Below are positions 1 through 62,784 of a DNA stretch of 62,784 nt, one piece after another. The stretch is from Saprospiraceae bacterium. Lineage in GTDB: Bacteria; Bacteroidota; Bacteroidia; Chitinophagales; Saprospiraceae. Location: positions 1 to 62,784 of the forward strand of contig JALHQW010000049.1 of NCBI GenBank assembly GCA_022841745.1, given 5' to 3'. The translations under genes and the position numbers were made by a program. Within the stretch, counting starts at the first letter, position 1; the number at the start of each line of letters is the position of its first letter. The notes beneath the pieces are model-generated. The model was given only the letters and a program-made list of their open reading frames with translations. It was not told the DNA's origin and ran no database searches.

Positions 1-159
1 AGGCAGAGACAGTAATTGGCTCTGATAGGAGGGTTATTCCCTTATCCGAGCAAATACCTCATCACTGCTATATCTTTCATTTTTCAAAGCTATCTGGCTT
101 GCAATAGGTCAGTTACTAAATCAGTTGCCCCACCCTCATCTTCATAGATAAACCTCCCC

Positions 160-753
160 TCACAAACTCCAAACCCTCCCTACTTCCGCCATCGGAACAC
201 AACCCCAGTAATCCCCCGGCACGGGGTCATAGTTCAGCACTTTCATCCCGACTTCTTCTGAGGAAAAATAGCCCCACAGCATCAACGATTTCATGGAGCG
301 GTAGAACCCAACGGGCTGCTGCTCACCGACGGCTGTACCCCAGACCTTGCCGTTGTACTTGGGCGAACTGGCCTCCTCCGCCTTTAAGATTTCCGTGCGC
401 TGTACCTTGTCCAGTTCATGGAAGGGCTTGCTGAATTTGGAGCGGCATTTTTCATTGAACCCGTCCATGTCGGCCACGAGTGCTTTTTGCCCCTCAGTAT
501 CGTAGAGCTTCGCAAAAACGGCGTCCATGAAAATATCAACCTTCATGTCCAAGCCGCCGGGCGTGGCCGTTTTGGGTAAAATCGTATCAACCAAGGCCGA
601 AATCAATTGGGCTTGGTCGGCATTGAGGAAACTGGGCTTCCAACTGAGCCGTGGCTCCGATTTGCAGGACTGCAAAATAGAAAACAAAGAGCCGGTGAGG
701 ATGCTTGCGCCGCCCAGCAGGGCTGTATTTTTGATGGCTTCTCTTCTGTTCAT
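160..753 (-). CDS. Gluconate 2-dehydrogenase subunit 3 family protein
   Basis: 197 residues from the ATG at 753. The N-terminus MNRREAIKNTALLGG has a twin Arg at residues 3-4, then a hydrophobic run ending in LQSC (Cys30). This looks like a Tat or lipoprotein export signal, so the protein probably acts in the periplasm. The rest matches the small gamma-type subunit found with GMC-type membrane sugar dehydrogenases (family knowledge). The gene follows the GMC oxidoreductase on the same strand with about 100 bp between them, and that gap is filled by an inverted repeat. The pair probably forms one dehydrogenase; the substrate cannot be read from sequence. An upstream in-frame ATG at 804 lies inside the repeat and was rejected as the start. 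Confidence 0.85.
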   Translation of the reverse strand: MNRREAIKNTALLGGASILTGSLFSILQSCKSEPRLSWKPSFLNADQAQLISALVDTILPKTATPGGLDMKVDIFMDAVFAKLYDTEGQKALVADMDGFNEKCRSKFSKPFHELDKVQRTEILKAEEASSPKYNGKVWGTAVGEQQPVGFYRSMKSLMLWGYFSSEEVGMKVLNYDPVPGDYWGCVPMAEVGRVWSL

Positions 754-773
754 TTTTCTTTGGTTGATAAAAA

Positions 774-839
774 GTTGATAAAAGGTTGATGAGGGTTGAT
801 GCACGAGGGAATATCAACCCTCATCAACCTTTTATCAAC
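774..839. repeat. Inverted array, GTTGATNNNN unit, perfect 27-bp arms
   Basis: Arms 774-800 and 813-839 are perfect reverse complements around a 12-nt loop. Each arm is built of GTTGAT units spaced about 10 nt. It fills the gap between the GMC oxidoreductase and subunit 3 genes. It could form an mRNA hairpin between two genes of one operon and change their expression ratio (inference). Confidence 0.9.
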
Positions 840-854
840 CTCATATAAACCCAT

Positions 855-2564
855 TTAAAGATTCCCCTTCTTTAGTTCCGAAATAGCATGGCTGGCCGCA
901 CGAGCCGTTAGTGCCATGTAGGTCAGCGAGGGATTGACGCAGGAATTGGAGGTCATGCAGGCCCCGTCCGTCACGAAGACGTTTTTGCAGTCATGCACCT
1001 GGTTCGTGGCGTTCAGCACGGAGGTCTTGGGGTCACGTCCCATGCGGGCGGTTCCCATTTCATGGATGCCGTAACCCATTTCGTGCTTGTTGTCGAAACC
1101 GACGATGTTTTTGATGCCGCATTTTTCCAACATTTCCACGGCGTCCTCCTGAATCTGCTTGTTGAGCGCCAGCTCGTTGGCTTTGTACTCAGCGTCAATG
1201 GCGAGGGTGGGCTGGCCCCATTTGTCGAGGTTTTGCTTGTCGAGGCTCACCTTGTTCTCGTGGTAGGGCAGGCACTCCGCAAAGCCCGTGATGAAAAACT
1301 CCCAAGGCCCTGGGTTCGTGATGAGGCTATCCTTGAACTCCTCACCGAAGCCATCCATGTTGGCGCCAGCGCCCCAGCCGGGCCGGTGCGCTCCCCCTTG
1401 GAAGCCGAAGCCACGGACAAACTTGTCGGACTTTGTTTTTTCATCAATGTTCCAATAGCGGGGAATATAAATCCCATTTGGGCGGCGCCCCTTGTAGTAC
1501 ATGTCCTCGAAGCCATCGTAGTTGCCCATGGCGCCTACCCGGTAGGTGTGGTCCATGAGGTTGTGGCCAAGCTCGCCGCTATCGTTGCCGAGTCCATTGG
1601 GGAAGCGGCTGGAGGTGGATTTCAACAGAATCTGGGTAGTGCTGAGGGTAGAGGCGTTGCAAAAGATGATTTTGGCGTGGTACTCGTGCATCTCTCCCGT
1701 TTCGGAGTCAATCACCTTTACGCCCGATGCACGGCCAGTTTTTTCATCGTAAACAATGGAGTCAACGATGGAAAACGGGCGCATCGTCAGGTTGCCTGTG
1801 GCGTTGGCGGCGGGTAGCGTCACGGCGTTGCTGCTGAAATAGGCCCCGAACGGGCAACCCCTATCGCAGCGGTTGCGGAACTGGCATTTGCCCCGGCCAT
1901 TGTGCGGTACGGTCAGGTGCGCCACCCGGCCAATAATCAGGTTCCGACCGGGAAATTCCTTTTCAAGCCGTTGTTTCACCTCTTTTTCTACGCAGTTCAA
2001 CTCCATCGGAGGCAGGAAGTGGCTGTCCGGCAGCTGTGGTAGGCCGAGCGCCTCGCCGCTGATGCCCGCATATTTCTCCACATGGGTGTACCACGGCTCC
2101 AGGTCCTTATAGCGGATGGGCCAGTCCACGCCGTGGCCGTCCTTTGCGTTGGCCTCGAAATCGAGCTCGCACCAGCGGTAGGTCTGCTTGCCCCAGAGCA
2201 GGGAGCGCCCGCCCATTTGGTGGGCCCGCACCCACAGGAAGGGCTTAACCTCCGTGTAGGGGTTTTCCTCGTCGTTGGCGTAGAAGTGCTTGTTGTTCTC
2301 ACCAATAAAGCCAGCCCTTCCAGCTTTATAGTGCTTTTTTTGGTCTTCCGGCCCGATGGCGCCCCGAAGTTCAAGGTCCCACGACTCGTTGTTTGCGGTG
2401 GGATAATCCTTGATGTGCTCGACCATGCGCCCCCGCTCCAGCACGAGGGTTTTCAGTCCGCCTTCGCAGAGTTCCTTGGCGGCCCATCCGCCGCTCATCC
2501 CTGAGCCTATGACGATGGCGTCGTAGGTCATTTCTTTTTTTGCGTCAATGTTGAAATTCGGCAT
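855..2564 (-). CDS. GMC family FAD-dependent oxidoreductase
   Basis: 569 residues. The N-terminal FAD-binding motif IGSGMSGGWAAKEL lies near residues 19-32. A Cys-rich stretch (GKCQFRNRCDRGCPFGAY) lies near residue 230. The C-terminal GMC segment has HEMGTARMG followed by NPSLTYMALTARAA. Length and motifs fit the large subunit of bacterial gluconate, 2-keto-gluconate or glucoside 3-dehydrogenases (family knowledge). No signal peptide is visible, so export would have to be together with the Tat-like subunit 3 encoded downstream. The substrate is unknown; a sugar or polyol is the best guess. It is the penultimate gene of the minus-strand run that starts at coxS. Confidence 0.9.
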   Translation of the reverse strand: MPNFNIDAKKEMTYDAIVIGSGMSGGWAAKELCEGGLKTLVLERGRMVEHIKDYPTANNESWDLELRGAIGPEDQKKHYKAGRAGFIGENNKHFYANDEENPYTEVKPFLWVRAHQMGGRSLLWGKQTYRWCELDFEANAKDGHGVDWPIRYKDLEPWYTHVEKYAGISGEALGLPQLPDSHFLPPMELNCVEKEVKQRLEKEFPGRNLIIGRVAHLTVPHNGRGKCQFRNRCDRGCPFGAYFSSNAVTLPAANATGNLTMRPFSIVDSIVYDEKTGRASGVKVIDSETGEMHEYHAKIIFCNASTLSTTQILLKSTSSRFPNGLGNDSGELGHNLMDHTYRVGAMGNYDGFEDMYYKGRRPNGIYIPRYWNIDEKTKSDKFVRGFGFQGGAHRPGWGAGANMDGFGEEFKDSLITNPGPWEFFITGFAECLPYHENKVSLDKQNLDKWGQPTLAIDAEYKANELALNKQIQEDAVEMLEKCGIKNIVGFDNKHEMGYGIHEMGTARMGRDPKTSVLNATNQVHDCKNVFVTDGACMTSNSCVNPSLTYMALTARAASHAISELKKGNL

Positions 2565-2592
2565 GTTGTATTGGAAAAATTAAAAATTGAAG

Positions 2593-3372
2593 TCATTGTT
2601 TATCCACTTGTTGTTTTATCCACCCCATTTCTTCTTCCGAAAAATCAGGTGGCGGTGGCGTTTTATTATAGTCAATAGACAGGTTGTATAACCCACGTTG
2701 GTAAATCATGTCGAGTGCTTGCTTGAGCGGTAGCGGCACATCAGGGTCAGGGCTTTTCAAGGGGACTGGCAAGATTGGAAGCAGGTTTTGGACAAAGTTT
2801 GTCCACAGCGCCACCTTCATCGTCCCTTTTCTCCAAAGGGTGAAAACATAGTGCGGCTCTGGCTTGCCTACATTCCATAGGTGTCGCCGACCCCGGCGAA
2901 GTAAATCAATTTCCAGCAGATGTACCCCGCTGTTGTGCAGGTCGTTCCGCTTTTCATGGTAAGGCTGCCAGCCGGGGCTGCGCTTGTTGACGGGCGATAG
3001 GATTTCAATGCAAGTTATCAACTGGTTCTTTGCCACATCCCGAATTTGAACGACGGGGATGCGAACGGTGACGGTGGTCGTAACGTAGGTGTCAGGCTCG
3101 GTCATTACGGTTGTGCCTGTGTATGCAAGCAGTTGCTCTTCAGCGCCTGAGCGCTTCAAGATTGCCACATCAGGATAGGTGATGCCAACTTCCGATTCTG
3201 GCTTGGTGTCCTCAACCGTGTAGGTTTCGACCCTTGCGACGTATTTGGGGGAAATGGCCGGAGCCAATAATTCGGAGATGACATTGGCGAGCCTGTTATG
3301 TACATCAGGCCATATATGTCCCTCCAAATAAGGGTCCATGCCGGGAAATGGAGAACTGACTTTCACGCTCAT
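2593..3372 (-). CDS. DUF4058 family protein
   Basis: 259 residues. The opening FPGMDPYLEG is the hallmark of DUF4058 proteins. It is followed by conserved PDVAIL and CIEILSPVNKRSPG segments and the EIDLLRRG motif. The family has no proven biochemical role. It is widespread in Planctomycetes, Cyanobacteria and Bacteroidota and has a nuclease-like look (ILSPVNK around an acidic core), but that is conjecture. It lies between coxG and the GMC gene, 28 nt upstream of the latter's start, so it is probably co-transcribed with them. Confidence 0.85.
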   Translation of the reverse strand: MSVKVSSPFPGMDPYLEGHIWPDVHNRLANVISELLAPAISPKYVARVETYTVEDTKPESEVGITYPDVAILKRSGAEEQLLAYTGTTVMTEPDTYVTTTVTVRIPVVQIRDVAKNQLITCIEILSPVNKRSPGWQPYHEKRNDLHNSGVHLLEIDLLRRGRRHLWNVGKPEPHYVFTLWRKGTMKVALWTNFVQNLLPILPVPLKSPDPDVPLPLKQALDMIYQRGLYNLSIDYNKTPPPPDFSEEEMGWIKQQVDKQ

Positions 3373-3436
3373 CGTTGATTGGATTGGGTTTGAAAGTCAA
3401 AAATAAGGGCTTGGGTTGACATTATCTTGCTTTGTT

Positions 3437-3877
3437 TCAAGGCAACTCCTTCTTCAGCGCCTCGAAAAACTGCCCGCTCAGCATGCTCGCCACAGGCGTC
3501 AGCACCCGCTGGCCCATGGTGGCCATCATGCCGGAGAGTTTCACGTCGCCCTTGAAGCTGACATGAGTGGCAAGGCCGTCCTCCAAGGCTTCCAAAAGCA
3601 TATTGACCGTGGCTTGCGCATTGCCCATGCGGCTGTTCTGCTGCACCACGAGCGAAAATCTTTCATGTTCAACAATGTCGGTGACCTTCAAAGTACCCGT
3701 GAAAGCACCGCCCACAGGGCCCACTTTTATCTCAGCAACGGTCTTGTAAACATTCTCCTCAACGAGTTCGAGGCGGGTGATGCCCGGCGTGATGCGGGCC
3801 AAAACATCGGCGTCCATCATCAAGTCCCAAACTGTTTTTGGGTGGGCGGGTAGGGTGTGTTGTCCGTTTAGAATCAT
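3437..3877 (-). CDS. CoxG/SRPBCC family protein (CO dehydrogenase subunit G-like)
   Basis: 146 residues. The start MILNGQHTLPAHPKTVWD and the later DADVLARITPG are typical of CoxG-like SRPBCC proteins, a hydrophobic-pocket fold. Members are encoded with molybdenum hydroxylases and are thought to help recruit or tether the enzyme to the membrane (family knowledge). Its position directly after the FAD subunit gene agrees with that. The gap of about 218 bp to the upstream gene holds nested inverted repeats. Confidence 0.85.
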   Translation of the reverse strand: MILNGQHTLPAHPKTVWDLMMDADVLARITPGITRLELVEENVYKTVAEIKVGPVGGAFTGTLKVTDIVEHERFSLVVQQNSRMGNAQATVNMLLEALEDGLATHVSFKGDVKLSGMMATMGQRVLTPVASMLSGQFFEALKKELP

Positions 3878-3925
3878 ATTTCTTCTTTGTTTGAGGGTGT
3901 CTGAGGGGTTTGATGGGTTTGAGGT

Positions 3926-4085
3926 GACATCTTTTCGTCCGCTACAACTTTTGGTTTTAACAGAAGATTGAATAGCGAAAAGGTGTCATCTCGGAAACGG
4001 GCAACCGCATCAAGATGACACCTTCTTTCCTGTTAATCTCAGCATAAAATTGAAAAAACCAAGCAAGGAAAAAGATGTCACCTTA
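3926..4085. repeat. Nested inverted repeats of a GGTGNCATCTT motif
   Basis: Four copies of one motif lie in alternating order: AGGTGACATCTTTT near 3928, AAAAGGTGTCATCT near 3978, AAGATGACACCTT near 4010 and AAAAAGATGTCACCTT near 4068. The outer pair shares GGTGACATC and the inner pair GGTGTCATC, so each pairs best with its own partner and gives two nested stems. It sits between coxG and coxM. Confidence 0.75.
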
Positions 4086-4095
4086 ATGCTTAGTT

Positions 4096-4953
4096 TTAAA
4101 CCAAAGCCTTTTTCAAAGCCCGCCTGCACACCACACTCGCCAAGTGCCGACGATAGTCTTCGCTGGCGAAGTTGTCGCTGAGCACCATATCGGCATTGTC
4201 GCAGGCACGGCTGGAAGCGAGGTTGATGGCATCCTCGGTTGGTGCTTGGCCTTCCAAGGCGGCTTCCGCAGCAGTTGCACGGTAGGAGAAGCTGCCAACG
4301 CCATTGAAGGCAACCCGCACATTGGTACACTTGCCGTCCACGAGGCTCATTTGCACCGCACAGGCTGCCAAGGCAAAGCGGGAAGCTGGCTGCGCAAATT
4401 TCTCGTAGGCACAGCGCAATGTTTCAGCATCTGGTTCCGGCACTTTCACTTCCGTGATGATTTCGCCTTCGCCAAGGGCCGTGTAGAAAAAGCCCTTGAA
4501 AAATTCGGTGGCTGGGATGTTGCGCTCCCCGAAAGCACCGTTGACCTCCACCGTGGCATCGGCAGCGATGAGCACAGCGGGCCAGTCAGCAGCCGGGTCG
4601 GCATGGGCGATGCTGCCACCGATGGTGCCCACGTTGCGCACCTGCACGTCGCCAATCAGTTCGGCGGCATGGGCGAGCAGCGGGATTTTACCCGTCACTG
4701 TTTTGTGCGTGGCAATGGCCCCGTGTGTGGTGGCTGCGCCAATGCCGATGAACTTGCCCTTGTCACGGATAAAGTTCAGTTCCGGCAGGCGGGCAATGTC
4801 CACCAAGGTCGTGCTGGCGTTCAGCCGCAATTTCATGGCGGGGATTAGCGAGTGGCCTCCGGCCAAAAGCTTGGCACCGGGGTCGTCTTTTATCAATTGA
4901 ATGGCCTCGGCCAAGGTGCCGGGGCGCTTATAATCGAAGGTTGAAGGAATCAT
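4096..4953 (-). CDS. coxM: Xanthine dehydrogenase-family FAD-binding subunit (CoxM-like)
   Basis: 285 residues. The FAD-binding motifs of the medium subunit are visible: LLAGGHSLIPAMKLR near residues 29-43 and TIGGSIAHADPAADWP near residue 110. It carries electrons from the two [2Fe-2S] clusters of the small subunit to FAD (family knowledge). The opening IPSTFDYKRPGTLAEAI is canonical and supports the start. Gene order S-L-M-G on the minus strand makes this part of a molybdenum hydroxylase operon. True CO oxidation is unlikely given the active-site type of the large subunit. Confidence 0.92.
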   Translation of the reverse strand: MIPSTFDYKRPGTLAEAIQLIKDDPGAKLLAGGHSLIPAMKLRLNASTTLVDIARLPELNFIRDKGKFIGIGAATTHGAIATHKTVTGKIPLLAHAAELIGDVQVRNVGTIGGSIAHADPAADWPAVLIAADATVEVNGAFGERNIPATEFFKGFFYTALGEGEIITEVKVPEPDAETLRCAYEKFAQPASRFALAACAVQMSLVDGKCTNVRVAFNGVGSFSYRATAAEAALEGQAPTEDAINLASSRACDNADMVLSDNFASEDYRRHLASVVCRRALKKALV

Positions 4954-4969
4954 TTTGATGTGTTTTTTT

Positions 4970-5106
4970 GATTTAAGATATAAGATAGACGATATAAGAT
5001 TTTAGATTTATTAGGGGCATCGCCAATTTGCAAAACACCTGTATTTGCAACTACTTCCGGCCTCCCAAATCTTAAATCTAAAATCGTCTATCTTATATCT
5101 AAAATC
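4970..5106. repeat. Inverted heptad array (AGATATA-type units)
   Basis: The left arm 4976-5010 reads as five consecutive 7-mers: AGATATA, AGATAGA, CGATATA, AGATTTT, AGATTTA. The right arm (5067-5106) is the imperfect reverse complement. The loop of about 56 nt is unrelated to the arms. It lies between coxL and coxM. The same unit family recurs at 21129-21265, 39699-39797 and 42982-43078. Confidence 0.9.
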
Positions 5107-5128
5107 AATTAATTAAAACAAAAAGGTG

Positions 5129-6733
5129 TTACCCTCTGGTGACCGCCTGAATCGCCTTCCACACCTTTTCCGAGTGCAGTGGCATTTCCAAATCGGTTAC
5201 GCCAAACGGCGCAAGTGCATCGGCGACGGCGTTTACCACTGCGGGGGTGGAACCGATGGCACCAGCCTCGCCAGCACCTTTTACCCCAAGGGGGTTGTGC
5301 GGACAGGGCGTCACTTGGCGGCCCAACTCGAAGCTCGGCATATCGTCAGCACGAGGCATGGCGTAGTCCATGTAGGAGGCAGTCGTCTGGTTGCCCATTT
5401 CATCGAAAATAACGCCCTCCAGCATGGCCTGACCGATACCCTGTACGAGGCCACCGTGTATCTGGCCATCCACAATCATCGGGTTGATGACGTTGCCCAC
5501 GTCGTCCACGGCAGCGAAGCGGAGCAGCTTGACCTTGCCCGTCTCGATGTCCACTTCCACCACTGCGATATGGCAGCCAAAGGGATAGGTGAAGTTGGAA
5601 GGGTCGTAGAAGCTGGAGAAGTCCATGCCTGGCTCCAAGCCCTTTGGGTACTGGTGCGGCACATAAGCGGTGAACGCAATCGCCCCGAATGCGATGGAGC
5701 GGTCGGTGCCCTTCACCGTCCAGGTGCCAGCCTTGTACTCAAGGTCGTCCTCGGAGCATTCCAGCTTATGGGCGGCGATTTTGGTGCCTTTGTCAATCAC
5801 TTTTTGGCAAGAAGCCACGATGGCACTGCCGCCAACGGCCAAGGAGCGGGAGCCATAAGTTCCCATGCCGAAGGCCACGCTCTCGGTGTCGCCGTGGTGG
5901 ACTTCCACGCTGGAAAGCGGGATGCCGAAGTACTGAGCCACCACTTGGGCGAAGGTCGTCTCGTGGCCCTGTCCGTGTGAGTGGGAGCCGGTGTAAACGC
6001 TCACCGTGCCCGTGGGTTGTACCCGCACATGGGCGCTCTCGTAAAGACCCGCCCGGCAGCCCAACGAACCTACCACCGCTGACGGCGCAATGCCGCAGGC
6101 TTCGATATAGGTCGAAACGCCGATGCCGAGGTAGCGGCCCTGCTTGCGGGCCTCGGCTTGTTCTTTCAAAAAGTCTTGATAACCAATGAGTTCCAAGCCT
6201 TTGTCCAAGATGCCCTTGTAGTTGCCGGAGTCGTATTGCAGCGCAACATTGGTCTGATAGCCCGGCTGCGTCACGCCATCGAAAGGCGGGATAAAGTTCT
6301 TGTAGCGCAGTTCCGCTTGGTCAACGCCCATTTCAATGGCAGCTTTTGACATCAGGCGCTCCAAGAGATAGGTAGCCTCTGGGCGGCCAGCACCCCGGTA
6401 GGCGTCAATCACCGTTGAGTGGGTGAAAACGGCCTTCAGGTCGAGGTGGATTTTGGGCGTGGTGTATAGCCCTTGCAGCAGCGTACCATGCAAGTAGGTC
6501 GGCGTAACGGCGGCAAAAGTGCTGAGGTATGCGCCCACGTTGGCCAGCGTGTTGATGCGCAGCGCAACGATTTTACCATCTTGGTCGAAGCCCATTTCGG
6601 CCTCGGTGGTATGGTCACGGCCATGCGCATCGGTGAGGAACGCCTCGGTGCGGGTGGAAGTCCATTTGATGGGCTTGCCCAATTGCTTCGACGCCCAAAT
6701 CATCAATGCTTCCTCTATATAGTGTTTGTCCAT
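5129..6733 (-). CDS. coxL: Molybdopterin-binding subunit (CoxL-like), C-terminal fragment
   Basis: 534 residues forming the rear two thirds of a xanthine dehydrogenase/CO dehydrogenase large subunit. AYRGAGRPEATYLLERLM is the form II active-site loop; true CO dehydrogenases carry AYXCSFR. GSHSHGQGHETTFAQVVA and the C-terminal GVKGAGEAGAIGSTPAVVNAV are molybdenum-cofactor motifs. The fragment starts at an ATG supplied by the end of an inserted 247-bp element. Its first native residues HYIEEALMIWA continue directly from the N-terminal fragment at 6944-7774. Removing 255 bp (element plus one target copy) rejoins the frame exactly. The intact gene would encode roughly 790 residues. The product is probably non-functional unless both halves are translated and associate. 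Confidence 0.9.
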   Translation of the reverse strand: MDKHYIEEALMIWASKQLGKPIKWTSTRTEAFLTDAHGRDHTTEAEMGFDQDGKIVALRINTLANVGAYLSTFAAVTPTYLHGTLLQGLYTTPKIHLDLKAVFTHSTVIDAYRGAGRPEATYLLERLMSKAAIEMGVDQAELRYKNFIPPFDGVTQPGYQTNVALQYDSGNYKGILDKGLELIGYQDFLKEQAEARKQGRYLGIGVSTYIEACGIAPSAVVGSLGCRAGLYESAHVRVQPTGTVSVYTGSHSHGQGHETTFAQVVAQYFGIPLSSVEVHHGDTESVAFGMGTYGSRSLAVGGSAIVASCQKVIDKGTKIAAHKLECSEDDLEYKAGTWTVKGTDRSIAFGAIAFTAYVPHQYPKGLEPGMDFSSFYDPSNFTYPFGCHIAVVEVDIETGKVKLLRFAAVDDVGNVINPMIVDGQIHGGLVQGIGQAMLEGVIFDEMGNQTTASYMDYAMPRADDMPSFELGRQVTPCPHNPLGVKGAGEAGAIGSTPAVVNAVADALAPFGVTDLEMPLHSEKVWKAIQAVTRG

Positions 6734-6977
6734 TTAGTCGGTAAATATTTGATAACCAGCATGTTAGACTCTATTTTTAAGCAAAAAAATAAATAATCTT
6801 TTTAACTCATGTTTTTCAAAAACCAATTTTTCGTTTCAAATCAGTTCATTTTGAAGTAAATATCGTCGATATTTTGCCACATTAAAATAAAAAAATAATT
6901 ATTTTTTTGAATCAAAAATGATTGCTAACTTATTGATTTTAAACTACTTAGAGACTAAATGGACAGATACTATATAG
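6715..6977. mobile_element. MITE-like 247-bp insertion with TIRs inside coxL
   Basis: CTATATAG occurs at 6715-6722 and again at 6970-6977 (the match extends to 10 bp, CTATATAGTG). It is the likely target duplication. The enclosed 6723-6969 begins TGTTTGTCCATTTAGTC on the plus strand and ends with its near-perfect complement (TATCTGTCCATTTAGTC on the minus strand; 15 of 17 agree). The interior is very AT-rich, has no usable ORF and holds small palindromes such as AAATATCGTCGATATTT. Size, terminal repeats, target duplication and lack of a transposase fit a miniature inverted-repeat element mobilised in trans. The host gene is coxL. Confidence 0.85.
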
Positions 6978-7774
6978 TGATAGATTTTTGAACCAAAACC
7001 ACCACCCACGTCCGGCGCTACGACCCGGACCTTGTTCTCCGGCAAGCCCAGCACGAAGGCGCACATAAGCAGGCGGGTGAGGTGCGGGTTTTGCGAAGTC
7101 GTGTAGAGGGTATAGCGGTCGTTGGCACCGTCGTAGTCGCCTATTGCGCAGCGAGGCTCAATGGCGTTCGGTGCAAGGCGCTGGTTGCGGTAGTTGATTT
7201 TTGTGATATGGTGCGCCGTGCTCATGGCAGCGTCCACTTCCGCTTTCGGGTTGCCGATTTCCCAGTCGAAGCAAATATTGCTGGGAGCGGACTCGTGTAC
7301 GAGCGGTGCGCCGGGCTTCACCGCATCGGCGGCAGCGGTGACGGCATCGAACACCTCGTAGTCCACATAGATGAGGTCGGCGGCGTCACGGGCATTGGCA
7401 CGGGTATCGGCAATGACCACGGCCACGCCGTCGCCCACGTGCTTCGCCGTATCGCCCGAGGCGATGAGCAGCGGGTGGGGCGGCTCCACCATCGGGTCGC
7501 CATTCTTGAAATGGAGTTGCCAGCCACAGGGCACGCCGCCCATGCCCGCTTTCTTGATGTCGTCGCCCGTGAAAATGGCAATGACGCCCGGTGCGGATTG
7601 GGCCGATGCGATGTCGAAGGAGTTGATTTTTGCGTGGGCATAGGGGCTGCGTACGATATGCGCATAGACCATGCCCGGTAGTTGGATGTCGTCGGTGTAA
7701 CGACCCTGCCCGGTGATGAAGCGCTTGTCCTCGACCCGCTTCACCGATTTTCCGATATATTGAGTATCGCCCAT
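6944..7774 (-). CDS. coxL: Molybdopterin-binding subunit (CoxL-like), N-terminal fragment
   Basis: 276 residues. The start MGDTQYIGKSVKRVEDKR and the following FITGQGRYTDDI are the canonical N-terminus of the large subunit. The fragment runs through the conserved VAPDVGGGFGSKI segment. After YHYI it enters the inserted element and reads nine foreign residues before a stop. The remainder of the subunit is encoded at 5129-6733. With coxS upstream and coxM downstream it belongs to the catalytic core of a form II (aldehyde- or heterocycle-oxidising type) molybdenum hydroxylase. The break is probably recent because the target repeats are still identical. Confidence 0.9.
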   Translation of the reverse strand: MGDTQYIGKSVKRVEDKRFITGQGRYTDDIQLPGMVYAHIVRSPYAHAKINSFDIASAQSAPGVIAIFTGDDIKKAGMGGVPCGWQLHFKNGDPMVEPPHPLLIASGDTAKHVGDGVAVVIADTRANARDAADLIYVDYEVFDAVTAAADAVKPGAPLVHESAPSNICFDWEIGNPKAEVDAAMSTAHHITKINYRNQRLAPNAIEPRCAIGDYDGANDRYTLYTTSQNPHLTRLLMCAFVLGLPENKVRVVAPDVGGGFGSKIYHYIVSVHLVSK

Positions 7775-7780
7775 TTTTTT

Positions 7781-7875
7781 AGGTTGATAACGGTTTATAA
7801 GGGTTTATAACAGTTGATAGGGTTAATGCGGCTGGTTTATCAACCGTTATCAACTGTTATCAACCCTTATCAACC
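7781..7875. repeat. Inverted array of 10-nt GTTGATAANN-type units
   Basis: The left part reads as GGTTGATAAC, GGTTTATAAG, GGTTTATAAC, AGTTGATAGG. The right part reads TTATCAACCG, TTATCAACTG, TTATCAACCC, TTATCAACCA, so the unit is 10 nt here rather than 7. It fills the whole gap between coxS and coxL. It shares the GTTGAT core with the array at 774-839. Confidence 0.9.
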
Positions 7876-7878
7876 AAG

Positions 7879-8346
7879 TTAAGCTGCCACCGCATGGGAG
7901 GCTGCGTATTGGATTGCTCGGATGATGTTGTGATAGCCGGTGCATCGGCAGTAGTTGCCTTCCAGCGCCTCTCGGATTTCGTGTTCGGAGGGGTTCGGGT
8001 TTCGCTCCAGCAGGTCGGCGGCGACCATGATCATGCCGGGGGTGCAGAAGCCGCATTGCAGGCCGTGCTCCTCTCGGAAGCCTTCTTGCAGCGGGTGGAG
8101 GTTGTCGCCGTTGGCCATGCCCTCGATGGTGGTGACAGAGCGGCCATCGGCCTGGCAGGTAAGCACGGTACAGGACTTGACGGCTTGGCCGTCCAAGTGT
8201 ACCGTACATGCTCCGCAGCTCGACGTGTCGCAGCCCACGTGGGTGCCGGTCAGCCGCAGGGTGTCTCTCAGGTAGAAGACCAACAGGTCACGAGCTTCGA
8301 CGTCGTGGGTGAAGGACTTCCCATTTACGGTGATGGAAACTTGCAT
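7879..8346 (-). CDS. coxS: [2Fe-2S] subunit of molybdenum hydroxylase (CoxS-like)
   Basis: 155 residues, the usual size for this subunit. The plant-type ferredoxin cluster is seen as [15 protein letters not shown] with a later Cys in VKSC. The second cluster is [10 protein letters not shown] plus CRCTGYHNI. The start [12 protein letters not shown] is typical. It passes electrons from the molybdenum site to the FAD subunit. It is the first gene of the minus-strand operon, and a candidate promoter lies about 180 nt upstream. Confidence 0.95.
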
Positions 8347-8523
8347 AGGTGAGTGTTATTGGATTTACGATTTTTCGATTTGGGATCGTCCTGCCAAGGA
8401 GGGATTGCGCCTTCTTAAATAGCAGGGTTGGCAAACGATTCTGTGAAGTAGGGCATCCTCATCTAAGATGTATTATCTTATTCTTTACAAAGCCTCTTTT
8501 TCAAAATTATTGTTTGCGAAGGG

Positions 8524-8531
8524 CAAATATA
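8524..8531 (-). promoter_or_regulatory. Candidate -7 element for the cox operon
   Basis: The minus strand reads TATATTTG, which matches the Bacteroidota -7 consensus TAnnTTTG. A clear -33 TTTG is not visible at the expected distance. Transcription would start near 8517, leaving a leader of about 170 nt before coxS. Confidence 0.4.
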
Positions 8532-8629
8532 GTGAATCAGATTTTCTTTCCTTCATGTAAAAAGGGTAAAAAATACTTTTTTTAGACCAATTTAAATTCG
8601 GCTGGTAAATGGGCAATTTTATCTTGTTG

Positions 8630-8671
8630 GAAAAAAGAAAATGGCAGTATAGCTTCAACTACACTGCCATT
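8630..8671 (-). terminator. Intrinsic terminator after mvaD
   Basis: AATGGCAGTATAG (8640-8652) and CTACACTGCCATT (8659-8671) pair over 13 positions with one mismatch around a 6-nt loop. On the minus strand the stem is followed by TTCTTTTTTCC. It lies just past the stop of the decarboxylase gene at 8708. Confidence 0.8.
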
Positions 8672-8707
8672 ATATGAAAGCACTTGCCTGACTTTTTTTT
8701 GCCAAGT

Positions 8708-9802
8708 TCAATCCTGCACCGGCCCATCCCCGGCCCAATCTTGCAGGTAAGTTTCGTCCTCGCAAAGCGGCTTCAGTTCTTCTTCGATAAAGCCTCGCAC
8801 ATCGGAAATGATGTCTTCTGGGTAGAGCACATGGAGGTTCGGCCCGGCGTCGAGGCTGAAATAGACGGGATGCTTCGTCTCCTCCCGGTATTGGCGCAGC
8901 CGCTCTATCATCTCCAAGGTATTGGGTTTCAGGAGCATGAACGAGGGGTTGCTGCTCATCATCAGGCCGTGGAGGGTAAGCGCCTCGTTCTCGGCGATGC
9001 GCCCGAACTCCTCCAGGTCGCCGCTGCGCATGGCGAGGATCAGGCGGTTGAGGTTGCGCTTCGCATCGGCATAGCGGGGCTCGGCGAAGGGGTGGCCTTC
9101 CATCAGCCCGTGGCCCGCCCGGCTGCTCACACTTTTGGCCGCTGTGCTGGCAATCAGAATATCGTCGTGGAAATGCTTGAAAACGGTGTGAACCTCCTCG
9201 CCCATTGGCACGGCGTAGAGGTCGGAGGAGCCTTTCACCTCACCCGTTTCGCCCCAAAGCGCCGCCGTGGGGAAGATGGAGCGGCAGGCGCTGCCGGAGC
9301 CCAGCCTTGACACATAGCTGGCCTTGCGGTCGAAGGTGGCATCGTCGTCGAGGGTGCCGAACAGTTCGTGTTCCAAGGAGCAAAGGCAAAGCCCCAATGC
9401 GCTCATGGCCGAGGCCGAGGAAGCGATGCCCGCCGAGTGAGGGAAGGAGTTGCCGCTGTAGATGGTGAGGTCGAGTTGCCGCAGGAACGGGAAGATGTCC
9501 GTCACGCTTTCGAGGTACTTCAGCAGTTTGGCCCGGAACGGTTCGTTGGGTTCTTCGTGGAAGAAAAATTCGAGCGAAATGCCCGTTTCGCTGGTCTCCC
9601 TTGGGCGGTATTCGAGCAGGGTCTCGGTGAAGCTGCTGCTCAGGGTGAGGCTCAGCGAGGGGTTCTTGGGCATTTGGATGCCGTGCTTGCCCCAGTATTT
9701 CACGATGGCGAGGTTGCTGGGGCTGTGCCAGGTGATTTCGCCGGGTTCGAGGTCGGCGGTTTCGAGGAGCAGGTGCGGGTTTTTGTAATCTGTTGCGGAC
9801 AT
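8708..9802 (-). CDS. mvaD: Diphosphomevalonate decarboxylase
   Basis: 364 residues from the ATG at 9802. SNLAIVKYWGKHGIQMPKN near residue 26 and the GHMP-type segment HSAGIASSASAMSALGL near residue 155 identify the mevalonate-5-diphosphate decarboxylase family. It converts mevalonate diphosphate to isopentenyl diphosphate, with ATP, in the cytosol. The mevalonate route is used by a subset of Bacteroidota, so this gene is taxonomically informative. In-frame sequence upstream of the ATG lacks similarity and was excluded. The gene stands alone between a T9SS gene and the cox operon. Confidence 0.93.
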   Translation of the reverse strand: MSATDYKNPHLLLETADLEPGEITWHSPSNLAIVKYWGKHGIQMPKNPSLSLTLSSSFTETLLEYRPRETSETGISLEFFFHEEPNEPFRAKLLKYLESVTDIFPFLRQLDLTIYSGNSFPHSAGIASSASAMSALGLCLCSLEHELFGTLDDDATFDRKASYVSRLGSGSACRSIFPTAALWGETGEVKGSSDLYAVPMGEEVHTVFKHFHDDILIASTAAKSVSSRAGHGLMEGHPFAEPRYADAKRNLNRLILAMRSGDLEEFGRIAENEALTLHGLMMSSNPSFMLLKPNTLEMIERLRQYREETKHPVYFSLDAGPNLHVLYPEDIISDVRGFIEEELKPLCEDETYLQDWAGDGPVQD

Positions 9803-9825
9803 GCGTTCGTGATTTTGTTCGGGGG

Positions 9826-9833
9826 TAAAGGTA
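9826..9833 (-). promoter_or_regulatory. Candidate -7 element of mvaD
   Basis: The minus strand reads TACCTTTA, one base from TAnnTTTG. It would start transcription about 16 nt before the chosen ATG, which supports that start over the longer reading frame. Confidence 0.4.
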
Positions 9834-9885
9834 GGGAAAGGGGGCGCTTGCTTGATAGCCAATGGAAAAAAATGCAGGGCAAGGT

Positions 9886-11400
9886 TCAACCTCGCAAAAA
9901 CTTCCCTACCCAATCCAATAGCTCGCCACCTTGCTCGATTTTCAAGAAATAGGTTCCCTTTCCCAGCCCCGAAACATCCACGGTACGTGCGAAGGGCTGC
10001 CTTTTCACCACACGGCCCAGCATATCGAATAAGATGATTTCGGCGGACGGATCAAGTGCTGCGCTTTTTGGTAAATCAATGAACAGCCGCTGGCCCAGTA
10101 CGGGGTTGGGGTACAGCTTCGGTTCCATTCGCTCAGGCTCTGGGGTGCTGCTATAGACCCCACCGACCACCTGCACCTCGCCCGTACAGCCCGGCTCGAA
10201 GCAGCCCATGCTGTCCAATTGTAGCAGCCAGATGTCGTAGCCGACGGGGGTGAGGATGGAGCCAGATATGGTGATGCCACCGATGTCATTCTCGATGACG
10301 TTGGAAAACCAGCTTATCTTGTCGGGCAGGCTGAGGTCCTGGATATAACGTTCCCAGAGCATCTCCCCATCCTGGGTCATCTCGAATACCCAGCCGCACA
10401 GCCAACCGAGCCCAGGGAAGTCAATCACATCAATATTGCCAACACCGATGATGGTACCTGACTTGGTCTTTATCATGTCCGCAATATCGAAACTGGTGAA
10501 ATCATGGTGAAACTGCTGCTTGGTGATATTGCCCAAGGAGTCCAACCATGTGAACGTGACTTGGTGGTCGGTAATGCCTGTCCAATGGTAGCGCTGCCAA
10601 CTGACCAAGAAGCCGCCATTGTCCAATGCAACCAAATCTGTATGCATCAAGTCATACGTCCACCCTGGGTATTCGTCGAAGCGCTGTTCCCATAGCACCT
10701 CCCCCTGTCGGTTGATGCGGGCGACGGTCATGGCAGGGTCGCCACCAATAATTGCGAATGTGACAAAGCTAATGACCAAATCACCATTGGGCATGAGCAA
10801 GATGCTTTGTGGGTCGCTAGAAGGGTACGGGTCAATATCGAACTCCCATAGCAGATTGCCGTCCATGTCCACTTCACTCAACCAAGGATTGGAATAGTAC
10901 ATTGCCGTCTCTTTCTCATTGTACAGTAGCATCGTGGAATCGGATGTCGGTATGAGGTCACGGCTAATAGTCGCCATGGGGACATCCCCCCCGAAAGTCT
11001 TCATCCAAAGGCTGTCGCCGTTGTAGTCCGTTTTCATCAGGAATACATCTGGAAGCTGCCCTTGGACTTCGATGATACCCGTTAAATAAAAACTGCTGTC
11101 GGAAGCGACGACCACGCCATTATTGCCCGCAAAATTGCTGGAGCAGAACCACCAAGGGATGTTCTGGTATTCTTTGATGATGACGGGGTTGCCGTCTCGG
11201 TCGGTGCGCAGGATGGAAAAGCACTGCGATTCGATGCCGTTGCAAAACTGGGAACCCGTGAGCAGGTAGCCGTCGTGCAATTGGCGCACGCTACAGGCCA
11301 CGTCGCCAAGGCCAACGTGCAGTTTTTTTTCAAAACTGGCTTGGCCGTAGGATAGGGATGCAAAGGACAGTAGTGCGAGTAGCGTAGTAGTGTATTTCAT
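9886..11400 (-). CDS. T9SS-secreted protein with C-terminal sorting domain
   Basis: 504 residues from the ATG at 11400. MKYTTTLLALLSFASLSYG is a clear signal peptide. The body carries repeated blade-like segments (LMKTDYNGDSLWMKTFGG, ARINRQGEVLWEQRF, FEMTQDGEMLWERYI), as in secreted beta-propeller proteins. The last 75 or so residues start with KLYPNPVLGQRLFIDLP and end with GTYFLKIEQGG, a T9SS type A sorting domain. The protein is therefore exported and anchored at or released from the cell surface. Function is unknown. A perfect 34-bp-arm palindrome lies directly upstream. Confidence 0.88.
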   Translation of the reverse strand: MKYTTTLLALLSFASLSYGQASFEKKLHVGLGDVACSVRQLHDGYLLTGSQFCNGIESQCFSILRTDRDGNPVIIKEYQNIPWWFCSSNFAGNNGVVVASDSSFYLTGIIEVQGQLPDVFLMKTDYNGDSLWMKTFGGDVPMATISRDLIPTSDSTMLLYNEKETAMYYSNPWLSEVDMDGNLLWEFDIDPYPSSDPQSILLMPNGDLVISFVTFAIIGGDPAMTVARINRQGEVLWEQRFDEYPGWTYDLMHTDLVALDNGGFLVSWQRYHWTGITDHQVTFTWLDSLGNITKQQFHHDFTSFDIADMIKTKSGTIIGVGNIDVIDFPGLGWLCGWVFEMTQDGEMLWERYIQDLSLPDKISWFSNVIENDIGGITISGSILTPVGYDIWLLQLDSMGCFEPGCTGEVQVVGGVYSSTPEPERMEPKLYPNPVLGQRLFIDLPKSAALDPSAEIILFDMLGRVVKRQPFARTVDVSGLGKGTYFLKIEQGGELLDWVGKFLRG

Positions 11401-11436
11401 TTTGGGAAAAATTTGATTCATACAATGGCACGGTGG

Positions 11437-11516
11437 TTTTGTCATGGTCGAAGACCATCCCTGCGTCATGCGTGGCTGCACACATGACGCAGGGATGGTC
11501 TTCGACCATGACAAAA
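11437..11516. repeat. Perfect 34-bp-arm palindrome, TTTGTCAT family
   Basis: Arms 11437-11470 and 11483-11516 are exact reverse complements with a 12-nt loop. The arm contains TTTGTCAT and then a mini-hairpin GGTC-GAA-GACC. The loop region includes CTGCACACATGAC, shared with the similar palindrome at 38850-38933. It sits between the two T9SS genes and could terminate transcription in either direction. Confidence 0.93.
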
Positions 11517-11531
11517 AAAAGCCTGCTTTCA

Positions 11532-12275
11532 TCAACGGTGCAAGAGGACTTTTTCAGTGCCCACCATTTTCGCTCCTTCTATTATCCGCACAAAATAAAT
11601 CCCGTTTGGCAAACCCTGCAAGTTAATATCGTAGGTAGTAGCCCCCTCCATGAAATGGAATGATTGCTCGACGGCCCCGCTTAGGGATACAACGCTGATG
11701 CTCACCGTAGCCTCGGCCTCAGCGGGCAGGGTGACGGTCAAGCGCCCCGTGGTCGGGTTGGGTTTGAGCATATAGCGCCCCATTTCCTTGGCTGGGTTTG
11801 GGGCGGTGCCTTCCTTTTGCCCCGTCATGCCCGCCACGGGCGTGTGTTCCAAATAGAACTCTTTGCCCTTCAGCATGGACAGCAGCGCCATGGCGTACTC
11901 CCTTGAACTTGTATTGCCTTCGGCAACGCCCGTCAAGAAGGCCTCCCGCTGGGCGTTCAGTTCAAAACTGGGGCCAGTGGTCAGGCGGTCGAGGTTGATG
12001 GACTGCACTTGGGCGAAAACGACATCCTCGGCACTGGCCAATGGGATGGCTTGCAGCGTGGCGGCGGCGCCCACATAGTCGTTCAGCTGCAACTGCATCC
12101 CGAATTGTTGCTGCATGGCCGTGGTGGTGCCTTCGTAATTGAACACCTGAATGGCCGTTTGCGTATTGCCCGTCAACAGCGCCTGCCGTATGATGCCGCT
12201 CTTGATGCAGTCCTTTTCGTTGCCATTTTGATAGAGGCTGGTGAGCAGGTCTTCATCGCCCGGTATCAGGGCCAA
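11532..12275 (-). CDS. C-terminal part of a beta-helix T9SS protein (after second in-frame stop)
   Basis: This frame continues directly, after a single TAA at 12300-12302, from the 909-residue frame upstream. The 247-residue figure uses a TTG start that is probably not a real initiation site. Its last 80 residues, beginning MLKPNPTTGRLTVTLPA and ending GIYFVRIIEGAKMVGTEKV, form a T9SS type A sorting domain. The upstream frame lacks one. The natural product is therefore best seen as one protein of about 1,427 codons (11532-15815) with two internal TAA codons. Confidence 0.75.
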   Translation of the reverse strand: MALIPGDEDLLTSLYQNGNEKDCIKSGIIRQALLTGNTQTAIQVFNYEGTTTAMQQQFGMQLQLNDYVGAAATLQAIPLASAEDVVFAQVQSINLDRLTTGPSFELNAQREAFLTGVAEGNTSSREYAMALLSMLKGKEFYLEHTPVAGMTGQKEGTAPNPAKEMGRYMLKPNPTTGRLTVTLPAEAEATVSISVVSLSGAVEQSFHFMEGATTYDINLQGLPNGIYFVRIIEGAKMVGTEKVLLHR

Positions 12276-12299
12276 CTGTATTTGGGTATTGTGGTAGTC

Positions 12300-15029
12300 T
12301 TAGCTGGCGGCCACGTACTCGTTGAAGGTCTGGTCGGGGGGACAATCGTCTTGGAGATTAGGGAAATTGCAGGCCGGGTTGTTGATACTGAATTGAGTCG
12401 GCAGCAACACGTAGTTGCTCATCCCTTGGTTGAACGTGGGTATCTTGCAGCCATCCGTGCTGGTGTTCGGCACGTAGTAGTTGAAGGACTCCGTATTACC
12501 CGAGGTAATCAGGTTATAGGGGATGGTGCTCGAAAAACAGTTGTCGGCAGGGTTCCCTTTTTCGCCCTGCTGCGGGAACAATTCACCGGCCTCTCCCGTG
12601 GCGCCGTTTTCCGACAGCACATAGTCGAAAGTGGGGGAGGCAATGAAATTGTTCCTCGTGATGGTGGCACGGGAATGGTTGCCTTCCAGGAATACCCCTG
12701 CCAGGCCTGAACTGGTAAATTGATTGCACTTGAAATCATTGAAATTGCCGCCCAGCGAATAGGTGGAGATGCCGATATCGCAGGCATTGAAGGAATTGTC
12801 ACGGATGAGGGACGAGGTCGAGCCGGATAACCGCACCCCCTCCTGCTTGGCATTGTTGAAGATATTGCCATAGACCTCTAAGCTCTTCATGAGATCCTTG
12901 GCATCGCTCCGAATACCGACACGGATATTGGAAAACGTATTATAAACGCCCGCAGCGCCCACCACCTTTATTTTTTCCGGGCTTGAAACGCCTGCGGTGG
13001 AATAGGCCGCCAAGCCAAAGCTGCTGTTCGAGAACTGGCAGCCATTGTTGACGGTGCAGCCCGCATCATAAATCTTGATGCCTGCGCCGTCCATGTACAT
13101 GCCCGAAAAATCGCAGTCGCTAAACTCAATGCCGTCCGTATCCTCTATCACGACCCCGTTGGCGAAGGAAATGCCGTTGGGGTTGTCAGGGCTTGGCGGC
13201 AAGCTGGGGTTGCTGAAGGTGCAGCCGATGAACCTGCTCTTGTTGGCCTTGTCGTACTTCTTGAAATAGACGCCCACGCCATTGCCCTCGAATACCGTGT
13301 TCTCGGCGTGTACAAGGCCGCCGTGGTAGGCGGGGTTGGTGCCGGTGCCCGTCCATCCCTTGGTGATGACGCCATAGGCAGCCGCCGAGATGGTGGAACC
13401 GGTGAGCAGCACCGTGCCTGATTGGGGCATGCCGGGCATGGCCCCTGCACTGGCCTGTGGCAGTATGCTGTTGCCGGACACCCCTACGCCCTTCCAGTTG
13501 GCCGCCTCCGGGCATTTTGTCAGGGTGCTACCGTCCACGTGCAGCTTGGCGCCCCTGCCTACATGTATGCCGCTGTTGGCGTCAAAAAAAGCGGTTGTTC
13601 CCTGAATGGTTAGGCTGCCACCGCCGTGCACATAGACCATGGCATTGACGAAGCTCTTTGCGTCGTCCTGCCCCCAGGTCTGGTGGTCGGTGATGTGGAT
13701 TTCTTGGGTATTGGTGACGCAGGCCGGGTCACATTTGGACTTGATGTCGAACCTAATACGCACTCGCCTCGGCAGGTGGCAATCGTCGAACTCACAGTTG
13801 GGGTCGCTCTCGTACAGCTCCACCCAAGCATCCTCGTCCCGTGACAGTATCCTGATTTTCATCAAACCGCTCCAAAAGCTAAGTACTTCTATATTGGGGC
13901 TGGAGGTCACTTCGTCGAAGCAGAGCAGGTCGGCACCCACGAATTGGTACTGCTGCGTCGTCAGGTCGCATGGCCGCAGGTTGCCCTCCACCCGTAGGAA
14001 CTCGGCTGCCCCTTGGTAGCCGCTGGATATATCGGCGTTGTTGTCTGGGTTTATCTCGTAGTCGAAGGGGTTCAGGTAGTTGTCGTTGGTGGTGCCGCCG
14101 ACGAGGTGGTAGAGGTTGTAGGCGAGCATGTATGGCAACCCATTCCATCTTTGGGTTGCGTCAAATAAGCAATCAAGTTTGTCGGGGCCAACAGCCCAAA
14201 CCATGCCACAATCCCAATGCCCGCCAGGTTCATTGTCGCATGGGAATGGGTCTCCGGCATAGCCTTCGACAATATGGCAAGTACCTGGACACCTGAATTC
14301 ACATAACACATCTTCCATCCATTCCATGTCATTTTGGAACCATTGATTTTGGATTTGGGTACTGTCGTGCATCACGGCATGTGCAAAAACCTGCATCATC
14401 AACCATCCATCATGATCGTGCGAAACATCCCAGGCGGACTCGTCATCATCTCCCCATTCTGCATACCATTGTACATTCGCAGCAGCCATCACATCAATTA
14501 TCATGCTTTGGTTGCCATATTTGGATACCCCAGGGACAAGTTCTTCAATTAATCTACCAAGTAAACCAAGTGGAACGTTTGGGAATATATTTTGTGGAAA
14601 ATTTAATACATCATTAGGGCCTGCAATATTCCAAGTCGCCCCCATCCGCCAGCAATCATAATCTGACACGGTAACTGCGACAGGATTTCCAAGTAAATCA
14701 AAACCAAGGTCAATTATGAAAAAAGTATGGGGGATGTACAAACCTGAACTGCCTTCTGTAATATAATTTGCGGCTTCTATCATCAACCACAAGGTTGTCC
14801 TTGCATCTCCCCCGCCACGGGTGTCATTCACAGGGCTGCTGCCCGGTGGCAAGGTGCAATCTGGGTACCTCAAAAAGCCTTCGCCCTCCCTGATAGCATT
14901 GACCATACCATGCGCTATTTTTTGGGCGATGGTCAATACGTCTTCTGGATATTGCTCACCATTGATGGTGACGAACTGACCGGGAGGTATGTATTTCTTC
15001 ACGAATGAAAGCCCAAACAGCATCCCCAA
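12300..15029 (-). CDS. Middle part of the giant beta-helix secreted protein
   Basis: 909 residues between two in-frame TAA codons. There is no signal peptide here; the one at 15815 lies in the same frame upstream. From about residue 430 the sequence is a right-handed parallel beta-helix of the pectate-lyase/NosD type (GSLTIQGTTAFFDANSG, VLLTGSTISAAAYGVI, GIEFSDCDFSGMYMDGAG, VRLSGSTSSLIRDNSF). Cys pairs are frequent earlier. It ends QTFNEYVAAS at the TAA and resumes with DYHNTQIQLALIP in the same frame. It is probably a surface protein that is broken or read through. The 5' half is less GC-rich than the 3' half. Confidence 0.8.
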   Translation of the reverse strand: MGMLFGLSFVKKYIPPGQFVTINGEQYPEDVLTIAQKIAHGMVNAIREGEGFLRYPDCTLPPGSSPVNDTRGGGDARTTLWLMIEAANYITEGSSGLYIPHTFFIIDLGFDLLGNPVAVTVSDYDCWRMGATWNIAGPNDVLNFPQNIFPNVPLGLLGRLIEELVPGVSKYGNQSMIIDVMAAANVQWYAEWGDDDESAWDVSHDHDGWLMMQVFAHAVMHDSTQIQNQWFQNDMEWMEDVLCEFRCPGTCHIVEGYAGDPFPCDNEPGGHWDCGMVWAVGPDKLDCLFDATQRWNGLPYMLAYNLYHLVGGTTNDNYLNPFDYEINPDNNADISSGYQGAAEFLRVEGNLRPCDLTTQQYQFVGADLLCFDEVTSSPNIEVLSFWSGLMKIRILSRDEDAWVELYESDPNCEFDDCHLPRRVRIRFDIKSKCDPACVTNTQEIHITDHQTWGQDDAKSFVNAMVYVHGGGSLTIQGTTAFFDANSGIHVGRGAKLHVDGSTLTKCPEAANWKGVGVSGNSILPQASAGAMPGMPQSGTVLLTGSTISAAAYGVITKGWTGTGTNPAYHGGLVHAENTVFEGNGVGVYFKKYDKANKSRFIGCTFSNPSLPPSPDNPNGISFANGVVIEDTDGIEFSDCDFSGMYMDGAGIKIYDAGCTVNNGCQFSNSSFGLAAYSTAGVSSPEKIKVVGAAGVYNTFSNIRVGIRSDAKDLMKSLEVYGNIFNNAKQEGVRLSGSTSSLIRDNSFNACDIGISTYSLGGNFNDFKCNQFTSSGLAGVFLEGNHSRATITRNNFIASPTFDYVLSENGATGEAGELFPQQGEKGNPADNCFSSTIPYNLITSGNTESFNYYVPNTSTDGCKIPTFNQGMSNYVLLPTQFSINNPACNFPNLQDDCPPDQTFNEYVAAS

Positions 15030-15038
15030 TATTTGGTC

Positions 15039-15815
15039 TTAGGTGCAAAGGTTTCTGCACCCCTGAAATTGGCAGGGCACACCCGTCGTGTCACAGGGAT
15101 AGTCGAAAGCATACCCATTGGAGTCTTTAAATTCTACATTGTAGCATTCAGAATCTGCAATCCATGAGCTTGATATGTTGTTTTCATCTTCCCAGTCGTC
15201 GCTAAACTGTTCTTCCAATGACCACCGAACATCATCTCGGATAAAAAAGCCAGAATATCCGGACAAATCAGGGGCTGCGGGACAATCAATCCCTGTACAT
15301 TCTTGGTACCTTCGGTACAACCTATTTGCCGTCATGTTAATCCTCCTATATGCCTGTAGCGCCAAGAATAGTTCATTTAATGTGCGCTTTTTAGCGGCTA
15401 TTTGGCCATTCCTGCCCAATAGCTCATATTCGGTACACAAAGTGGCGATATACCTTCCAAGGTAAATGGTGGCATCGCCCCAATGGGCAGTGTTTTCATA
15501 ATTATTATCTTCATTGCTCGCATTTGGATTTGCTACTATATAATTCGCAGGTATCCCTTGTCCAAACATGGTATAAGTGTTGTTGTCACAGTCAAACGTG
15601 CCAATACCATCACTTAATAAATCTCCTGTCACCTCGTCAATTGAATTCACAACAAAATTGTTTCTCAAATCTTCTCGTGAAGCCCAGTATTTTTCCAATA
15701 GGTTATTGTCTTCGTTCAGGCAATCCCCGGTCTGACCAAAAGTAGAAGTCAAAGAAATCAGCATAAACAGACATACTTGTCCATTCAAAGCAATGTGTTT
15801 AAGCATACGTTTCAT
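15039..15815 (-). CDS. N-terminal part of the giant beta-helix secreted protein
   Basis: 258 residues. MKRMLKHIALNGQVCLFML followed by ISLTSTFG is a signal peptide. The frame stops at a TAA (15039-15041) after CRNLCT and continues in the same frame as DQILGMLFGLSFVKKYIPPG. The first in-frame ATG afterwards falls inside what looks like continuous protein sequence. This piece alone would be a secreted fragment without a sorting domain. No domain was recognised in it. Confidence 0.75.
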   Translation of the reverse strand: MKRMLKHIALNGQVCLFMLISLTSTFGQTGDCLNEDNNLLEKYWASREDLRNNFVVNSIDEVTGDLLSDGIGTFDCDNNTYTMFGQGIPANYIVANPNASNEDNNYENTAHWGDATIYLGRYIATLCTEYELLGRNGQIAAKKRTLNELFLALQAYRRINMTANRLYRRYQECTGIDCPAAPDLSGYSGFFIRDDVRWSLEEQFSDDWEDENNISSSWIADSECYNVEFKDSNGYAFDYPCDTTGVPCQFQGCRNLCT

Positions 15816-16091
15816 GATATTTGAGTTTACACCAATGCTGTAAGTGAGTTTTTCAACTATCGGTCATTAAATACACGGCAATACCACTTGCCTCAGGTAT
15901 AGCAGGCATTTAATTTTGAGCGTTGACGGCTCAAACTCACGGCCATTGATCGAATTAATAATCAAATGCTCAGGCAATGAAAACACTCCCAATCAAATGA
16001 ATGACTAAGTAAAAGTGGTATTTTAAGTTACCCGTCTATGGTCAAATAATGTGGACAACCCTAATTCCAAAGATGAATTCCACTGTGGATT

Positions 16092-16670
16092 TCACTCAAT
16101 CAAAGCCCATTCCTCTCCATCAATCTTAAACCCCACTACACCCAACCCATCTAAGCTATTGTAAATACTAAAAATCGAGTCTTGATCAACTCTAATTAGG
16201 TTATAAAAAACTTTACCGTTCAACAAAACAGAATCCTGCGTATGCCCTTCATCATAATCATTTTCCGAATATTTAATACCATTAATCCTTAAACTAAAGG
16301 TAGTGATGTACCATCCGCCTTCGGAATAGACCACTAAAAACCCCATAAGATCGTTACTGCTATTTTTGAGATTACATACTAAGTTATCTGCGAGACCAGC
16401 GGTGTTGCAACAGCCTTCCTCAATCCTATCATCGGGGGTAATAGTTTGCTTAGGATACTCCCTCTTCTCACAAGTCAGTATGAGGGTATCCCCACCTGCA
16501 TTCGCAAAACGGACGACCTGCCCCACTTGATAGGGTATCCTTCGCTCCATGTGGTCGGGAAATTCCTTGTCTTGCGGACACTCAATGTCCTTGCATTGGT
16601 CACAGCCAGTGTTGAGCACCAGCACGAAGAACCAAGCAAAAACCAAAATCAGGTAAGTACATTTTTTCAT
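16092..16670 (-). CDS. Hypothetical lipoprotein
   Basis: 192 residues. The N-terminus has a hydrophobic segment (LILVFAWFFVLVLNTGC) ending in a lipobox Cys at about residue 23, so it is probably a lipid-anchored periplasmic protein. Several further Cys residues (CDQCKDIECPQD, EEGCCN) suggest disulphides. No family was recognised. It is divergent from the XRE regulator, and its own promoter was not identified. Confidence 0.75.
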   Translation of the reverse strand: MKKCTYLILVFAWFFVLVLNTGCDQCKDIECPQDKEFPDHMERRIPYQVGQVVRFANAGGDTLILTCEKREYPKQTITPDDRIEEGCCNTAGLADNLVCNLKNSSNDLMGFLVVYSEGGWYITTFSLRINGIKYSENDYDEGHTQDSVLLNGKVFYNLIRVDQDSIFSIYNSLDGLGVVGFKIDGEEWALIE

Positions 16671-16996
16671 GTTACACTATTTTATGATTGAAACACCTAT
16701 CGCATTTCCTTATTGCCTTCTTAACAAAACGGTGGATGAACGGGCACTGCCCTTCTGCGTTTGTGTCTTCCCCACGATAAATTCCGTATGCTACCTGGAT
16801 GGCTGCCGTTTGGGTCTTTGTTTCATGGCAGCCTCATTTGTGTTGAAATATTCTTGTCGAATGGGTTTGGGCAAAGATACTCTATCATTCTTGCACCAGC
16901 AAATTTTCTCCACTCATAAAATATGCACTACATTTGCCTTCATCTGCATAAAATGCACAAAATATAGAAAAAGACCGTGGTTACAAAATCAGGAAG
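16671..16996. other. Intergenic region between lipoprotein and XRE regulator
   Basis: 326 bp separating divergent genes. The plus-strand candidate promoter at 16929-16936 is the only recognisable element. No repeat array or RNA gene was seen. Confidence 0.5.
16929..16936 (+). promoter_or_regulatory. Candidate -7 element of the XRE gene
   Basis: TACATTTG matches TAnnTTTG exactly. A T-rich run (TTTTC) lies at the -33 distance. The transcript would start near 16943, so translation must begin at or after the in-frame segment described for the regulator gene. Confidence 0.5.
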
Positions 16997-17365
16997 ATGC
17001 GAGAGCTAAGGGGCTACACGCAGGAGCACATGTCCAAGGTGCTAGACATAGACAAAACCAGCTATGGGCATATTGAGTCCGGCAAAACCAAATTGAGCGT
17101 GGAGCGGTTTGAAAAGATAGCAGATGAACTGGGTACCACTTGCCTTGCCATAGACGAGTTCGACGACTCTAACATTTTCCACATCATCAACCACCAATGC
17201 ACCAATGGTGCAGGCTCTGGTTTCGCTAACTTCTACAATACAGTCGAGGAGATGAAGAAGGTTGTTGACACATTCACCGAGCCCTACAAGCAACAAATAG
17301 CCATTCTGGAAAAGCTGCTGGCCAGCAAGGACGAGGAAATCCGGCTATTGAAGCAACGGCAATGA
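16997..17365 (+). CDS. XRE-family helix-turn-helix regulator with C-terminal coiled coil
   Basis: 122 residues from the first ATG. YTQEHMSKVLDIDKTSYGHIESGKTKL is a complete HTH_3 recognition region (first part YTQEHMSKVLDI). The last 25 residues (QIAILEKLLASKDEEIRLL) look like a coiled coil for dimerisation. The family usually has a conserved helix before the Gln of the HTH. Here the in-frame codons upstream of the ATG read DRGYKIRK, which fits that helix, but no ATG, GTG or TTG precedes them before the stop at 16949. The true start may therefore be a rare codon (ATA at 16964), or the protein is slightly short. Targets are unknown. Confidence 0.85.
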   Translation: MRELRGYTQEHMSKVLDIDKTSYGHIESGKTKLSVERFEKIADELGTTCLAIDEFDDSNIFHIINHQCTNGAGSGFANFYNTVEEMKKVVDTFTEPYKQQIAILEKLLASKDEEIRLLKQRQ

Positions 17366-17476
17366 TTTTTTTAGGTTGTAATGGGAAAAACGCTTTCTCC
17401 TATCCCATGCCCCCGTAGCCATTGGAGCGCATTCCCTACCTTTGCCTGTCACCAACCCCAGCCGCACCGCTTCACC

Positions 17477-18607
17477 ATGCTTGAATCCATTTTGCTCTAC
17501 GGCTTCGTGGCCGCCACGGCGGTGCAACTGTTTTTCTGGATTTTCGTTTTTGGAAAACTGGCCTGCCACCCCGTCGAGGAGATGCCCCCAGCTTCGGAGC
17601 CGTCCACCGTCAATCGTCCACTGTCCACCGTCTCCATCATCATCTGCGCCCGCAACGAAGCGCACAATCTCAGCCGCCACCTCGACCGTATCCTAAATCA
17701 AACCTACCGTTCCCTCGAAATTGTCCTAGTGCTCCATAAATCATCTGATGATTCTTTAAATATATTATCACCTTTGCGGCAGAGATACAGTCACTTACAT
17801 ATCGTTGTTTGTGATGATGAAAGAGCAGGAAAAAAAATCGCCCTTGCAAAGGGAATCGAGCAAGCCAAGCACCAAGTTCTTTTACTGACCGATGCCGACT
17901 GTGTGCCCGCCAGTCCCGACTGGGTTCAGGGAATGGTTAGCAATATGGATGCCGAGACGCAAATCGTGCTGGGGGTGGCACCCTACGACGAAGCGCCGGG
18001 GTTCCTGAACAAATGGGTCAGGTTCGAGGCATGGTACACTGCCGTGCAGTACCTGTCCCTCGCACTCGCCGGGCATCCCTACATGGGGGTCGGGCGGAAC
18101 TTGGCTTATCGGCGGGAGCTTTACGAGCGCAGTGGCGGCTTCCGCCGCCACGAGCACTTGGCCAGCGGCGACGACGACCTTTTTGTGAACGCAACTGCCA
18201 AACGAGGCAAGGTCGAAATCCGGCTCCATCCTAAAACCTTTGTTTACTCAGCCCCTAAAACCAACTGGCGGGACTATCACCGACAGAAAACGAGGCACTT
18301 CACGACCGGTTCTGAATATAAAATTAAGGATAAAATAATTCTTAATTTGCTCACTATGAGCCATTTACTACACTTTTTATTGGGAGGCGCATTACTGATA
18401 TTCAAAATTAGCATAATGTTTGCTCTATTGGGATATGCGGTGAGAATGGGTGTGGTAATGGTAGTAGGCAGCGTTATCTTGGGCAAAATGCAACACCGTT
18501 CGTTGCGGATTTGGCTCCCGGTTTTAGACAGCTTACTGGTACTTTACTATCTCGTGTTCGCACCGTCAGTTCTCATGAACAACGACAACACCCAGCGATG
18601 GAATTAA
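17477..18607 (+). CDS. Glycosyltransferase family 2, membrane-anchored
   Basis: 376 residues from the ATG at 17477. An N-terminal membrane segment (ILLYGFVAATAVQLFFWIF) precedes a GT-A fold starting SIIICARNEAHNL. LLTDADC holds the metal-binding D-x-D-type motif, and GVGRNLAYRRELYERSGGF is the acceptor-side loop. C-terminal hydrophobic helices follow. Length and plan fit processive or polyprenyl-type GT2 enzymes of cell-envelope polysaccharides. An in-frame run of 7-mers (17600-17634) lies between the membrane helix and the catalytic domain. Two AT-rich patches (about 17700-17800 and 18300-18480) interrupt otherwise GC-rich coding sequence. The end overlaps the sigma-factor gene by 10 nt. Confidence 0.88.
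   Translation: MLESILLYGFVAATAVQLFFWIFVFGKLACHPVEEMPPASEPSTVNRPLSTVSIIICARNEAHNLSRHLDRILNQTYRSLEIVLVLHKSSDDSLNILSPLRQRYSHLHIVVCDDERAGKKIALAKGIEQAKHQVLLLTDADCVPASPDWVQGMVSNMDAETQIVLGVAPYDEAPGFLNKWVRFEAWYTAVQYLSLALAGHPYMGVGRNLAYRRELYERSGGFRRHEHLASGDDDLFVNATAKRGKVEIRLHPKTFVYSAPKTNWRDYHRQKTRHFTTGSEYKIKDKIILNLLTMSHLLHFLLGGALLIFKISIMFALLGYAVRMGVVMVVGSVILGKMQHRSLRIWLPVLDSLLVLYYLVFAPSVLMNNDNTQRWN
17600..17634 (+). repeat. In-frame heptad array inside the glycosyltransferase gene
   Basis: Five consecutive 7-mers, CCGTCCA, CCGTCAA, TCGTCCA, CTGTCCA, CCGTCTC, encode the linker before SIIICARNEA. The unit CCGTCCA is the same as in the intergenic array at 28850-28930. Confidence 0.85.
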
Positions 18608-19272
18608 CACTAGCGAAGCACCCAGTTAGCGCAACCACAACCACCACTGCGACAAGGCTTTCACCCAAGGCATCCGAGGACTATCTCCTAGTCATGGCAG
18701 CCATTGCGGGCGACCAGCAAGCCTACTCCACACTACTAGACCGTTACCGTCCAAGCGTCTATAACCACCTCTTCAAGATGGTGCGGAACCACGACGATGC
18801 GGAAGACCTGACCATCGAGGCGTTCGGCAAGGCTTTCAACAAGCTTTCGACCTATGCCCCGCACTACGCATTCAGCACCTGGCTGTTCAAGATTGCCGTC
18901 AACAACTGCATTGACCACATCCGCAAGAAGCGCATGCACTTCCTGAGCATTGACCAGCCAATGGAATCCAATGGCGACCGTGACTTCACGGGCACCATCC
19001 GAAACTACGCCCGCAACCCAGAGGAGGAAATCATCCGGCAACAGCGCCTGCAAATGGTGCGCTCCGTGCTCAGCCAACTCAGCACCAAGTACCGCCTCAT
19101 GATTGAGCTGCGCTACTACGAGGAACTGAGCTACGAGGAAATCGCCAACGAACTGGAAATCCCACTCGGTACGGTGAAGGCACAATTGTTTCGTGCCAAG
19201 GAAATGCTCTACACCCTGATGCAGAACCCCGGTGCGATGGCGTACCTGGAGTCGAACACAAGGGCTAATTGA
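18598..19272 (+). CDS. RNA polymerase sigma factor, ECF family
   Basis: 224 residues from the ATG at 18598, which overlaps the 3' end of the glycosyltransferase gene and suggests translational coupling. Region 2 (DAEDLTIEAFGKAFNKL, FSTWLFKIAVNNCIDHI) and region 4 (LSTKYRLMIELRYYEELS, EIPLGTVKAQLFRAKEML) are intact. No anti-sigma gene adjoins it. In Bacteroidota such orphan factors often control envelope functions, but the regulon cannot be read here. Confidence 0.92.
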   Translation: MELTLAKHPVSATTTTTATRLSPKASEDYLLVMAAIAGDQQAYSTLLDRYRPSVYNHLFKMVRNHDDAEDLTIEAFGKAFNKLSTYAPHYAFSTWLFKIAVNNCIDHIRKKRMHFLSIDQPMESNGDRDFTGTIRNYARNPEEEIIRQQRLQMVRSVLSQLSTKYRLMIELRYYEELSYEEIANELEIPLGTVKAQLFRAKEMLYTLMQNPGAMAYLESNTRAN

Positions 19273-19273
19273 A

Positions 19274-19407
19274 GTTGGCAGTTAGACAGTGGGCAGTGGG
19301 CAGTCAGCCTGAAAGTCCGTTAGTCAAGAAGTCCAAAGCTCAACAATGACTAAAAGACTTATCAACTGCGAACTGACTGCCAACTGCCCACTGACCAACT
19401 GTCAACT
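19274..19407. repeat. Inverted heptad array (GTGGGCA-type units)
   Basis: The left arm 19275-19309 splits into TTGGCAG, TTAGACA, GTGGGCA, GTGGGCA, GTCAGCC. The right arm (about 19363-19407) carries AACTGCC, CACTGAC and related units in the opposite sense. It lies directly downstream of the sigma factor gene, before its terminator. Confidence 0.88.
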
Positions 19408-19441
19408 ATTTTGAAGAAGGTATTGGAAAATTATGATGGAG

Positions 19442-19474
19442 AAAAAAGGCCTCGGCGGTTGTCGGGGCCTTTTT
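19442..19474 (+). terminator. Intrinsic terminator after the sigma factor gene
   Basis: AAAAAAGGCC and GGCCTTTTT form a stem around a 14-nt GC-rich loop and end in a T run. It could work in both directions. It closes the glycosyltransferase-sigma operon before asnS. Confidence 0.8.
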
Positions 19475-19570
19475 CATTGAAACCAAGTTTGCGGAGTCAA
19501 CGTTTTTTCCCAATTCATCAGCAGCTGCAACACATGGCGCAAGTTTTTGCTGTATTTTCGCCGCCCATTT

Positions 19571-19636
19571 GTAGCCGCTAAATTTATTTGGCAGGCTTGA
19601 TAGAAAAACAGTCTGCCAAATAAATTTGGCGACTAC
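19571..19636. repeat. Hairpin in the asnS 5' leader
   Basis: GTAGCCGCTAAATTTATTTG (19571-19590) pairs with the region ending GGCGACTAC at 19636; 22 of 24 arm positions match around a 16-18-nt loop. A near-consensus -7 element (TATTTTCG, 19552-19559) lies just upstream, so the whole hairpin would be in the asnS leader, ending 16 nt before its ATG. No T-box-like elements were seen. Confidence 0.75.
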
Positions 19637-19652
19637 ATGAATCAAACTCAAT

Positions 19653-21095
19653 ATGAAAAGAACTGAAATCACAGAAATATTGCGCCAGCCACAGATTGGC
19701 GCCGAAGTAAAAGTCTCCGGCTGGGTGCGCTCTTTCCGCTCCAACCGCTTCATCGCCCTCTACGACGGTTCCTCGTTCAACACGCTGCAAGTAGTGGTGG
19801 ATTTTGAAAAATTCGAGGAAGAGTTTTTGAAAAAAATCCAGTTCCACGCCTGCATCTCGGTCACGGGCAAATTGGTCGAGTCCCAAGGTGCTGGCCAAGC
19901 GGTCGAATTGATGGCCGACCACATCGAATTGCTCGGCGAATGCGTCCCCGACGACTACCACCTCCAGCCGAAGAACATGACGATGGAGTACCTGCGGGAG
20001 AAGGCGCATTTCCGCATGCGCACACAGACCTTCAGCGCCGTGTTCCGCATCCGCCATGCCGTGGCCTACGCCGTCCACAAGTATTTCAACGACCGGGGCT
20101 ACTATTATATGCACACGCCCATCGTGACGGGCAGCGATGCCGAGGGCGCTGGCGAGATGTTTCGGGTGACCACGCTCGACTTCGACAACCCGCCCCGAAC
20201 CGAGTCCGGCGAGGTGGACTTCAAGCAGGATTTCTTCGGAAAAAGCGCGAACCTGACCGTTTCTGGCCAGTTGCAGGGCGAAATAGCGGCCTTGGCCTTG
20301 GGCAAGATTTACACTTTCGGCCCTACGTTTCGGGCCGAGCAATCGTTCACGACCCGCCACTTGGCCGAGTTCTGGATGATTGAGCCAGAGGTCGCCTTCA
20401 ACGACATCTTCGACAACATGGACTTGGCCGAGGACTTCGTGAAGTTCCTCATCCGCCACATCCTCGACAACTACCCCGACGACCTCGCCTTCCTCGACAA
20501 ACGCATCAAGGACGAGGAAAAGAACATGAAGCAGGACGACCGCCGCCCGATGGGCCTCGTGGACATGCTCCGCTTCGTGGTGGACAACGACTTCGAGCGC
20601 ATCACCTATACCGAGGCCGTGGACATCCTGCGCAACTCGAATACCTATAAAAAAGGCAAGTTCAAGTTCGACGTGCAGTGGGGCAAGGACCTCCAAAGCG
20701 AGCACGAGCGCTACCTCGTCGAGAAGCATTTCCAAAAACCCGTCTTCGTGCGGGACTACCCGAAGGCCATCAAGGCGTTTTATATGCGTGAAAACGACGG
20801 CACCGAACCCGGCAAAGAGACCGTTGCTGCGATGGACTGCCTATTCCCCTACATCGGCGAGGTCATCGGTGGCTCGCAGCGGGAGGAGCGCCACGGCAAG
20901 CTGCTGGAGCGCATCCACGCCCAAGGCATCCACGAAGAGGAGCTTTGGTGGTACTTGGAGCTTCGCAAATTCGGCGGCTGCCCCCACGCCGGCTTCGGCC
21001 TTGGCTTTGAGCGCATGGTGCAGTTCATCACGGGCATGGGCAATATCCGGGATGTGATTGCCTTCCCACGGGCGGCCGGGCAAGCCGAGTTTTAA
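19653..21095 (+). CDS. asnS: Asparagine--tRNA ligase
   Basis: 480 residues. It opens with the OB-fold anticodon-binding domain (VKVSGWVRSFRSNRFIAL) and continues with the class II catalytic core. Visible class II motifs include TFGPTFRAEQSFTTRHLAEF (motif 2 region) and GFGLGFERMVQFITGMGNIR (motif 3). It charges tRNA-Asn in the cytosol. The length is normal for bacterial AsnRS. It is a single gene, with a heptad array separating it from the next. Confidence 0.96.
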   Translation: MKRTEITEILRQPQIGAEVKVSGWVRSFRSNRFIALYDGSSFNTLQVVVDFEKFEEEFLKKIQFHACISVTGKLVESQGAGQAVELMADHIELLGECVPDDYHLQPKNMTMEYLREKAHFRMRTQTFSAVFRIRHAVAYAVHKYFNDRGYYYMHTPIVTGSDAEGAGEMFRVTTLDFDNPPRTESGEVDFKQDFFGKSANLTVSGQLQGEIAALALGKIYTFGPTFRAEQSFTTRHLAEFWMIEPEVAFNDIFDNMDLAEDFVKFLIRHILDNYPDDLAFLDKRIKDEEKNMKQDDRRPMGLVDMLRFVVDNDFERITYTEAVDILRNSNTYKKGKFKFDVQWGKDLQSEHERYLVEKHFQKPVFVRDYPKAIKAFYMRENDGTEPGKETVAAMDCLFPYIGEVIGGSQREERHGKLLERIHAQGIHEEELWWYLELRKFGGCPHAGFGLGFERMVQFITGMGNIRDVIAFPRAAGQAEF

Positions 21096-21128
21096 AGGAT
21101 TAACTGAGGACGGACAGGTGATTTTTTT

Positions 21129-21265
21129 GATTTAAGATATAAGATTTTAGACGTAAGATTTTAGATTTTATTGACGACTGCTTGATTGCTAATTTTCGAT
21201 TCTGGGCAAATTAGCAGACCTCCCAAATCTTAAATCTAATATCATATATCTGATATCTTAAATCA
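21129..21265. repeat. Inverted heptad array (AGATTTT-type units)
   Basis: The left arm reads AGATATA, AGATTTT, AGACGTA, AGATTTT, AGATTTT. The right arm 21226-21265 is its imperfect complement. It belongs to the family of 4970-5106 and has the same right-arm edge (CTCCCAAATCTTAAATCTA), but a different loop. It lies between asnS and the SET gene. Confidence 0.9.
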
Positions 21266-21301
21266 AAATACACCAGCCCCTCTCAAATAAGCACCCACCT
21301 C

Positions 21302-21706
21302 ATGTCCCAGCGTGTCCCCTTCCTCTACATCGCCGACAGCGACCTTGGCGGCCGGGGCGTCTTCACCGGGGAGACGCTGGAGGAGGGCGATTTGATTGAA
21401 ATCTGCCCGGCCATCGTGCTGCCAGCCGAAGACCTACCCGCCATCCACGGTACCCGCCTTCACGATTATTATTTCCTTTGGGGAGAAGACCAAACGCAAT
21501 GCGCAATCGCCCTTGGCAATGGGTCGCTTTTCAACCATTCCTATACGCCCAATGCTCGTTACCTGCTTGACTATGAGCATGATACGATTGACTTTTACTG
21601 CATCAGAACGATAAAGCCGGGGGAGGAAATCACGGTGAACTATAATGGCGACCCTGAGAGCCAGGAGTTGGTTTGGTTTGATAAAGGGTTGGATAGGGAT
21701 TGTTGA
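21302..21706 (+). CDS. SET domain-containing protein
   Basis: 134 residues. GRGVFTGETLEEGDLIE, LFNHSYTPNARY and PGEEITVNYNG are the three core SET motifs, including the knot-forming NHS and the catalytic-site Tyr of NYNG. Such small stand-alone SET proteins occur in bacteria as putative protein-lysine methyltransferases. The substrate is unknown. No partner gene is evident. Confidence 0.9.
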   Translation: MSQRVPFLYIADSDLGGRGVFTGETLEEGDLIEICPAIVLPAEDLPAIHGTRLHDYYFLWGEDQTQCAIALGNGSLFNHSYTPNARYLLDYEHDTIDFYCIRTIKPGEEITVNYNGDPESQELVWFDKGLDRDC

Positions 21707-21759
21707 ATCCGAAACTCGACTAATTTTGGAGGTCACAAATTGTGACCTTCAAGCAATTT

Positions 21760-23010
21760 TCACTTCCCCACCCACTCCTGCGGATTCAGCCTTGTTTTTT
21801 CCTTCCAAATCTCAAAATGAACTTCTGAATTATTGGTCTTGGCGTCGGTGCTCACCTTGCCCAATGCTTGCTTCGTGTCCACCTTGTCGCCTTTTTTCAC
21901 CGAAACCTCTTCCAAATTGGAATAAACGGTGTAATAGCTGCCGTGCTGTAAAATGACCATATAGTCAAAACCGGGGATGAACTGTGTGCCGACCACCGTG
22001 CCCTCAAACACCGAACGCACCTGCGCACCCTTGTCGGTTTGTATGTCAATGCCGTTGTTCACGATTTCGATGTTGGGAATGGTTGGGTGGGGCTGCCGCC
22101 CGAAACGGCCAGTGATGACGCCGTTCTTCACGGGCCAGGGCAATCGTCCCCTATTGCCTTGAAACTCGCTGGAAACGCTCTCCACCTCCGGTGTGGCTGT
22201 GGGCTTCGCTGCCTTGCCAGATGAGGTTGTGGCCGAATTATTCGCCGCCGTTGCAGCCGCTCGCTCCTCCCGCCGGATGCGCTCCATTTCATCCCGTATG
22301 ACCTTTTCGATGGCCTTGTTCAGTTTGTTGGCGGAGGACTGCTTGCTTTCAAGGTCATGGGCAAGGCGGGCTTCGTCGCCTTTCAGTTCCTCCAGCAGTT
22401 GGTTCTTGGCCTGCATTTCCAGACCGAGCATCCTCGACTGTCGCTGTTCGGTTGTGAGCAGTTTCTCCTTTTCCGCCTTACGGTCTTCGAGGGATTTTAT
22501 CTTATCAACGAGCGTCTGCTGCGTCTCCATGATGAGCTTGGCCTGCCGCTGGCGGTAGCGCTCGTATTGCCGCAGGTATTGCCAGCGTCGGAAAGCATCG
22601 TTGAAGCTTTTTGCGGATAGCAAGAACAACAAATCGCTGTGCATGAGCTTTTGGCGGTAGGCATGGCGGGCTATTTTGGCGTATTCCTCCTTTAGCCGCT
22701 CGGTGTCGTCGCTCAGGGCCACCACCACAGTCGCCGTGCGCTCGATATTGTCGAGCAGGAAGCTCATTTCCCCTTGGAGCGTCTCGACGAGTTGTTCCCG
22801 TTTGTGGATTTGCCGCTGCAGGGTCACGTAGCGGGAAAGCGTGGCTGCCTTGTCCTCCTTGGTCTGCCTCAGCAGGCCGGAGGTCTGCTCAATGTCCTTG
22901 AGCAGCTTCTTGCGCTTCTCTTCCAATTCCTTTCTGGATTGCTGCGCAATGGCCGTGACCGCCAAAATTGCAGCGAAAAAAAGAAGGAGTATTTTTCTCG
23001 AATGGGTCAT
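21760..23010 (-). CDS. EnvC-like murein hydrolase activator (degenerate LytM/M23 domain)
   Basis: 416 residues from the ATG at 23010. MTHSRKILLLFFAAILAVTA is a signal peptide. Residues about 25-270 are a long coiled coil (KELEEKRKKLLKDIEQ, EMERIRREERAA). The C-terminal LytM domain reads IVNNGIDIQT where active peptidases have a His in the first metal motif, and YTVYSNLEEV where AHL is usual; EVHFEIW is kept. At least one Zn ligand is thus missing, as in EnvC, which activates amidases rather than cutting peptidoglycan. It is probably a periplasmic cell-division factor. The upstream gene encodes a DUF4292 lipoprotein, a common Bacteroidota neighbour. Confidence 0.88.
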   Translation of the reverse strand: MTHSRKILLLFFAAILAVTAIAQQSRKELEEKRKKLLKDIEQTSGLLRQTKEDKAATLSRYVTLQRQIHKREQLVETLQGEMSFLLDNIERTATVVVALSDDTERLKEEYAKIARHAYRQKLMHSDLLFLLSAKSFNDAFRRWQYLRQYERYRQRQAKLIMETQQTLVDKIKSLEDRKAEKEKLLTTEQRQSRMLGLEMQAKNQLLEELKGDEARLAHDLESKQSSANKLNKAIEKVIRDEMERIRREERAAATAANNSATTSSGKAAKPTATPEVESVSSEFQGNRGRLPWPVKNGVITGRFGRQPHPTIPNIEIVNNGIDIQTDKGAQVRSVFEGTVVGTQFIPGFDYMVILQHGSYYTVYSNLEEVSVKKGDKVDTKQALGKVSTDAKTNNSEVHFEIWKEKTRLNPQEWVGK

Positions 23011-23023
23011 CTGATATTTAGTT

Positions 23024-23101
23024 CGATGGGTTTGAGGCGTTTGATGGGTTTGATTTGTAGCACCGCAAATCGAACAATCCAAACCCATCAAACCCTTCAA
23101 A
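23024..23101. repeat. Inverted array of TTTGATGGG-type units
   Basis: GATGGGTTTGAGG...TTTGATGGGTTTGATT on the left faces CCAAACCCATCAAACCC and TTCAAAC on the right. It exactly fills the gap between the envC-like start (23010) and the DUF4292 stop (23102). Related units occur at 3890-3930 before coxG. Confidence 0.85.
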
Positions 23102-23869
23102 CTAATCCACCCGCTTATATCCCTCTGGCACTTCGAACTTCATCTCTACCGGCCCAGTCGTCTCTATTTTTGAGAACTCCAACTGCACCTGCATCTTGCC
23201 GAGGTCGGGGCTGTTCAAATTAAAGTGCCGAAGATATGAAAATTGTTGTTTGTCATCCAATTGGCGGTAATCCGATGAGGTCACCTCCATGCTGCGCTTG
23301 TTGCGGAAGTCGTCCACAAGGAAGCGGTGGAGGAACATGTCGGGGCTGTTGAGCCAGTATTTGGCGGTCAGGTTCTCGGTCTTTTGGGCAAGCGTGTAGT
23401 GGGTGGAGTCCACGCCGGCCACGGTTTCCTTGGAGAAAAAAACGGGGTTGCCGAGCAGCATGGCCTGCAAGCCTTCAAAGCCCACGGGCAGGCTGTACTC
23501 TTTTTGTGCATAGCTGAACGGCTTGGCAAGGTACTCGTTGGTCAGGCGGCTGATGACGAAGATGCTGTCCGGCGTGATGAGCACCCTTGCTCCCTCGATG
23601 CTGAACTTCTTGAAATTCATCCAGATGGCGCTGTCTTTCCGCATGCGGATATTGGCGCTGAAGGTCTCCCCAGTATATTCGTCGTTATAGGAAATCTTGG
23701 CCTTGGCCGAGAACCACTCGGCGCTCACCGAGTTTTCGAGGAGTTTTTTCATCAAGACGTTCTCGCCTTTGGGTTTCAGGGAAGTACCTTGTGCACGGCG
23801 CAAACCCTTGCAGGCAGCAGCGGTAAACACCAGCGTGAGCAGCAACAGGAAATGAGGAATATATTTCAA
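23102..23869 (-). CDS. DUF4292 domain-containing lipoprotein
   Basis: About 255 residues if read from the TTG at 23869 (KYIPHFLLLLTLVFTAAAC follows, a lipobox Cys at about residue 20). A slightly longer TTG start at 23890 (KKNHLTLKYIP) is possible, but a -7 promoter element at 23896-23903 would put the transcript start on it, so the shorter form is preferred. The body (SAKAKISYNDEYTGETFSAN, IWMNFKKFSIEGARVLI) matches DUF4292, a LolA/LolB-like fold. A role in outer-membrane lipoprotein handling is inferred, not shown. Confidence 0.8.
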   Translation of the reverse strand: MKYIPHFLLLLTLVFTAAACKGLRRAQGTSLKPKGENVLMKKLLENSVSAEWFSAKAKISYNDEYTGETFSANIRMRKDSAIWMNFKKFSIEGARVLITPDSIFVISRLTNEYLAKPFSYAQKEYSLPVGFEGLQAMLLGNPVFFSKETVAGVDSTHYTLAQKTENLTAKYWLNSPDMFLHRFLVDDFRNKRSMEVTSSDYRQLDDKQQFSYLRHFNLNSPDLGKMQVQLEFSKIETTGPVEMKFEVPEGYKRVD

Positions 23870-23895
23870 AGTCAGGTGATTTTTTTTCAAAGACG

Positions 23896-23903
23896 CAAAT
23901 TTA
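23896..23903 (-). promoter_or_regulatory. Candidate -7 element of the DUF4292 gene
   Basis: The minus strand reads TAAATTTG, matching TAnnTTTG. It lies close to the two possible TTG starts and helps choose the downstream one. Confidence 0.5.
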
Positions 23904-23987
23904 GGCCGTTTGGTTACTGATGCATAAATCAACGTAAAATTAAGACAAAAACTGGGGGTCAGTGGCAACCATAACAACAACCTCGAT

Positions 23988-23995
23988 TACCTTTG
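23988..23995 (+). promoter_or_regulatory. Candidate -7 element of the phosphate transporter gene
   Basis: TACCTTTG matches TAnnTTTG. The transcript would begin near 24003, giving a leader of about 70 nt before the ATG at 24071. Confidence 0.5.
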
Positions 23996-24070
23996 TTGCA
24001 TTACAGAAAACAAGACCAGCTTGGCAAACCTTGACTGGCCATCAAAACAAAACAAAACAAAACAAACATT

Positions 24071-25471
24071 ATGCTTTTCGGCATTGACCTCGGCCTATCA
24101 ACGGCACTCATAGCCCTCCTAATCATCACTGTCTTCATAGTTTGCGTCTTTGAGTTCGTTAACGGATTCCACGACACGGCCAACGCTGTGGCCACGGTCA
24201 TCTACTCCGGCAGCCTCAAGCCCACCACTGCCGTAGTGTGGTCGGGCATCTGGAACTTCTTGGGAGTAATAGCGAGCAGTTATTTCTTCGGCATGGCGGT
24301 AGCGGTAAAGATAGCCAACCTGTTGCCCGTGGAAGCGCTCATGGGGCAAGACATTCATCACAGCGTCGCCATGGTCTTATCGGTATTGGTAGCGGCCATC
24401 ATTTGGAACGTCGGCACTTGGTATTTTGGTATTCCCTGCTCCAGCTCGCACACCCTGATAGGCTCTTTGCTGGGCGTGGGCATTGCGTTCAGCCTGATGC
24501 CTGAGAACGTGGAAAACGTTGGCGTAAACTGGAAGGAAGCCAGCAAGATTGGCCAGTCGCTGCTCATTTCGCCAGCCTTCGGCTTCAGCATGGCGGTCGT
24601 GCTGATGTTCATCATGCGGCAGGTCATCAAGGATAGAAAGATATTCAAGGAACCTGAGCCGGGCACCACGCCGCCTTGGTGGATAAGGGGTATCCTCATC
24701 TTCACCTGTACATTGGTCAGTTTTTTCCACGGCTCCAACGACGGCCAAAAAGGCATCGGCCTGTTGCTCATTGTCCTGATGACCTTCATGCCACTTAAGT
24801 TTGCCCTTTCGCCGGACTTCCAGCCTGCGACAGCCAATGCGTCCCTGACAAAAATCTACGATGCCCTGCCGACCGATGTGGCGCTGCCCGAACTTGCAAA
24901 AGCCAAGGAATCCATCGAAAAGCTCCAATCTGATATTGCGAAACACGACCCGACCTCCGTCAAAGAACGCCTTTCGTTTCGCAAGCGCTTCACCATTTTA
25001 AAGAAGAGCATGGAGGGCCTGCTCGCCGTGCCCTACGTCATTTCCAACGAAAAAGACCGAAAAATCATCTCCCACGAAGTAAAGGACTTGGGCAAATACA
25101 CCTCCTTCGTGCCCACATGGGCCATCATCGCCATCTCGCTCTCGCTTGGCATCGGCACCATGATAGGCTGGAAACGCATCGTCGTCACCATCGGCGAGAA
25201 AATCGGCAAGCGCCACATGACCTATGCCGAAGGCGCCACCGCCGAGCTGATTGCAGCAAGCACCATTGGCCTTGCTTCGCAATTTGGCTTGCCAGTGAGC
25301 ACCACCCACGTGCTTTCATCCGGTGTTGCTGGCGCAATGGTGGCCTCAAAAGGCGTGAAGAACCTACAAGGCGGCACCATTAAGAACATCGCCCTCGCTT
25401 GGCTGCTCACGCTGCCCGTGACGGTGATTCTATCGGGACTTTTGTACTTCATCCTTAGGAAAATCATTTGA
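24071..25471 (+). CDS. pit: Inorganic phosphate transporter, PiT family
   Basis: 466 residues with about ten membrane segments. The duplicated PiT signature is present: VFEFVNGFHDTANAVATVIY near residue 25 and FFHGSNDGQKGIGLLLIV near residue 220. A charged cytoplasmic loop (LPELAKAKESIEKLQSDIAK) separates the halves, as in eukaryote-like PiT proteins. It takes up phosphate with H+ or a metal-phosphate complex at the inner membrane. The stop codon overlaps the TTG start of anmK by 4 nt. Confidence 0.93.
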   Translation: MLFGIDLGLSTALIALLIITVFIVCVFEFVNGFHDTANAVATVIYSGSLKPTTAVVWSGIWNFLGVIASSYFFGMAVAVKIANLLPVEALMGQDIHHSVAMVLSVLVAAIIWNVGTWYFGIPCSSSHTLIGSLLGVGIAFSLMPENVENVGVNWKEASKIGQSLLISPAFGFSMAVVLMFIMRQVIKDRKIFKEPEPGTTPPWWIRGILIFTCTLVSFFHGSNDGQKGIGLLLIVLMTFMPLKFALSPDFQPATANASLTKIYDALPTDVALPELAKAKESIEKLQSDIAKHDPTSVKERLSFRKRFTILKKSMEGLLAVPYVISNEKDRKIISHEVKDLGKYTSFVPTWAIIAISLSLGIGTMIGWKRIVVTIGEKIGKRHMTYAEGATAELIAASTIGLASQFGLPVSTTHVLSSGVAGAMVASKGVKNLQGGTIKNIALAWLLTLPVTVILSGLLYFILRKII

Positions 25472-26619
25472 CAAGGAACGTACAAACCACCTACCGCATC
25501 ATCGGCCTCATGTCGGGCAGCTCGCTCGATGGGCTGGATGTGGCCTATTGCCGCTTGGACACGGCATGGGAGGAAGGGGTTTTTAGGATAAAAAACTGGG
25601 AACTGCTCCAAGCCGACACCCTGCCTTTCAGCACGGAATGGCAGCATCGGCTGCGCCAATTGCCTTCGGCCACGGCTTTTGAGTTTTGCGAGGCAAACGC
25701 CGCTTTTGGGCACTACCTCGGCCAGTTGGTCAACCAGTTTTTCGATGAAAAAAGGCTCAGTGCTTCGGATGTTGACCTTATTGCCTCGCATGGCCACACC
25801 ATCTTCCACGAGCCAAAGCGGGGCTTCACCACCCAAATTGGCGACGGGGCCGCATTGGCCGCCGCCACGGGCTGCCAAGTCGCCTGCGACTTCCGCACCG
25901 CCGACGTGGCCCTCGGCGGCCAAGGTGCACCGCTCGCCCCCATGGCCGACAAGTTGCTCTTCTCTGGCCACGATTTCTACCTAAATATCGGCGGCATCGC
26001 CAATATCACCTGCCATGCACCCAACGACCCCAATGGGGCAAGCCGAATCGTCGCCTTCGATGTTTGCGGGGCCAACCAAGCCCTAAATGCCCTCGCCCAG
26101 TTGGTCGGGCAGCATTACGACAAGGACGGCCACTTGGCCGCCTCTGGGAAACTCGACCCTTTGCTTTTCAATGAAATAAACAACCAAGCCTTTTTTGCGG
26201 AGCAATACCCCAAATCCCTCTCAAACCAGTGGGTGCAGCAGCACCTGACCTCGCCCTGCCTACAAGCCACCTCGCCCATTGCCGACAGGCTGCACACGGT
26301 TTGCCAGCATGTTGCGCTGCAATTGGAGCGAAGCATAGCGCAAGTGCTTGAAAAAGAAGGTTTTGCGAAGGAAAGCTACAGCTTATTGGCCACGGGCGGC
26401 GGAGCATTCAATGGCTACCTGATGCGCTGCATACAGGAGCATTTGCCTTGTGTGCAGGTAGTCATTCCCGAAGAAAACGTCGTGAAGTTCAAAGAGGCAC
26501 TCTTGATGGCACTGCTCGGTGCCATGCGGTTGGAAGCTGCGCCCAACTGTATCGCCAGCGTGACCGGCGCCAGGCAGAATGCCCTCGGCGGTGGTGTTTT
26601 TGGAGGTATGGAGGTATGA
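25468..26619 (+). CDS. anmK: Anhydro-N-acetylmuramic acid kinase
   Basis: 383 residues. GLMSGSSLDGLDVAYCRLD is the family's N-terminal phosphate loop; because the next Met lies inside it, the TTG at 25468 is the likely start. FDVCGANQALNALA (substrate/nucleotide site) and LLATGGGAFNGYLM follow. It phosphorylates 1,6-anhydro-MurNAc in cell-wall recycling. The final residues GGMEV and the TGA stop are supplied by the repeat array that starts at 26602, so the array has invaded the 3' end. Confidence 0.92.
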   Translation: MTRNVQTTYRIIGLMSGSSLDGLDVAYCRLDTAWEEGVFRIKNWELLQADTLPFSTEWQHRLRQLPSATAFEFCEANAAFGHYLGQLVNQFFDEKRLSASDVDLIASHGHTIFHEPKRGFTTQIGDGAALAAATGCQVACDFRTADVALGGQGAPLAPMADKLLFSGHDFYLNIGGIANITCHAPNDPNGASRIVAFDVCGANQALNALAQLVGQHYDKDGHLAASGKLDPLLFNEINNQAFFAEQYPKSLSNQWVQQHLTSPCLQATSPIADRLHTVCQHVALQLERSIAQVLEKEGFAKESYSLLATGGGAFNGYLMRCIQEHLPCVQVVIPEENVVKFKEALLMALLGAMRLEAAPNCIASVTGARQNALGGGVFGGMEV

Positions 26620-26773
26620 GGTATGAGGTATAGAGGTATGAGGTATAGAGGTATGAGGTATGAGGTATAGAGGTATGAGGTATGAGGTATAGAGGTATGA
26701 AGGTATGAGGTATGGAGGTATGTCACGGGGAAAACATACCTCCATACCTCATACCTCATACCTCCATACCTCC
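26602..26773. repeat. Tandem GAGGTAT array with inverted right arm
   Basis: About 16 copies of GAGGTATN/GGAGGTAT (7 or 8 nt) run from 26602 to about 26732. After TCACGGGGAAAA they are answered by CATACCTC units in the reverse sense up to the rsmG stop. It spans the whole gap between convergent anmK and rsmG and contributes the last codons of anmK. Confidence 0.92.
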
Positions 26774-27406
26774 CTACCCTTGCAGGTACACCACAAATTT
26801 TTCCTGAAAATATTCCTCTTCAAAAAAATCGGAAACGGGCGTGGTCTCGACGTATTCGCCCTTTGGTAGTCCCTTGATTTCTTCCCGGATATTGCCGCCT
26901 TTTAGGGCGATGAGGCCATTGGGTACGGGGTGCGATTCCTTGGTTTTCAGCAGTCGGGGGATGGTCCAAAGGCGCAGTTGGTTCAGTTCGGCGACGGCCC
27001 TCGTCACCACGAAATCGTAGTGGGCGTTTTTCAGCTCCTCGGCCCTCACCTGTTGTGCTGTGGCGTTTTTTAGCCCCAACTGCTCGATGACGTCCTGCAC
27101 CACTTTTATCTTCTTCATCATGCTGTCAATGAGGTGGAAACGGACCTCCGGCATGAGGATAGCGAGCGGGATACCAGGGAAGCCACCGCCCGTGCCCACG
27201 TCCACTATCTCGGCACCCGGCTTGAACTCCATCAGCTTCGCAATGGCCAGCGAGTGCAGCACGTGGTGCTCGTACAGGTGGTCAATGTCCTTGCGGGAAA
27301 TGAGGTTCACCTTGGCATTCCAGTCCCGGTAGATGCCATCCAGGGCAGCGAACCGCTGGCGCTGCTCGTCGGTGAGGTTAGGGAAGTATTTCTCGATGAG
27401 TTGCAT
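26774..27406 (-). CDS. rsmG: 16S rRNA (guanine(527)-N(7))-methyltransferase RsmG
   Basis: 210 residues from the ATG at 27406. NLISRKDIDHLYEHHVLHSL and EIVDVGTGGGFPGIPLAIL (SAM motif I) are diagnostic. It methylates G527 of 16S rRNA; loss confers low-level streptomycin resistance in other bacteria. An in-frame extension upstream consists of repeated HPASSIQ residues translated from the heptad array at 27412-27534 and was excluded. The murA gene follows upstream on the same strand. Confidence 0.93.
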   Translation of the reverse strand: MQLIEKYFPNLTDEQRQRFAALDGIYRDWNAKVNLISRKDIDHLYEHHVLHSLAIAKLMEFKPGAEIVDVGTGGGFPGIPLAILMPEVRFHLIDSMMKKIKVVQDVIEQLGLKNATAQQVRAEELKNAHYDFVVTRAVAELNQLRLWTIPRLLKTKESHPVPNGLIALKGGNIREEIKGLPKGEYVETTPVSDFFEEEYFQEKFVVYLQG

Positions 27407-27411
27407 AAAAA

Positions 27412-27534
27412 TGATACTGGATGCTGGATGCTGGATGCTGGATGCTGGATGCTGGATGCTGGATGCTGGATGCGCATTGCCAGTATCCAGTATCAACAGT
27501 ATCCAGTATCAATAGCATCCAGCATCCAGTATCA
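27412..27534. repeat. Inverted heptad array (GGATGCT x8)
   Basis: Eight or so exact GGATGCT 7-mers run 27418-27474. The right side has CAGTATC and CATCCAG units. The outer 21 bp (27412-27432 and 27514-27534) are perfect complements. It spans from just upstream of the rsmG start to the murA stop at 27532, whose last codon lies within it. Confidence 0.93.
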
Positions 27535-28842
27535 AATTCTTTTGATTTCCGCTCCCAGCGCATTCAGCCTTTCGTCAATGCGCTCGTAGCCCCGGTCAAT
27601 CTGGTGGATGTTGTTGATGATGCTCTTGCCCTTGGCCGACAATGCGGCGATGAGCAGCGCAACCCCTGCCCGGATGTCCGGCGAGGTCATTTCGATGCCC
27701 CGGAGTTGGAAGCGGCGATTCAGGCCGATGACCGTAGCCCGGTGCGGGTCGCAAAGGATGATTTGGGCACCCATATCAATCAGCTTGTCCACGAAGAAGA
27801 GGCGGCTCTCAAACATTTTTTGGTGAATCAAAACACTGCCCTTCGCCTGCGTGGCCATCACCAACACGATGCTCATCAAATCGGGGGTGAAGCCCGGCCA
27901 CGGCGAGTCGTAAATGGTCATGATGGAGCCGTCAATGAAGGACTGTATCTCAATTTCCTCCTGTGCGGGGATGTGGATATCGTCGCCTTGGATGTCCATT
28001 TTCACGCCCATCCGCTCAAAAACGGGAAGGATGTTCCCAAGCTCTTTCACAGCGCAGTCCTTGATGGTCAGCTCGGACTGCGTCATAGCGGCCAGACCGA
28101 TGAAACTGCCGATTTCAATCATATCGGGCAGGCAGCGGTGGTCCGTGCCACCGAGGGTTTTCACACCTTCGATCGTGAGCAGGTTGGAGCCGATGCCACT
28201 GATTTTTGCACCCATTCCATTCAGCATTTTGCAAAGCTGCTGTAGGTACGGTTCACAGGCAGCATTGTAAATCGTGGTAGTGCCTTCGGCCATCACGGCG
28301 GCGAAGAGGACATTGGCCGTGCCCGTCACCGATATTTCATCCATCAAAAGATAAGTGCCCCGCAGTTGCGGCGCTTCGATGAAGTACATCCGCTCGTCGG
28401 CGTCGTAGCGGAAGTCGGCACCAAGCTTTTGCAGGCCAAGGAAGTGTGTATCTAGCCTGCGCCGCCCAATCTTGTCGCCGCCCGGCTGTGGCAGCAGCGC
28501 CTTCCCGAAGCGGCCCAATAGTGCCCCCATCAGCATCACCGAACCACGGATACGCTTGGCGCTTTGGAGGAACTCCTTGTTTTCGTAAAAATTCACGTCC
28601 ACTTCGTTCGCCTGAAAGCTGTACGTGTCCGTGGCGAGGCGCTCCACTTTCACGCCGAGGCCCCGCATCAGCTCAATCTGGCTGCGCACATCGGCAATGT
28701 CGGGGATATTGGAAATGGTGACCTTCTCGCTGGTGAGCAGCGGGGCGCAGATGACCTGCAGTGCCTCGTTCTTTGCGCCCTTTGGCACGATGCTGCCGCT
28801 CAAGGGGCGGCCTCCTATTACTTCAAATGCGGTGCTTTGCAT
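27532..28842 (-). CDS. murA: UDP-N-acetylglucosamine 1-carboxyvinyltransferase
   Basis: 436 residues. FEVIGGRPLSGSIVPKGAKN with KNEAL and the C-terminal DIRAGVALLIAALSAKG are MurA hallmarks. The catalytic loop reads LLPQPGGDKIGRRRLDTH: the usual Cys (Cys115 in E. coli) is Asp123 here. In other MurA enzymes this Cys-to-Asp change abolishes fosfomycin alkylation, so intrinsic fosfomycin resistance is expected (family knowledge). It performs the first committed step of peptidoglycan synthesis. It may be co-transcribed with rsmG downstream. Confidence 0.95.
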   Translation of the reverse strand: MQSTAFEVIGGRPLSGSIVPKGAKNEALQVICAPLLTSEKVTISNIPDIADVRSQIELMRGLGVKVERLATDTYSFQANEVDVNFYENKEFLQSAKRIRGSVMLMGALLGRFGKALLPQPGGDKIGRRRLDTHFLGLQKLGADFRYDADERMYFIEAPQLRGTYLLMDEISVTGTANVLFAAVMAEGTTTIYNAACEPYLQQLCKMLNGMGAKISGIGSNLLTIEGVKTLGGTDHRCLPDMIEIGSFIGLAAMTQSELTIKDCAVKELGNILPVFERMGVKMDIQGDDIHIPAQEEIEIQSFIDGSIMTIYDSPWPGFTPDLMSIVLVMATQAKGSVLIHQKMFESRLFFVDKLIDMGAQIILCDPHRATVIGLNRRFQLRGIEMTSPDIRAGVALLIAALSAKGKSIINNIHQIDRGYERIDERLNALGAEIKRI

Positions 28843-28849
28843 GTTTTTC

Positions 28850-28930
28850 GGCTTACGGTGGACGGCTTACGATGGACGGTGGACGGCCAACGGGATTTCA
28901 CCGTAAGCCGTCCACCGTAAATCGTAAGCC
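28850..28930. repeat. Inverted heptad array (GGTGGAC-type units)
   Basis: The left arm splits exactly into GGCTTAC, GGTGGAC, GGCTTAC, GATGGAC, GGTGGAC, GGCCAAC (28850-28891). The right arm splits into CCGTAAG, CCGTCCA, CCGTAAA, TCGTAAG (28901-28928). It lies directly upstream of murA. Confidence 0.93.
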
Positions 28931-28984
28931 AAATAAATGAGGGGCGAAGATGGGGAGGTGGCGGCTGAAAACCAACTGAAAATC

Positions 28985-30061
28985 TCAAACAACCATTTCT
29001 TTCTGTCGGCGCAGGTAGTAGTCCACGTTTTCGGTCACCACAATATCGAGTGGCAGGTATTGCAGGTTTTCGACGTTTTTTTTCTTCAACAGGTGGTTGA
29101 ACAGGCTGATGATGCCGAGATAGCCCTGCTCCACGGGGTTCTGGTTGATGAGGAAGTCTATATTGTTTCGGCGAAGGTGCTCCAAATTGGGTGGCACCAG
29201 GTCGAAGCCTACGATTTTCAGGTGCTGAGTGATGCTTTCCGGTAAGGCATCTATTACTCGGTAAGCCCTTGAGTTGGTGACGAAGATGCCGTGAAGTTTT
29301 TTGTTGGCCTCCAACAATTCGCTCAAGAAGCGGCGCAATTTCCGCTTGTCCATGAAGTCCTCAAAATCTTCTTTGACGATATTGATTTCTTGTTCCGGGA
29401 AGCGTGCGAAATATTCACGGAAGCCCTGTTCCTTGTCAATGAGGTGCTGTGCATTATGGCTGCCCACGTCCAAGTTGAGCAGTGCGGCAGTGGAACCTGA
29501 TTGTAGGCCGAAATGGAGTAGTCGCCCAGCTAAAACGCCACTTTGGTAGCTGTCTTGCCCGATGTATGCCAAGTAGGGGCCGTCCTTTATATAGGTGTTG
29601 ATGGTTACTGTGGGGATTTTAGCTGCTGAGCTGCTGCGCAGCAGTTCGTTGCTTTCCTTCAACAAGATTGGGGCAAATAGCAGCCCATCCGGTGCGGTTT
29701 GCAGCATGGCTTCTGCCTTGCGCACAAAATCGGAAGGGCTAAGCACATTGTAGTAGTGCGGCTCGTGTACAATGCCATAATGCCTCACCGAGCGGATGGC
29801 CTGTTCGATGCCCGTGTTGGGCTGCGCCCAATAGACGTCGGTCTTGGGGTCGGGCATGAGCGTGGCAATGCGCCAGGTGCGGTTATAGGCCAGCACACTG
29901 GCGATGGCATTGCGCTCGAAGCCCAGTTCCTCCATGACCTCCAGCACACGCTGCTTTACTTCGGGGGCTACCTTGCCCCGCTCATGCAGCACCCGGTCAA
30001 CCGTGCCGGTGGAGACATTGGCCCGTTCTGCTATGTCCTTGATTCTTATTCGTTGGCTCAC
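28985..30061 (-). CDS. LacI-family transcriptional regulator
   Basis: 358 residues. The N-terminal HTH IKDIAERANVSTGTVDRVL is complete, followed by the hinge region and a periplasmic-binding-protein-like sugar domain (NRTWRIATLMPDPKTDVYW, GIFVTNSRAYRVIDAL). It is divergent from the susC gene. Two GTGTNCGNACAC palindromes in the shared intergenic region are the likely operators, so it probably represses or activates the susCD locus in response to a sugar. Confidence 0.92.
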   Translation of the reverse strand: MSQRIRIKDIAERANVSTGTVDRVLHERGKVAPEVKQRVLEVMEELGFERNAIASVLAYNRTWRIATLMPDPKTDVYWAQPNTGIEQAIRSVRHYGIVHEPHYYNVLSPSDFVRKAEAMLQTAPDGLLFAPILLKESNELLRSSSAAKIPTVTINTYIKDGPYLAYIGQDSYQSGVLAGRLLHFGLQSGSTAALLNLDVGSHNAQHLIDKEQGFREYFARFPEQEINIVKEDFEDFMDKRKLRRFLSELLEANKKLHGIFVTNSRAYRVIDALPESITQHLKIVGFDLVPPNLEHLRRNNIDFLINQNPVEQGYLGIISLFNHLLKKKNVENLQYLPLDIVVTENVDYYLRRQKEMVV

Positions 30062-30110
30062 CTGAACTAAGTGTGTAATTTAGCGCTACAAATAACGCAA
30101 GATTCTGGGT

Positions 30111-30122
30111 GTGTTCGCACAC
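30111..30122. promoter_or_regulatory. Candidate LacI-type operator O1
   Basis: GTGTTCGCACAC fits the symmetric pattern GTGTNCGNACAC with a central CG, as bound by LacI/GalR dimers. Its centre lies 31 bp from the second copy, about three helical turns. Confidence 0.65.
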
Positions 30123-30141
30123 GCAAAAAATAAATTTTCGT

Positions 30142-30153
30142 GTGTACGGACAC
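30142..30153. promoter_or_regulatory. Candidate LacI-type operator O2
   Basis: GTGTACGGACAC fits GTGTNCGNACAC. It overlaps the expected -33 region of the susC promoter (TACCTTTA at 30173-30180), so binding would block polymerase. Confidence 0.65.
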
Positions 30154-30172
30154 AAGCAATAAAATTGATTTT

Positions 30173-30180
30173 TACCTTTA
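30173..30180 (+). promoter_or_regulatory. Candidate -7 element of the susC operon
   Basis: TACCTTTA is one base from TAnnTTTG. It would leave a leader of roughly 220 nt before the susC ATG. Apart from the two operators, I see nothing else in 30062-30409 except the palindrome TAGCGCTA at 30081-30088. Confidence 0.4.
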
Positions 30181-30409
30181 CCCCCTAAGAGGGCAGGTTC
30201 GAACCTTCCTGCCCACCTTCAAAGAAGTTAAAATACCATCCCTGAGCTTATCGCAAACAACGTCCATTTCCATTCAAATCAGTCAATTTCATTTAAACCA
30301 TTTTGAATTAAACATTGAAGTATTGGGAGCTTGCCACACAAGGCAAGTAGTACTGCTATGCTTCATGGCTTGGCTTATTGTAAATTTTTATAAACAAAAG
30401 TTTTTTCAA

Positions 30410-33400
30410 ATGAAAAAAATCGTAACAATTACTCTCACACTGCTTTGCTTCTCCGTAATATGGGCACAGGCCCAGAAGACGGTCAGCGGCAAGGTTACTT
30501 CGCCCGGTGGCGAGGCGTTGATAGGGGTGAACGTACTGGAGGCAGGCACCTCTTCAGGTACGATTACCGATATTGATGGCGGCTACCAACTTCGTGTTTC
30601 TTCCGACAATGCTTCACTCGTTTTCTCCTACACTGGCTTCCAAGACCAGACTGTGGCAGTAGGCGGGCGCTCCACCGTTGATGTGGTGATGCAGGAAGGT
30701 GTTGATTTGAGTGAAGTCGTGGTAACGGCACTGGGTATTTCCAGGGAAAAAAAGGCCCTGAGTTATTCCGCACAGACCGTGGACGGCGACCAAATCAACA
30801 CAGTTAGGGACGCCAACTTCGTGAACACGCTCGGTGGCAAGGTGGCTGGCTTGCAGGTATCGCAGTCGGCAAGCGGCCCTGGCGGCCAGACCCGGGTGGT
30901 ACTGCGTGGCAACCGCTCCTTGGGCAACAACAACGCCCTCTTCGTGATTGACGGCGTGCCGGTGGACAACACAGCCTATGGCTCAGTTGGCAGCGACTTC
31001 GGTGGCTATTCCGGCACCGATGGTGCGGTGAACATCAACCCTGACGACATTGACAATATCAGCGTGCTGAAAGGCGCCGCCGCTGCTGCCCTCTATGGCA
31101 GCCGTGCTGCCAATGGCGTCATCATGATTACGACCAAAAAAGGCAAGGCCGGCAAATTGAGCGTGGACGTGAATTCAGGCGTGTCTTGGGAAAGCGCCAT
31201 GATTCTGCCTTTGTTCCAGAACGAGTACAGCCAAGGCAACGGCGGTGTTTATGCTCCTTCTGCAGCTGGCAGTTGGGGCGAGAAAATGACCGGCCAAAGC
31301 GTGACCAACTACCGTGGCAACCAGCAGAGCCTGACGTCACAGCCCGACAATGTGAAGGATTTTTTCGAGGTGGGCCGATCGCTCAACAACTCGGTGGGCA
31401 TCACCACGGGCAGTGAAAAAGTGCAGACCTATTTCAGTTATTCGAATGCCCAGATATCAGGCATCGTACCGAACAACACCCTTGACCGCCACACGGTCAA
31501 CCTCCGGGTGGGCACTCAGGTGAGCAAGCGCCTTTCCACCGATGCCAAAGTGACTTACATTCACCAAAAGAACGACCACAAGGTGAAGTCAGGCGAAGAG
31601 AACGCCGCCATCCAGAACGTTTTCTTGATACCAAGAAGCGTCAGCCTCGACGACGTGAAGGAGTATTCTACACCAGATGCGTTCGGTCAGCCAACACCAT
31701 CTTATTGGACGAATTCTTCCATATATACCAACCCATACTGGGTAACGGATTTGACCAATGTATCTGACCAGCGTGACCGGGTTATCGGCCTTGCCAGTGT
31801 TACCTACAAACTTACCGATTGGCTTAAAATCATGGGCCGTGGTAGCGTGGATAGGTACAACGACGCCGACGAAAATTACTTTTATGATAAAACCGTGCTT
31901 TGGGCGCAACAAGGTGGCCGCTACGAGCGGGGCTATCGCAATTTTACAGAGCAGAACTATGAGCTTTTGCTCATGGGCGACAAGGCACTTAGCGGTGACC
32001 TTGGCATCAACTACACATTGGGCACCAGCGTGAACAAGCGTAGGTTCGTCTCCGCATACTCCAACGCCGCTGGTCTTTTGATACCCAACAAATTCGGTCT
32101 TGACTTTGCCCGTACCATCCAGTCTGGCAACGACCTCATTGAGCGGGAAATCCAAGCCGTGTTTGGTACAGTTCAGTTGGCTTATAGCAACTACCTCTAC
32201 CTCGACCTTACTGCCCGCAACGACTGGTCATCCACATTGCCTGCCGACAACCGGAGCTATTTCTATCCTTCTGTTGGCCTTACTTGGGTGCTTTCCGACA
32301 TGATGGAAATGCCGAGCGCAGTTTCTTTCGGTAAAATCCGTGCATCCTATACCAAGGTGGGCAACGACGCTGACCCATACCTTATCAACCAGACCTATTC
32401 GTTCAGCCAAGGCGGCAACAACGGTTTCATCAACCGGGATGGCCTCCAACCTGCCGATGGTCTTAAGCCTGAGTTGACAACTTCTTTGGAATTGGGCCTC
32501 GACTGGCGCTTCCTGAGCAACCGCCTCGGCGTTGACCTGACTTTCTACAAGACAAATACCGTTAACCAGTTGCTGGTACTTGGGTTGCCACCCGCATCAG
32601 GGTTTAGCTCTAAGTACATCAACGCTGGCGACATCGAGAACCGCGGCATTGAGCTTTCGCTCAATTTTGTTCCAGTGAAAACAGACAAACTCACCTGGGA
32701 TGCTACCCTCAATTTTGCCCGCAACAAGAACGAAATCATTGAATTGGACGAGCAAATCAAGCAATCGTTCCTCGCCGGTGGCTACGGTCGTACCGCTGGC
32801 CCTGTGGTAACAGAAGGCGGTTCATTCGGAGACCTTTTCACGCTTCGCTGGGCAAATACGGAAACTGATGGCGTCTTCACCTATGAAGATAATGGCAATG
32901 CCCGCATCGTAGATGCCGCTGGCAAGCCAGTAGTTACATCTGCCTCCGAAAAAATCGGCAACTTCAACCCAGACTTCACTTTGGGCTTGAACAACAGCTT
33001 CACTTTTGGCAAACTCAATTTCAGTTTCCTGATTGATGGTCGCAAAGGCGGCGTCGTTGTCTCTGGTACCGATGCAAATGCAGCATTCTATGGCAATGCC
33101 GATTACACGACTGCCTTTCGTGACGCAGGAAGTTGGGTAGTGGATGGTGTGCTTGCAACAGGCGAAAAGAACGGTACGCCCATCAATGCTGAAACCTTCT
33201 GGACAACAGCTTCCGGCGGTCGCTACTCATGGGGTGAGTTCTTCGCTTACGATGCCACCAACTTCCGCCTCCGTGAGGTGACACTGGGCTACGATTTCGG
33301 CAAACTGGGCTTCTTCAGTGGCATGCGCCTCTCGCTCGTTGGCCGCAACCTGTTCTTCCTCTACCGCGGTAAGGCACTGCTAGAACTACCTGGCGTACCT

Positions 33401-33523
33401 GAGCGCAGGATGCAATTCGACCCAGACGTGTCCTTGGGCGGTGCCAACAACTTCCAAGGCGTGGAGTACGGCAATATCCCATCCTCACGCAGCGTAGGCC
33501 TGAACCTTAAACTTTCGTTCTAA
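30410..33523 (+). CDS. susC: SusC/RagA-family TonB-dependent outer membrane transporter
   Basis: 1037 residues from the ATG at 30410. The signal peptide MKKIVTITLTLLCFSVIWAQ is followed by a carboxypeptidase-regulatory-like domain (KVTSPGGEALIGVNVLEAG), the conserved SEVVVTALGISREKKAL segment, the plug (LRGNRSLGNNNALFVIDGVP) and a 22-strand barrel. With the SusD lipoprotein encoded 74 bp downstream it forms the pedal-bin glycan importer. Sequence upstream in frame has no signal peptide and was excluded. Substrate is inferred from neighbours, possibly fucosylated glycans. Confidence 0.95.
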   Translation: MKKIVTITLTLLCFSVIWAQAQKTVSGKVTSPGGEALIGVNVLEAGTSSGTITDIDGGYQLRVSSDNASLVFSYTGFQDQTVAVGGRSTVDVVMQEGVDLSEVVVTALGISREKKALSYSAQTVDGDQINTVRDANFVNTLGGKVAGLQVSQSASGPGGQTRVVLRGNRSLGNNNALFVIDGVPVDNTAYGSVGSDFGGYSGTDGAVNINPDDIDNISVLKGAAAAALYGSRAANGVIMITTKKGKAGKLSVDVNSGVSWESAMILPLFQNEYSQGNGGVYAPSAAGSWGEKMTGQSVTNYRGNQQSLTSQPDNVKDFFEVGRSLNNSVGITTGSEKVQTYFSYSNAQISGIVPNNTLDRHTVNLRVGTQVSKRLSTDAKVTYIHQKNDHKVKSGEENAAIQNVFLIPRSVSLDDVKEYSTPDAFGQPTPSYWTNSSIYTNPYWVTDLTNVSDQRDRVIGLASVTYKLTDWLKIMGRGSVDRYNDADENYFYDKTVLWAQQGGRYERGYRNFTEQNYELLLMGDKALSGDLGINYTLGTSVNKRRFVSAYSNAAGLLIPNKFGLDFARTIQSGNDLIEREIQAVFGTVQLAYSNYLYLDLTARNDWSSTLPADNRSYFYPSVGLTWVLSDMMEMPSAVSFGKIRASYTKVGNDADPYLINQTYSFSQGGNNGFINRDGLQPADGLKPELTTSLELGLDWRFLSNRLGVDLTFYKTNTVNQLLVLGLPPASGFSSKYINAGDIENRGIELSLNFVPVKTDKLTWDATLNFARNKNEIIELDEQIKQSFLAGGYGRTAGPVVTEGGSFGDLFTLRWANTETDGVFTYEDNGNARIVDAAGKPVVTSASEKIGNFNPDFTLGLNNSFTFGKLNFSFLIDGRKGGVVVSGTDANAAFYGNADYTTAFRDAGSWVVDGVLATGEKNGTPINAETFWTTASGGRYSWGEFFAYDATNFRLREVTLGYDFGKLGFFSGMRLSLVGRNLFFLYRGKALLELPGVPERRMQFDPDVSLGGANNFQGVEYGNIPSSRSVGLNLKLSF

Positions 33524-33597
33524 ACCTGACTGATTCAAATGGTTTTTTCAACAACCATTTCAACCGTTTAAAAGCATTTTTTTCAAAATAAAGAATT

Positions 33598-35160
33598 ATG
33601 AAAAAATTCAAATTCTATAACCTTTTCGTCATCGTAGCACTTGCTGTGGCAGCCATTGGCTACTCCGGTTGCACCGACGATTTCGACGAACTGAACACCA
33701 AGAAGACCAAGCTCTCAGAGCTTGGCCCAGCCGAGTACCCGTACCTTTTCTCAAAGGCACAATCGGCTTCGTCCTATGCCTTCTGGCGCTACCAAGTAGC
33801 CCAGAACCTCTTCTCCGACCTGTACTCTCAGTACTATGCGCTCACGGCGCCCTACTTCCCATCCGACCGTTACGTGATGCGCATGGACTGGCTGCAGTGG
33901 CACTGGACGCCTATCTACACTGAGGCCGTTCCACAGATGAAGACGCTGCTCACGCAACTCGACCCTGCCAGCGCCGAGTATGCCATGACCCAAGTGCTTT
34001 GGGTTTATACCTTCCACCGGGTGACGGACTACTATGGCCCAATCCCCTACTTCCAAGCAGGCGAGCCATTGGCCAGTGTGCCTTACGATGCACAGGACGT
34101 GATTTACGACGACTTCTTCAAAACCTTGGACGCTGCGACCAAGACACTGCAAACCCACGCTGGCACCAATGCCTTTGGCAGCTTCGACCTCGTGTACGGT
34201 GGCGACGTGAACAAGTGGATTAAGTTCGCAAATACGCTTCGCCTCCGCTTGGCACTTCGTGTGTCAAAGGCGGACGCTGGCCGTGCCAAGAGCGAAGCGG
34301 AAGCAGCTGTTAGTGGTGGCGTGATGGAATCCCCCGCCGATGATGCACTTATGGTGAAAAACGAGGCAGGTGGCGACTTCAATGGCCTTTCTGGCATCTC
34401 CGTTTGGAACGAGTTCCGCATGAGCGCCTCCATGGAAAGCGCCCTCAAGGGCTACAGCGACCCCCGCTTGGGCGTCTATTTCCAGCCAGCAGTTGAGACG
34501 GGCACTTACGAGGGCCTTCGCAACGGCCTGCTGCCAGAAGAGCAAAACCAGTTGCCAAACACCGCTCAGCAAAACTCCAACGTGGGCACCCGCTGGACGA
34601 CTTGGACAGGCTCTGGTTGGGCTGGCGTGAACACGGCTCCACAGAACATCATGCACGCCGCCGAGGCTTGGTTCAACCGAGCCGAAGGTGCGCTGAACGG
34701 CTGGAACATGGGCGGCACTGCCGAGGAACTCTACAACAACGGTATCGAGGCTTCGATGAACCAGTGGGGCATCTCCGACGCAGCAGCCATCGCCAGCTAC
34801 CAGGCCAGCACCGCTACGCCCATCGCTCCGGAAGACCAGCAGAACTCGCCACCAGTCAACAACACACCCATCAAATGGGCAGGTGACGAAGCTACCAACC
34901 GGGCACAAATCGGGATGCAAAAATGGCTTGCCCTCTTTCCAGATGGCATAGAGGCATGGGCTGACCTGCGCCGTGCAGACCAGCCTCAACTCTACCCAGT
35001 TGTTCACTCCGACAACGCCGATCTGCCAGCAGGCACGTCCATCAAGCGGATTCCATTCCTGACGCTGGAGCGCCAGACCAATGGTGCCGCCGTAGAGGCC
35101 GCTGTGCCGCTGCTCGGTGGTGACGACAAGGTGAGCACCCCGCTTTGGTGGGATAGGTGA
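33598..35160 (+). CDS. susD: SusD/RagB-family nutrient-binding lipoprotein
   Basis: 520 residues. The N-terminus ends in a lipobox at GYSGC (Cys25), followed by an acidic stretch TDDFDELN that acts as a surface-export signal in Bacteroidota. The body matches the SusD-like group with TPR helices and the C-terminal region (WADLRRADQPQLYPV, KRIPFLTLERQ). It is the extracellular lid and glycan-binding partner of the SusC transporter upstream. Confidence 0.95.
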   Translation: MKKFKFYNLFVIVALAVAAIGYSGCTDDFDELNTKKTKLSELGPAEYPYLFSKAQSASSYAFWRYQVAQNLFSDLYSQYYALTAPYFPSDRYVMRMDWLQWHWTPIYTEAVPQMKTLLTQLDPASAEYAMTQVLWVYTFHRVTDYYGPIPYFQAGEPLASVPYDAQDVIYDDFFKTLDAATKTLQTHAGTNAFGSFDLVYGGDVNKWIKFANTLRLRLALRVSKADAGRAKSEAEAAVSGGVMESPADDALMVKNEAGGDFNGLSGISVWNEFRMSASMESALKGYSDPRLGVYFQPAVETGTYEGLRNGLLPEEQNQLPNTAQQNSNVGTRWTTWTGSGWAGVNTAPQNIMHAAEAWFNRAEGALNGWNMGGTAEELYNNGIEASMNQWGISDAAAIASYQASTATPIAPEDQQNSPPVNNTPIKWAGDEATNRAQIGMQKWLALFPDGIEAWADLRRADQPQLYPVVHSDNADLPAGTSIKRIPFLTLERQTNGAAVEAAVPLLGGDDKVSTPLWWDR

Positions 35161-35286
35161 TTCTTGATGTTGGCTATGTAAAGTCCAACATCTACTGTCT
35201 GAGGTTTTTACAAAGTTAGTTAGCATATTTCTTTGAATCGCAGGGAAGATTGGCACACCGTGTCAGTCTTCTTTGCATTTTTGGGC

Positions 35287-35445
35287 ACCTCACCCCCGAC
35301 CCCTCTTCCCGCTGTGCGGGACAGGCACTACGAGGAGAGGGGAGTTGAGGCAGAGGATACCCCAAAGCCTTTAAAACTAGCAGGGTCTCACCCCTCTCCT
35401 TGTAGTGCCTGTCCCGCACAGCGGGAAGAGGGGCAGGGGTGAGGT
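35287..35445. repeat. Long inverted repeat, about 55-bp arms
   Basis: The left arm 35287-35342 (CACCTCACCCCCGACCCC, CTGTGCGGGACAGGCACTAC) and right arm 35392-35445 are near-perfect complements with three or four mismatches. The 50-nt loop is unrelated. Fragments of the same CCCTGACCCC/AGGGGAG vocabulary occur in frame within the downstream lipoprotein gene and the hybrid sensor gene. Confidence 0.92.
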
Positions 35446-35459
35446 CAAAAAAAACAAAC

Positions 35460-38400
35460 ATGCTGAGAAAAATTGCCCTTTGCCTCCCCGTCATTTTCCT
35501 TTTTGCCGCCTGCGGCGAAAAAGGCGGCGGCAAGCTCTTCACCAAGCTATCAAAGTCCGACACGGGCATCAATTTCCGCAACATCCTCCAAGAGTCGGAC
35601 GAGATGAACGTACTGCTCTACCAGTACTTCTACAATGGGGCGGGGGTGGCTATCGGCGACGTGAACAATGACGGCTTGCCCGACGTGTTTTTCAGTGGGA
35701 ACATGGCCAAGAACCGCCTCTACCTCAACAAAGGCGACCTCAATTTCGAGGATATCACTGAGCAAGCGGGCGTCGCCAAGGAAGAGGGCTGGTGTACGGG
35801 TGCCACCTTCGTGGACATCAACGCCGACGGCTGGCTTGACCTCTACATCTGCCGCAGCGCCGACGTGCAGCCGGAGATGCGCCGCAACCTGCTGTTCATC
35901 AACAACAAAGACCTAAGTTTCACTGAAAAGGCCAAGGAATACGGCCTCGACGACCCCGGCTACTCCACCCACGCCGCCTTTTTCGACATGGACAAGGACG
36001 GCGACCTCGACTGTTTCGTCATTAACCATTCCCTAAACGAATACGCCGGGGACAAGAGTGAGAAGCCTGGCATGAGGCAGCAACAAAACCCCAATTTTCA
36101 ATCAAAACTCTATCAACGGGAAGCTAATGGCAAGTACCGAGACGTGAGCGAGGAAATGTTCATCACGGGTAACGTGCTCAGCTTCGGCCTCGGCCTTGGC
36201 ATCAGCGATGTGAACGGTGACTCGTGGCCCGACATATACGTCTGCAACGACTTCAACGAACAGGACTATTTGTTCCTCAACCGTGGAATGTCCGCTGGCG
36301 GCCCTGCACCATTCAATGAAAGCCTTGAGGAATATTTCGACCACATCTCCCATTTCTCGATGGGCTGCGACTTTGCCGACTTCAACAACGACGGCCTGCC
36401 CGACCTCGCCACCGTGGACATGCTGCCCGACGACCCCACGTTGCTAAAAATGCACTCTGGGCCTGACAATTGGAAGAAGTTCGACCAGCTTTTCAGCCAA
36501 GGTTTTTTCTACCAAAGCATGAGGAACATGTTGCACCTGAACAATGGTAATTGCTCGTTCGCTGAAGTAGGCCAACTCGCTGGCACTTCCAATACCGACT
36601 GGAGCTGGGGCGTGCTCATGGCGGATTTCGACAACGACGGCTGGAAGGACATGGTCGTCACCAACGGCTACGTGAAGGACTACACCGACATGGATTTCCT
36701 CAACTTCGCCATGGGCAAGGCCGTGGAATCCAAGACGCAGGGAACCAACGTCAGCACCGCCGAACTTATCAAACAAATGCCCGGTTCGAAGCTCTCCAAG
36801 TTCGCCTTCCGCAACCGGGGCGGCGAGGGTACGCTGGGCTTTGAGAGCGTAGCCGAGCAATGGGGCCTCGCCGAAACCGCCTTCAGCAACGGCATGGCCT
36901 ACGCCGACCTCGACAACGATGGCGACCTCGACCTCGTGGTGAACAATATCAACGACTTTGCCTCCATTTATCGGAACAATGCCAACGATAGCTCCTCCCC
37001 TTCAGGGGAGACTGGGAGGGGTTGGTTAAGTGTAAAACTGGTTGGCCAAAAAAGCAACCCGCACGGCTACGGCACCAAGCTCCGCCTCTACGTCAACGGC
37101 CAAATGCAGTACCTTGAACAGCAGCCCAGCCGGGGCTACGAGTCCAGCGTTGACCATCGGCTGCATTTTGGGCTGGGAACCCTCTCCTCGCTGAGCATGT
37201 CCCGTGATAGCGGGAAGGGGGCAGGGGGAGGTATTGATAGCCTTGTAATCACTTGGTCGGATTCGGCCAATTCCAAGCAGGTCATCATCAATCCGAAAAT
37301 AAACCAACTGCTGGTAGTAGAACAAGCTAATGCCAAACCTACCCAGCTTCCTCGGTACTTGACCAACCCCGATTTTCTATTTTACCAAGGAGATTTGGGC
37401 TTTGCACACAAGGAAAACGACTACGTTGACTTCAACACCCAGTTCCTGCTGCCGCACTTCCAAAGTCGGCAAGGCCCCTGCATTGCCGCAGGCGATGTGA
37501 ACGGTGACGGCCTTGAAGATGTGTTCATTGGCGGGGCGGCGGGGCAAGCTGGGGCGATAATACTGCAAGATTTCGGAGGTGATTTTGCTCCGCAAAAAAC
37601 ACCCGCATTGGCCGCCGACGCCCAGTGCGAAGACACGGGCGCTGCCTTCTTTGATGCAGATGGCGACGGCGACCTCGACCTCTACGTGGCCTCCGGCGGC
37701 TACGAAAAACCCGCTGGCGATGCAGCCTACCAAGACCGCCTTTACCTGAATAATGGCAAGGGCAGCTTTACTAAAGCTGTTAGCGCTCTACCCGTAGAAA
37801 CTGTCCCCGGCACCTGCGTCACCCGCAGCGATTTCGACAATGATGGCGACGCCGACCTCTTCGTGGGTGGCGGCTGCACCCCTGCCAACTACCCCGAAGC
37901 CGCCGAAAGCCTGCTGCTCATCAACGATGGCAAGGGCCATTTCACCAATAAAATAAAGGAACTCGCACCCACCCTCTCCCATCCCGGCATGGTGAAGGAC
38001 GCCGTCTGGCTGCCCAAGGAGCGCCAACTCGTCATCGCTGGGGAATGGATGGAAATCCAATTTTATGATTTCGCAGCCACCCCAATCCGCAATCCATCTT
38101 TGTCATCCCCGAAGGGGACCTCAGGTTGGTGGAACCGCCTACACCCCGCCGACCTTGACGGCGATGGCGACACCGACCTCGTTGCGGGCAACCTCGGCCT
38201 GAACAGCCAAATGAAGGCCAGCCCGTCCGAGCCTGCCACGCTCTACGCCGCCGATTTTGACGGGAACGGCGCCGTGGACCCCATCCTCTGCCACTACCGG
38301 AACGGGATGAACATGCCCGCCCCCAGCCGTGACGACCTTGGACAGCAAATGCCGTCCATCAAAAAGAAATTCAACGACTACAAGAGTTATTCCACCGCCA

Positions 38401-38843
38401 CCGTCGAGGACATCGTGGGCAAGGACGCCCTCGCCAAGGCCAAAGTGCTGCGGGCCGAGCAGTTCCGCACGGTCTGGCTTGAAAACACGGGCAAGGGCTT
38501 CACACTGCACGAACTACCCGTGGAGGCGCAGTTCGCCCCGGTCTATGCCATTGCCTCCGACGACTTCAATGGCGACGGCCACACCGACCTTTTCTTGGCG
38601 GGCAACAACCGCTGGTCGAGGATTTACTTCGGTCGCTACGATGCCAATCACGGCCAGGTCTTCCTCGGCGATGGCAAGGGCGGCTTCCGCCTTTTGCCCG
38701 CTTCGCAAACGGGCACCTCCATCCGTGCCGACGTGCGGGACGGGGTACTGGTAAGGGGTAAAAACGGCAACCGGATTGTGGTGGGGGTGAATGACGGGGA
38801 GGCGCAAACGCTGTATTTGGAATCTCTGAAAAAAGTGAACTGA
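35460..38843 (+). CDS. FG-GAP/VCBS repeat lipoprotein with ASPIC/UnbV domain
   Basis: 1127 residues from the ATG at 35460; lipobox LFAAC (Cys18). FG-GAP repeats are abundant (VAIGDVNNDGLPDVFFSG, MADFDNDGWKDMVVTNG, ADLDNDGDLDLVVNN) and would form calcium-binding beta-propellers. An ASPIC/UnbV segment (WLSVKLVGQKSNPHGYGTK) lies near residue 525. Such CRTAC1-type proteins are common next to susCD in Bacteroidota and are thought to be surface-exposed. Three repeat-derived stretches are translated within it (36983-37027, 37176-37240, 38095-38135). The role in glycan use is unproven. Confidence 0.9.
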   Translation: MLRKIALCLPVIFLFAACGEKGGGKLFTKLSKSDTGINFRNILQESDEMNVLLYQYFYNGAGVAIGDVNNDGLPDVFFSGNMAKNRLYLNKGDLNFEDITEQAGVAKEEGWCTGATFVDINADGWLDLYICRSADVQPEMRRNLLFINNKDLSFTEKAKEYGLDDPGYSTHAAFFDMDKDGDLDCFVINHSLNEYAGDKSEKPGMRQQQNPNFQSKLYQREANGKYRDVSEEMFITGNVLSFGLGLGISDVNGDSWPDIYVCNDFNEQDYLFLNRGMSAGGPAPFNESLEEYFDHISHFSMGCDFADFNNDGLPDLATVDMLPDDPTLLKMHSGPDNWKKFDQLFSQGFFYQSMRNMLHLNNGNCSFAEVGQLAGTSNTDWSWGVLMADFDNDGWKDMVVTNGYVKDYTDMDFLNFAMGKAVESKTQGTNVSTAELIKQMPGSKLSKFAFRNRGGEGTLGFESVAEQWGLAETAFSNGMAYADLDNDGDLDLVVNNINDFASIYRNNANDSSSPSGETGRGWLSVKLVGQKSNPHGYGTKLRLYVNGQMQYLEQQPSRGYESSVDHRLHFGLGTLSSLSMSRDSGKGAGGGIDSLVITWSDSANSKQVIINPKINQLLVVEQANAKPTQLPRYLTNPDFLFYQGDLGFAHKENDYVDFNTQFLLPHFQSRQGPCIAAGDVNGDGLEDVFIGGAAGQAGAIILQDFGGDFAPQKTPALAADAQCEDTGAAFFDADGDGDLDLYVASGGYEKPAGDAAYQDRLYLNNGKGSFTKAVSALPVETVPGTCVTRSDFDNDGDADLFVGGGCTPANYPEAAESLLLINDGKGHFTNKIKELAPTLSHPGMVKDAVWLPKERQLVIAGEWMEIQFYDFAATPIRNPSLSSPKGTSGWWNRLHPADLDGDGDTDLVAGNLGLNSQMKASPSEPATLYAADFDGNGAVDPILCHYRNGMNMPAPSRDDLGQQMPSIKKKFNDYKSYSTATVEDIVGKDALAKAKVLRAEQFRTVWLENTGKGFTLHELPVEAQFAPVYAIASDDFNGDGHTDLFLAGNNRWSRIYFGRYDANHGQVFLGDGKGGFRLLPASQTGTSIRADVRDGVLVRGKNGNRIVVGVNDGEAQTLYLESLKKVN
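36983..37027 (+). repeat. In-frame repeat insert 1 in the ASPIC protein gene
   Basis: AGCTCCTCCCCTTCAGGGGA and GACTGGGAGGGGTTGG encode SSPSGETGRG between the FG-GAP repeat and the ASPIC WLSVKLVG strand. CTCCCCTTCAGGGGAG is a small palindrome. Family relatives lack residues here (general knowledge of the ASPIC start), so it looks inserted. Confidence 0.7.
37176..37240 (+). repeat. In-frame repeat insert 2 in the ASPIC protein gene
   Basis: CCCTCTCCTCGCTGAGC, TGTCCCGTGATAGCGGGA and GGGGGCAGGGGGAGG resemble the arms of the 35287-35445 repeat. They encode SSLSMSRDSGKGAGGG in the middle of the ASPIC domain, between HFGLGT and SLVITW. Confidence 0.8.
38095..38135 (+). repeat. In-frame repeat insert 3 in the ASPIC protein gene
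   Basis: TTTGTCATCCCCGAAGGGGA is the TTTGTCAT-plus-N4-GAA-N4 motif of the palindromes at 11437 and 38850. Here it is translated as LSSPKGTSG just before a WNRLHPADLDGDGDTDL FG-GAP repeat. Confidence 0.75.
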
Positions 38844-38849
38844 GTTGCG

Positions 38850-38933
38850 GCTTTGTCATTGCCGAAGGCAAACTGCAACGTCACACATGACTGCACACAT
38901 GACGTTGCAGTTTGCCTTCGGCAATGACAAAGC
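38850..38933. repeat. Perfect 34-bp-arm palindrome, TTTGTCAT family
   Basis: Arms 38850-38883 and 38900-38933 are exact complements; the loop is 16 nt. The arm has TTTGTCAT then TGCC-GAA-GGCA. The loop plus arm edge repeats CACATGAC and includes CTGCACACATGAC as at 11437-11516. It lies between the ASPIC gene and the PhyH gene. Confidence 0.93.
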
Positions 38934-38966
38934 TTGATTGGTTTTATCAAAAAATTGCGAAGCAAA

Positions 38967-39689
38967 ATGCTAAACGAACAACAAATCCAATTCTTTCGAA
39001 CCAATGGCTATTTAGCCGTTGAACAGCTCCTCACGCCCGCCGAAGTGGAGCAGTTCCGGCAGGTGTACGACGATTTTTTGACCGAAAAAATAAGCACGGG
39101 CGACCACCGCTCCGACCTGAGCGGCCTCGGCAAAGGCAAGGAACTCATCACCCAAATCATGCGACCGTCAGTGCTGCTGCCAGAGCTGGCTAGTTCGACC
39201 TTGCACCAAAAGGCCACGGCCCTCGCCCGCCAGCTACTCGGCGAGGACATGGACGTGGATTTCGATATGCTGATTGACAAGGCGCCAAACACCAACGCCC
39301 CCACGCCCTGGCACCAGGACGAAGCTTACTGGATTGACATGCCCGACAAACGGGCCGTTTCCTGCTGGATTGCCCTCGACATTGCGAAGCGAGAAAACGG
39401 CTGCATGTGGTTCGTACCGGGTTCCAACCACAAGCCGCTGCGCTCGCACGTTCAGACTGGCAAGGGTGGTGCGCTGCAATGCGAAGCCACAGAGGAGGAG
39501 GCAGTTGCGGTGGAATTACAGCCCGGCGGCTGCACTTTTCACCATGGACGAACTATCCATTACTCAAGGGGAAATGCGACGGATGGGCATCGCCGGGCAT
39601 TCATCGTGAACTTCAGGCCCAAGGCCATGATTGCTTATGAGCGGGAGCGGGGGTTCGACCATTTGGGGAAAAGGGAGGTTCGCCAGTGA
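38967..39689 (+). CDS. Phytanoyl-CoA dioxygenase (PhyH) family protein
   Basis: 240 residues from the ATG at 38967. TPWHQDEAYWIDM contains the iron-binding H-x-D, and FHHGRTIHYSRGNATDGHRRA carries the distal His and 2-oxoglutarate-binding Arg. It is an Fe(II)/2-oxoglutarate-dependent oxygenase of unknown substrate. PhyH proteins are recurrent in Bacteroidota and Planctomycetes sugar loci. An in-frame ATG 11 codons upstream overlaps the palindrome's end and was not preferred. Confidence 0.9.
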   Translation: MLNEQQIQFFRTNGYLAVEQLLTPAEVEQFRQVYDDFLTEKISTGDHRSDLSGLGKGKELITQIMRPSVLLPELASSTLHQKATALARQLLGEDMDVDFDMLIDKAPNTNAPTPWHQDEAYWIDMPDKRAVSCWIALDIAKRENGCMWFVPGSNHKPLRSHVQTGKGGALQCEATEEEAVAVELQPGGCTFHHGRTIHYSRGNATDGHRRAFIVNFRPKAMIAYERERGFDHLGKREVRQ

Positions 39690-39698
39690 AGATTATTT

Positions 39699-39797
39699 GA
39701 TTTCAGCTATAAGATAGACGATTTTAGATTTTAGATTTGAAGGGCCGTGCTACCCCAATCTAAAATCTTATATCGTCTATCTGAATTCTTATATCAA
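39699..39797. repeat. Inverted heptad array with GGGCCGTGCTACCCC loop
   Basis: The left arm reads AGCTATA, AGATAGA, CGATTTT, AGATTTT, AGATTTG; the right arm is its imperfect complement. The loop GGGCCGTGCTACCCC occurs in reverse complement in the array at 42982-43078, so the two arrays flanking the DUF5107 gene are related copies in opposite orientation. Confidence 0.92.
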
Positions 39798-39810
39798 CAA
39801 CCACCAATCA

Positions 39811-42800
39811 ATGAAAAAGCTGACATTTGCCATCTTTCTCCTTTTGCTATTAGTTCCAGGTTTCTCGCAAAAGTCTGCCCTCCGCATCTTCAAAAAGACC
39901 TTTAAAACCTATATGTACAGCGACCCCGACCCGGTGCCGCACCCGCAGAGCAATATCTATCCCTACTTCCGGTTCGATGGCTATACGGACGAGCCGGTGG
40001 ACAAGGACTGGACCATCGTGGAGTTGGAAAACGAGTGGATAAAGCTGCACATCACCCCCGAAATCGGCGGGAAAATCTGGGGGGCTTGGGAGAAGAGCAC
40101 GGGCTTTCCGTTCGTGTATGCCAACGACGTGGTGAAGTTCCGGGACGTGGCCATGCGGGGCGCCTGGACGAGCGGCGGCATCGAGTTCAATTTTGGCGAC
40201 ATCGGCCATGCGCCCACCGTCGCCACGCCTGTGGACTGGACGACCCGTGAGAACCCGGACGGCTCGGCCTCCTGTTTCGTGGGGGCGCTCGACCTCAGCA
40301 GCCGCACCCGCTGGATGGTGGAAATCAACCTGCCCGCCGACAAGGCCTACTTCACCACCCGCAGCCGCTGGTACAACTGCACGCCCTTTGAAACGAGCTA
40401 CTACCACTGGATGAACGGCGGCTTTCGGGCCGAGGGCGACCTGGAGTTCTGCTTCCCCGGCACCAACTACATCGGGCACGAGGGCGAGGTACATACCTGG
40501 CCGATTGACGAAAAAGGCCGTGACCTCAGCCGCTACAAGAACAACGATTTCGGCTCCTACAAGAGCTACCACGTGCTTGGCGAACCTACCGACTGGTTCG
40601 GCGGCTACTGGCACGACGACGACATGGGCATGGTACACTACTCGCCCTATGCTGACAAATTGGGCAAGAAAATCTGGATTTGGGGCCTCAGCCGCCAAGG
40701 CTATATCTGGGAAGACCTGCTGACGGACAACAGCGGCCAATACGTGGAACTGCAATCGGGCCGCCTCTTCAACCAAGCTGCTGCGGGCAGCATCAACAGC
40801 CCGTTCAAGCACGTGGCCTTCAAGCCTTATACGACGGATGAATGGACGGAGTACTGGTATCCGGTGAAGGGGACGGGGGGGATTGATGGAGCAAATGAAT
40901 TGGGTGCAATACGCTTAAATTGTTCTTTATTTAATACCGTGATAGATTTTTGCCCTACTCAAGCTATTAATGATACAATTAGAATCTACGAATCTGTTAG
41001 TACTGGTAATTGGGACAGTGAGATTAGACTGCTTTATGAAAAAACTATAAATACAAGACCATTAGAACTCTACTCCTTAAGCATTGACACAGTGCCTGAA
41101 AATCCAAAACATTTAGTGATTAAAATAGGAGCCAATGTTATAAAAGATGTTGAGCTGGAAGAAGATGAGTTTGATCCTTTACGGATGTTAGAATCTCCGA
41201 TAAACTTTGATTGGAGTACCAATTATGGGCAGTATTTAAAAGGTAAGGATTTAATGAATCAAAGAAAATATGATGAAGCAGCATTAGTGTTTGAAAACAT
41301 CATAAAAAACGATTCAACAAACCTGCAAGTACTCAATGAGTTAACTGAAATTTATATGCGAAGAGTTGATGATTTTCAAGGATACTTGAATGCAATTAAA
41401 GTCCTAAGTATTGACACTTACAACCCAAAAGCTAATCTGTTTTTAGGAATTATGGCATTAGAAGAATCAGGCTACGATGAGCTTAGCGAGGTTGAAGACT
41501 TATTTAGCGTTGCTGCACTTGACCCAGACTATCGTTCTGCTGCATATTACCATTTGGCAAGCCTTCAATGCAGAAAGAGAAATTGGGACAAAGCCGTTGA
41601 ATATGCTGAATTGAGCGTTGCTGCGTCGCCGCTTAATCCAAATGCGCAAGACCTGTTAATTGCACTTTATCGAAAAACCAACAGATACGCCGATGCTAAG
41701 TCCCTCTCGGAGAAAATGTTGCAAAAAGACCCTTTAAACCATATTGCTCGATTTGAGAATTTCTTGCGTTCTAAGACTGAATCTGATAGCCTTTATTTTT
41801 TAGTGCCAATTAAGAATGAAATGGCATACGAAACATTTATTGAAATTGCCGACTGGTACGTGAGTGTGGACATGCGTGATGAGGCGATGGAAGCTCTAAA
41901 TATGGCAGAGATTACTCCAAGGGTCGCTTTGTGGAAGAAAAGAATCAGTTGGTACACATCAAAGACAGAAGATGAGACAAAAGTTGACTGGCAATCCCAA
42001 GCTGACAAAATAGCCTCCGGATTTGATTTTCCATTTCGAAACAACGAAGGGAATATTTTTGGAAGTGAGGACAGATGGGAAAATGTGTATTACAAAGCAT
42101 TGTATTATTGGCATGGCAGGTATATTGATGAGGCTAAAAAGCTATTCATTAAATGCAAAAACACACCCGACTACTACCCCTTCTACCTCGCCAAAGCCGA
42201 CCTCTTCAAGGACGAACCCGCCGTTGCACTCGCCGCCCTCGAACGGGCCTGGGCGCTCGACCCCACGGCATGGCGCACGGCCACCCGCCTCGCCAACTAC
42301 CACCTCGAAAATGGCAACCCAGCCAAGGCCCTCGAATACGCCGAGGCTGGCCAAAAGGCGCACCCCAAGCACTCGCCGATGGGCATCGTTTGTGCCAAAG
42401 CATTGAATGCCAATGGTTTGTATGAGAAATCGGCGGCTTTTTTCAAAAACTACAAAGTGTTGCCCGCCGAGGGTGCCTACGAGGCCCACGACATCTGGCG
42501 GGAGGCGAACCTGCACGTTGCCTTGGCGAAAATGACCGCCAAAAAATGGAAGGACGCCCTGCCCTGGCTCGATGCGGCGATGGCTTGGCCAGAAAACCTC
42601 GGCTCTGGCAAGCCTTACTTCCCCGATGAACGCCTGCCGATGTGGATGAAGGCACATTGCCTCAAAATGCTCAAGCGCCAAGGCGAGGCGGGTTTGGCTA
42701 AGGACTACCTTTTCTCCTATAACAACCCTGACGAGCCGCCGACCTACCTCGGTGAGTTCATCACAGCACTCGCATTGCGGGAGGTCGGGAAGTCCACGGA

Positions 42801-42960
42801 AGCAGCGCAGCGGCTCGCCGCCGCACCTGTGGGCAGCACGCCCGCTGCCTTGCAGGACTGGTGCAAGCAAGTGGTGGAGGGGCAAAACCCAGCGCCGCCC
42901 TTGGAGCGGTTGAGCCGGGATTGGAAGGTGGTGATGGGGTTTATGAACCTCACCGAGTAA
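39811..42960 (+). CDS. DUF5107 domain protein with C-terminal TPR repeats
   Basis: 1049 residues. Signal peptide KLTFAIFLLLLLVPGFSQ. Residues about 40-340 form DUF5107, a galactose-mutarotase-like beta-sandwich (LHITPEIGGKIWGAWEKSTG, FNFGDIGHAPTVATP). Residues about 480-1040 are TPR helices (YDEAALVFENIIKNDSTNL, AVEYAELSVAASPLNPNA). DUF5107-TPR proteins occur in glycan loci and are presumed carbohydrate-active or carbohydrate-binding. The centre of the gene, about 40880-42150, has strikingly AT-rich codon use while both ends are GC-rich, yet the frame is continuous. It lies between two related heptad arrays. Confidence 0.9.
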   Translation: MKKLTFAIFLLLLLVPGFSQKSALRIFKKTFKTYMYSDPDPVPHPQSNIYPYFRFDGYTDEPVDKDWTIVELENEWIKLHITPEIGGKIWGAWEKSTGFPFVYANDVVKFRDVAMRGAWTSGGIEFNFGDIGHAPTVATPVDWTTRENPDGSASCFVGALDLSSRTRWMVEINLPADKAYFTTRSRWYNCTPFETSYYHWMNGGFRAEGDLEFCFPGTNYIGHEGEVHTWPIDEKGRDLSRYKNNDFGSYKSYHVLGEPTDWFGGYWHDDDMGMVHYSPYADKLGKKIWIWGLSRQGYIWEDLLTDNSGQYVELQSGRLFNQAAAGSINSPFKHVAFKPYTTDEWTEYWYPVKGTGGIDGANELGAIRLNCSLFNTVIDFCPTQAINDTIRIYESVSTGNWDSEIRLLYEKTINTRPLELYSLSIDTVPENPKHLVIKIGANVIKDVELEEDEFDPLRMLESPINFDWSTNYGQYLKGKDLMNQRKYDEAALVFENIIKNDSTNLQVLNELTEIYMRRVDDFQGYLNAIKVLSIDTYNPKANLFLGIMALEESGYDELSEVEDLFSVAALDPDYRSAAYYHLASLQCRKRNWDKAVEYAELSVAASPLNPNAQDLLIALYRKTNRYADAKSLSEKMLQKDPLNHIARFENFLRSKTESDSLYFLVPIKNEMAYETFIEIADWYVSVDMRDEAMEALNMAEITPRVALWKKRISWYTSKTEDETKVDWQSQADKIASGFDFPFRNNEGNIFGSEDRWENVYYKALYYWHGRYIDEAKKLFIKCKNTPDYYPFYLAKADLFKDEPAVALAALERAWALDPTAWRTATRLANYHLENGNPAKALEYAEAGQKAHPKHSPMGIVCAKALNANGLYEKSAAFFKNYKVLPAEGAYEAHDIWREANLHVALAKMTAKKWKDALPWLDAAMAWPENLGSGKPYFPDERLPMWMKAHCLKMLKRQGEAGLAKDYLFSYNNPDEPPTYLGEFITALALREVGKSTEAAQRLAAAPVGSTPAALQDWCKQVVEGQNPAPPLERLSRDWKVVMGFMNLTE
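40880..42150 (+). other. AT-rich mosaic segment inside the DUF5107 gene
   Basis: Bases 41341-41400 have 16 G+C of 60, while 40261-40320 have 43 of 60. The switch is abrupt near 40880 and back near 42150, with no frame break. It is seen directly; recombination with a relatively AT-rich homologue is the simplest explanation. Confidence 0.8.
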
Positions 42961-42981
42961 TAAGAATTGAAGAATTGATAG

Positions 42982-43078
42982 GATTTCAGATATAAGATAT
43001 ACGATTTTAGATTTCAGATTGGGGTAGCACGGCCATCCAAATCTGAAATCTAAAATCGTATATCTTATATCTTATATC
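42982..43078. repeat. Inverted heptad array with GGGGTAGCACGGCC loop
   Basis: The left arm reads AGATATA, AGATATA, CGATTTT, AGATTTC, AGATTGG; the right arm complements it. The loop is the reverse complement of the one at 39699-39797. It lies upstream of the fucosidase gene. Confidence 0.92.
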
Positions 43079-43096
43079 AAAAACAATCAAAACAGC

Positions 43097-44740
43097 ATGA
43101 CGAACAAACTCAACCTCCTCGGTATCAGGATAGGGTTTCGCCCTATCCTGCTGTATCCCACCCTTTCAGGGCTTCCTGCAACACCAAAGCCCCGAAGGGG
43201 CGAAATACCCCAACATAGGGTGAAGCCCTATGCCTTGAAGCCCCATGTTAACCTCCTCATTCTCAGCATCTTATTGCTGCTCACCGCTCCCGTTTTTTCA
43301 CAAAAAAAATACGAGCCCACCTGGGCCAGCATCGACGCACGGCCTGTGCCGGACTGGTTCATGGACGCCAAATTCGGCATCTTCATCCACTGGGGGCCGT
43401 ACTCAGTGCCAGCTTGGGCGCCCGTGGGCACGTACTCCGAGTGGTACCAGTATTGGTTGCAAAACCGCACCTGCTGGGGCAACAACATCACCGACCCGGA
43501 GGTCCTTTTCAAGTACCACAACCAGAACTACGGGCGGCACTACAGCTACTACCAGTTCGGCCAAGACTTCCGGGCGGAGCTTTTCAACCCCGACGAATGG
43601 GCCAAGCTCTTCGAGGATGCCGGGGCGAAATACATCGTGCTCACCTCCAAGCACCACGACGGCTTCTGCCTCTGGCCCAGCGCCGAGGCCAACAAAACCT
43701 GGGGCTTCCCTTGGAACGCAGTGGACTGCGGCCCCAAGCGTGACCTCATCGGCGACCTACAAAAAGCGGTGAAGAAGACCGACGTGAAGTTCGGCCTCTA
43801 CTACTCCATGTACGAATGGTTCAACCCGCTCTGGCTCTCCGACCGTGACAAGTTTGTTGCGGAGCATACCCTGCCGCAACTGAAAGACCTAGTGAACCGC
43901 TACCAGCCCGACATCGTCTGGCCGGACGGCGAATGGGACGCCAGCGACACCACTTGGCGCAGCCGGGAGTTCCTCACTTGGCTTTTCAATGAGAGTGCCG
44001 TGAAGGACAAAGTGGCCGTGAACGACCGCTGGGGCAAAGGCATCCGGCACCACCACGGCGGCTATTTCAGCCCGGAGTACGAGAGCGCCGCCGACCGCAA
44101 GCGCTATTGGGAGGAGTGCCGGGGCATGGGCTTCAGCTTCGGCTACAACCGCCAGGAGGACGCCACGGACTACTCCTCCGTGCAGACCCTCGTGCTCACG
44201 CTCGCCGACATCGTGTCGCACAGCGGCAACCTCCTGCTCGACATCGGGCCAGACGCCAGCGGCAAAATACCGCCCATCATGCAGGACCGACTGCTGGGCA
44301 TCGGGGATTGGCTGAAAACGAACGGCGAGGCCATTTACGATACGGAAAAATGGCGGACGCCCGTGCAGTGGTCGGAGGGCGAGCAGATGACCGCCGAGCA
44401 GTTCAAGGAAAAGTACAACCAAAAGGCTTACATCAGCGCCGATTTCATACTGAAACAGACCGTCAGCCCGGAGCCGGGCATGGCCGTGAAGCAGGTGTTT
44501 TTCACGAAAAAAGGCGAGGCCCTCTATGCCATCACGCCCGTTTTACCGAAGGGAAAAATGGTGCTGAAAAACGTGACCGCCGCAAAGGGCGCACAGGTGA
44601 CGTTGCTCGGCTATAAGGGCAAGCCGCTCGCTTGGACGCAGCAGGGGAAGGATTTGGTCGTCACTGTACCGACGATTGGGCTGGGCGAGATGAAGGAGCA
44701 GGTGGCGTATGCGTTTAAAGTTTCGGCGGTGAAGGGTTGA
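43097..44740 (+). CDS. Alpha-L-fucosidase, GH29 family
   Basis: 547 residues. The catalytic domain opens DWFMDAKFGIFIHWGPYSVP, continues with YIVLTSKHHDGFCLWPS and has DIVWPDGEWD, where Asp277 is the probable nucleophile (family knowledge). It hydrolyses alpha-L-fucosides in the periplasm or at the surface. The N-terminus is unusual: MTNKLNLL is followed by 46 foreign residues and then ILSILLLLTAPVFSQ. Deleting 138 bp between two AACCTCCTC copies rejoins MTNKLNLL to the hydrophobic core as an ideal signal peptide. With the insert the signal sequence is long and proline/arginine-rich and may work poorly. Confidence 0.92.
   Translation: MTNKLNLLGIRIGFRPILLYPTLSGLPATPKPRRGEIPQHRVKPYALKPHVNLLILSILLLLTAPVFSQKKYEPTWASIDARPVPDWFMDAKFGIFIHWGPYSVPAWAPVGTYSEWYQYWLQNRTCWGNNITDPEVLFKYHNQNYGRHYSYYQFGQDFRAELFNPDEWAKLFEDAGAKYIVLTSKHHDGFCLWPSAEANKTWGFPWNAVDCGPKRDLIGDLQKAVKKTDVKFGLYYSMYEWFNPLWLSDRDKFVAEHTLPQLKDLVNRYQPDIVWPDGEWDASDTTWRSREFLTWLFNESAVKDKVAVNDRWGKGIRHHHGGYFSPEYESAADRKRYWEECRGMGFSFGYNRQEDATDYSSVQTLVLTLADIVSHSGNLLLDIGPDASGKIPPIMQDRLLGIGDWLKTNGEAIYDTEKWRTPVQWSEGEQMTAEQFKEKYNQKAYISADFILKQTVSPEPGMAVKQVFFTKKGEALYAITPVLPKGKMVLKNVTAAKGAQVTLLGYKGKPLAWTQQGKDLVVTVPTIGLGEMKEQVAYAFKVSAVKG
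43112..43258 (+). repeat. 138-bp in-frame palindromic insertion with 9-bp direct repeats
   Basis: AACCTCCTC occurs at 43112-43120 and 43250-43258, 138 bp apart (46 codons). Between them are ATAGGGTTTCGCCCTAT and AAGCCCCGAAGGGGC mini-palindromes plus CATAGGGTGAAGCCCTATG. It sits in the signal peptide of the fucosidase. It behaves like a small palindromic element that inserted with a 9-bp target duplication and kept the frame open. Confidence 0.85.
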
Positions 44741-44795
44741 AAACACAGCGATAAACGCCATATTTGCTGAAGCAATTAGTGTTTCCGAAGTGCAT

Positions 44796-47700
44796 ATGGA
44801 TAACAAAAAGTCCCGTGCGTGCATATCGTTGATAGCCCTGCTGTTGTTGGCGGCGGTGTGGCTACATGCCCAGACGCCACGTGTCGAATCACTCACCATT
44901 GCCGACGGCCTGTCACAGGGCATGATTTACGACATCGAGCAGACAGACGACGGCTTCATGTGGTTCGCCACGAAGGACGGGCTGAACCGCTACGATGGCT
45001 ACGGTTTCGAGGTGTTCACCAATGACCCTTTCAACCCGTTTTCCATCGCTGGCAACGACATACACCACATGTTCGAGGACAGCCGGGGCAATCTCTGGGT
45101 TTCTATTGACGGAAAGGGACTGGATGTGTTGGAAAAAAAGTCCGGCAAGTTTTTGCACCTGCCACTCGGCGTGCCTGCTTTCGTGACCGAAACCAGCGAC
45201 GGGGTCATTTGGGTAGGCTCCGACAAGCATTTGCTTCGGCTGCGGTGGCGCAGCGCCCACCTCGATCTGCTGGACTCTCCCAAACTTGACGCTTACATTA
45301 CGGTCGAGCAGATGCCAGTAAATTTCGCCCCTTTCCCACTGCCGATGCAGGTGGAAGCAGAATCGGATGGGTCGCTGCTGATTTCCAGCCCAATAAACGG
45401 ACTTGCCAGGTACAACCCTTCCATTGGCCAGTTGACCAAATTGCATCCCGAAGCCTTTAGCATGCAGTGCCGCACAGACAAGGGCGTTTGGGCGATTAGC
45501 TCTACCTCAGAAGTTTGGTTGATTGAAAAAGGCGGCTCGCCCCGACGGATAAACCTGAACGTGGTGCGCCCCCCTTACGCAACCATTAGGGTCATGTCTG
45601 ACGGGCATGGCAATATCATTGTTTCTGGCACTTCCCTGTACAAAGGCAGCGGTTTTTTCAGATTTTCGGAAGATGAATTGGTACGGAATCGTGAAGTGAA
45701 TCAGGGTGAAAAAGTCTTTGGGTTCGACTTTTTTTCGCCTTGGTCGGAGGTGGATCGCTCTGGCAACCTGTGGGTTGGTACCAGCGGCTACGGTTTGCGA
45801 AAAACGAGCCTCGCCAACCTGCCGTTCCGACACATTTTCCCCGGCATCAGCGTCATTCAAATCATATCCTACAACAATCAGCTTTACCTGCCGATGTCAC
45901 AGGGCGAGGAGTTGTTAGTACTGGAAACGGGCGCTTTGATAAAAACCAAGACGCTGCTTCCCGAAATCACTTACCTGAAATGGGCTATGCAGGCGGACAA
46001 CGGAACGACTTACTTGCTTGGCCTTGGTAATGTGCAAAACATGCACGGGGTTTGGGAGCAACAAAGCATGCTCGGCATCGTCAAAGACGGCAAAACCCGC
46101 TTTCTGAAAGTGAAAGCCTCCGTGAGCTTTTACGGATTCCTGTTCGTGGACTCGAAAAGTCGGGCTTGGGCAAGTGGTACACAGGGGCAACTGTTGTGCT
46201 ACCTGCCAGATGTTGACCGAATCGTCACTTTCGACCTCACACCTTATTTGGGCAACATTTCACAAGCTTACGCTATGTACGAAGATGCCCACCACGACAT
46301 TTGGGTAGGCACGGACAACGGGGCGGAGAAATTGGAAATTGGGAAACTGGAAATTGAGAAATTGGAGACAAATTCGGATGGTGTGATTATTTCCAAATTT
46401 CCAATTTCCCAATTTCAAACGATCCCCTCTGACCCGCAAAGCCTGCGGCACAACTTCGTCACCGCCTTTTGCCCTGACCCACTCGAACCCGAACGCTACC
46501 TCTGGCTCAGTACAAAAGGCGGCGGTCTGAACTTGCTCGACCTGACAACCAACAAATTCGAGCATTTCACCAGCCGCAACAGTGGACTGCCAAATGATGT
46601 GGTGTATGGCATACTGCCCGACGATGCGGGGAACATTTGGGGCAGTACCAACAGGGGACTTTTTCGCCTCACTGCCAGCCAAGCCAACAGCCAACAGCCA
46701 ACAGCCAATCGCACTTATCGCTTCCGCAACTTCCGAGCGTTCGACGGTTTGCAGAGCGATGAGTTCAATACGCTCTCATTTTATAAAGGAAAAGATGGGC
46801 GACTCTATTTCGGCGGGGTGGAAGGCTTGACGGTATTTGACCCTGCAGCCATCGTTGACCGAAAATCTGATGCCCAAGTTCAGTTTACTGGCTTGAAAAT
46901 CAACAACTTGGACGTTGATTATGCTGACGCTTTCCCAACCCAAAATGTGGGCAAACACCCGCTTGACCGACCGCTCCACCGGACGGAGTCGCTCCGGCTC
47001 CAGCACGACCAAAGCACCATCACCATCGATTTTGCGCTGATGGACTTCGTGAACACGAAGGAAAACCGCTACCGCTACCGACTGCACGGCACCGACGATG
47101 ACTGGGTAACGGCGGGCGTCAACCATTCGGTTTCCTACACCAATTTGCCGCCCGGCAGCTACACCTTCGAGGTGCAGGGCAGCATCAGCGGCGGCGAGTG
47201 GAGTAAATCCACTTTCCTGAAAATCAAGGTGTTGCCACCTTGGTGGGCCACTTGGTGGGCTTATTCTTTCTACATGCTGGCGCTCGGCATAGCGGCATAT
47301 TCGTTTTATAAAAATCGCCTGCGGCAAAAAATGGAGCATCAGGAAGCCCTGCGCCTACGGGAGTTGGACGAGTTCAAGAGCCGCTTTTTCACGAACATTA
47401 CCCACGAGTTCCGAACGCCGCTGACGGTGATAATTGGAAATTTGGAAATCATGAAATTGGAAATTGGAAAAGTGGTCACACAATTTCCAATTTACTCACG
47501 TGAATCTTCGATTTCTCAATTTCTAATTTCTAAAATAGGCATGACCCGCCGCAATGCCGAGAGCCTCCTTCGCCTCATCAACCAGATTTTGGATTTGGCA
47601 AAACTGGAGTCCAACTCCTTGAAAATGAACTATGTACGAGGCGACGTACTGCCATACCTGCGCTACATCAGTGAGAGCCTGCACTCCTTCGCCAATGCGC

Positions 47701-49085
47701 AGAACGTGATGGTGCGGGTGGAAAGCAGCGAAGCCGAAATCGTCATGGACTACGACCCAGAGCGCCTGCTGCAAATCGTGCATAACCTGCTGTCGAACGC
47801 CATCAAGTTCACGCCGAGCGGGGGCAGGGTGGATTTACGAGTTACGATTGACGAATTACGATTAGAGGTGGCTGCGTCCCCAATCGTAAATCGTAAATCG
47901 TCACTCGTAATTCAAGTTGTTGACACGGGCGTCGGCATTCCCGAAGGGGATTTGCCGAAGGTCTTCGACCGCTTTTATCAAGCTAAAAACCAAGAACACT
48001 CGAAGGCGGGCGGCACGGGCATCGGGCTGAGCTTGACGAAGGAACTGGTGAGGGCAATGGGCGGTGAAATCAATGTGGATAGCGAGGTAGGGAAGGGGAC
48101 GACGTTCAAGGTGCAGTTGCCCTTGGTGCAATCACCCCTGACCCCTAAAGGGGGACCTGCGTCGGGAAGTTCATCGGTAATTCAAAAATTTGAAAATACA
48201 GCAAAAGTTGATGGATTAGGTTCCCCCTCCAGGGGAGCAGGGGGTGTGATGGGTGAGGGGAATCACATCCTCCTCATAGAAGACAACCCAGACGTGGTGG
48301 AATACCTGGCCACATGCCTAAACTCCCCTCTCCTCGCAGAGCCTGCCCCGATTATTCGGGGAGAGGTGTCGGGGGCGAGATACCAACTCGACTTCGCCTA
48401 CAATGGCCGGGCGGGCATCGAAAAGGCGCTGGAAACCGTGCCAGACCTCATCATTTCCGATGTGATGATGCCCGAAAAAGACGGCTTCGAGGTCTGCGAT
48501 TTTTTGAAAAACGACGAAAGAAGCAGCCATATCCCCATCGTTTTGCTGACGGCAAAGGCCGACGTGGAGAGCCGCATCGCTGGCCTGAAACGGGGTGCCG
48601 ACGCCTATTTGGCGAAGCCCTTCCACCGGGAAGAACTGCTGGCGACGGTGGCGAACCTGCTGGAGTTGCGGCGGAGGTTGCAAGAGCGGTTTGCGAAGTC
48701 AGCAGTCTTCAGTCCACAGTCCACAGACCACGGGAACCAATCCGCAATCCGCAATCCACAATCCGAAATCGAAGACCTTTTCCTCCAAAAGCTCAACGCC
48801 CAAATTGCGGAGCACCTGAACGACTCCAATTTCGATGGCCCGCAACTGGCCCGGGCGATGGGGCTGAGCGAGGTGCAGCTTTACCGCAAAATAAAGGCGC
48901 TGACGGACAAGTCAACTGCCATTTACATCCGCAGCGTGCGGCTGGCGAAGGGGCGTGAACTGCTGCAAAGCACCCTGATGAACGTGTCGGAAGTGGCATA
49001 CGCAGTGGGCTTCGAAGACCCGAATTATTTTTCCCGCACTTTTTCGCAGGAGTTTGGGGTGGCCCCGAGCGAGGTGCGCAAGTAG
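44796..49085 (+). CDS. Hybrid two-component sensor/regulator (HTCS) with AraC output domain
   Basis: 1429 residues from the ATG at 44796. Order: signal peptide; periplasmic two-component-propeller repeats (LTIADGLSQGMIYDIEQ, FMWFATKDGLNRYDGY); Y_Y_Y domain near residue 785 (NLPPGSYTFEVQGS); one membrane helix near 817-838; HisKA with FFTNITHEFRTPLTV (His870); HATPase with HNLLSNAIKFTP, DTGVGIP and GGTGIGLSLTKELV; receiver with Asp1222 (LIISDVMMPEKDG); C-terminal AraC HTH (VSEVAYAVGFEDPNYFSRTF). It senses a glycan fragment and regulates local genes. About seven repeat-derived stretches are translated within it, two of them inside the HisKA and HATPase domains. Confidence 0.95.
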   Translation: MDNKKSRACISLIALLLLAAVWLHAQTPRVESLTIADGLSQGMIYDIEQTDDGFMWFATKDGLNRYDGYGFEVFTNDPFNPFSIAGNDIHHMFEDSRGNLWVSIDGKGLDVLEKKSGKFLHLPLGVPAFVTETSDGVIWVGSDKHLLRLRWRSAHLDLLDSPKLDAYITVEQMPVNFAPFPLPMQVEAESDGSLLISSPINGLARYNPSIGQLTKLHPEAFSMQCRTDKGVWAISSTSEVWLIEKGGSPRRINLNVVRPPYATIRVMSDGHGNIIVSGTSLYKGSGFFRFSEDELVRNREVNQGEKVFGFDFFSPWSEVDRSGNLWVGTSGYGLRKTSLANLPFRHIFPGISVIQIISYNNQLYLPMSQGEELLVLETGALIKTKTLLPEITYLKWAMQADNGTTYLLGLGNVQNMHGVWEQQSMLGIVKDGKTRFLKVKASVSFYGFLFVDSKSRAWASGTQGQLLCYLPDVDRIVTFDLTPYLGNISQAYAMYEDAHHDIWVGTDNGAEKLEIGKLEIEKLETNSDGVIISKFPISQFQTIPSDPQSLRHNFVTAFCPDPLEPERYLWLSTKGGGLNLLDLTTNKFEHFTSRNSGLPNDVVYGILPDDAGNIWGSTNRGLFRLTASQANSQQPTANRTYRFRNFRAFDGLQSDEFNTLSFYKGKDGRLYFGGVEGLTVFDPAAIVDRKSDAQVQFTGLKINNLDVDYADAFPTQNVGKHPLDRPLHRTESLRLQHDQSTITIDFALMDFVNTKENRYRYRLHGTDDDWVTAGVNHSVSYTNLPPGSYTFEVQGSISGGEWSKSTFLKIKVLPPWWATWWAYSFYMLALGIAAYSFYKNRLRQKMEHQEALRLRELDEFKSRFFTNITHEFRTPLTVIIGNLEIMKLEIGKVVTQFPIYSRESSISQFLISKIGMTRRNAESLLRLINQILDLAKLESNSLKMNYVRGDVLPYLRYISESLHSFANAQNVMVRVESSEAEIVMDYDPERLLQIVHNLLSNAIKFTPSGGRVDLRVTIDELRLEVAASPIVNRKSSLVIQVVDTGVGIPEGDLPKVFDRFYQAKNQEHSKAGGTGIGLSLTKELVRAMGGEINVDSEVGKGTTFKVQLPLVQSPLTPKGGPASGSSSVIQKFENTAKVDGLGSPSRGAGGVMGEGNHILLIEDNPDVVEYLATCLNSPLLAEPAPIIRGEVSGARYQLDFAYNGRAGIEKALETVPDLIISDVMMPEKDGFEVCDFLKNDERSSHIPIVLLTAKADVESRIAGLKRGADAYLAKPFHREELLATVANLLELRRRLQERFAKSAVFSPQSTDHGNQSAIRNPQSEIEDLFLQKLNAQIAEHLNDSNFDGPQLARAMGLSEVQLYRKIKALTDKSTAIYIRSVRLAKGRELLQSTLMNVSEVAYAVGFEDPNYFSRTFSQEFGVAPSEVRK
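46327..46417 (+). repeat. In-frame inverted heptad array a in HTCS (AAATTGG units)
   Basis: AAATTGG, AAATTGG and GAAACTGG units on the left face CCAAATTTCCAATTTCCC on the right. It is translated as KLEIGKLEIEKLE...ISKFPISQF within a propeller blade, about residues 511-541, between WVGTDNGAE and SDPQSLRHNFV, which are normally close together. Confidence 0.88.
46684..46704 (+). repeat. In-frame heptad repeat b in HTCS (CCAACAG x3)
   Basis: Three exact tandem CCAACAG units encode the Gln/Asn-rich stretch ANSQQPTAN. No inverted partner is visible. Confidence 0.85.
47430..47537 (+). repeat. In-frame inverted array c in the HTCS kinase domain
   Basis: AATTGGA units (47432 onward) face CAATTTC and CTAATTTC units. 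It is translated as GNLEIMKLEIGKVV and FPIYSRESSISQFLIS. It lies nine residues after His870, between the first and second HisKA helices, which normally join by a short turn. Confidence 0.88.
47832..47916 (+). repeat. In-frame inverted heptad array d in the HTCS ATPase domain
   Basis: The left arm is ACGAGTT, ACGATTG, ACGAATT, ACGATTA (47837-47864). The right arm is TCGTAAA, TCGTAAA, TCGTCAC, TCGTAAT (47884-47911). It encodes RVTIDELRLEV...NRKSSLVI between the N box and DTGVGIP. Confidence 0.92.
48128..48260 (+). repeat. In-frame inverted repeat e in HTCS (kinase-receiver linker)
   Basis: CAATCACCCCTGACCCCTAA and GGTTCCCCCTCCAGGGGAG, GGGGGTGTGATGG are imperfect complements separated by about 65 nt. 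It forms the linker between HATPase and receiver domains. Confidence 0.8.
48318..48379 (+). repeat. In-frame inverted repeat f in the HTCS receiver domain
   Basis: CTCCCCTCTCCTCGCAGAGC faces GGGGAGAGGTGTCGGGGGCG around CCCCGATTATTCGGGG. It encodes NSPLLAEPAPIIRGEVSGAR between helix 1 and strand 2 of the receiver domain. Confidence 0.88.
48697..48770 (+). repeat. Two adjacent in-frame heptad arrays g in HTCS
   Basis: AGTCAGC, AGTCTTC, AGTCCAC, AGTCCAC, AGACCAC (48697-48731) are followed by TCCGCAA, TCCGCAA, TCCACAA, TCCGAAA (48741-48768). They form the linker between receiver and AraC domains. Confidence 0.92.
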
Positions 49086-49112
49086 CTGATTTTCAGCGCC
49101 TTAAAATTTGCA

Positions 49113-49200
49113 TGAAAGAATAGTCCAGCCCACCTGAAAGAATAATCCAGCCTTTTTTCCCTGCCTGAAAGGATAGTCCAGCCCTTTGAAAGAATGGTGA
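49113..49200. promoter_or_regulatory. Four phased direct repeats, candidate HTCS/AraC binding site
   Basis: TGAAAGAATAGTCCAGCC at 49113, TGAAAGAATAATCCAGCC at 49135, TGAAAGGATAGTCCAGCC at 49166 and TGAAAGAATGGTGA at 49187. Spacings of 22, 31 and 21 bp are close to two, three and two helical turns. Direct repeats on one DNA face are the usual AraC-type operator form. They lie between the HTCS gene and the next plus-strand gene. The rest of 49086-49404 shows only a small GGCCGTCGGCC palindrome near 49203. Confidence 0.65.
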
Positions 49201-49404
49201 AGGCCGTCGGCCTCCCCCTCGCTCCACTTTTGCCGCATCGGTTTTTACATCGGAATGTGGGATTCATTAAATGAAAACAGGTTCAGCACTCCAAAAATGA
49301 ATAGCTGCTTTCCGGTGGAAAAACTGCCCCCGGCCAACCTTGGGGGACGCCCCGCTGGCCGGTCTGAATTCACCTTTTTTTCACCAATCAAAACAACCTG
49401 CACC

Positions 49405-52400
49405 ATGAAAAATGCAGTTTTTCACCACCCTTCCGCTTTTAGGATGTTCCTATTACTCTGCGGTTTTGTCTTCCTTAGGTCTAGTAGCTTGCTGGCCTGT
49501 GAAACGGCCTCTGCCGTCATAACCATTGGGGCCAATAATCCTGGTACGGTACTTTGCCCTGAAACTGTAAAGACCTTATATGTCAATTTAGATAATCCCG
49601 GCCCATCTGATGCTTATCTTTGGTCAGATGGCTCAAATTCTCAAATTATTTTAGCCTACACGGCTGGCACTTATTCCGTCACGGTCACGAACACCACAAC
49701 GGGATGCACAGCGAGTACGAGCATTACCATTGTGAACGACACCGAACCACCTGTGGCTAGGTGTTTTGCAAATGCTGGGGTAACACTAGGTATTGGTACG
49801 TTGAACTTATCCCAAGTGAATGATGGCTCCACCGATAACTGTAGCATATCTTATATGTCAGTGGAACCTGGTGTTTATTATTGCCCAGGCATTTATACCG
49901 CTACATTGACGGTCAGGGATAATTCTAACTTGACCAGCACATGCCAAACATCTGTAGTCGTTGTTGAGGGGCAATCGATAAGTTGGGTCGAATGCCCACA
50001 AACTGCGACCTATAATTTGAGCTATGCTTACCCCTTCTATTTTTGGACGATAGATGCGATTTCCCCCAATACCAGTGACCCTTGTGATGTACAATACTAC
50101 GAATTTAGCCACAATGGATTTGATTGCCAGCAGGCAGGAACCACCGTTCCGTTCATCACTTATGGCGTTGACCAAACCCCTTATGGAGGTTATTCACCAC
50201 AACAATGTACCACGATGGTATCGGTGGTGGACGATGTACCCCCCGTGGCCAGATGCAAGAGCAGCAACTTAAACTTCATCGTGGACGCCACTGGCAACCT
50301 GCAACTGCACACCCAGTCGATTGACGACGGCAGCTCCGACAACTGCAGCATAGAAGCACGGCAACTGAGCCGTTACAACTTCGACTGCGACGATGTGGGC
50401 GGTACCTTCCCCATTACGCTCACGGTTTGGGACATGAGCGGCACGACCAACTCCTGCACGACCAATATTACGGTGAATGACATTTATGACCCCATCGTCG
50501 AGTTCATACCAAATATCGAGGACTTTACCCTGGCGCTCGGTGCCAACGGGCAGGCCACCCTCAGCATGGAGGACTTGACCGTGAGCATAACCGACAACTG
50601 CGGCATCGCTTCGCAAACACTCAGCCGTACCTCCTTCGACTGCGATGACCTTGGCGACCAGCCCGTCTTGTTGACCGTCACCGACGTACACGGCAACTCG
50701 GTCGAAATCGGCATCCTCATCAACGTGGTGGATGAAGCAGCCCCGGTGACCAACTGCAAAAACGCTAACGTGGTGCTCAATGCAAACGGCAACGGCTCTA
50801 TCACAGCAGCAGACATCAACGACGGCAGCTCCGACAACTGCGGCATCGCATCCATGAGCCTCGATTTCACGAACTTCGACTGCAACAGCATCGGTGAACA
50901 AACCGTGACCCTGACAATTTTGGATGCTTCCGATAACCAATCTACTTGCACCGCCACCGTCACCGTCGAAACCCAGCCGCTGGTAGCCCATTGCAACGCA
51001 AACGTCCTACTCCAATTGGACCCCAACGGCAACGGCTCCGTGAACGCCTACTCCGTGAACAGCGGCTCTGAAGGCGGCTGCGGCGAACTGAGCTTCAGCC
51101 TCAATCATACCACCTTCGATTGCGACAACATAGGGCCGAACCCCGTCGTGTTGACCGTCACCGACGTGAATGGCGCCACGAGCACTTGCAACTCCATCAT
51201 CGTGGTGGAAGACTTTGTGGCTCCTGCGGCCATCTGCAATGAAGAACTGACCTTGAATTTGGGTGCTTCCGGCTTTGCCACCATCACCCCTGCATTTATT
51301 GACAATGGCAGCAACGACGCCTGCGGCATCTATCAATTGCAACTCAACAGGACCAGCTTCAATTGTTCGGAGGTTGGGCCGCAGACCGTTCACTTGATTG
51401 CTACGGATGTGCATGGAAACAGCGCAGTATGCAGTGCCACCGTGCACGTGATGGACAACAGCTTTCCAACGGCCCTCTGCAAGAACGCCACTGTCTATCT
51501 CGACGCCAACGGCGAAGGCACACTCGCCGTCAGCAGCGTGAACAACGGCAGCAGCGACAACTGCGGCATCGCAAGCATGACCTTGAGCACAACCAGCTTC
51601 AACTGCTCCAACGTGGGCAACAATACCGTGACGCTGACCGTGTTGGATGCCATCGGCAACATGAGCACTTGCTCCGCAACTATCACCGTGCGGGACTTGG
51701 TGCTGCCAACAATCAGTTGCAATAATATCAACTTGAGCCTGGACGCCGTCACGGGCACTGCCACCCCCACCTTGGCGCAAGTACACGGTGGCAGCTCGGA
51801 TGCTTGCGGGATACATAGCTTTGTTTTCTTTCCAAGCACTTACGATTGCGGCGATGTTGGCACTACATCAACTTATCTGCTGGGCGTGATGGATATGCAC
51901 GGAAACACCAAGACCTGCAATGGAACCATCAACATCGTGGATGAGGCTGCGCCCAATACCCAGTGCCAAAACGTCACCATACAGCTCGATGCCAATGGCA
52001 ACGGCACGATAACCGCAGCGGCAGTCAACAACGGCAGCACCGATATTTGCGGCATCGCCAGCATGACCCTCAGCAAGACCAGTTTCAACTGTCAGAACCT
52101 GGGTGCGAACACCGTCACCCTCACGGTCAAAGACGCCAGCAACAACGCAGGCACTTGCACAGCAACCCTCACCGTGCAAGACAACGTAGCTCCCACCGCA
52201 CTTTGCAAAAACGTCTTCCTCTTGGAACTCGACGCCACTGGCCACGGCAGCACCACAGCGGCAGCAGTGAACAACGGCAGCTCCGACAACTGCGGCATTG
52301 CCAGCATGACATTGAGCAAAACCAATTTTGACTGTTCCAACGCCAACGGATACAACGCCGTGACGCTGACCGTGACGGACGCTAGCGGCAACGTAAGCAG

Positions 52401-53406
52401 TTGCAATGCCTACGTTGACGTGCGGGATGTGACGATGCCGGTTCCCGTTTGCAACAACGTTACCATCGCACTCGACCCGTCAACAGGCACGGCCATGCTC
52501 ACGCCTGCGCAAGTGGATGGCGGCAGTTCTGATGAATGTGGGTTATTGCATTTAATCGTTTATCCAAACAACTACAATTGCAGCCATGTCGGTACCACAA
52601 GTCCCTACACGTTTATTGTATCCGATACCAAAGGCAATACAACAAGCTGCACTGGAACGGTGACCGTGGAGGGCTATCCGATGGACGTTGACCTACCAGA
52701 GTGCCTCACGACCTACTATGGCTATGGCCCGGCATCTTGCGTGACCATCAACAGCAACGTGAGCGGCGGCACGGCACCTTACAACTACCTTTGGAACACA
52801 GGTGCCACCACGCCGAACATTCAGTATTGCGCCTCTTCGCCCACCCCCCCTGCCCCGTTCTCCCTGACGGTAACAGATGCCTATGGCTGCGCAGCCACGG
52901 CCACGAATTCTACCACAGTTCATGCCGTGGACGTTCGATGCGGGAACAACAACAGCAAGGTGCTCGTCTGCCACAACGGCAATCCTATCTGCATCAGCCC
53001 GAACGCCGTGGCCGCCCACTTGGCGCACGGCGACCAACTCGGCAGTTGCGATGCTAACAATAACCCATGTAATAGCGCACAATCGCTAATTGGAAATATT
53101 GGCAATACCATCCATGAACTGGAGTTCGAGCACCATGATTATGACCATGGATTGAGCGACCTACAGGTGTTCCCCAACCCATCCGACGGGCGGATTTCAA
53201 TTGAAGCACCTGCGGCCATCGGCAAGCAAGTGAGCCTGTTGATTCTGAACGCCCAAGGGCAAGCAGTGTACGAGCGTTCCTTCGACGAATGGCCAGCCGA
53301 GCCAGTTCAGTTGCAACTCAACGACCTAAAATCAGGGCTTTATTGGGTGCAAACCCAAGCGATGGGGCAGCCGGCCCAAGCAGTCAAGTTCATGATTGCG
53401 AAGTAG
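49405..53406 (+). CDS. Cys-rich repeat protein with T9SS type A sorting domain
   Basis: 1333 residues from the ATG at 49405. A signal peptide (FRMFLLLCGFVFLRSSSLL) is followed by a PKD/SprB-like segment, then about ten tandem repeats of roughly 80 residues with the consensus NDGSSDNCGIASMTLS, two Cys each, and TVTLTVTDASGN (HYR-like). A second SprB-like segment (YNYLWNTGATTPNIQYC) precedes the sorting domain LSDLQVFPNPSDGRISIEAP...SGLYWVQTQAMG. It is a surface-anchored adhesin or matrix protein. The unusual LVCHNGNPICISPNAVAAHL stretch near residue 1188 resembles a segment seen in other T9SS proteins. Gene content before 50230 is less GC-rich than the repeats. Confidence 0.92.
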   Translation: MKNAVFHHPSAFRMFLLLCGFVFLRSSSLLACETASAVITIGANNPGTVLCPETVKTLYVNLDNPGPSDAYLWSDGSNSQIILAYTAGTYSVTVTNTTTGCTASTSITIVNDTEPPVARCFANAGVTLGIGTLNLSQVNDGSTDNCSISYMSVEPGVYYCPGIYTATLTVRDNSNLTSTCQTSVVVVEGQSISWVECPQTATYNLSYAYPFYFWTIDAISPNTSDPCDVQYYEFSHNGFDCQQAGTTVPFITYGVDQTPYGGYSPQQCTTMVSVVDDVPPVARCKSSNLNFIVDATGNLQLHTQSIDDGSSDNCSIEARQLSRYNFDCDDVGGTFPITLTVWDMSGTTNSCTTNITVNDIYDPIVEFIPNIEDFTLALGANGQATLSMEDLTVSITDNCGIASQTLSRTSFDCDDLGDQPVLLTVTDVHGNSVEIGILINVVDEAAPVTNCKNANVVLNANGNGSITAADINDGSSDNCGIASMSLDFTNFDCNSIGEQTVTLTILDASDNQSTCTATVTVETQPLVAHCNANVLLQLDPNGNGSVNAYSVNSGSEGGCGELSFSLNHTTFDCDNIGPNPVVLTVTDVNGATSTCNSIIVVEDFVAPAAICNEELTLNLGASGFATITPAFIDNGSNDACGIYQLQLNRTSFNCSEVGPQTVHLIATDVHGNSAVCSATVHVMDNSFPTALCKNATVYLDANGEGTLAVSSVNNGSSDNCGIASMTLSTTSFNCSNVGNNTVTLTVLDAIGNMSTCSATITVRDLVLPTISCNNINLSLDAVTGTATPTLAQVHGGSSDACGIHSFVFFPSTYDCGDVGTTSTYLLGVMDMHGNTKTCNGTINIVDEAAPNTQCQNVTIQLDANGNGTITAAAVNNGSTDICGIASMTLSKTSFNCQNLGANTVTLTVKDASNNAGTCTATLTVQDNVAPTALCKNVFLLELDATGHGSTTAAAVNNGSSDNCGIASMTLSKTNFDCSNANGYNAVTLTVTDASGNVSSCNAYVDVRDVTMPVPVCNNVTIALDPSTGTAMLTPAQVDGGSSDECGLLHLIVYPNNYNCSHVGTTSPYTFIVSDTKGNTTSCTGTVTVEGYPMDVDLPECLTTYYGYGPASCVTINSNVSGGTAPYNYLWNTGATTPNIQYCASSPTPPAPFSLTVTDAYGCAATATNSTTVHAVDVRCGNNNSKVLVCHNGNPICISPNAVAAHLAHGDQLGSCDANNNPCNSAQSLIGNIGNTIHELEFEHHDYDHGLSDLQVFPNPSDGRISIEAPAAIGKQVSLLILNAQGQAVYERSFDEWPAEPVQLQLNDLKSGLYWVQTQAMGQPAQAVKFMIAK
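50310..52680 (+). repeat. About ten coding tandem repeats of roughly 240 bp
   Basis: The DNA motif for SSDNCGIAS recurs at roughly 50330, 50590, 50830, 51070, 51310, 51550, 51790, 52030, 52280 and 52520. Units are diverged in wobble positions but keep the Cys codons, suggesting selection on structure. Confidence 0.85.
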
Positions 53407-53429
53407 AAAAACAGCTGATTCTTAGAAAA

Positions 53430-53470
53430 CGAGGGGAATTGGGCCACGGCTGCTGGCTCAGTTCCCCTCG
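53430..53470 (+). terminator. Intrinsic terminator after the T9SS repeat protein gene
   Basis: CGAGGGGAA and TTCCCCTCG form a perfect 9-bp stem with a 23-nt loop that has internal pairing (GGCCACGGCTGCTGGCT), then AAGTTTAT. It lies 24 nt after the stop codon. Confidence 0.7.
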
Positions 53471-53556
53471 AAGTTTATGGCCATACAAAATGATTACGAT
53501 GCCACTTATGAGCATGGATTTTGATTTGGCATGAAATAAGCCCGCCCAACATTGGC

Positions 53557-53564
53557 TACCTTTG
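53557..53564 (+). promoter_or_regulatory. Candidate -7 element of the cupin gene
   Basis: TACCTTTG matches TAnnTTTG. The transcript would start near 53571, giving a leader of about 20 nt and supporting the ATG at 53592. Confidence 0.5.
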
Positions 53565-53591
53565 CGGCGACACTCTGTTAATTCAATCGTT

Positions 53592-54083
53592 ATGACCAAA
53601 AGCGAATTTTTCGATAAAATAGCTCAACAGCTTCAGCACCAGGGTTTCACCATCGTGAACAAGGACGAAGACCGCCCTTGGGGCGGCTTTTTCGTCATAG
53701 ACGAGGCGCAGGCGTTGCGTTTCATAGAAACCTACTTCCCGGGCGTTCCGCTTGCCGATTTTGAGGGGTTTGAAAAACTCAGCCCAAAATTCCTACTGGT
53801 AGGCCCCGGCCATCGGCTTTCGTGGCAGTACCACCACCGTCGCTCCGAGATTTGGCGGTTAATTGAGGGCGTCGCTGGCGTGGCCACCAGCCCTACCGAT
53901 GAGCAGGGCGATGTAAAAAACCTTGCGCTTGGCGAAATCGTGCGCCTCGAATGCGGCGAGCGGCACCGGCTCGTTGGCCTTGATGGATGGGGTGCATTGG
54001 CTGAAATCTGGCAGCACACCGACCCTTGCCATCCCTCCGATGAGGATGATATCGTTAGGGTGCAAGATGACTATGGAAGGTAA
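53592..54083 (+). CDS. Cupin-fold protein, type II mannose-6-phosphate isomerase C-terminal-like
   Basis: 163 residues from the ATG at 53592. RPWGGFFVIDEAQ, GHRLSWQYHHRRSEIWRLIEG and GERHRLVGLDGWGALAEIW follow the cupin 1 and cupin 2 pattern of the isomerase domain in GMP-type enzymes. The metal ligands would be the His pair in YHHRRSEIW and later residues. Stand-alone forms occur in Bacteroidota as sugar-phosphate isomerase-like proteins of unproved activity. It is a single gene. Confidence 0.82.
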   Translation: MTKSEFFDKIAQQLQHQGFTIVNKDEDRPWGGFFVIDEAQALRFIETYFPGVPLADFEGFEKLSPKFLLVGPGHRLSWQYHHRRSEIWRLIEGVAGVATSPTDEQGDVKNLALGEIVRLECGERHRLVGLDGWGALAEIWQHTDPCHPSDEDDIVRVQDDYGR

Positions 54084-54159
54084 GTAGATTTACGATTGCG
54101 GATTGGACGACTGCCCGAATGTCGTCGAAGGCATCTAACACGTATCGGTAAGCCTTAGG

Positions 54160-55023
54160 CTACCGCTTCCCAAATGCCCACACCAAGAACTCTGGCAGTA
54201 CTTGGCCCCAGGTGCTGGGGTGGTGGGTTCCGTCCTTAACTTCCCGATAATGCAGGTCGTGCTTGTGGTGGTAGCCTTTGGCCTTGAGCATTTCCATTAG
54301 GTCGAGGGTGTCGTCAATGGCATCTATGACGCCGTTGCCATTGCGATCGTCCGTCTCGTCCATAGTGCCGGTTTGGAACCAAAATTTTAGCCCGGGGCGG
54401 TGGTCGCTGCCGTAAACAATTTCGTGCATGATGCGGCCCCCATCGGGGTCTTCCTCCCAATAATCGCAATGCCGCCACCAGAAGCTGCCGGAGAAAACAC
54501 CCGCCTTGCCGAATATCCGGTGGTTGTTCCAAACGATGTCCATGGCCGAGAGGCCGCCGAGCGAGAAGCCTGCAAAGGCCGTGTGTTCCGGCGATTTCAG
54601 GATGGGATAGGTCTTTTTTACGTGCGGATAAAGCTCCTTAGTGATAAACTTGGTGTAGTGGTGCGCCTTGCTGCCCCGGTCACGGTAGTCGGGGCGGTTG
54701 GCAGTGCCGTACTCTTGCAGCCGCTCGCCCGCATGGATGGCCACGACGATGAGCGAAGGTATTTTTTGCGCAGCATACAAACGGGTCAGCGTCTCGGTGA
54801 GGCGTACGGACTCCATATCTTGACCGTCGTTGAAAAACAGCACGGGGAACCGCCCAGAACCACTGGCATCGTAATCGGGCGGCAAGTAAATATCAATGTT
54901 AAAATGGGTGGTGAGGTAGGCTGAATGGAAGTTGCGGAGCCTATGAACGTGCAAGGAGTGGCGTTGCTCCTTGTGGAACTCAAATCGTTGGTGCCCCATA
55001 GCCAATATCTCGAACTGCCCCAT
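54160..55023 (-). CDS. Alpha/beta-hydrolase esterase (enterochelin esterase-like)
   Basis: 287 residues from the ATG at 55023 (a GTG seven codons upstream is the alternative). FPVLFFNDGQDMESVRLTE and the nucleophile elbow AFAGFSLGGLSAM identify the PF00756 esterase group. DETDDRNGNGVIDAIDDT looks like a calcium-binding loop, and the C-terminal DGTHHPSTWGQVLPEFL supplies the catalytic His. No signal peptide is visible, so it is probably cytosolic. It is convergent with the cupin gene and divergent from the ATP-grasp cassette. Confidence 0.88.
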   Translation of the reverse strand: MGQFEILAMGHQRFEFHKEQRHSLHVHRLRNFHSAYLTTHFNIDIYLPPDYDASGSGRFPVLFFNDGQDMESVRLTETLTRLYAAQKIPSLIVVAIHAGERLQEYGTANRPDYRDRGSKAHHYTKFITKELYPHVKKTYPILKSPEHTAFAGFSLGGLSAMDIVWNNHRIFGKAGVFSGSFWWRHCDYWEEDPDGGRIMHEIVYGSDHRPGLKFWFQTGTMDETDDRNGNGVIDAIDDTLDLMEMLKAKGYHHKHDLHYREVKDGTHHPSTWGQVLPEFLVWAFGKR

Positions 55024-55051
55024 TCTTTGTGTATCTGCAACCACTTAGTAG

Positions 55052-55096
55052 GGGTGTTTTCGAGTAAAAATTTTCAATTTTTACTCGAAAACACCC
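55052..55096. repeat. Perfect hairpin, 19-bp arms
   Basis: GGGTGTTTTCGAGTAAAAA (55052-55070) and its exact complement (55078-55096) enclose a 7-nt loop. It lies just upstream of the esterase start, in the divergent region. Between it and 55216 I see nothing further. Confidence 0.85.
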
Positions 55097-55195
55097 AAAA
55101 TGCAGGAGGTTAGTGAAAAAATGAAATTTCCCCTCTCACCTCCCCTTTTCCTATGCAGTTACGTTAATCGCTATTGAAAATAAGTGGTATCGCAC

Positions 55196-55223
55196 TTGTT
55201 CTTAGGAAATCACCTTAGCTTTG
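55196..55223 (+). promoter_or_regulatory. Candidate promoter of the ATP-grasp/amidotransferase cassette
   Basis: TTG at 55196-55198 and TAGCTTTG at 55216-55223 are separated by 17 nt, close to the Bacteroidota -33/-7 layout. It leaves a leader of about 130 nt before the ATG at 55362. Confidence 0.5.
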
Positions 55224-55361
55224 CCGCCCCACTCCATTACAACTATTCCTGAAAACAGTGCCACAAAGCAAATCCATTCAAGGCAAATTTAGCAAAATCA
55301 TTTTTTGGGCTTGCTCAAAAATCAACCCATAATCTTCTACACCATTTAAAAACACCTGTAA

Positions 55362-56348
55362 ATGAAGAAAATAGGCATATTATTCGGTAAGGAGCGGACA
55401 TTCCCGCAAGCATTTGTTGAGCGCATCAACTCAAAGCATGTGAATGGCATCACGGCTGAGTTTGTAAAAGTGGAGGAACTGATGCAGAACAGCCCCAGCG
55501 GCTACGCTGTCATCGTTGACCGCATCTCCCAGGACGTGCCGTTCTACCGGGCCTACCTGAAAAACGCTGCCGCCACTGGCACGGCGGTCATCAACAACCC
55601 GTTCTGGTGGAGCGCCGACGAGAAGTTTTTCAACAACGTGCTGGCCGAACAGGTGGGAGTACCCGTGCCCAAGACCGTGCTGCTGCCCAGTAAGGACCAC
55701 CCCGACGATACTTCCTCCGAGAGCTTCTCCAACCTCAAGTTCCCCATGGAATGGGAGGCCATGCTCGACTACCTCGGCGGCTTCCCCGCCTTTATGAAGC
55801 CACATGCTGGCGGGGGTTGGAAGAGCGTTTATCCAGTGGAAAACTGGAACGAGGTGTTCAAAGCCTACCACGAGACCGGCCAATTGGTCATGTTGTTCCA
55901 AAAAGCGGTGAAGTTCGAAAGCTATTTCCGCTGCTATTGCATTGGCCGCAAATACGTACGCATCATGCACTACGAGCCACGCAACCCGCACCACCTGCGT
56001 TATGTGGCTGACCATAGCGTGTCTCAAGAATTGTTGGCCACCATTGAAGACTACGTACTGCGCCTTTGCAACGGCCTTGGCTACGACTTCAACACGGTGG
56101 AGTTCGGCGTGGAAAATGGCGTACCAGTGGCCATTGACTTCTGCAATCCCGCACCCGACGCCGACGTGAACTCCGTTGGCAAGGAGAACTTCGAGTGGGT
56201 GGTGGAGAACATGGCCAATTATGCCATCGAGCGGGCGCAAGCGCACGAGGATGGCAAAATGAACCTGACTTGGGGTACGTTCATCCAGCAGTCGGTGCAA
56301 GGTCTGCCCCTATCACCACCAAAGGCTGCCGCTAAAAAGAAAAAGTAA
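55362..56348 (+). CDS. ATP-grasp enzyme, first gene of an amidotransferase cassette
   Basis: 328 residues. The fold is RimK/D-Ala-D-Ala-ligase-like: FPAFMKPHAGGGWKSVYPV gives the ATP-binding Lys146 and Gly-rich loop, and VEFGVENGVPVAIDFCNPAPD gives Glu247, Asp259 and Asn262 as likely metal ligands. Such enzymes join a carboxylate to an amine through an acyl-phosphate. The Lys-rich tail (AAAKKKK) is unusual. The gene is followed 118 nt later by a glutamine amidotransferase and then another ATP-grasp-like gene on the same strand, so the three probably act in one pathway. The substrates are unknown. Confidence 0.85.
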   Translation: MKKIGILFGKERTFPQAFVERINSKHVNGITAEFVKVEELMQNSPSGYAVIVDRISQDVPFYRAYLKNAAATGTAVINNPFWWSADEKFFNNVLAEQVGVPVPKTVLLPSKDHPDDTSSESFSNLKFPMEWEAMLDYLGGFPAFMKPHAGGGWKSVYPVENWNEVFKAYHETGQLVMLFQKAVKFESYFRCYCIGRKYVRIMHYEPRNPHHLRYVADHSVSQELLATIEDYVLRLCNGLGYDFNTVEFGVENGVPVAIDFCNPAPDADVNSVGKENFEWVVENMANYAIERAQAHEDGKMNLTWGTFIQQSVQGLPLSPPKAAAKKKK

Positions 56349-56351
56349 AAT

Positions 56352-56462
56352 GGTTTGATTGTTGGAATTGTTAAATTGTTGGAGTGCTTGATTGTTGAAT
56401 TGTTTTGGCGAATAAGCGGGCTCTAATAACAATTAAGCAATCCAACAATTAAACAATCAATC
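56352..56462. repeat. Inverted array of ATTGTTG-type units
   Basis: TTGATTG, TTGGAATTG, TTAAATTG, TTGGAGTGC, TTGATTG, TTGAATTG units on the left face CAATCCAACAATTAAACAATC on the right. It fills the gap between the first and second cassette genes. Confidence 0.88.
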
Positions 56463-56466
56463 AGAA

Positions 56467-57291
56467 ATGGAAAGTAAGCTGAAATTAGCCATCTTAGACA
56501 TGTACGAGGGCACCCGCAACCTCGGCATGACGAATATTCAGGACATCGTTAAGATGTTCCGCACTGACCTTGATTATGAGGTGTTCGATGTGCGCAGCGC
56601 TGTGCGGGTGCCCGACCTCAGCCATGATATTTATGTCTTTTCAGGCGGCCCCGGCAACCCGCTCGTGGGCGACGAATCCTGGCTGAAACCTTTCCATGAT
56701 CTGATTGACGAGCTTTGGAACTACAATCGGGAAGAAGAAGGGCCAAAGAAGTACGTTTTTTTCATCTGCCATTCGTTCCAGATGGCCTGCCATCACTTCG
56801 GCCTCGGCGAAATCAACCGCCGCAGGAAGAAGTCATTCGGTACCTTCCCCGTACACAAGACCGTGGCAGGCGAACGGGAGTGGCTGTTCAGCCTCCTCAA
56901 CGAGCCGTTCTGGGTGGCCGACTTCCGGGAGTACCAAGTGGTACAGCCCAACCACAAGCGCATGAGGGAAATCGGTGCGCAATTGCTTTGCGTGGAAAAA
57001 GACCGCCCCCACGTTGAACTGGAGCGGGCCATGATGGCCGTCCGCTTCTCGCCCGAGATGATTGGCACGCAGTTCCACCCAGAAGCCGACCCAAGAGGGA
57101 TGCGGGAGTATTTCGGAGAACCAGAGCGGGAGGCCGCCATTCTGGAAGAGTATGGTCAAGAAAAATACGACGACATGTTGAGCCACCTGAACGACCCCGA
57201 CAAGATTTCTCGCACTCATGCCACCATCCTGCCGCTGTTCTTGAAGGATGCGATAAGGGGGGTGAGGGAGAGCACGATGGAAATGGCATGA
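56467..57291 (+). CDS. Class I glutamine amidotransferase
   Basis: 274 residues. The nucleophile motif is VFFICHSFQMACHHFGLG (Cys101), and MIGTQFHPEADPRGM supplies His204 and Glu206, so the triad is complete. It should release ammonia from glutamine for a partner synthetase; the ATP-grasp enzymes on either side are the obvious candidates. It is longer than a bare GATase domain, with an extra C-terminal helical part (AAILEEYGQEKYDDMLSHL). It is not adjacent to any known GMP, CTP or carbamoyl-phosphate gene. Confidence 0.88.
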   Translation: MESKLKLAILDMYEGTRNLGMTNIQDIVKMFRTDLDYEVFDVRSAVRVPDLSHDIYVFSGGPGNPLVGDESWLKPFHDLIDELWNYNREEEGPKKYVFFICHSFQMACHHFGLGEINRRRKKSFGTFPVHKTVAGEREWLFSLLNEPFWVADFREYQVVQPNHKRMREIGAQLLCVEKDRPHVELERAMMAVRFSPEMIGTQFHPEADPRGMREYFGEPEREAAILEEYGQEKYDDMLSHLNDPDKISRTHATILPLFLKDAIRGVRESTMEMA

Positions 57292-57311
57292 TTTGACCAA
57301 TTTCGAAGACT

Positions 57312-58511
57312 ATGATTCAACACATCCGCACCGCCTACAACGCCGCCTTCACCGAGGAGAAATACCAAGCCTTCCTCCACGAAATCTACCTCGAAACCAA
57401 CCACAAAGTGCCGTTCCACATCGCCGAGACGCCGGTCTTTGTCCCGAAAGCGCTATCCCAGCAGCTTTTCCAGGCCTGCGAGGAACTTGTGGACACGCTG
57501 GTGCGGCCCGACTTCAAGGCAGTTTCGCAGGAAACCATCATGCCTGATTGCTTCGTGCCGGGCGAGACGGCGCACACGACCTTCCTTGTCATTGACTTCG
57601 GAATCTGCCAGGATGCCAACGGCCATATCTCACCGCAATTGATTGAAATACAGGGCTTTCCGTCGCTGTTTTTTTACCAAGACCTCTGTGCCAGGGCCTA
57701 CCGCAAGCATTTCGACATACCCGAAAACCTGCAGCACCTCTTTGGCGGCCTGACGAGCGATACCTACCGGGAGCGCATGCGCCGCATCATCGTGGGCGAC
57801 TCGAAGCCGGAGAACGTGGTGCTGCTCGAAGTGGAGCCGCATAAGCAAAACACCCAAGTGGACTTCTGGGCCACGCAACAAGCGCTCGGCATCGCCGTGA
57901 AATGCCTCACCGACCTGCGGGTGGAGGGGCGTGACGTTTATTATTTGGATGAAAACGGACGGAAGGTGACCGTAGAGCGCATTTACAACCGGGTTATTTT
58001 TGATGAACTGCAAAAGCGCACCGACCTGCGGCGGGAGTTCTTTTTCGAGAACGAGTACAATCTCCAATGGGTAGGCCACCCGCACTGGTTCGCCCGCATT
58101 AGCAAACACACCCTGCCGCTGTTCGACAGTCAGTTTGTGCCAAAATCCACCTACCTGAGCGACCTCGACGGCATACCAGCCGACCTTGACAGCTATGTTT
58201 TGAAACCGTTGTATTCCTTTAGCGGCCAAGGCGTCATCATCCATCCAAAGGCTAGCGATATTGAGGCAATCCCCATTGCGGAGCGCAAGCATTTCATCCT
58301 TCAAAAAAAAGTGAACTACGCCCCAGTCATAGAGACGCTGGACGACCCTGCCAAGGTCGAAATCCGTATGATGATGGTTTGGGAAGACGGCGCACCGAGG
58401 CCGGAAGTCATCACGAACCTTGTTCGGCTGAGCAAAGGAGAAATGGTGGGCGTGCGCTACAATATGGGCCGGACTTGGGTTGGCGGCGGTGTTGGGTTCT
58501 TTGAAGTGTAA
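57312..58511 (+). CDS. ATP-grasp-like protein, third gene of the cassette
   Basis: 399 residues, starting 20 nt after the amidotransferase stop. The C-terminal third has a permuted-looking ATP-grasp signature: DSYVLKPLYSFSGQGVII (phosphate loop with Lys) and KHFILQKKVNYAPVIETL, ending VGVRYNMGRTWVGGGVGFFE. The N-terminal part (VIDFGICQDANGHISPQLIE, IQGFPSLFFYQDL) is not a domain I can name. It resembles circularly arranged ATP-grasp ligases such as glutathionylspermidine-synthase-like proteins, but the match is partial. Probably the second ligase of the same pathway. Confidence 0.75.
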   Translation: MIQHIRTAYNAAFTEEKYQAFLHEIYLETNHKVPFHIAETPVFVPKALSQQLFQACEELVDTLVRPDFKAVSQETIMPDCFVPGETAHTTFLVIDFGICQDANGHISPQLIEIQGFPSLFFYQDLCARAYRKHFDIPENLQHLFGGLTSDTYRERMRRIIVGDSKPENVVLLEVEPHKQNTQVDFWATQQALGIAVKCLTDLRVEGRDVYYLDENGRKVTVERIYNRVIFDELQKRTDLRREFFFENEYNLQWVGHPHWFARISKHTLPLFDSQFVPKSTYLSDLDGIPADLDSYVLKPLYSFSGQGVIIHPKASDIEAIPIAERKHFILQKKVNYAPVIETLDDPAKVEIRMMMVWEDGAPRPEVITNLVRLSKGEMVGVRYNMGRTWVGGGVGFFEV

Positions 58512-58579
58512 TTGATTTAACTGGTTCAATTCTGTAAACTGGGCACCTGATGGGGCCAAATCTCCAATTTTACCAATTT

Positions 58580-58725
58580 ATGGATAGTCGCATTTAAAAT
58601 TATTTGCCAACGGCAGCCACTAACGAGAGTAGGGGTTATCAAACCCCGATGTTCCGGAACATCGGGGTTTGATAACCCCTACTCTCGTTGGTGGCTCCTA
58701 TCAATTTCAAATGCGTTCATCTATA
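58580..58725. repeat. Long palindrome with perfect loopless 34-bp core
   Basis: 58622-58655 and 58656-58689 are exact complements with no loop (centre TTCC|GGAA). Imperfect pairing continues outward (AGCCACTAACGAGAG against AGCCACCAACGAGAG, then GCATTTAAAATT against GCATTTGAAATT). It lies between the cassette and hemD, outside any gene. Confidence 0.92.
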
Positions 58726-58757
58726 ACCAATACTTCCAACTCAACCACTTCAATCAA

Positions 58758-58786
58758 AAAGCCCCGATGCAACGCACCGGGGCTTT
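58758..58786 (-). terminator. Terminator after hemD, with ACTATGA module
   Basis: AAAGCCCCG and CGGGGCTTT form the stem. On the minus strand it ends CGGGGCTTTTTG after the hemD stop; on the plus strand it is followed by CAAACATACTATGAGAAAAC. It is copy A of a module also found at 60713 and 60813. Confidence 0.8.
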
Positions 58787-58856
58787 CAAACAAACATACT
58801 ATGAGAAAACAACTAGAAGACTTTTTGTATATGGTTTTTTACAATAACACCTTCGT

Positions 58857-59639
58857 TCATTCTTTGTTCGACTTCTGAAGGTATTTTTCCAATGCCATCG
58901 TCATGGATGGGGTTTCTGGCTCTGGAGCTTTGATATTGGGGTAAAGCCCACGGTCGAGCACTGCCTTCAGGGCCGTAGGGCCAAAGACGGCAATACGGGT
59001 GGCTTTTTGCTCAAAATCGGGGAAGTTTTCGTAGAGTGCCTCTATTTCCAGCGGACTGAAGAAGGCAATTATATCGTAATAAATATCCTTCAAGTGGCTG
59101 AGGTCGCTACTCACCACATTGTACATGATAGCCTCTTGGTAGTTCAAGCCGTATTCATCCAAGATGGAAGTGATTTGCTTGGCACCGAGGTTGGAGCACG
59201 GCAAAAGGAATTTCTCCTTCTCTTTGTGCTTCATGAAATACGACTTTAGGTCTTGAAGGCTGCGCTCACCGGCAAACACCTTGCGTTTCCGATAGACGAT
59301 GAACTTTTGAAGGTAGTTCGCAACAGCATCCGTCATGCAGAAGTACTTCGTGTCCTGCGACATCTTTATCCGCATTTCCTCGCACAGGGCAAAGAAGTGG
59401 TCAATCGAGTTCTTGCTGATGAAAATGATGGAGGAGAACTCATCGGGCCTGATGCGCTGTTTGCGGAAATCCTTGGCGGTAAGTACCTCAACTTGAATGA
59501 AGGGGATCCAATCTATTTGAAGGCTATACTTCTTTTCAAGTTCGTAGTAAGGAGAACGTTCAGGTTTAGGCTGCGATACGAGTATCGTCTTCACCTTATT
59601 GTAGGTCTCCACGTATGTTTTACCATTTACAACGTCCAT
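58857..59639 (-). CDS. hemD: Uroporphyrinogen-III synthase
   Basis: 260 residues. KVKTILVSQPKPERSPYYEL at the start and SSIIFISKNSIDHFFALCEE, LLPCSNLGAKQI, IIAFFSPLEIEALYENF, IAVFGPTALKAVLDRGL follow the two-domain HemD pattern of Bacteroidota. It closes the hydroxymethylbilane ring in haem and corrin synthesis. The DUF4271 gene directly upstream is its usual neighbour in this phylum. A -7 element lies in the 3' end of that gene. Confidence 0.9.
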   Translation of the reverse strand: MDVVNGKTYVETYNKVKTILVSQPKPERSPYYELEKKYSLQIDWIPFIQVEVLTAKDFRKQRIRPDEFSSIIFISKNSIDHFFALCEEMRIKMSQDTKYFCMTDAVANYLQKFIVYRKRKVFAGERSLQDLKSYFMKHKEKEKFLLPCSNLGAKQITSILDEYGLNYQEAIMYNVVSSDLSHLKDIYYDIIAFFSPLEIEALYENFPDFEQKATRIAVFGPTALKAVLDRGLYPNIKAPEPETPSMTMALEKYLQKSNKE

Positions 59640-59678
59640 TCGAGCTTTAGAATTTGGGTTGTTTCAATTTTCAAGAAG

Positions 59679-60611
59679 TCAGTTGATACCCTGAGACATT
59701 GCCACTTTATAAATAACAAGCAAGGGCGCAAATTCAACGGCGCAAAGATACAACAAAAAGTGAAATTTGTTGCCAGCCATAAAGCGGTTGCCAATAAACA
59801 GTCCCCGCAAGGCAAGGAATAAGTAAACCAGCCCAAGCAGTGCTATTGCTACCCAGATAACAAAACCGGTCATGGTGGGTGGAGCGTATGCGATGATGAG
59901 CACAACCGGCACCAAGAACAAGCCTAGTATAATATTGAATATCACGATGGTAAACTGGTAGGAACCAACCTCCTTGCCCACCGGAAAGACAAAGCCTATC
60001 AACCAAAGCACAAAATGCTTGGCTATGAAAAAGCCAGCAATTGCGCCCATGCAAATCAACAACGCATAAAGATTGGAGGAGGAAATGGTGAGGCCAAAAT
60101 GCCGAGCGACCAAGAAAGCGAAAAGCCCGCCATTGATGAAGTAAAGCAAGTACAGAATCGAATAGGCAACCGCTAAGCCGGAGCTTTGCTCTCGATGCAA
60201 CTGGTGCATCATGTTATCCCTTGTGAACGCTCGCCAAATTTTTTGGATCAGTATCCTGAAAATGGTGACAATCAGCGTGAGGATGATGAACATGGACAAG
60301 ATGGCCACAAACAGGAACCGTTTGTACTCCGTTTCTTTCTCCTTGGCCGTTTTCAGCTTCGGCTTTTTAACTTTTGGAACATAAAAACCTGGGGCAGTGG
60401 TGGTTAGCTTGTCCGAGGCTGCCTGTACGACAATGTCGAAAGGGTTGGTGGAAACTGGGACTGCGTCCAAGCTATCCGCAGGAGTTTCGGGCAGCCTTGG
60501 CTGCAATTCAAAAGGGTTGTCGCCACCCTGCCCGATGGCCAGATTGGCGGTGAGGAGCAGCAAGATTGCAACCCTCAACAACAGCTTATTTATATAGGTG
60601 GTATTTGCCAT
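59679..60611 (-). CDS. DUF4271 domain-containing membrane protein
   Basis: 310 residues. A signal-like N-terminus (LLLRVAILLLLTANLAIG) and a Pro-rich linker precede about seven membrane helices (FLFVAILSMFIILTLIVTIF, FTIVIFNIILGLFLVPVVLI). The family is specific to Bacteroidota and typically adjoins hemD. Its function is not known. It is probably an inner-membrane protein; a link to haem or envelope biology is only contextual. Confidence 0.88.
   Translation of the reverse strand: MANTTYINKLLLRVAILLLLTANLAIGQGGDNPFELQPRLPETPADSLDAVPVSTNPFDIVVQAASDKLTTTAPGFYVPKVKKPKLKTAKEKETEYKRFLFVAILSMFIILTLIVTIFRILIQKIWRAFTRDNMMHQLHREQSSGLAVAYSILYLLYFINGGLFAFLVARHFGLTISSSNLYALLICMGAIAGFFIAKHFVLWLIGFVFPVGKEVGSYQFTIVIFNIILGLFLVPVVLIIAYAPPTMTGFVIWVAIALLGLVYLFLALRGLFIGNRFMAGNKFHFLLYLCAVEFAPLLVIYKVAMSQGIN
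59743..59750 (-). promoter_or_regulatory. Candidate -7 element of hemD
   Basis: The minus strand reads TATCTTTG, a full match to TAnnTTTG, inside the end of the DUF4271 gene and about 100 nt before the hemD ATG. Confidence 0.5.
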
Positions 60612-60627
60612 GAAGTCTTTGATGGCG

Positions 60628-60635
60628 CAAAATTA
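60628..60635 (-). promoter_or_regulatory. Candidate -7 element of the DUF4271 gene
   Basis: The minus strand reads TAATTTTG, matching TAnnTTTG, 17 nt upstream of the ATG. Confidence 0.5.
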
Positions 60636-60712
60636 AACGTTCAATCGGCCTTTTGTTAAAATCTTTACGCTGATTCGACTTTTATGCCCGTTTGGGCATG
60701 GGCAAAAAAAAA

Positions 60713-60771
60713 CCCTGTCAAACTACTTGACAGGGACAAAACAAAAAACAAACACTATGAACAAACACTAA
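60713..60771. terminator. Hairpin-ACTATGA module, copy B
   Basis: CCCTGTCAA (60713-60721) pairs perfectly with TTGACAGGG (60727-60735). On the minus strand it is followed by a run of nine T, so it is a strong minus-strand terminator. On the plus strand it leads to ACAAACACTATGAACAAACAC, where ATG-AAC-AAA-CAC-TAA is a four-codon frame. Confidence 0.75.
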
Positions 60772-60812
60772 TCTTTTGGTGAATATTTGAGGTATCAAAG
60801 GGTGAAAAAAGT

Positions 60813-60872
60813 CCCCCGATTTGGCCGGGGGCTACATAAAAAACAAAAACTATGAACAAACACTCACCCTAT
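60813..60872. terminator. Hairpin-ACTATGA module, copy C
   Basis: CCCCCG (60813-60818) and CGGGGG (60826-60831) form the stem; the minus strand ends in ACTTTTTT. The plus side continues ACAAAAACTATGAACAAACAC, nearly identical to copy B. Confidence 0.7.
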
Positions 60873-61426
60873 ATTTTTCAAGAATCAAAAGCTGTCGTTC
60901 TAAACGGAGCTTCCAATTCGTGGTTTCGTCTTAGATTAAATTTTTTGAAATATTTTTCAGAACTTCAATGCCGTTTGCATCGAAAGAACCATAATTTATT
61001 CTTTTTCAAATTTGTCAAGAAGTGTGCCAATTCACCGATTTGAGCAAGGAGATTTAACTGTAGAATTCGAAAAAAGCTGTGGATTTTCTTTTCGACACTA
61101 CAAATCAAGGACTTTACTGGGCTTGGATTTAACCTAAAAAACAAGAATTGTGACACCAATTCTGCGCCACAAATGAGTTTGTTCATTATTTGACAAGTAC
61201 GATTGCCCTATGTTTATTGCATTCCTTTTAACTCCATCTTTAAGGTGCTGTGACAAATTACCTATTGATTTTCGGCCATTTCAGCGCCAAGCAAGTTTAT
61301 TTTCCACCCATCCTGAATTGTATTAGTCTTATCAAAAAAACAATTGTCTTTTTTGGCACGTTTGTAATGCTTTGAACGTAGGTTTGAACATTATACCTTT
61401 TCATCATCACCAAACTTCTTACCGTC
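60873..61426. other. AT-rich intergenic region before the thioredoxin-like gene
   Basis: About 550 bp of AT-rich sequence. Short frames on both strands lack convincing composition or motifs and are not called. No repeat array, tRNA or riboswitch was recognised. It is a candidate place for a small RNA, given the two minus-strand terminators at its left end. Confidence 0.4.
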
Positions 61427-62071
61427 ATGAAGAAAATTTTCTTTTTCCTTGCCTTGTCTGCCGTAGTCGGTGGTTTCGTCATCATGCCAAAGTTGAAAAA
61501 TGGCGAAAAACTTGGGGACTCCCCTAAAGGCCTCGATATTGGCCAGATAGCCCCCGACTTCAAGCTGAAAAACGTAGATGGGCGATTTGTTACCTTGGCC
61601 GATGTGAAAGATGCCAATGGCAATGCCCCCAAGGGCTATATCGTCACTTTTACCTGCAATACCTGCCCTTATGCCATCATGTATGAGGATCGTTTGATTG
61701 CTCTACACAATAAGTTTGCCCCAAAGGGCTGGCCCGTGGTGGCCATCCAACCCAACGATACGGAGCTGAAACCCGGTGACGGTTATGAGGAAATGAAGGT
61801 GCGGGCAAAGGAAAAAAACTATCCCTTTGCCTATTTGATTGACGAAGGGCAGCAAGTGTACCCGCAGTATGGTGCAACGAAGACACCCCATGTGTTCTTG
61901 CTCGACAACAGCCGCAAAGTGCGTTATATCGGAGCTATTGACAATAATGCACAAGAAGCCGAGGCCGCTACCCGCCACTATGTTGCGGAGTCCATTGAGG
62001 CCATTGAGTCAGGCAAAGACCCCGACCCTGCTACTACCAGGGCAATTGGCTGTGGCATTAAGGCAAAATAG
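61427..62071 (+). CDS. Thioredoxin-fold protein (AhpC/TSA-like), exported
   Basis: 214 residues. The N-terminus is a signal peptide or membrane anchor (FFFLALSAVVGGFVIMP). IGQIAPDFKLKNVDGRFVTL, IVTFTCNTCPYAIMYEDRL and GATKTPHVFLLDNSRKVRYI give the redoxin core, with the Cys pair spaced C-N-T-C. The cis-Pro is in the TPHVF segment. It is probably a periplasmic thiol-disulphide or peroxide-related oxidoreductase. A LETM1-like gene follows 65 nt downstream. Confidence 0.9.
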   Translation: MKKIFFFLALSAVVGGFVIMPKLKNGEKLGDSPKGLDIGQIAPDFKLKNVDGRFVTLADVKDANGNAPKGYIVTFTCNTCPYAIMYEDRLIALHNKFAPKGWPVVAIQPNDTELKPGDGYEEMKVRAKEKNYPFAYLIDEGQQVYPQYGATKTPHVFLLDNSRKVRYIGAIDNNAQEAEAATRHYVAESIEAIESGKDPDPATTRAIGCGIKAK

Positions 62072-62136
62072 CTTTAAAAAATCGGCGAATTTCGTCCCCA
62101 TTTCACACACAGAACCAAGACGACAATTACATCACC

Positions 62137-62649
62137 ATGGATTTCGACCGTACAAAAAGAAGGATCGTGGCCAGCACGGTGTTTCGCACCATGCGGAACC
62201 TACGGGACACGGGCGCAGTGCTGCTTGTACGGGGGCCGGAACTGAAAAAAGCTACGACTTCCAGGTTGAGGAAGGCTGCAAGAATGCCACGCTTGATGTT
62301 CTGGGCCTTTATCATGGAAGGCATAGAGACTAAAAACATGGTACGTACTTTTGTGAAGCAGGGCAAGGGCCAATTGCTGCTTTCTAAAGAGGACGAGCCA
62401 CCAACGGAAGAGGAAATCAGGGAGGCAATGGAGCAATTAAAAGATTTGCCCAAATTCTTGCCCTTTTTTGTGTTCATCGCTATGCCTGTCCCCGGCGTTA
62501 CCGAAAGCTATGTACTATTGGCAGTTTCCATCGAAAAATGGCTGGGCGAGCGGTTCAGCCTCTTACCGAGCCATTTCAGAGACATATTCAAAAAGAAGAG
62601 CCAGGAGAAAGAACTGCCACCGAGCGATGCACCTGATGGCGAAACGTAA
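62137..62649 (+). CDS. LETM1-like domain protein
   Basis: 170 residues. The segment LKDLPKFLPFFVFIAMPVPG near residue 105 resembles the ribosome-binding-like region of LETM1-related proteins. No signal peptide is seen. The C-terminus is charged (KKKSQEKELPPSDAPDGE). The function in bacteria is unknown. It is followed within 10 nt by what may be the edge of an insertion sequence. Confidence 0.65.
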   Translation: MDFDRTKRRIVASTVFRTMRNLRDTGAVLLVRGPELKKATTSRLRKAARMPRLMFWAFIMEGIETKNMVRTFVKQGKGQLLLSKEDEPPTEEEIREAMEQLKDLPKFLPFFVFIAMPVPGVTESYVLLAVSIEKWLGERFSLLPSHFRDIFKKKSQEKELPPSDAPDGET

Positions 62650-62784
62650 TAACTTTGTCCAATAAAAATTCCTGACTATAACGGATTGTAGTGACGGAAA
62701 AAAGAAAGCCATCGAATCTTGCGATGTTTGAGTTGCGAAACAAAAAACGAGCAATACCCGATGGCAACTCAAAACAACGGAAAA
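62650..62784 (+). mobile_element. Possible left end of an insertion sequence (truncated by window edge)
   Basis: Directly after the LETM1-like stop the sequence changes to ACTTTGTCCAATAAAAAT, then a hairpin TGTTTGAGTTGC / GCAACTCAAAACA at about 62724-62776. The hairpin overlaps an ATG at 62761 (MATQNNGK, running off the window). IS transposase starts are often masked by such hairpins. No transposase domain is visible here, so this is a suggestion only. Confidence 0.35.

Follow-up and report, generated by a model that had tools for sequence, protein, structure and literature searches.

In-frame heptad and palindromic repeats in a hybrid two-component regulator gene of a Saprospiraceae bacterium

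The regulator gene and its seven repeat tracts

The window under study, a stretch of 62,784 nucleotides corresponding to contig C49 of an 8.43-Mb draft genome of a Saprospiraceae bacterium, carries a gene encoding a hybrid two-component regulator with the Pfam domains Reg_prop, Y_Y_Y, HisKA, HATPase_c, Response_reg and HTH_18. The gene is located downstream of an alpha-L-fucosidase gene, and the products of genes further upstream include a SusD-like protein and a TonB plug protein. The best named homologues of the deduced regulator belong mostly to Saprospiraceae, Phaeodactylibacter or Lewinella. The coding region listed in Table 1 is extended to 1,431 codons when the GTG at position 44790 is taken as start, as was done in the list of open reading frames.

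The original prediction, made from the nucleotide sequence, had described seven heptad or palindromic arrays in this gene, all of which leave the reading frame open. The sequence itself, the open reading frame and a Tandem Repeats Finder search, which reported period-7 or related repeats at 46326-46366, 46389-46416, 46682-46708, 47432-47470, 47511-47533, 47832-47863, 47882-47910, 48710-48731 and 48738-48770, confirmed seven tracts at these places (designated S1 to S7 in Table 1) and the open frame. The tracts can be divided into three kinds, comprising the heptad hairpins S1, S3 and S4, the heptads without hairpin S2 and S7, and the G+C-rich palindromes S5 and S6; accordingly, the two arrays predicted at 48128 and 48318 are palindromes and not heptads. 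The further statement that the units differ each time was partly right, as S1 and S3 are both of the GGAAATT class and the elements belong to families that are found throughout the genome.

Table 1. Coordinates of the regulator gene, its repeat tracts and related dispersed elements
Feature	Position	Strand	Remarks
Hybrid two-component regulator gene	44796..49085	+	1,429 codons from ATG, open frame; Pfam E values 3.9e-30 to 2.4e-9
S1, heptad/octad hairpin, GGAAATT class	46327..46420	+	Propeller part; arms 46332-46362 and 46389-46419, 87% complementary
S2, heptad array AGCCAAC, no hairpin	46682..46708	+	3.9 copies with 100% match in Tandem Repeats Finder; about 11 extra residues
S3, heptad hairpin, GGAAATT class	47430..47540	+	Tip of HisKA two-helix hairpin, after HEFRTPLTVIIG
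S4, heptad hairpin, ATTTACG/ATTACGA class	47832..47913	+	HATPase beta-turn; 32-nt arms, 88% complementary
S5, G+C-rich palindrome CCCCTGACCCCTAAAGGGGG...	48134..48247	+	ATPase-receiver linker; inverted-repeat pair
S6, G+C-rich palindrome CTCCCCTCTCC...GGAGAGGTGTCGGGGGCGAG, 57 nt	48323..48379	+	Inside receiver domain; 17 extra residues
S7, heptad arrays AGTCCAC then CAATCCG, same sense, no hairpin	48697..48770	+	Receiver-HTH linker
Intergenic heptad hairpin, order-conserved family	42982..43078		Other copies in the window at 4953-5123, 21125-21268 and 39697-39797
Compound element copies	C1:152379, C1:158296, C3:53160, C3:18737, C3:24084		In the sampled bases of contigs C1 and C3

The number of arrays in the regulator gene clearly exceeds that expected from its coding content. 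Seven arrays of period 7 or 8 were detected at a score of at least 10. By comparison, 300 synonymous-codon shuffles yielded 0.19 arrays on average and never more than 3, and 300 shuffles of codon order yielded 0.01 on average. The predicted RNA folds of the heptad hairpins were better than those of dinucleotide shuffles, with z values of -2.8 for S1 (at 46320), -3.8 for S3 (47425) and -5.4 for S4 (47826). The folds of S5 (48120, z -1.8) and S6 (48312, z -1.4) were only weakly better, and those of S7 (48690, z +0.7) and S2 (46675, z +0.9) were not. A search against Rfam yielded, up to an E value of 0.1, a single match, of a microRNA family to the S1 hairpin; since its 27 bits compare with a gathering score of 60, this match was taken as chance. 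At the DNA level, a search of the whole genome with S1 yielded 30 matches (E values of at most 1e-3), a number in which S1, its reverse arm and, for some places, both strands are counted. The S6 palindrome has six matches elsewhere in the genome, one of them within the window; this copy, at 35289-35352, lies on the minus strand and is 82% identical to S6.

To a large extent, the tracts correspond to segments that are missing from related proteins, which is the outcome the original prediction had anticipated for a comparison with homologues. In an alignment of 30 homologue rows including one duplicate pair, the S6 insert was absent from 29 rows (28 of 29 without the duplicate), the homologue L009 having a shorter and different insert, and S2 fell into a gap in every row that covers its place. 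The residues encoded by S3 were common only to the paralogue L002 of the same genome, and another homologue, L068, has a long unrelated insert at this position. Both S3 and S4 are missing in L085, whose genome gives the best DNA match apart from the window's own. The paralogue L002 and the homologue L010 contain S5-family palindromes in the corresponding linker, among them exact 24- and 25-bp forms, and at the place of S7 both have heptad hairpins of another class. Among the aligned rows, none of the window's own inserts showed residues shared with distant genera, which would have pointed to ancient protein sequence.

Residues 848-1431 of the regulator were modelled by AlphaFold (mean pLDDT 82, pTM 0.54), which leaves S1 and S2 outside the modelled part; because of the pTM value, the packing of the domains is uncertain. 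Only four stretches have a pLDDT below 50, and these fall into S4 (179-186), S5 (270-306), S6 (337-346) and S7 (466-471; all in model numbering). The S3 insert appears as the loop 52-59 between two helices, where it forms the tip of the HisKA helix hairpin. In S4, the arms (about 168-178 and 184-195) coincide in part with the strands E166-175 and E190-198, and the loop of the DNA hairpin is represented by the turn. All five C-terminal inserts are thus modelled as parts of loops, linkers or hairpin tips, and together with the homologue alignment the model supports the view that in-frame inserts are tolerated in loops in a manner resembling that of Rickettsia palindromic elements (RPEs).

The repeat population of the genome and its turnover

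The composition of the repeat population was deduced from 1,259,784 bases (15% of this one draft genome), consisting of the window and parts of contigs 1 to 7, in which home-made gene calls yielded 644 genes covering 74% of the sampled bases; all thresholds were chosen by the analyst. The period spectrum was dominated by periods 7 and 8, with 97 and 60 arrays, respectively, as compared with 0 to 10 for each of the periods 4-6 and 9-13. Further peaks at 14-16 and 21-24 represent multiples of the period-7/8 arrays, and a local shuffle of a 0.46-Mb subset contained no arrays at periods 4-16. Of the 133 arrays in the sample with a score of at least 12, 88 are intergenic and 29 lie within genes, while 13 cross a gene edge and three are near a gene end. 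An inverted partner was found within 150 nt for 60 of the 133 arrays, in comparison with none of 133 random loci, and a direct partner for 13.

The intergenic hairpins show a characteristic position relative to the adjacent genes. Only three of the 36 heptad hairpins with a called gene on both sides lie between divergent genes, compared with 97 of 434 background gaps of at least 150 nt. Among the heptad hairpins next to a gene 3' end, 31 of 33 are located within 30 nt of the stop codon, where uniform placement would predict 22.8; this proximity was reached by none of 200 simulations, although the medians of 7.0 and 8.7 nt are close. Moreover, strong stems of any sequence were detected in 32 of 51 convergent, 92 of 257 tandem and five of 44 divergent gaps of 60-400 nt, and in none of the shuffled gaps. 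Owing to this adjacency to stop codons and the excess of stems in convergent gaps, the intergenic copies look like 3'-end hairpins, which may serve in the termination or protection of transcripts. Several hairpins occupy the whole gap between two stop codons, and their sequence is very variable. In 41 hairpins the whole arms form the inverted repeats, and mirrored variants between the arms beyond those of a shuffled unit order, considered as a sign that one arm is a copy of the other, were indicated for only five of the 41 at p<0.05 and for 24 of the 41 at p<0.5.

Evidence for copying was obtained from two kinds of dispersed elements. The intergenic family to which the hairpin at 42982 belongs has, in both arms, units of approximately GATTTCA GATATAA GATAGAC GATATTA GATTTTA GATTT, whose order is largely kept. 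A comparison of unit order with unit-shuffled copies was significant (p<0.05) for 12 of 45 arm pairs, all of which belong to this one family at seven dispersed places; the other hairpin families gave no copying signal, the remaining 33 of the 45 compared pairs being not significant. Additionally, a compound element consists of a 23-nt hairpin leader, CCCGAGGTGTCGGGACAAGTTCC, that is directly followed by AATCCGC or AGTCCGC heptads. This element occurs in frame twice, in two different frames, in the gene C1:152067-163964, one copy standing just before the sequence YTSGSTGKPKG, which we take to be an adenylation-domain motif. It is also present in frame once in the unrelated gene C3:52157-54187 and at the 3' ends of two genes. 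As a consequence of its in-frame position in both the C1 and the C3 gene, the peptide NPEVSGQVPQS is found in two unrelated proteins. A sixth leader match in the sampled bases has no heptads, and the reversed control gave no matches. With at most two mismatches, the leader is represented by 10 copies in the whole genome, by two in a congener and by none in the other 118 family genomes searched.

The gene C1:152067-163964 is 11.9 kb in length and contains six in-frame heptad arrays, two of them just before YTSGSTG sequences; the array peptides include SPIRNPQS, SSSVQRPSSA, PSSIHRPSS and SSLIPHPS. In general, unit classes recur many times through the genome. A Y1/RAYT transposase, of the kind to which REP elements are linked, was considered as mover. 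Nine Y1_Tnp matches are present in the genome, and an array was found in two of the nine loci of 3.1-3.3 kb; as this is about the expectation from a density of one array per 7-9 kb, the candidate was dropped. No insertion with a target-site duplication was noticed.

Peptides and palindromes of a similar kind are frequent among the Bacteroidota. The congener G061, of which 0.355 Mb were seen, favours other units, namely AGGGATG, ACTCCCT and ACACCCT. Its arrays are longer than those of the window genome (median 63 versus 32 nt); of the 34 period-7 segments in G061, one is a run of N. Individual G061 arrays reach 233 nt, examples being C18:56-288 and C1:18551-18733. The samples of the two genomes are joined by 13 DNA matches of more than 300 nt with 66-77% identity, and in the stretches scanned around them, by inspection rather than by a full count, no arrays were seen at corresponding places in both genomes. 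In the clearest case, a gap flanked by what are presumably the genes of an electron-transfer flavoprotein pair has a heptad hairpin in the window genome and unrelated palindromes in G061. Exact heptad patterns proved to be too strict as a cross-genome measure. Three copies of AATCCGC were detected in one of 198 phylum genomes, namely the window's own, and three copies of TCATCCC in three of 120 family genomes, with 501 matches of the reversed control in G061, where CCCTACT is itself a common unit and accounts for the high control value.

Reading frame, strand bias and the beta-turn slot of homologous genes

Since seven leaves a remainder of one on division by three, an array of at least three units shows all three frames, and a stop-free unit gives the same heptapeptide in any of them. 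The arrays inside called genes (score of at least 11) contain no in-frame stops, compared with seven and eight in the other two frames, and 33 array records of the regulator and its homologues, a few of which are simple low-complexity runs, gave a similar result with none in frame versus eight and six. A plain repetition of the unit in the 3' arm of S4 would produce TCG TAA in frame, but the sequence there is TCG TCA. To some extent an open frame follows from the search itself, which only open reading frames survive, but this does not apply to a strand bias. Single genic arrays were C-rich on the coding strand in a ratio of 20:5, as opposed to 9:22 for single arrays after stop codons (Fisher p 1.8e-4; an array between convergent genes was counted once per gene), and the bias was retained for units that are stop-free on both strands (14:4 versus 5:14, p 0.003). 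No C-rich strand bias was found for the arms of genic hairpins (4:3). The bias of the single arrays suggests a choice at the peptide level.

To compare the regulator gene with its relatives, 102 homologous coding sequences, the window gene included, were searched for inverted repeats with a score of at least 13 and a loop of at most 80 nt. This search resulted in 23 inverted repeats, whereas two synonymous shuffles per gene gave a mean of 1.0; because one homologue had been entered twice (as L023 and L088, which carry the same repeat), 22 of them are distinct. The arrays in these genes (score of at least 10) numbered 24 for period 7, nine for period 8, nine for period 6, seven for period 9 and 21 for period 12. 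Period 12 is thus nearly as common as period 7, which is therefore not unique inside genes.

More than half of the inverted repeats, 13 of the 23 (12 distinct ones without the duplicate), map to the query residues 1016-1041 that represent the S4 beta-turn, and beside the window gene the slot is occupied by inverted repeats in 12 further rows, 11 of them distinct. About seven types can be told apart in the slot among the 102 genes. Heptads are represented by an ATTTACG-like class (window gene and L026), an ACGGTGG class (L004 and L069) and an AGGGATG class (L008). The palindrome AGACTTGGCAGGTTT is found in L002 and L010 and, with one base changed, in L089. Four other hairpins, in L005, L023, L028 and L042, are singletons in this set, that of L005 being possibly kin to the AGACTTGGCAGGTTT type, and L003 has one array arm in the slot. 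For the complete beta-turn palindrome of L002, the sampled 1.26 Mb contained no further copy.

A quick tree of 99 rows, from which the insert columns had been left out, was used to follow the occupation of the slot. The presence of a palindrome required 10 changes, seven of which are forced by starred branches, and the number was also 10 without L003. When slot types were distinguished, 13 changes were counted, a number that was unaffected by merging the types of the window gene and L026 and those of L005 and L002. The presence of an insert is somewhat clustered on the tree, only four of 500 shuffles being as low (shuffled mean 12.4), and loss with refilling is therefore not separable from repeated gain; the types are not clustered. 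Aligned, more distant kinases from 20 further stretches of the genome had no hairpins or arrays at the slot, which indicates that the slot is used in the subfamily of the regulator and not in all kinases, and some arrays were present elsewhere in these kinase stretches or in other open reading frames. The palindrome arms of L002 and L010, of 15 and 24 bp at two homologous places, are identical, whereas the third codon positions of these genes are only about 42% identical. This identity fits a family that has been copied or homogenised, or a strong constraint on the DNA.

Origin of the inserts and relation to known repeat systems

Several known repeat systems share properties with the elements described here. 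RPEs occupy intergenic regions as well as in-frame positions within unrelated protein genes, apparently in a form compatible with function, and are described as elements of about 105-150 bp with defined Rickettsia sequence families and a conserved peptide (PMC10969869, PMC2229807). As with RPEs, and apparently with the protein-coding palindromes of Wolbachia, repeats occur both between genes and in frame in unrelated genes. The compound element of leader and heptads, in particular, behaves in this way as a single element and encodes one peptide, NPEVSGQVPQS, in unrelated proteins. Unlike RPEs, the present elements have arms of 7-nt units, form several unrelated families and reside in a Bacteroidota host, and one protein slot contains different hairpins in different homologues. 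The seven tracts of the regulator fall into several unrelated short sequence classes instead of the defining RPE sequence families, and for this reason they were not regarded as members of the RPEs.

The heptameric simple sequence repeats of Nostoc, Xanthomonas and Beggiatoaceae (TAACTGA), which are depicted as mostly intergenic and as variable in sequence and length between relatives (PMC4692102, PMC4679880), resemble the arrays of the window genome in their 7-nt units, in the excess of period 7 and in their mostly intergenic position. They are mainly direct and intergenic according to these accounts, in contrast to the many paired hairpins next to stop codons and the minority of in-frame copies found here. 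The BrickBuilt element of Porphyromonas gingivalis, another member of the Bacteroidota, similarly combines tandem units with a small dispersed element with inverted ends, but is presented as a MITE with a minisatellite of 23-nt units that forms one family and is always intergenic (PMC4596501). REP elements are likewise short dispersed palindromes (PMC3733652), but the present repeats comprise several sequence classes rather than one tagged sequence and are not associated with the nine Y1 matches. In mitochondrial genes of Nematomorpha, coding palindromes are kept in working protein genes (PMC6649704); their arms encode conserved regions, unlike the arms described here, which lie in variable loops.

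Taken together, the data are probably best explained by an RPE-like in-frame colonisation of tolerant loops by palindromic and heptad repeats that are kept by selection for an open frame. The tracts would be members of short palindromic or heptad families that populate the genome mainly just downstream of stop codons, and would have come to lie at seven places that tolerate extra residues, namely loops, a helix-hairpin tip, a beta-turn and linkers. Their arrival may have involved a copying or insertion process, presumably followed by slippage in 7-nt steps, with selection retaining open and loop-compatible variants. By arithmetic, the gain or loss of one or two 7-nt units could restore the frame. 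The selection itself is inferred from the missing stops and the strand bias. Most likely the inserts are tolerated rather than used, and no specific function is claimed for them.

The main alternative is an origin of the arrays in place, by replication slippage generating 7-nt microsatellites and by fold-back template switching, with no dispersed insertion. The over-representation of period 7 in bacterial simple repeats, for which two reports cite earlier work (PMC4692102, PMC4679880), is consistent with such an origin, as are the lack of a conserved unit order between the places of most hairpin families, the long arrays of other units in the congener, the four singleton slot hairpins and the uniqueness of the L002 palindrome in the sampled genome. 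Since two unrelated genes as well as 3' ends contain the leader with its heptads, the order of units is retained by one hairpin family across seven dispersed places and unit classes recur many times in the genome, we regard an exclusive origin in place as a possible but somewhat improbable explanation.

Phase variation has its textbook basis in the slippage of coding arrays with non-triplet units, and with units that shift the frame and several arrays in one gene the regulator could in principle be a contingency locus that is switched off and on by the gain or loss of units; the arrays, however, are short, of about three to five units, and interrupted, which makes a switch of this kind very unlikely. 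A removal or skipping of the inserts at the level of RNA or of the ribosome, in the manner of a bypass, would render their coding content irrelevant and would be in line with the strong RNA hairpins predicted for three inserts. As a skipped insert needs no open frame, the absence of in-frame stops from genic arrays speaks against it, as does the TCG TCA of S4, and such a bypass can hardly be expected. Equally implausible is the assumption of ancient functional protein loops that look repetitive only at the DNA level. The S3 class shared with L002 and the beta-turn palindrome shared by L002, L010 and L089 would agree with ancient loops, but the arrays and stems vanish on synonymous shuffling, the palindrome arms of L002 and L010 are far more alike than their third codon positions, and the segments are missing from most aligned homologues.

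Within the preferred reading of a colonisation of tolerant loops, the beta-turn slot leads to a further, speculative proposal. The hairpin pool of the genome might act as a standing source of loops, and this beta-turn of the ATPase domain as a docking slot that unrelated palindromes have filled independently and then filled anew, each pair of arms giving rise to the strands of a longer beta-hairpin. The machinery behind this process would recognise the shape of a hairpin and not its sequence. We put this forward tentatively and consider it unlikely to hold in its entirety.

The excess of heptamers in bacteria and the in-frame palindromes of Rickettsia are already known. In the literature searched, which consisted mostly of papers accessible without subscription, we found neither protein-coding palindromes described for Bacteroidetes nor heptad hairpins for Saprospiraceae, and the combination, most of all the occupation of one protein slot by unrelated hairpins, appears to be new for repeats of the RPE-like kind. 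In-frame palindromes are best known from Rickettsia and, apparently, from Wolbachia, and a Bacteroidota genome shows a like behaviour, here with hairpins made of heptads, with several families and with one protein loop used repeatedly. For the annotation of such genomes, the data contain a warning that peptides like SAIRNPQS or SSLIPHPSS can be translated repeats and not conserved motifs. The repeats moreover provide many natural replicates for asking at which positions foreign sequence is accepted by proteins and whether new loops originate from DNA hairpins. These findings suggest that repeat DNA may keep supplying new loops to working proteins.
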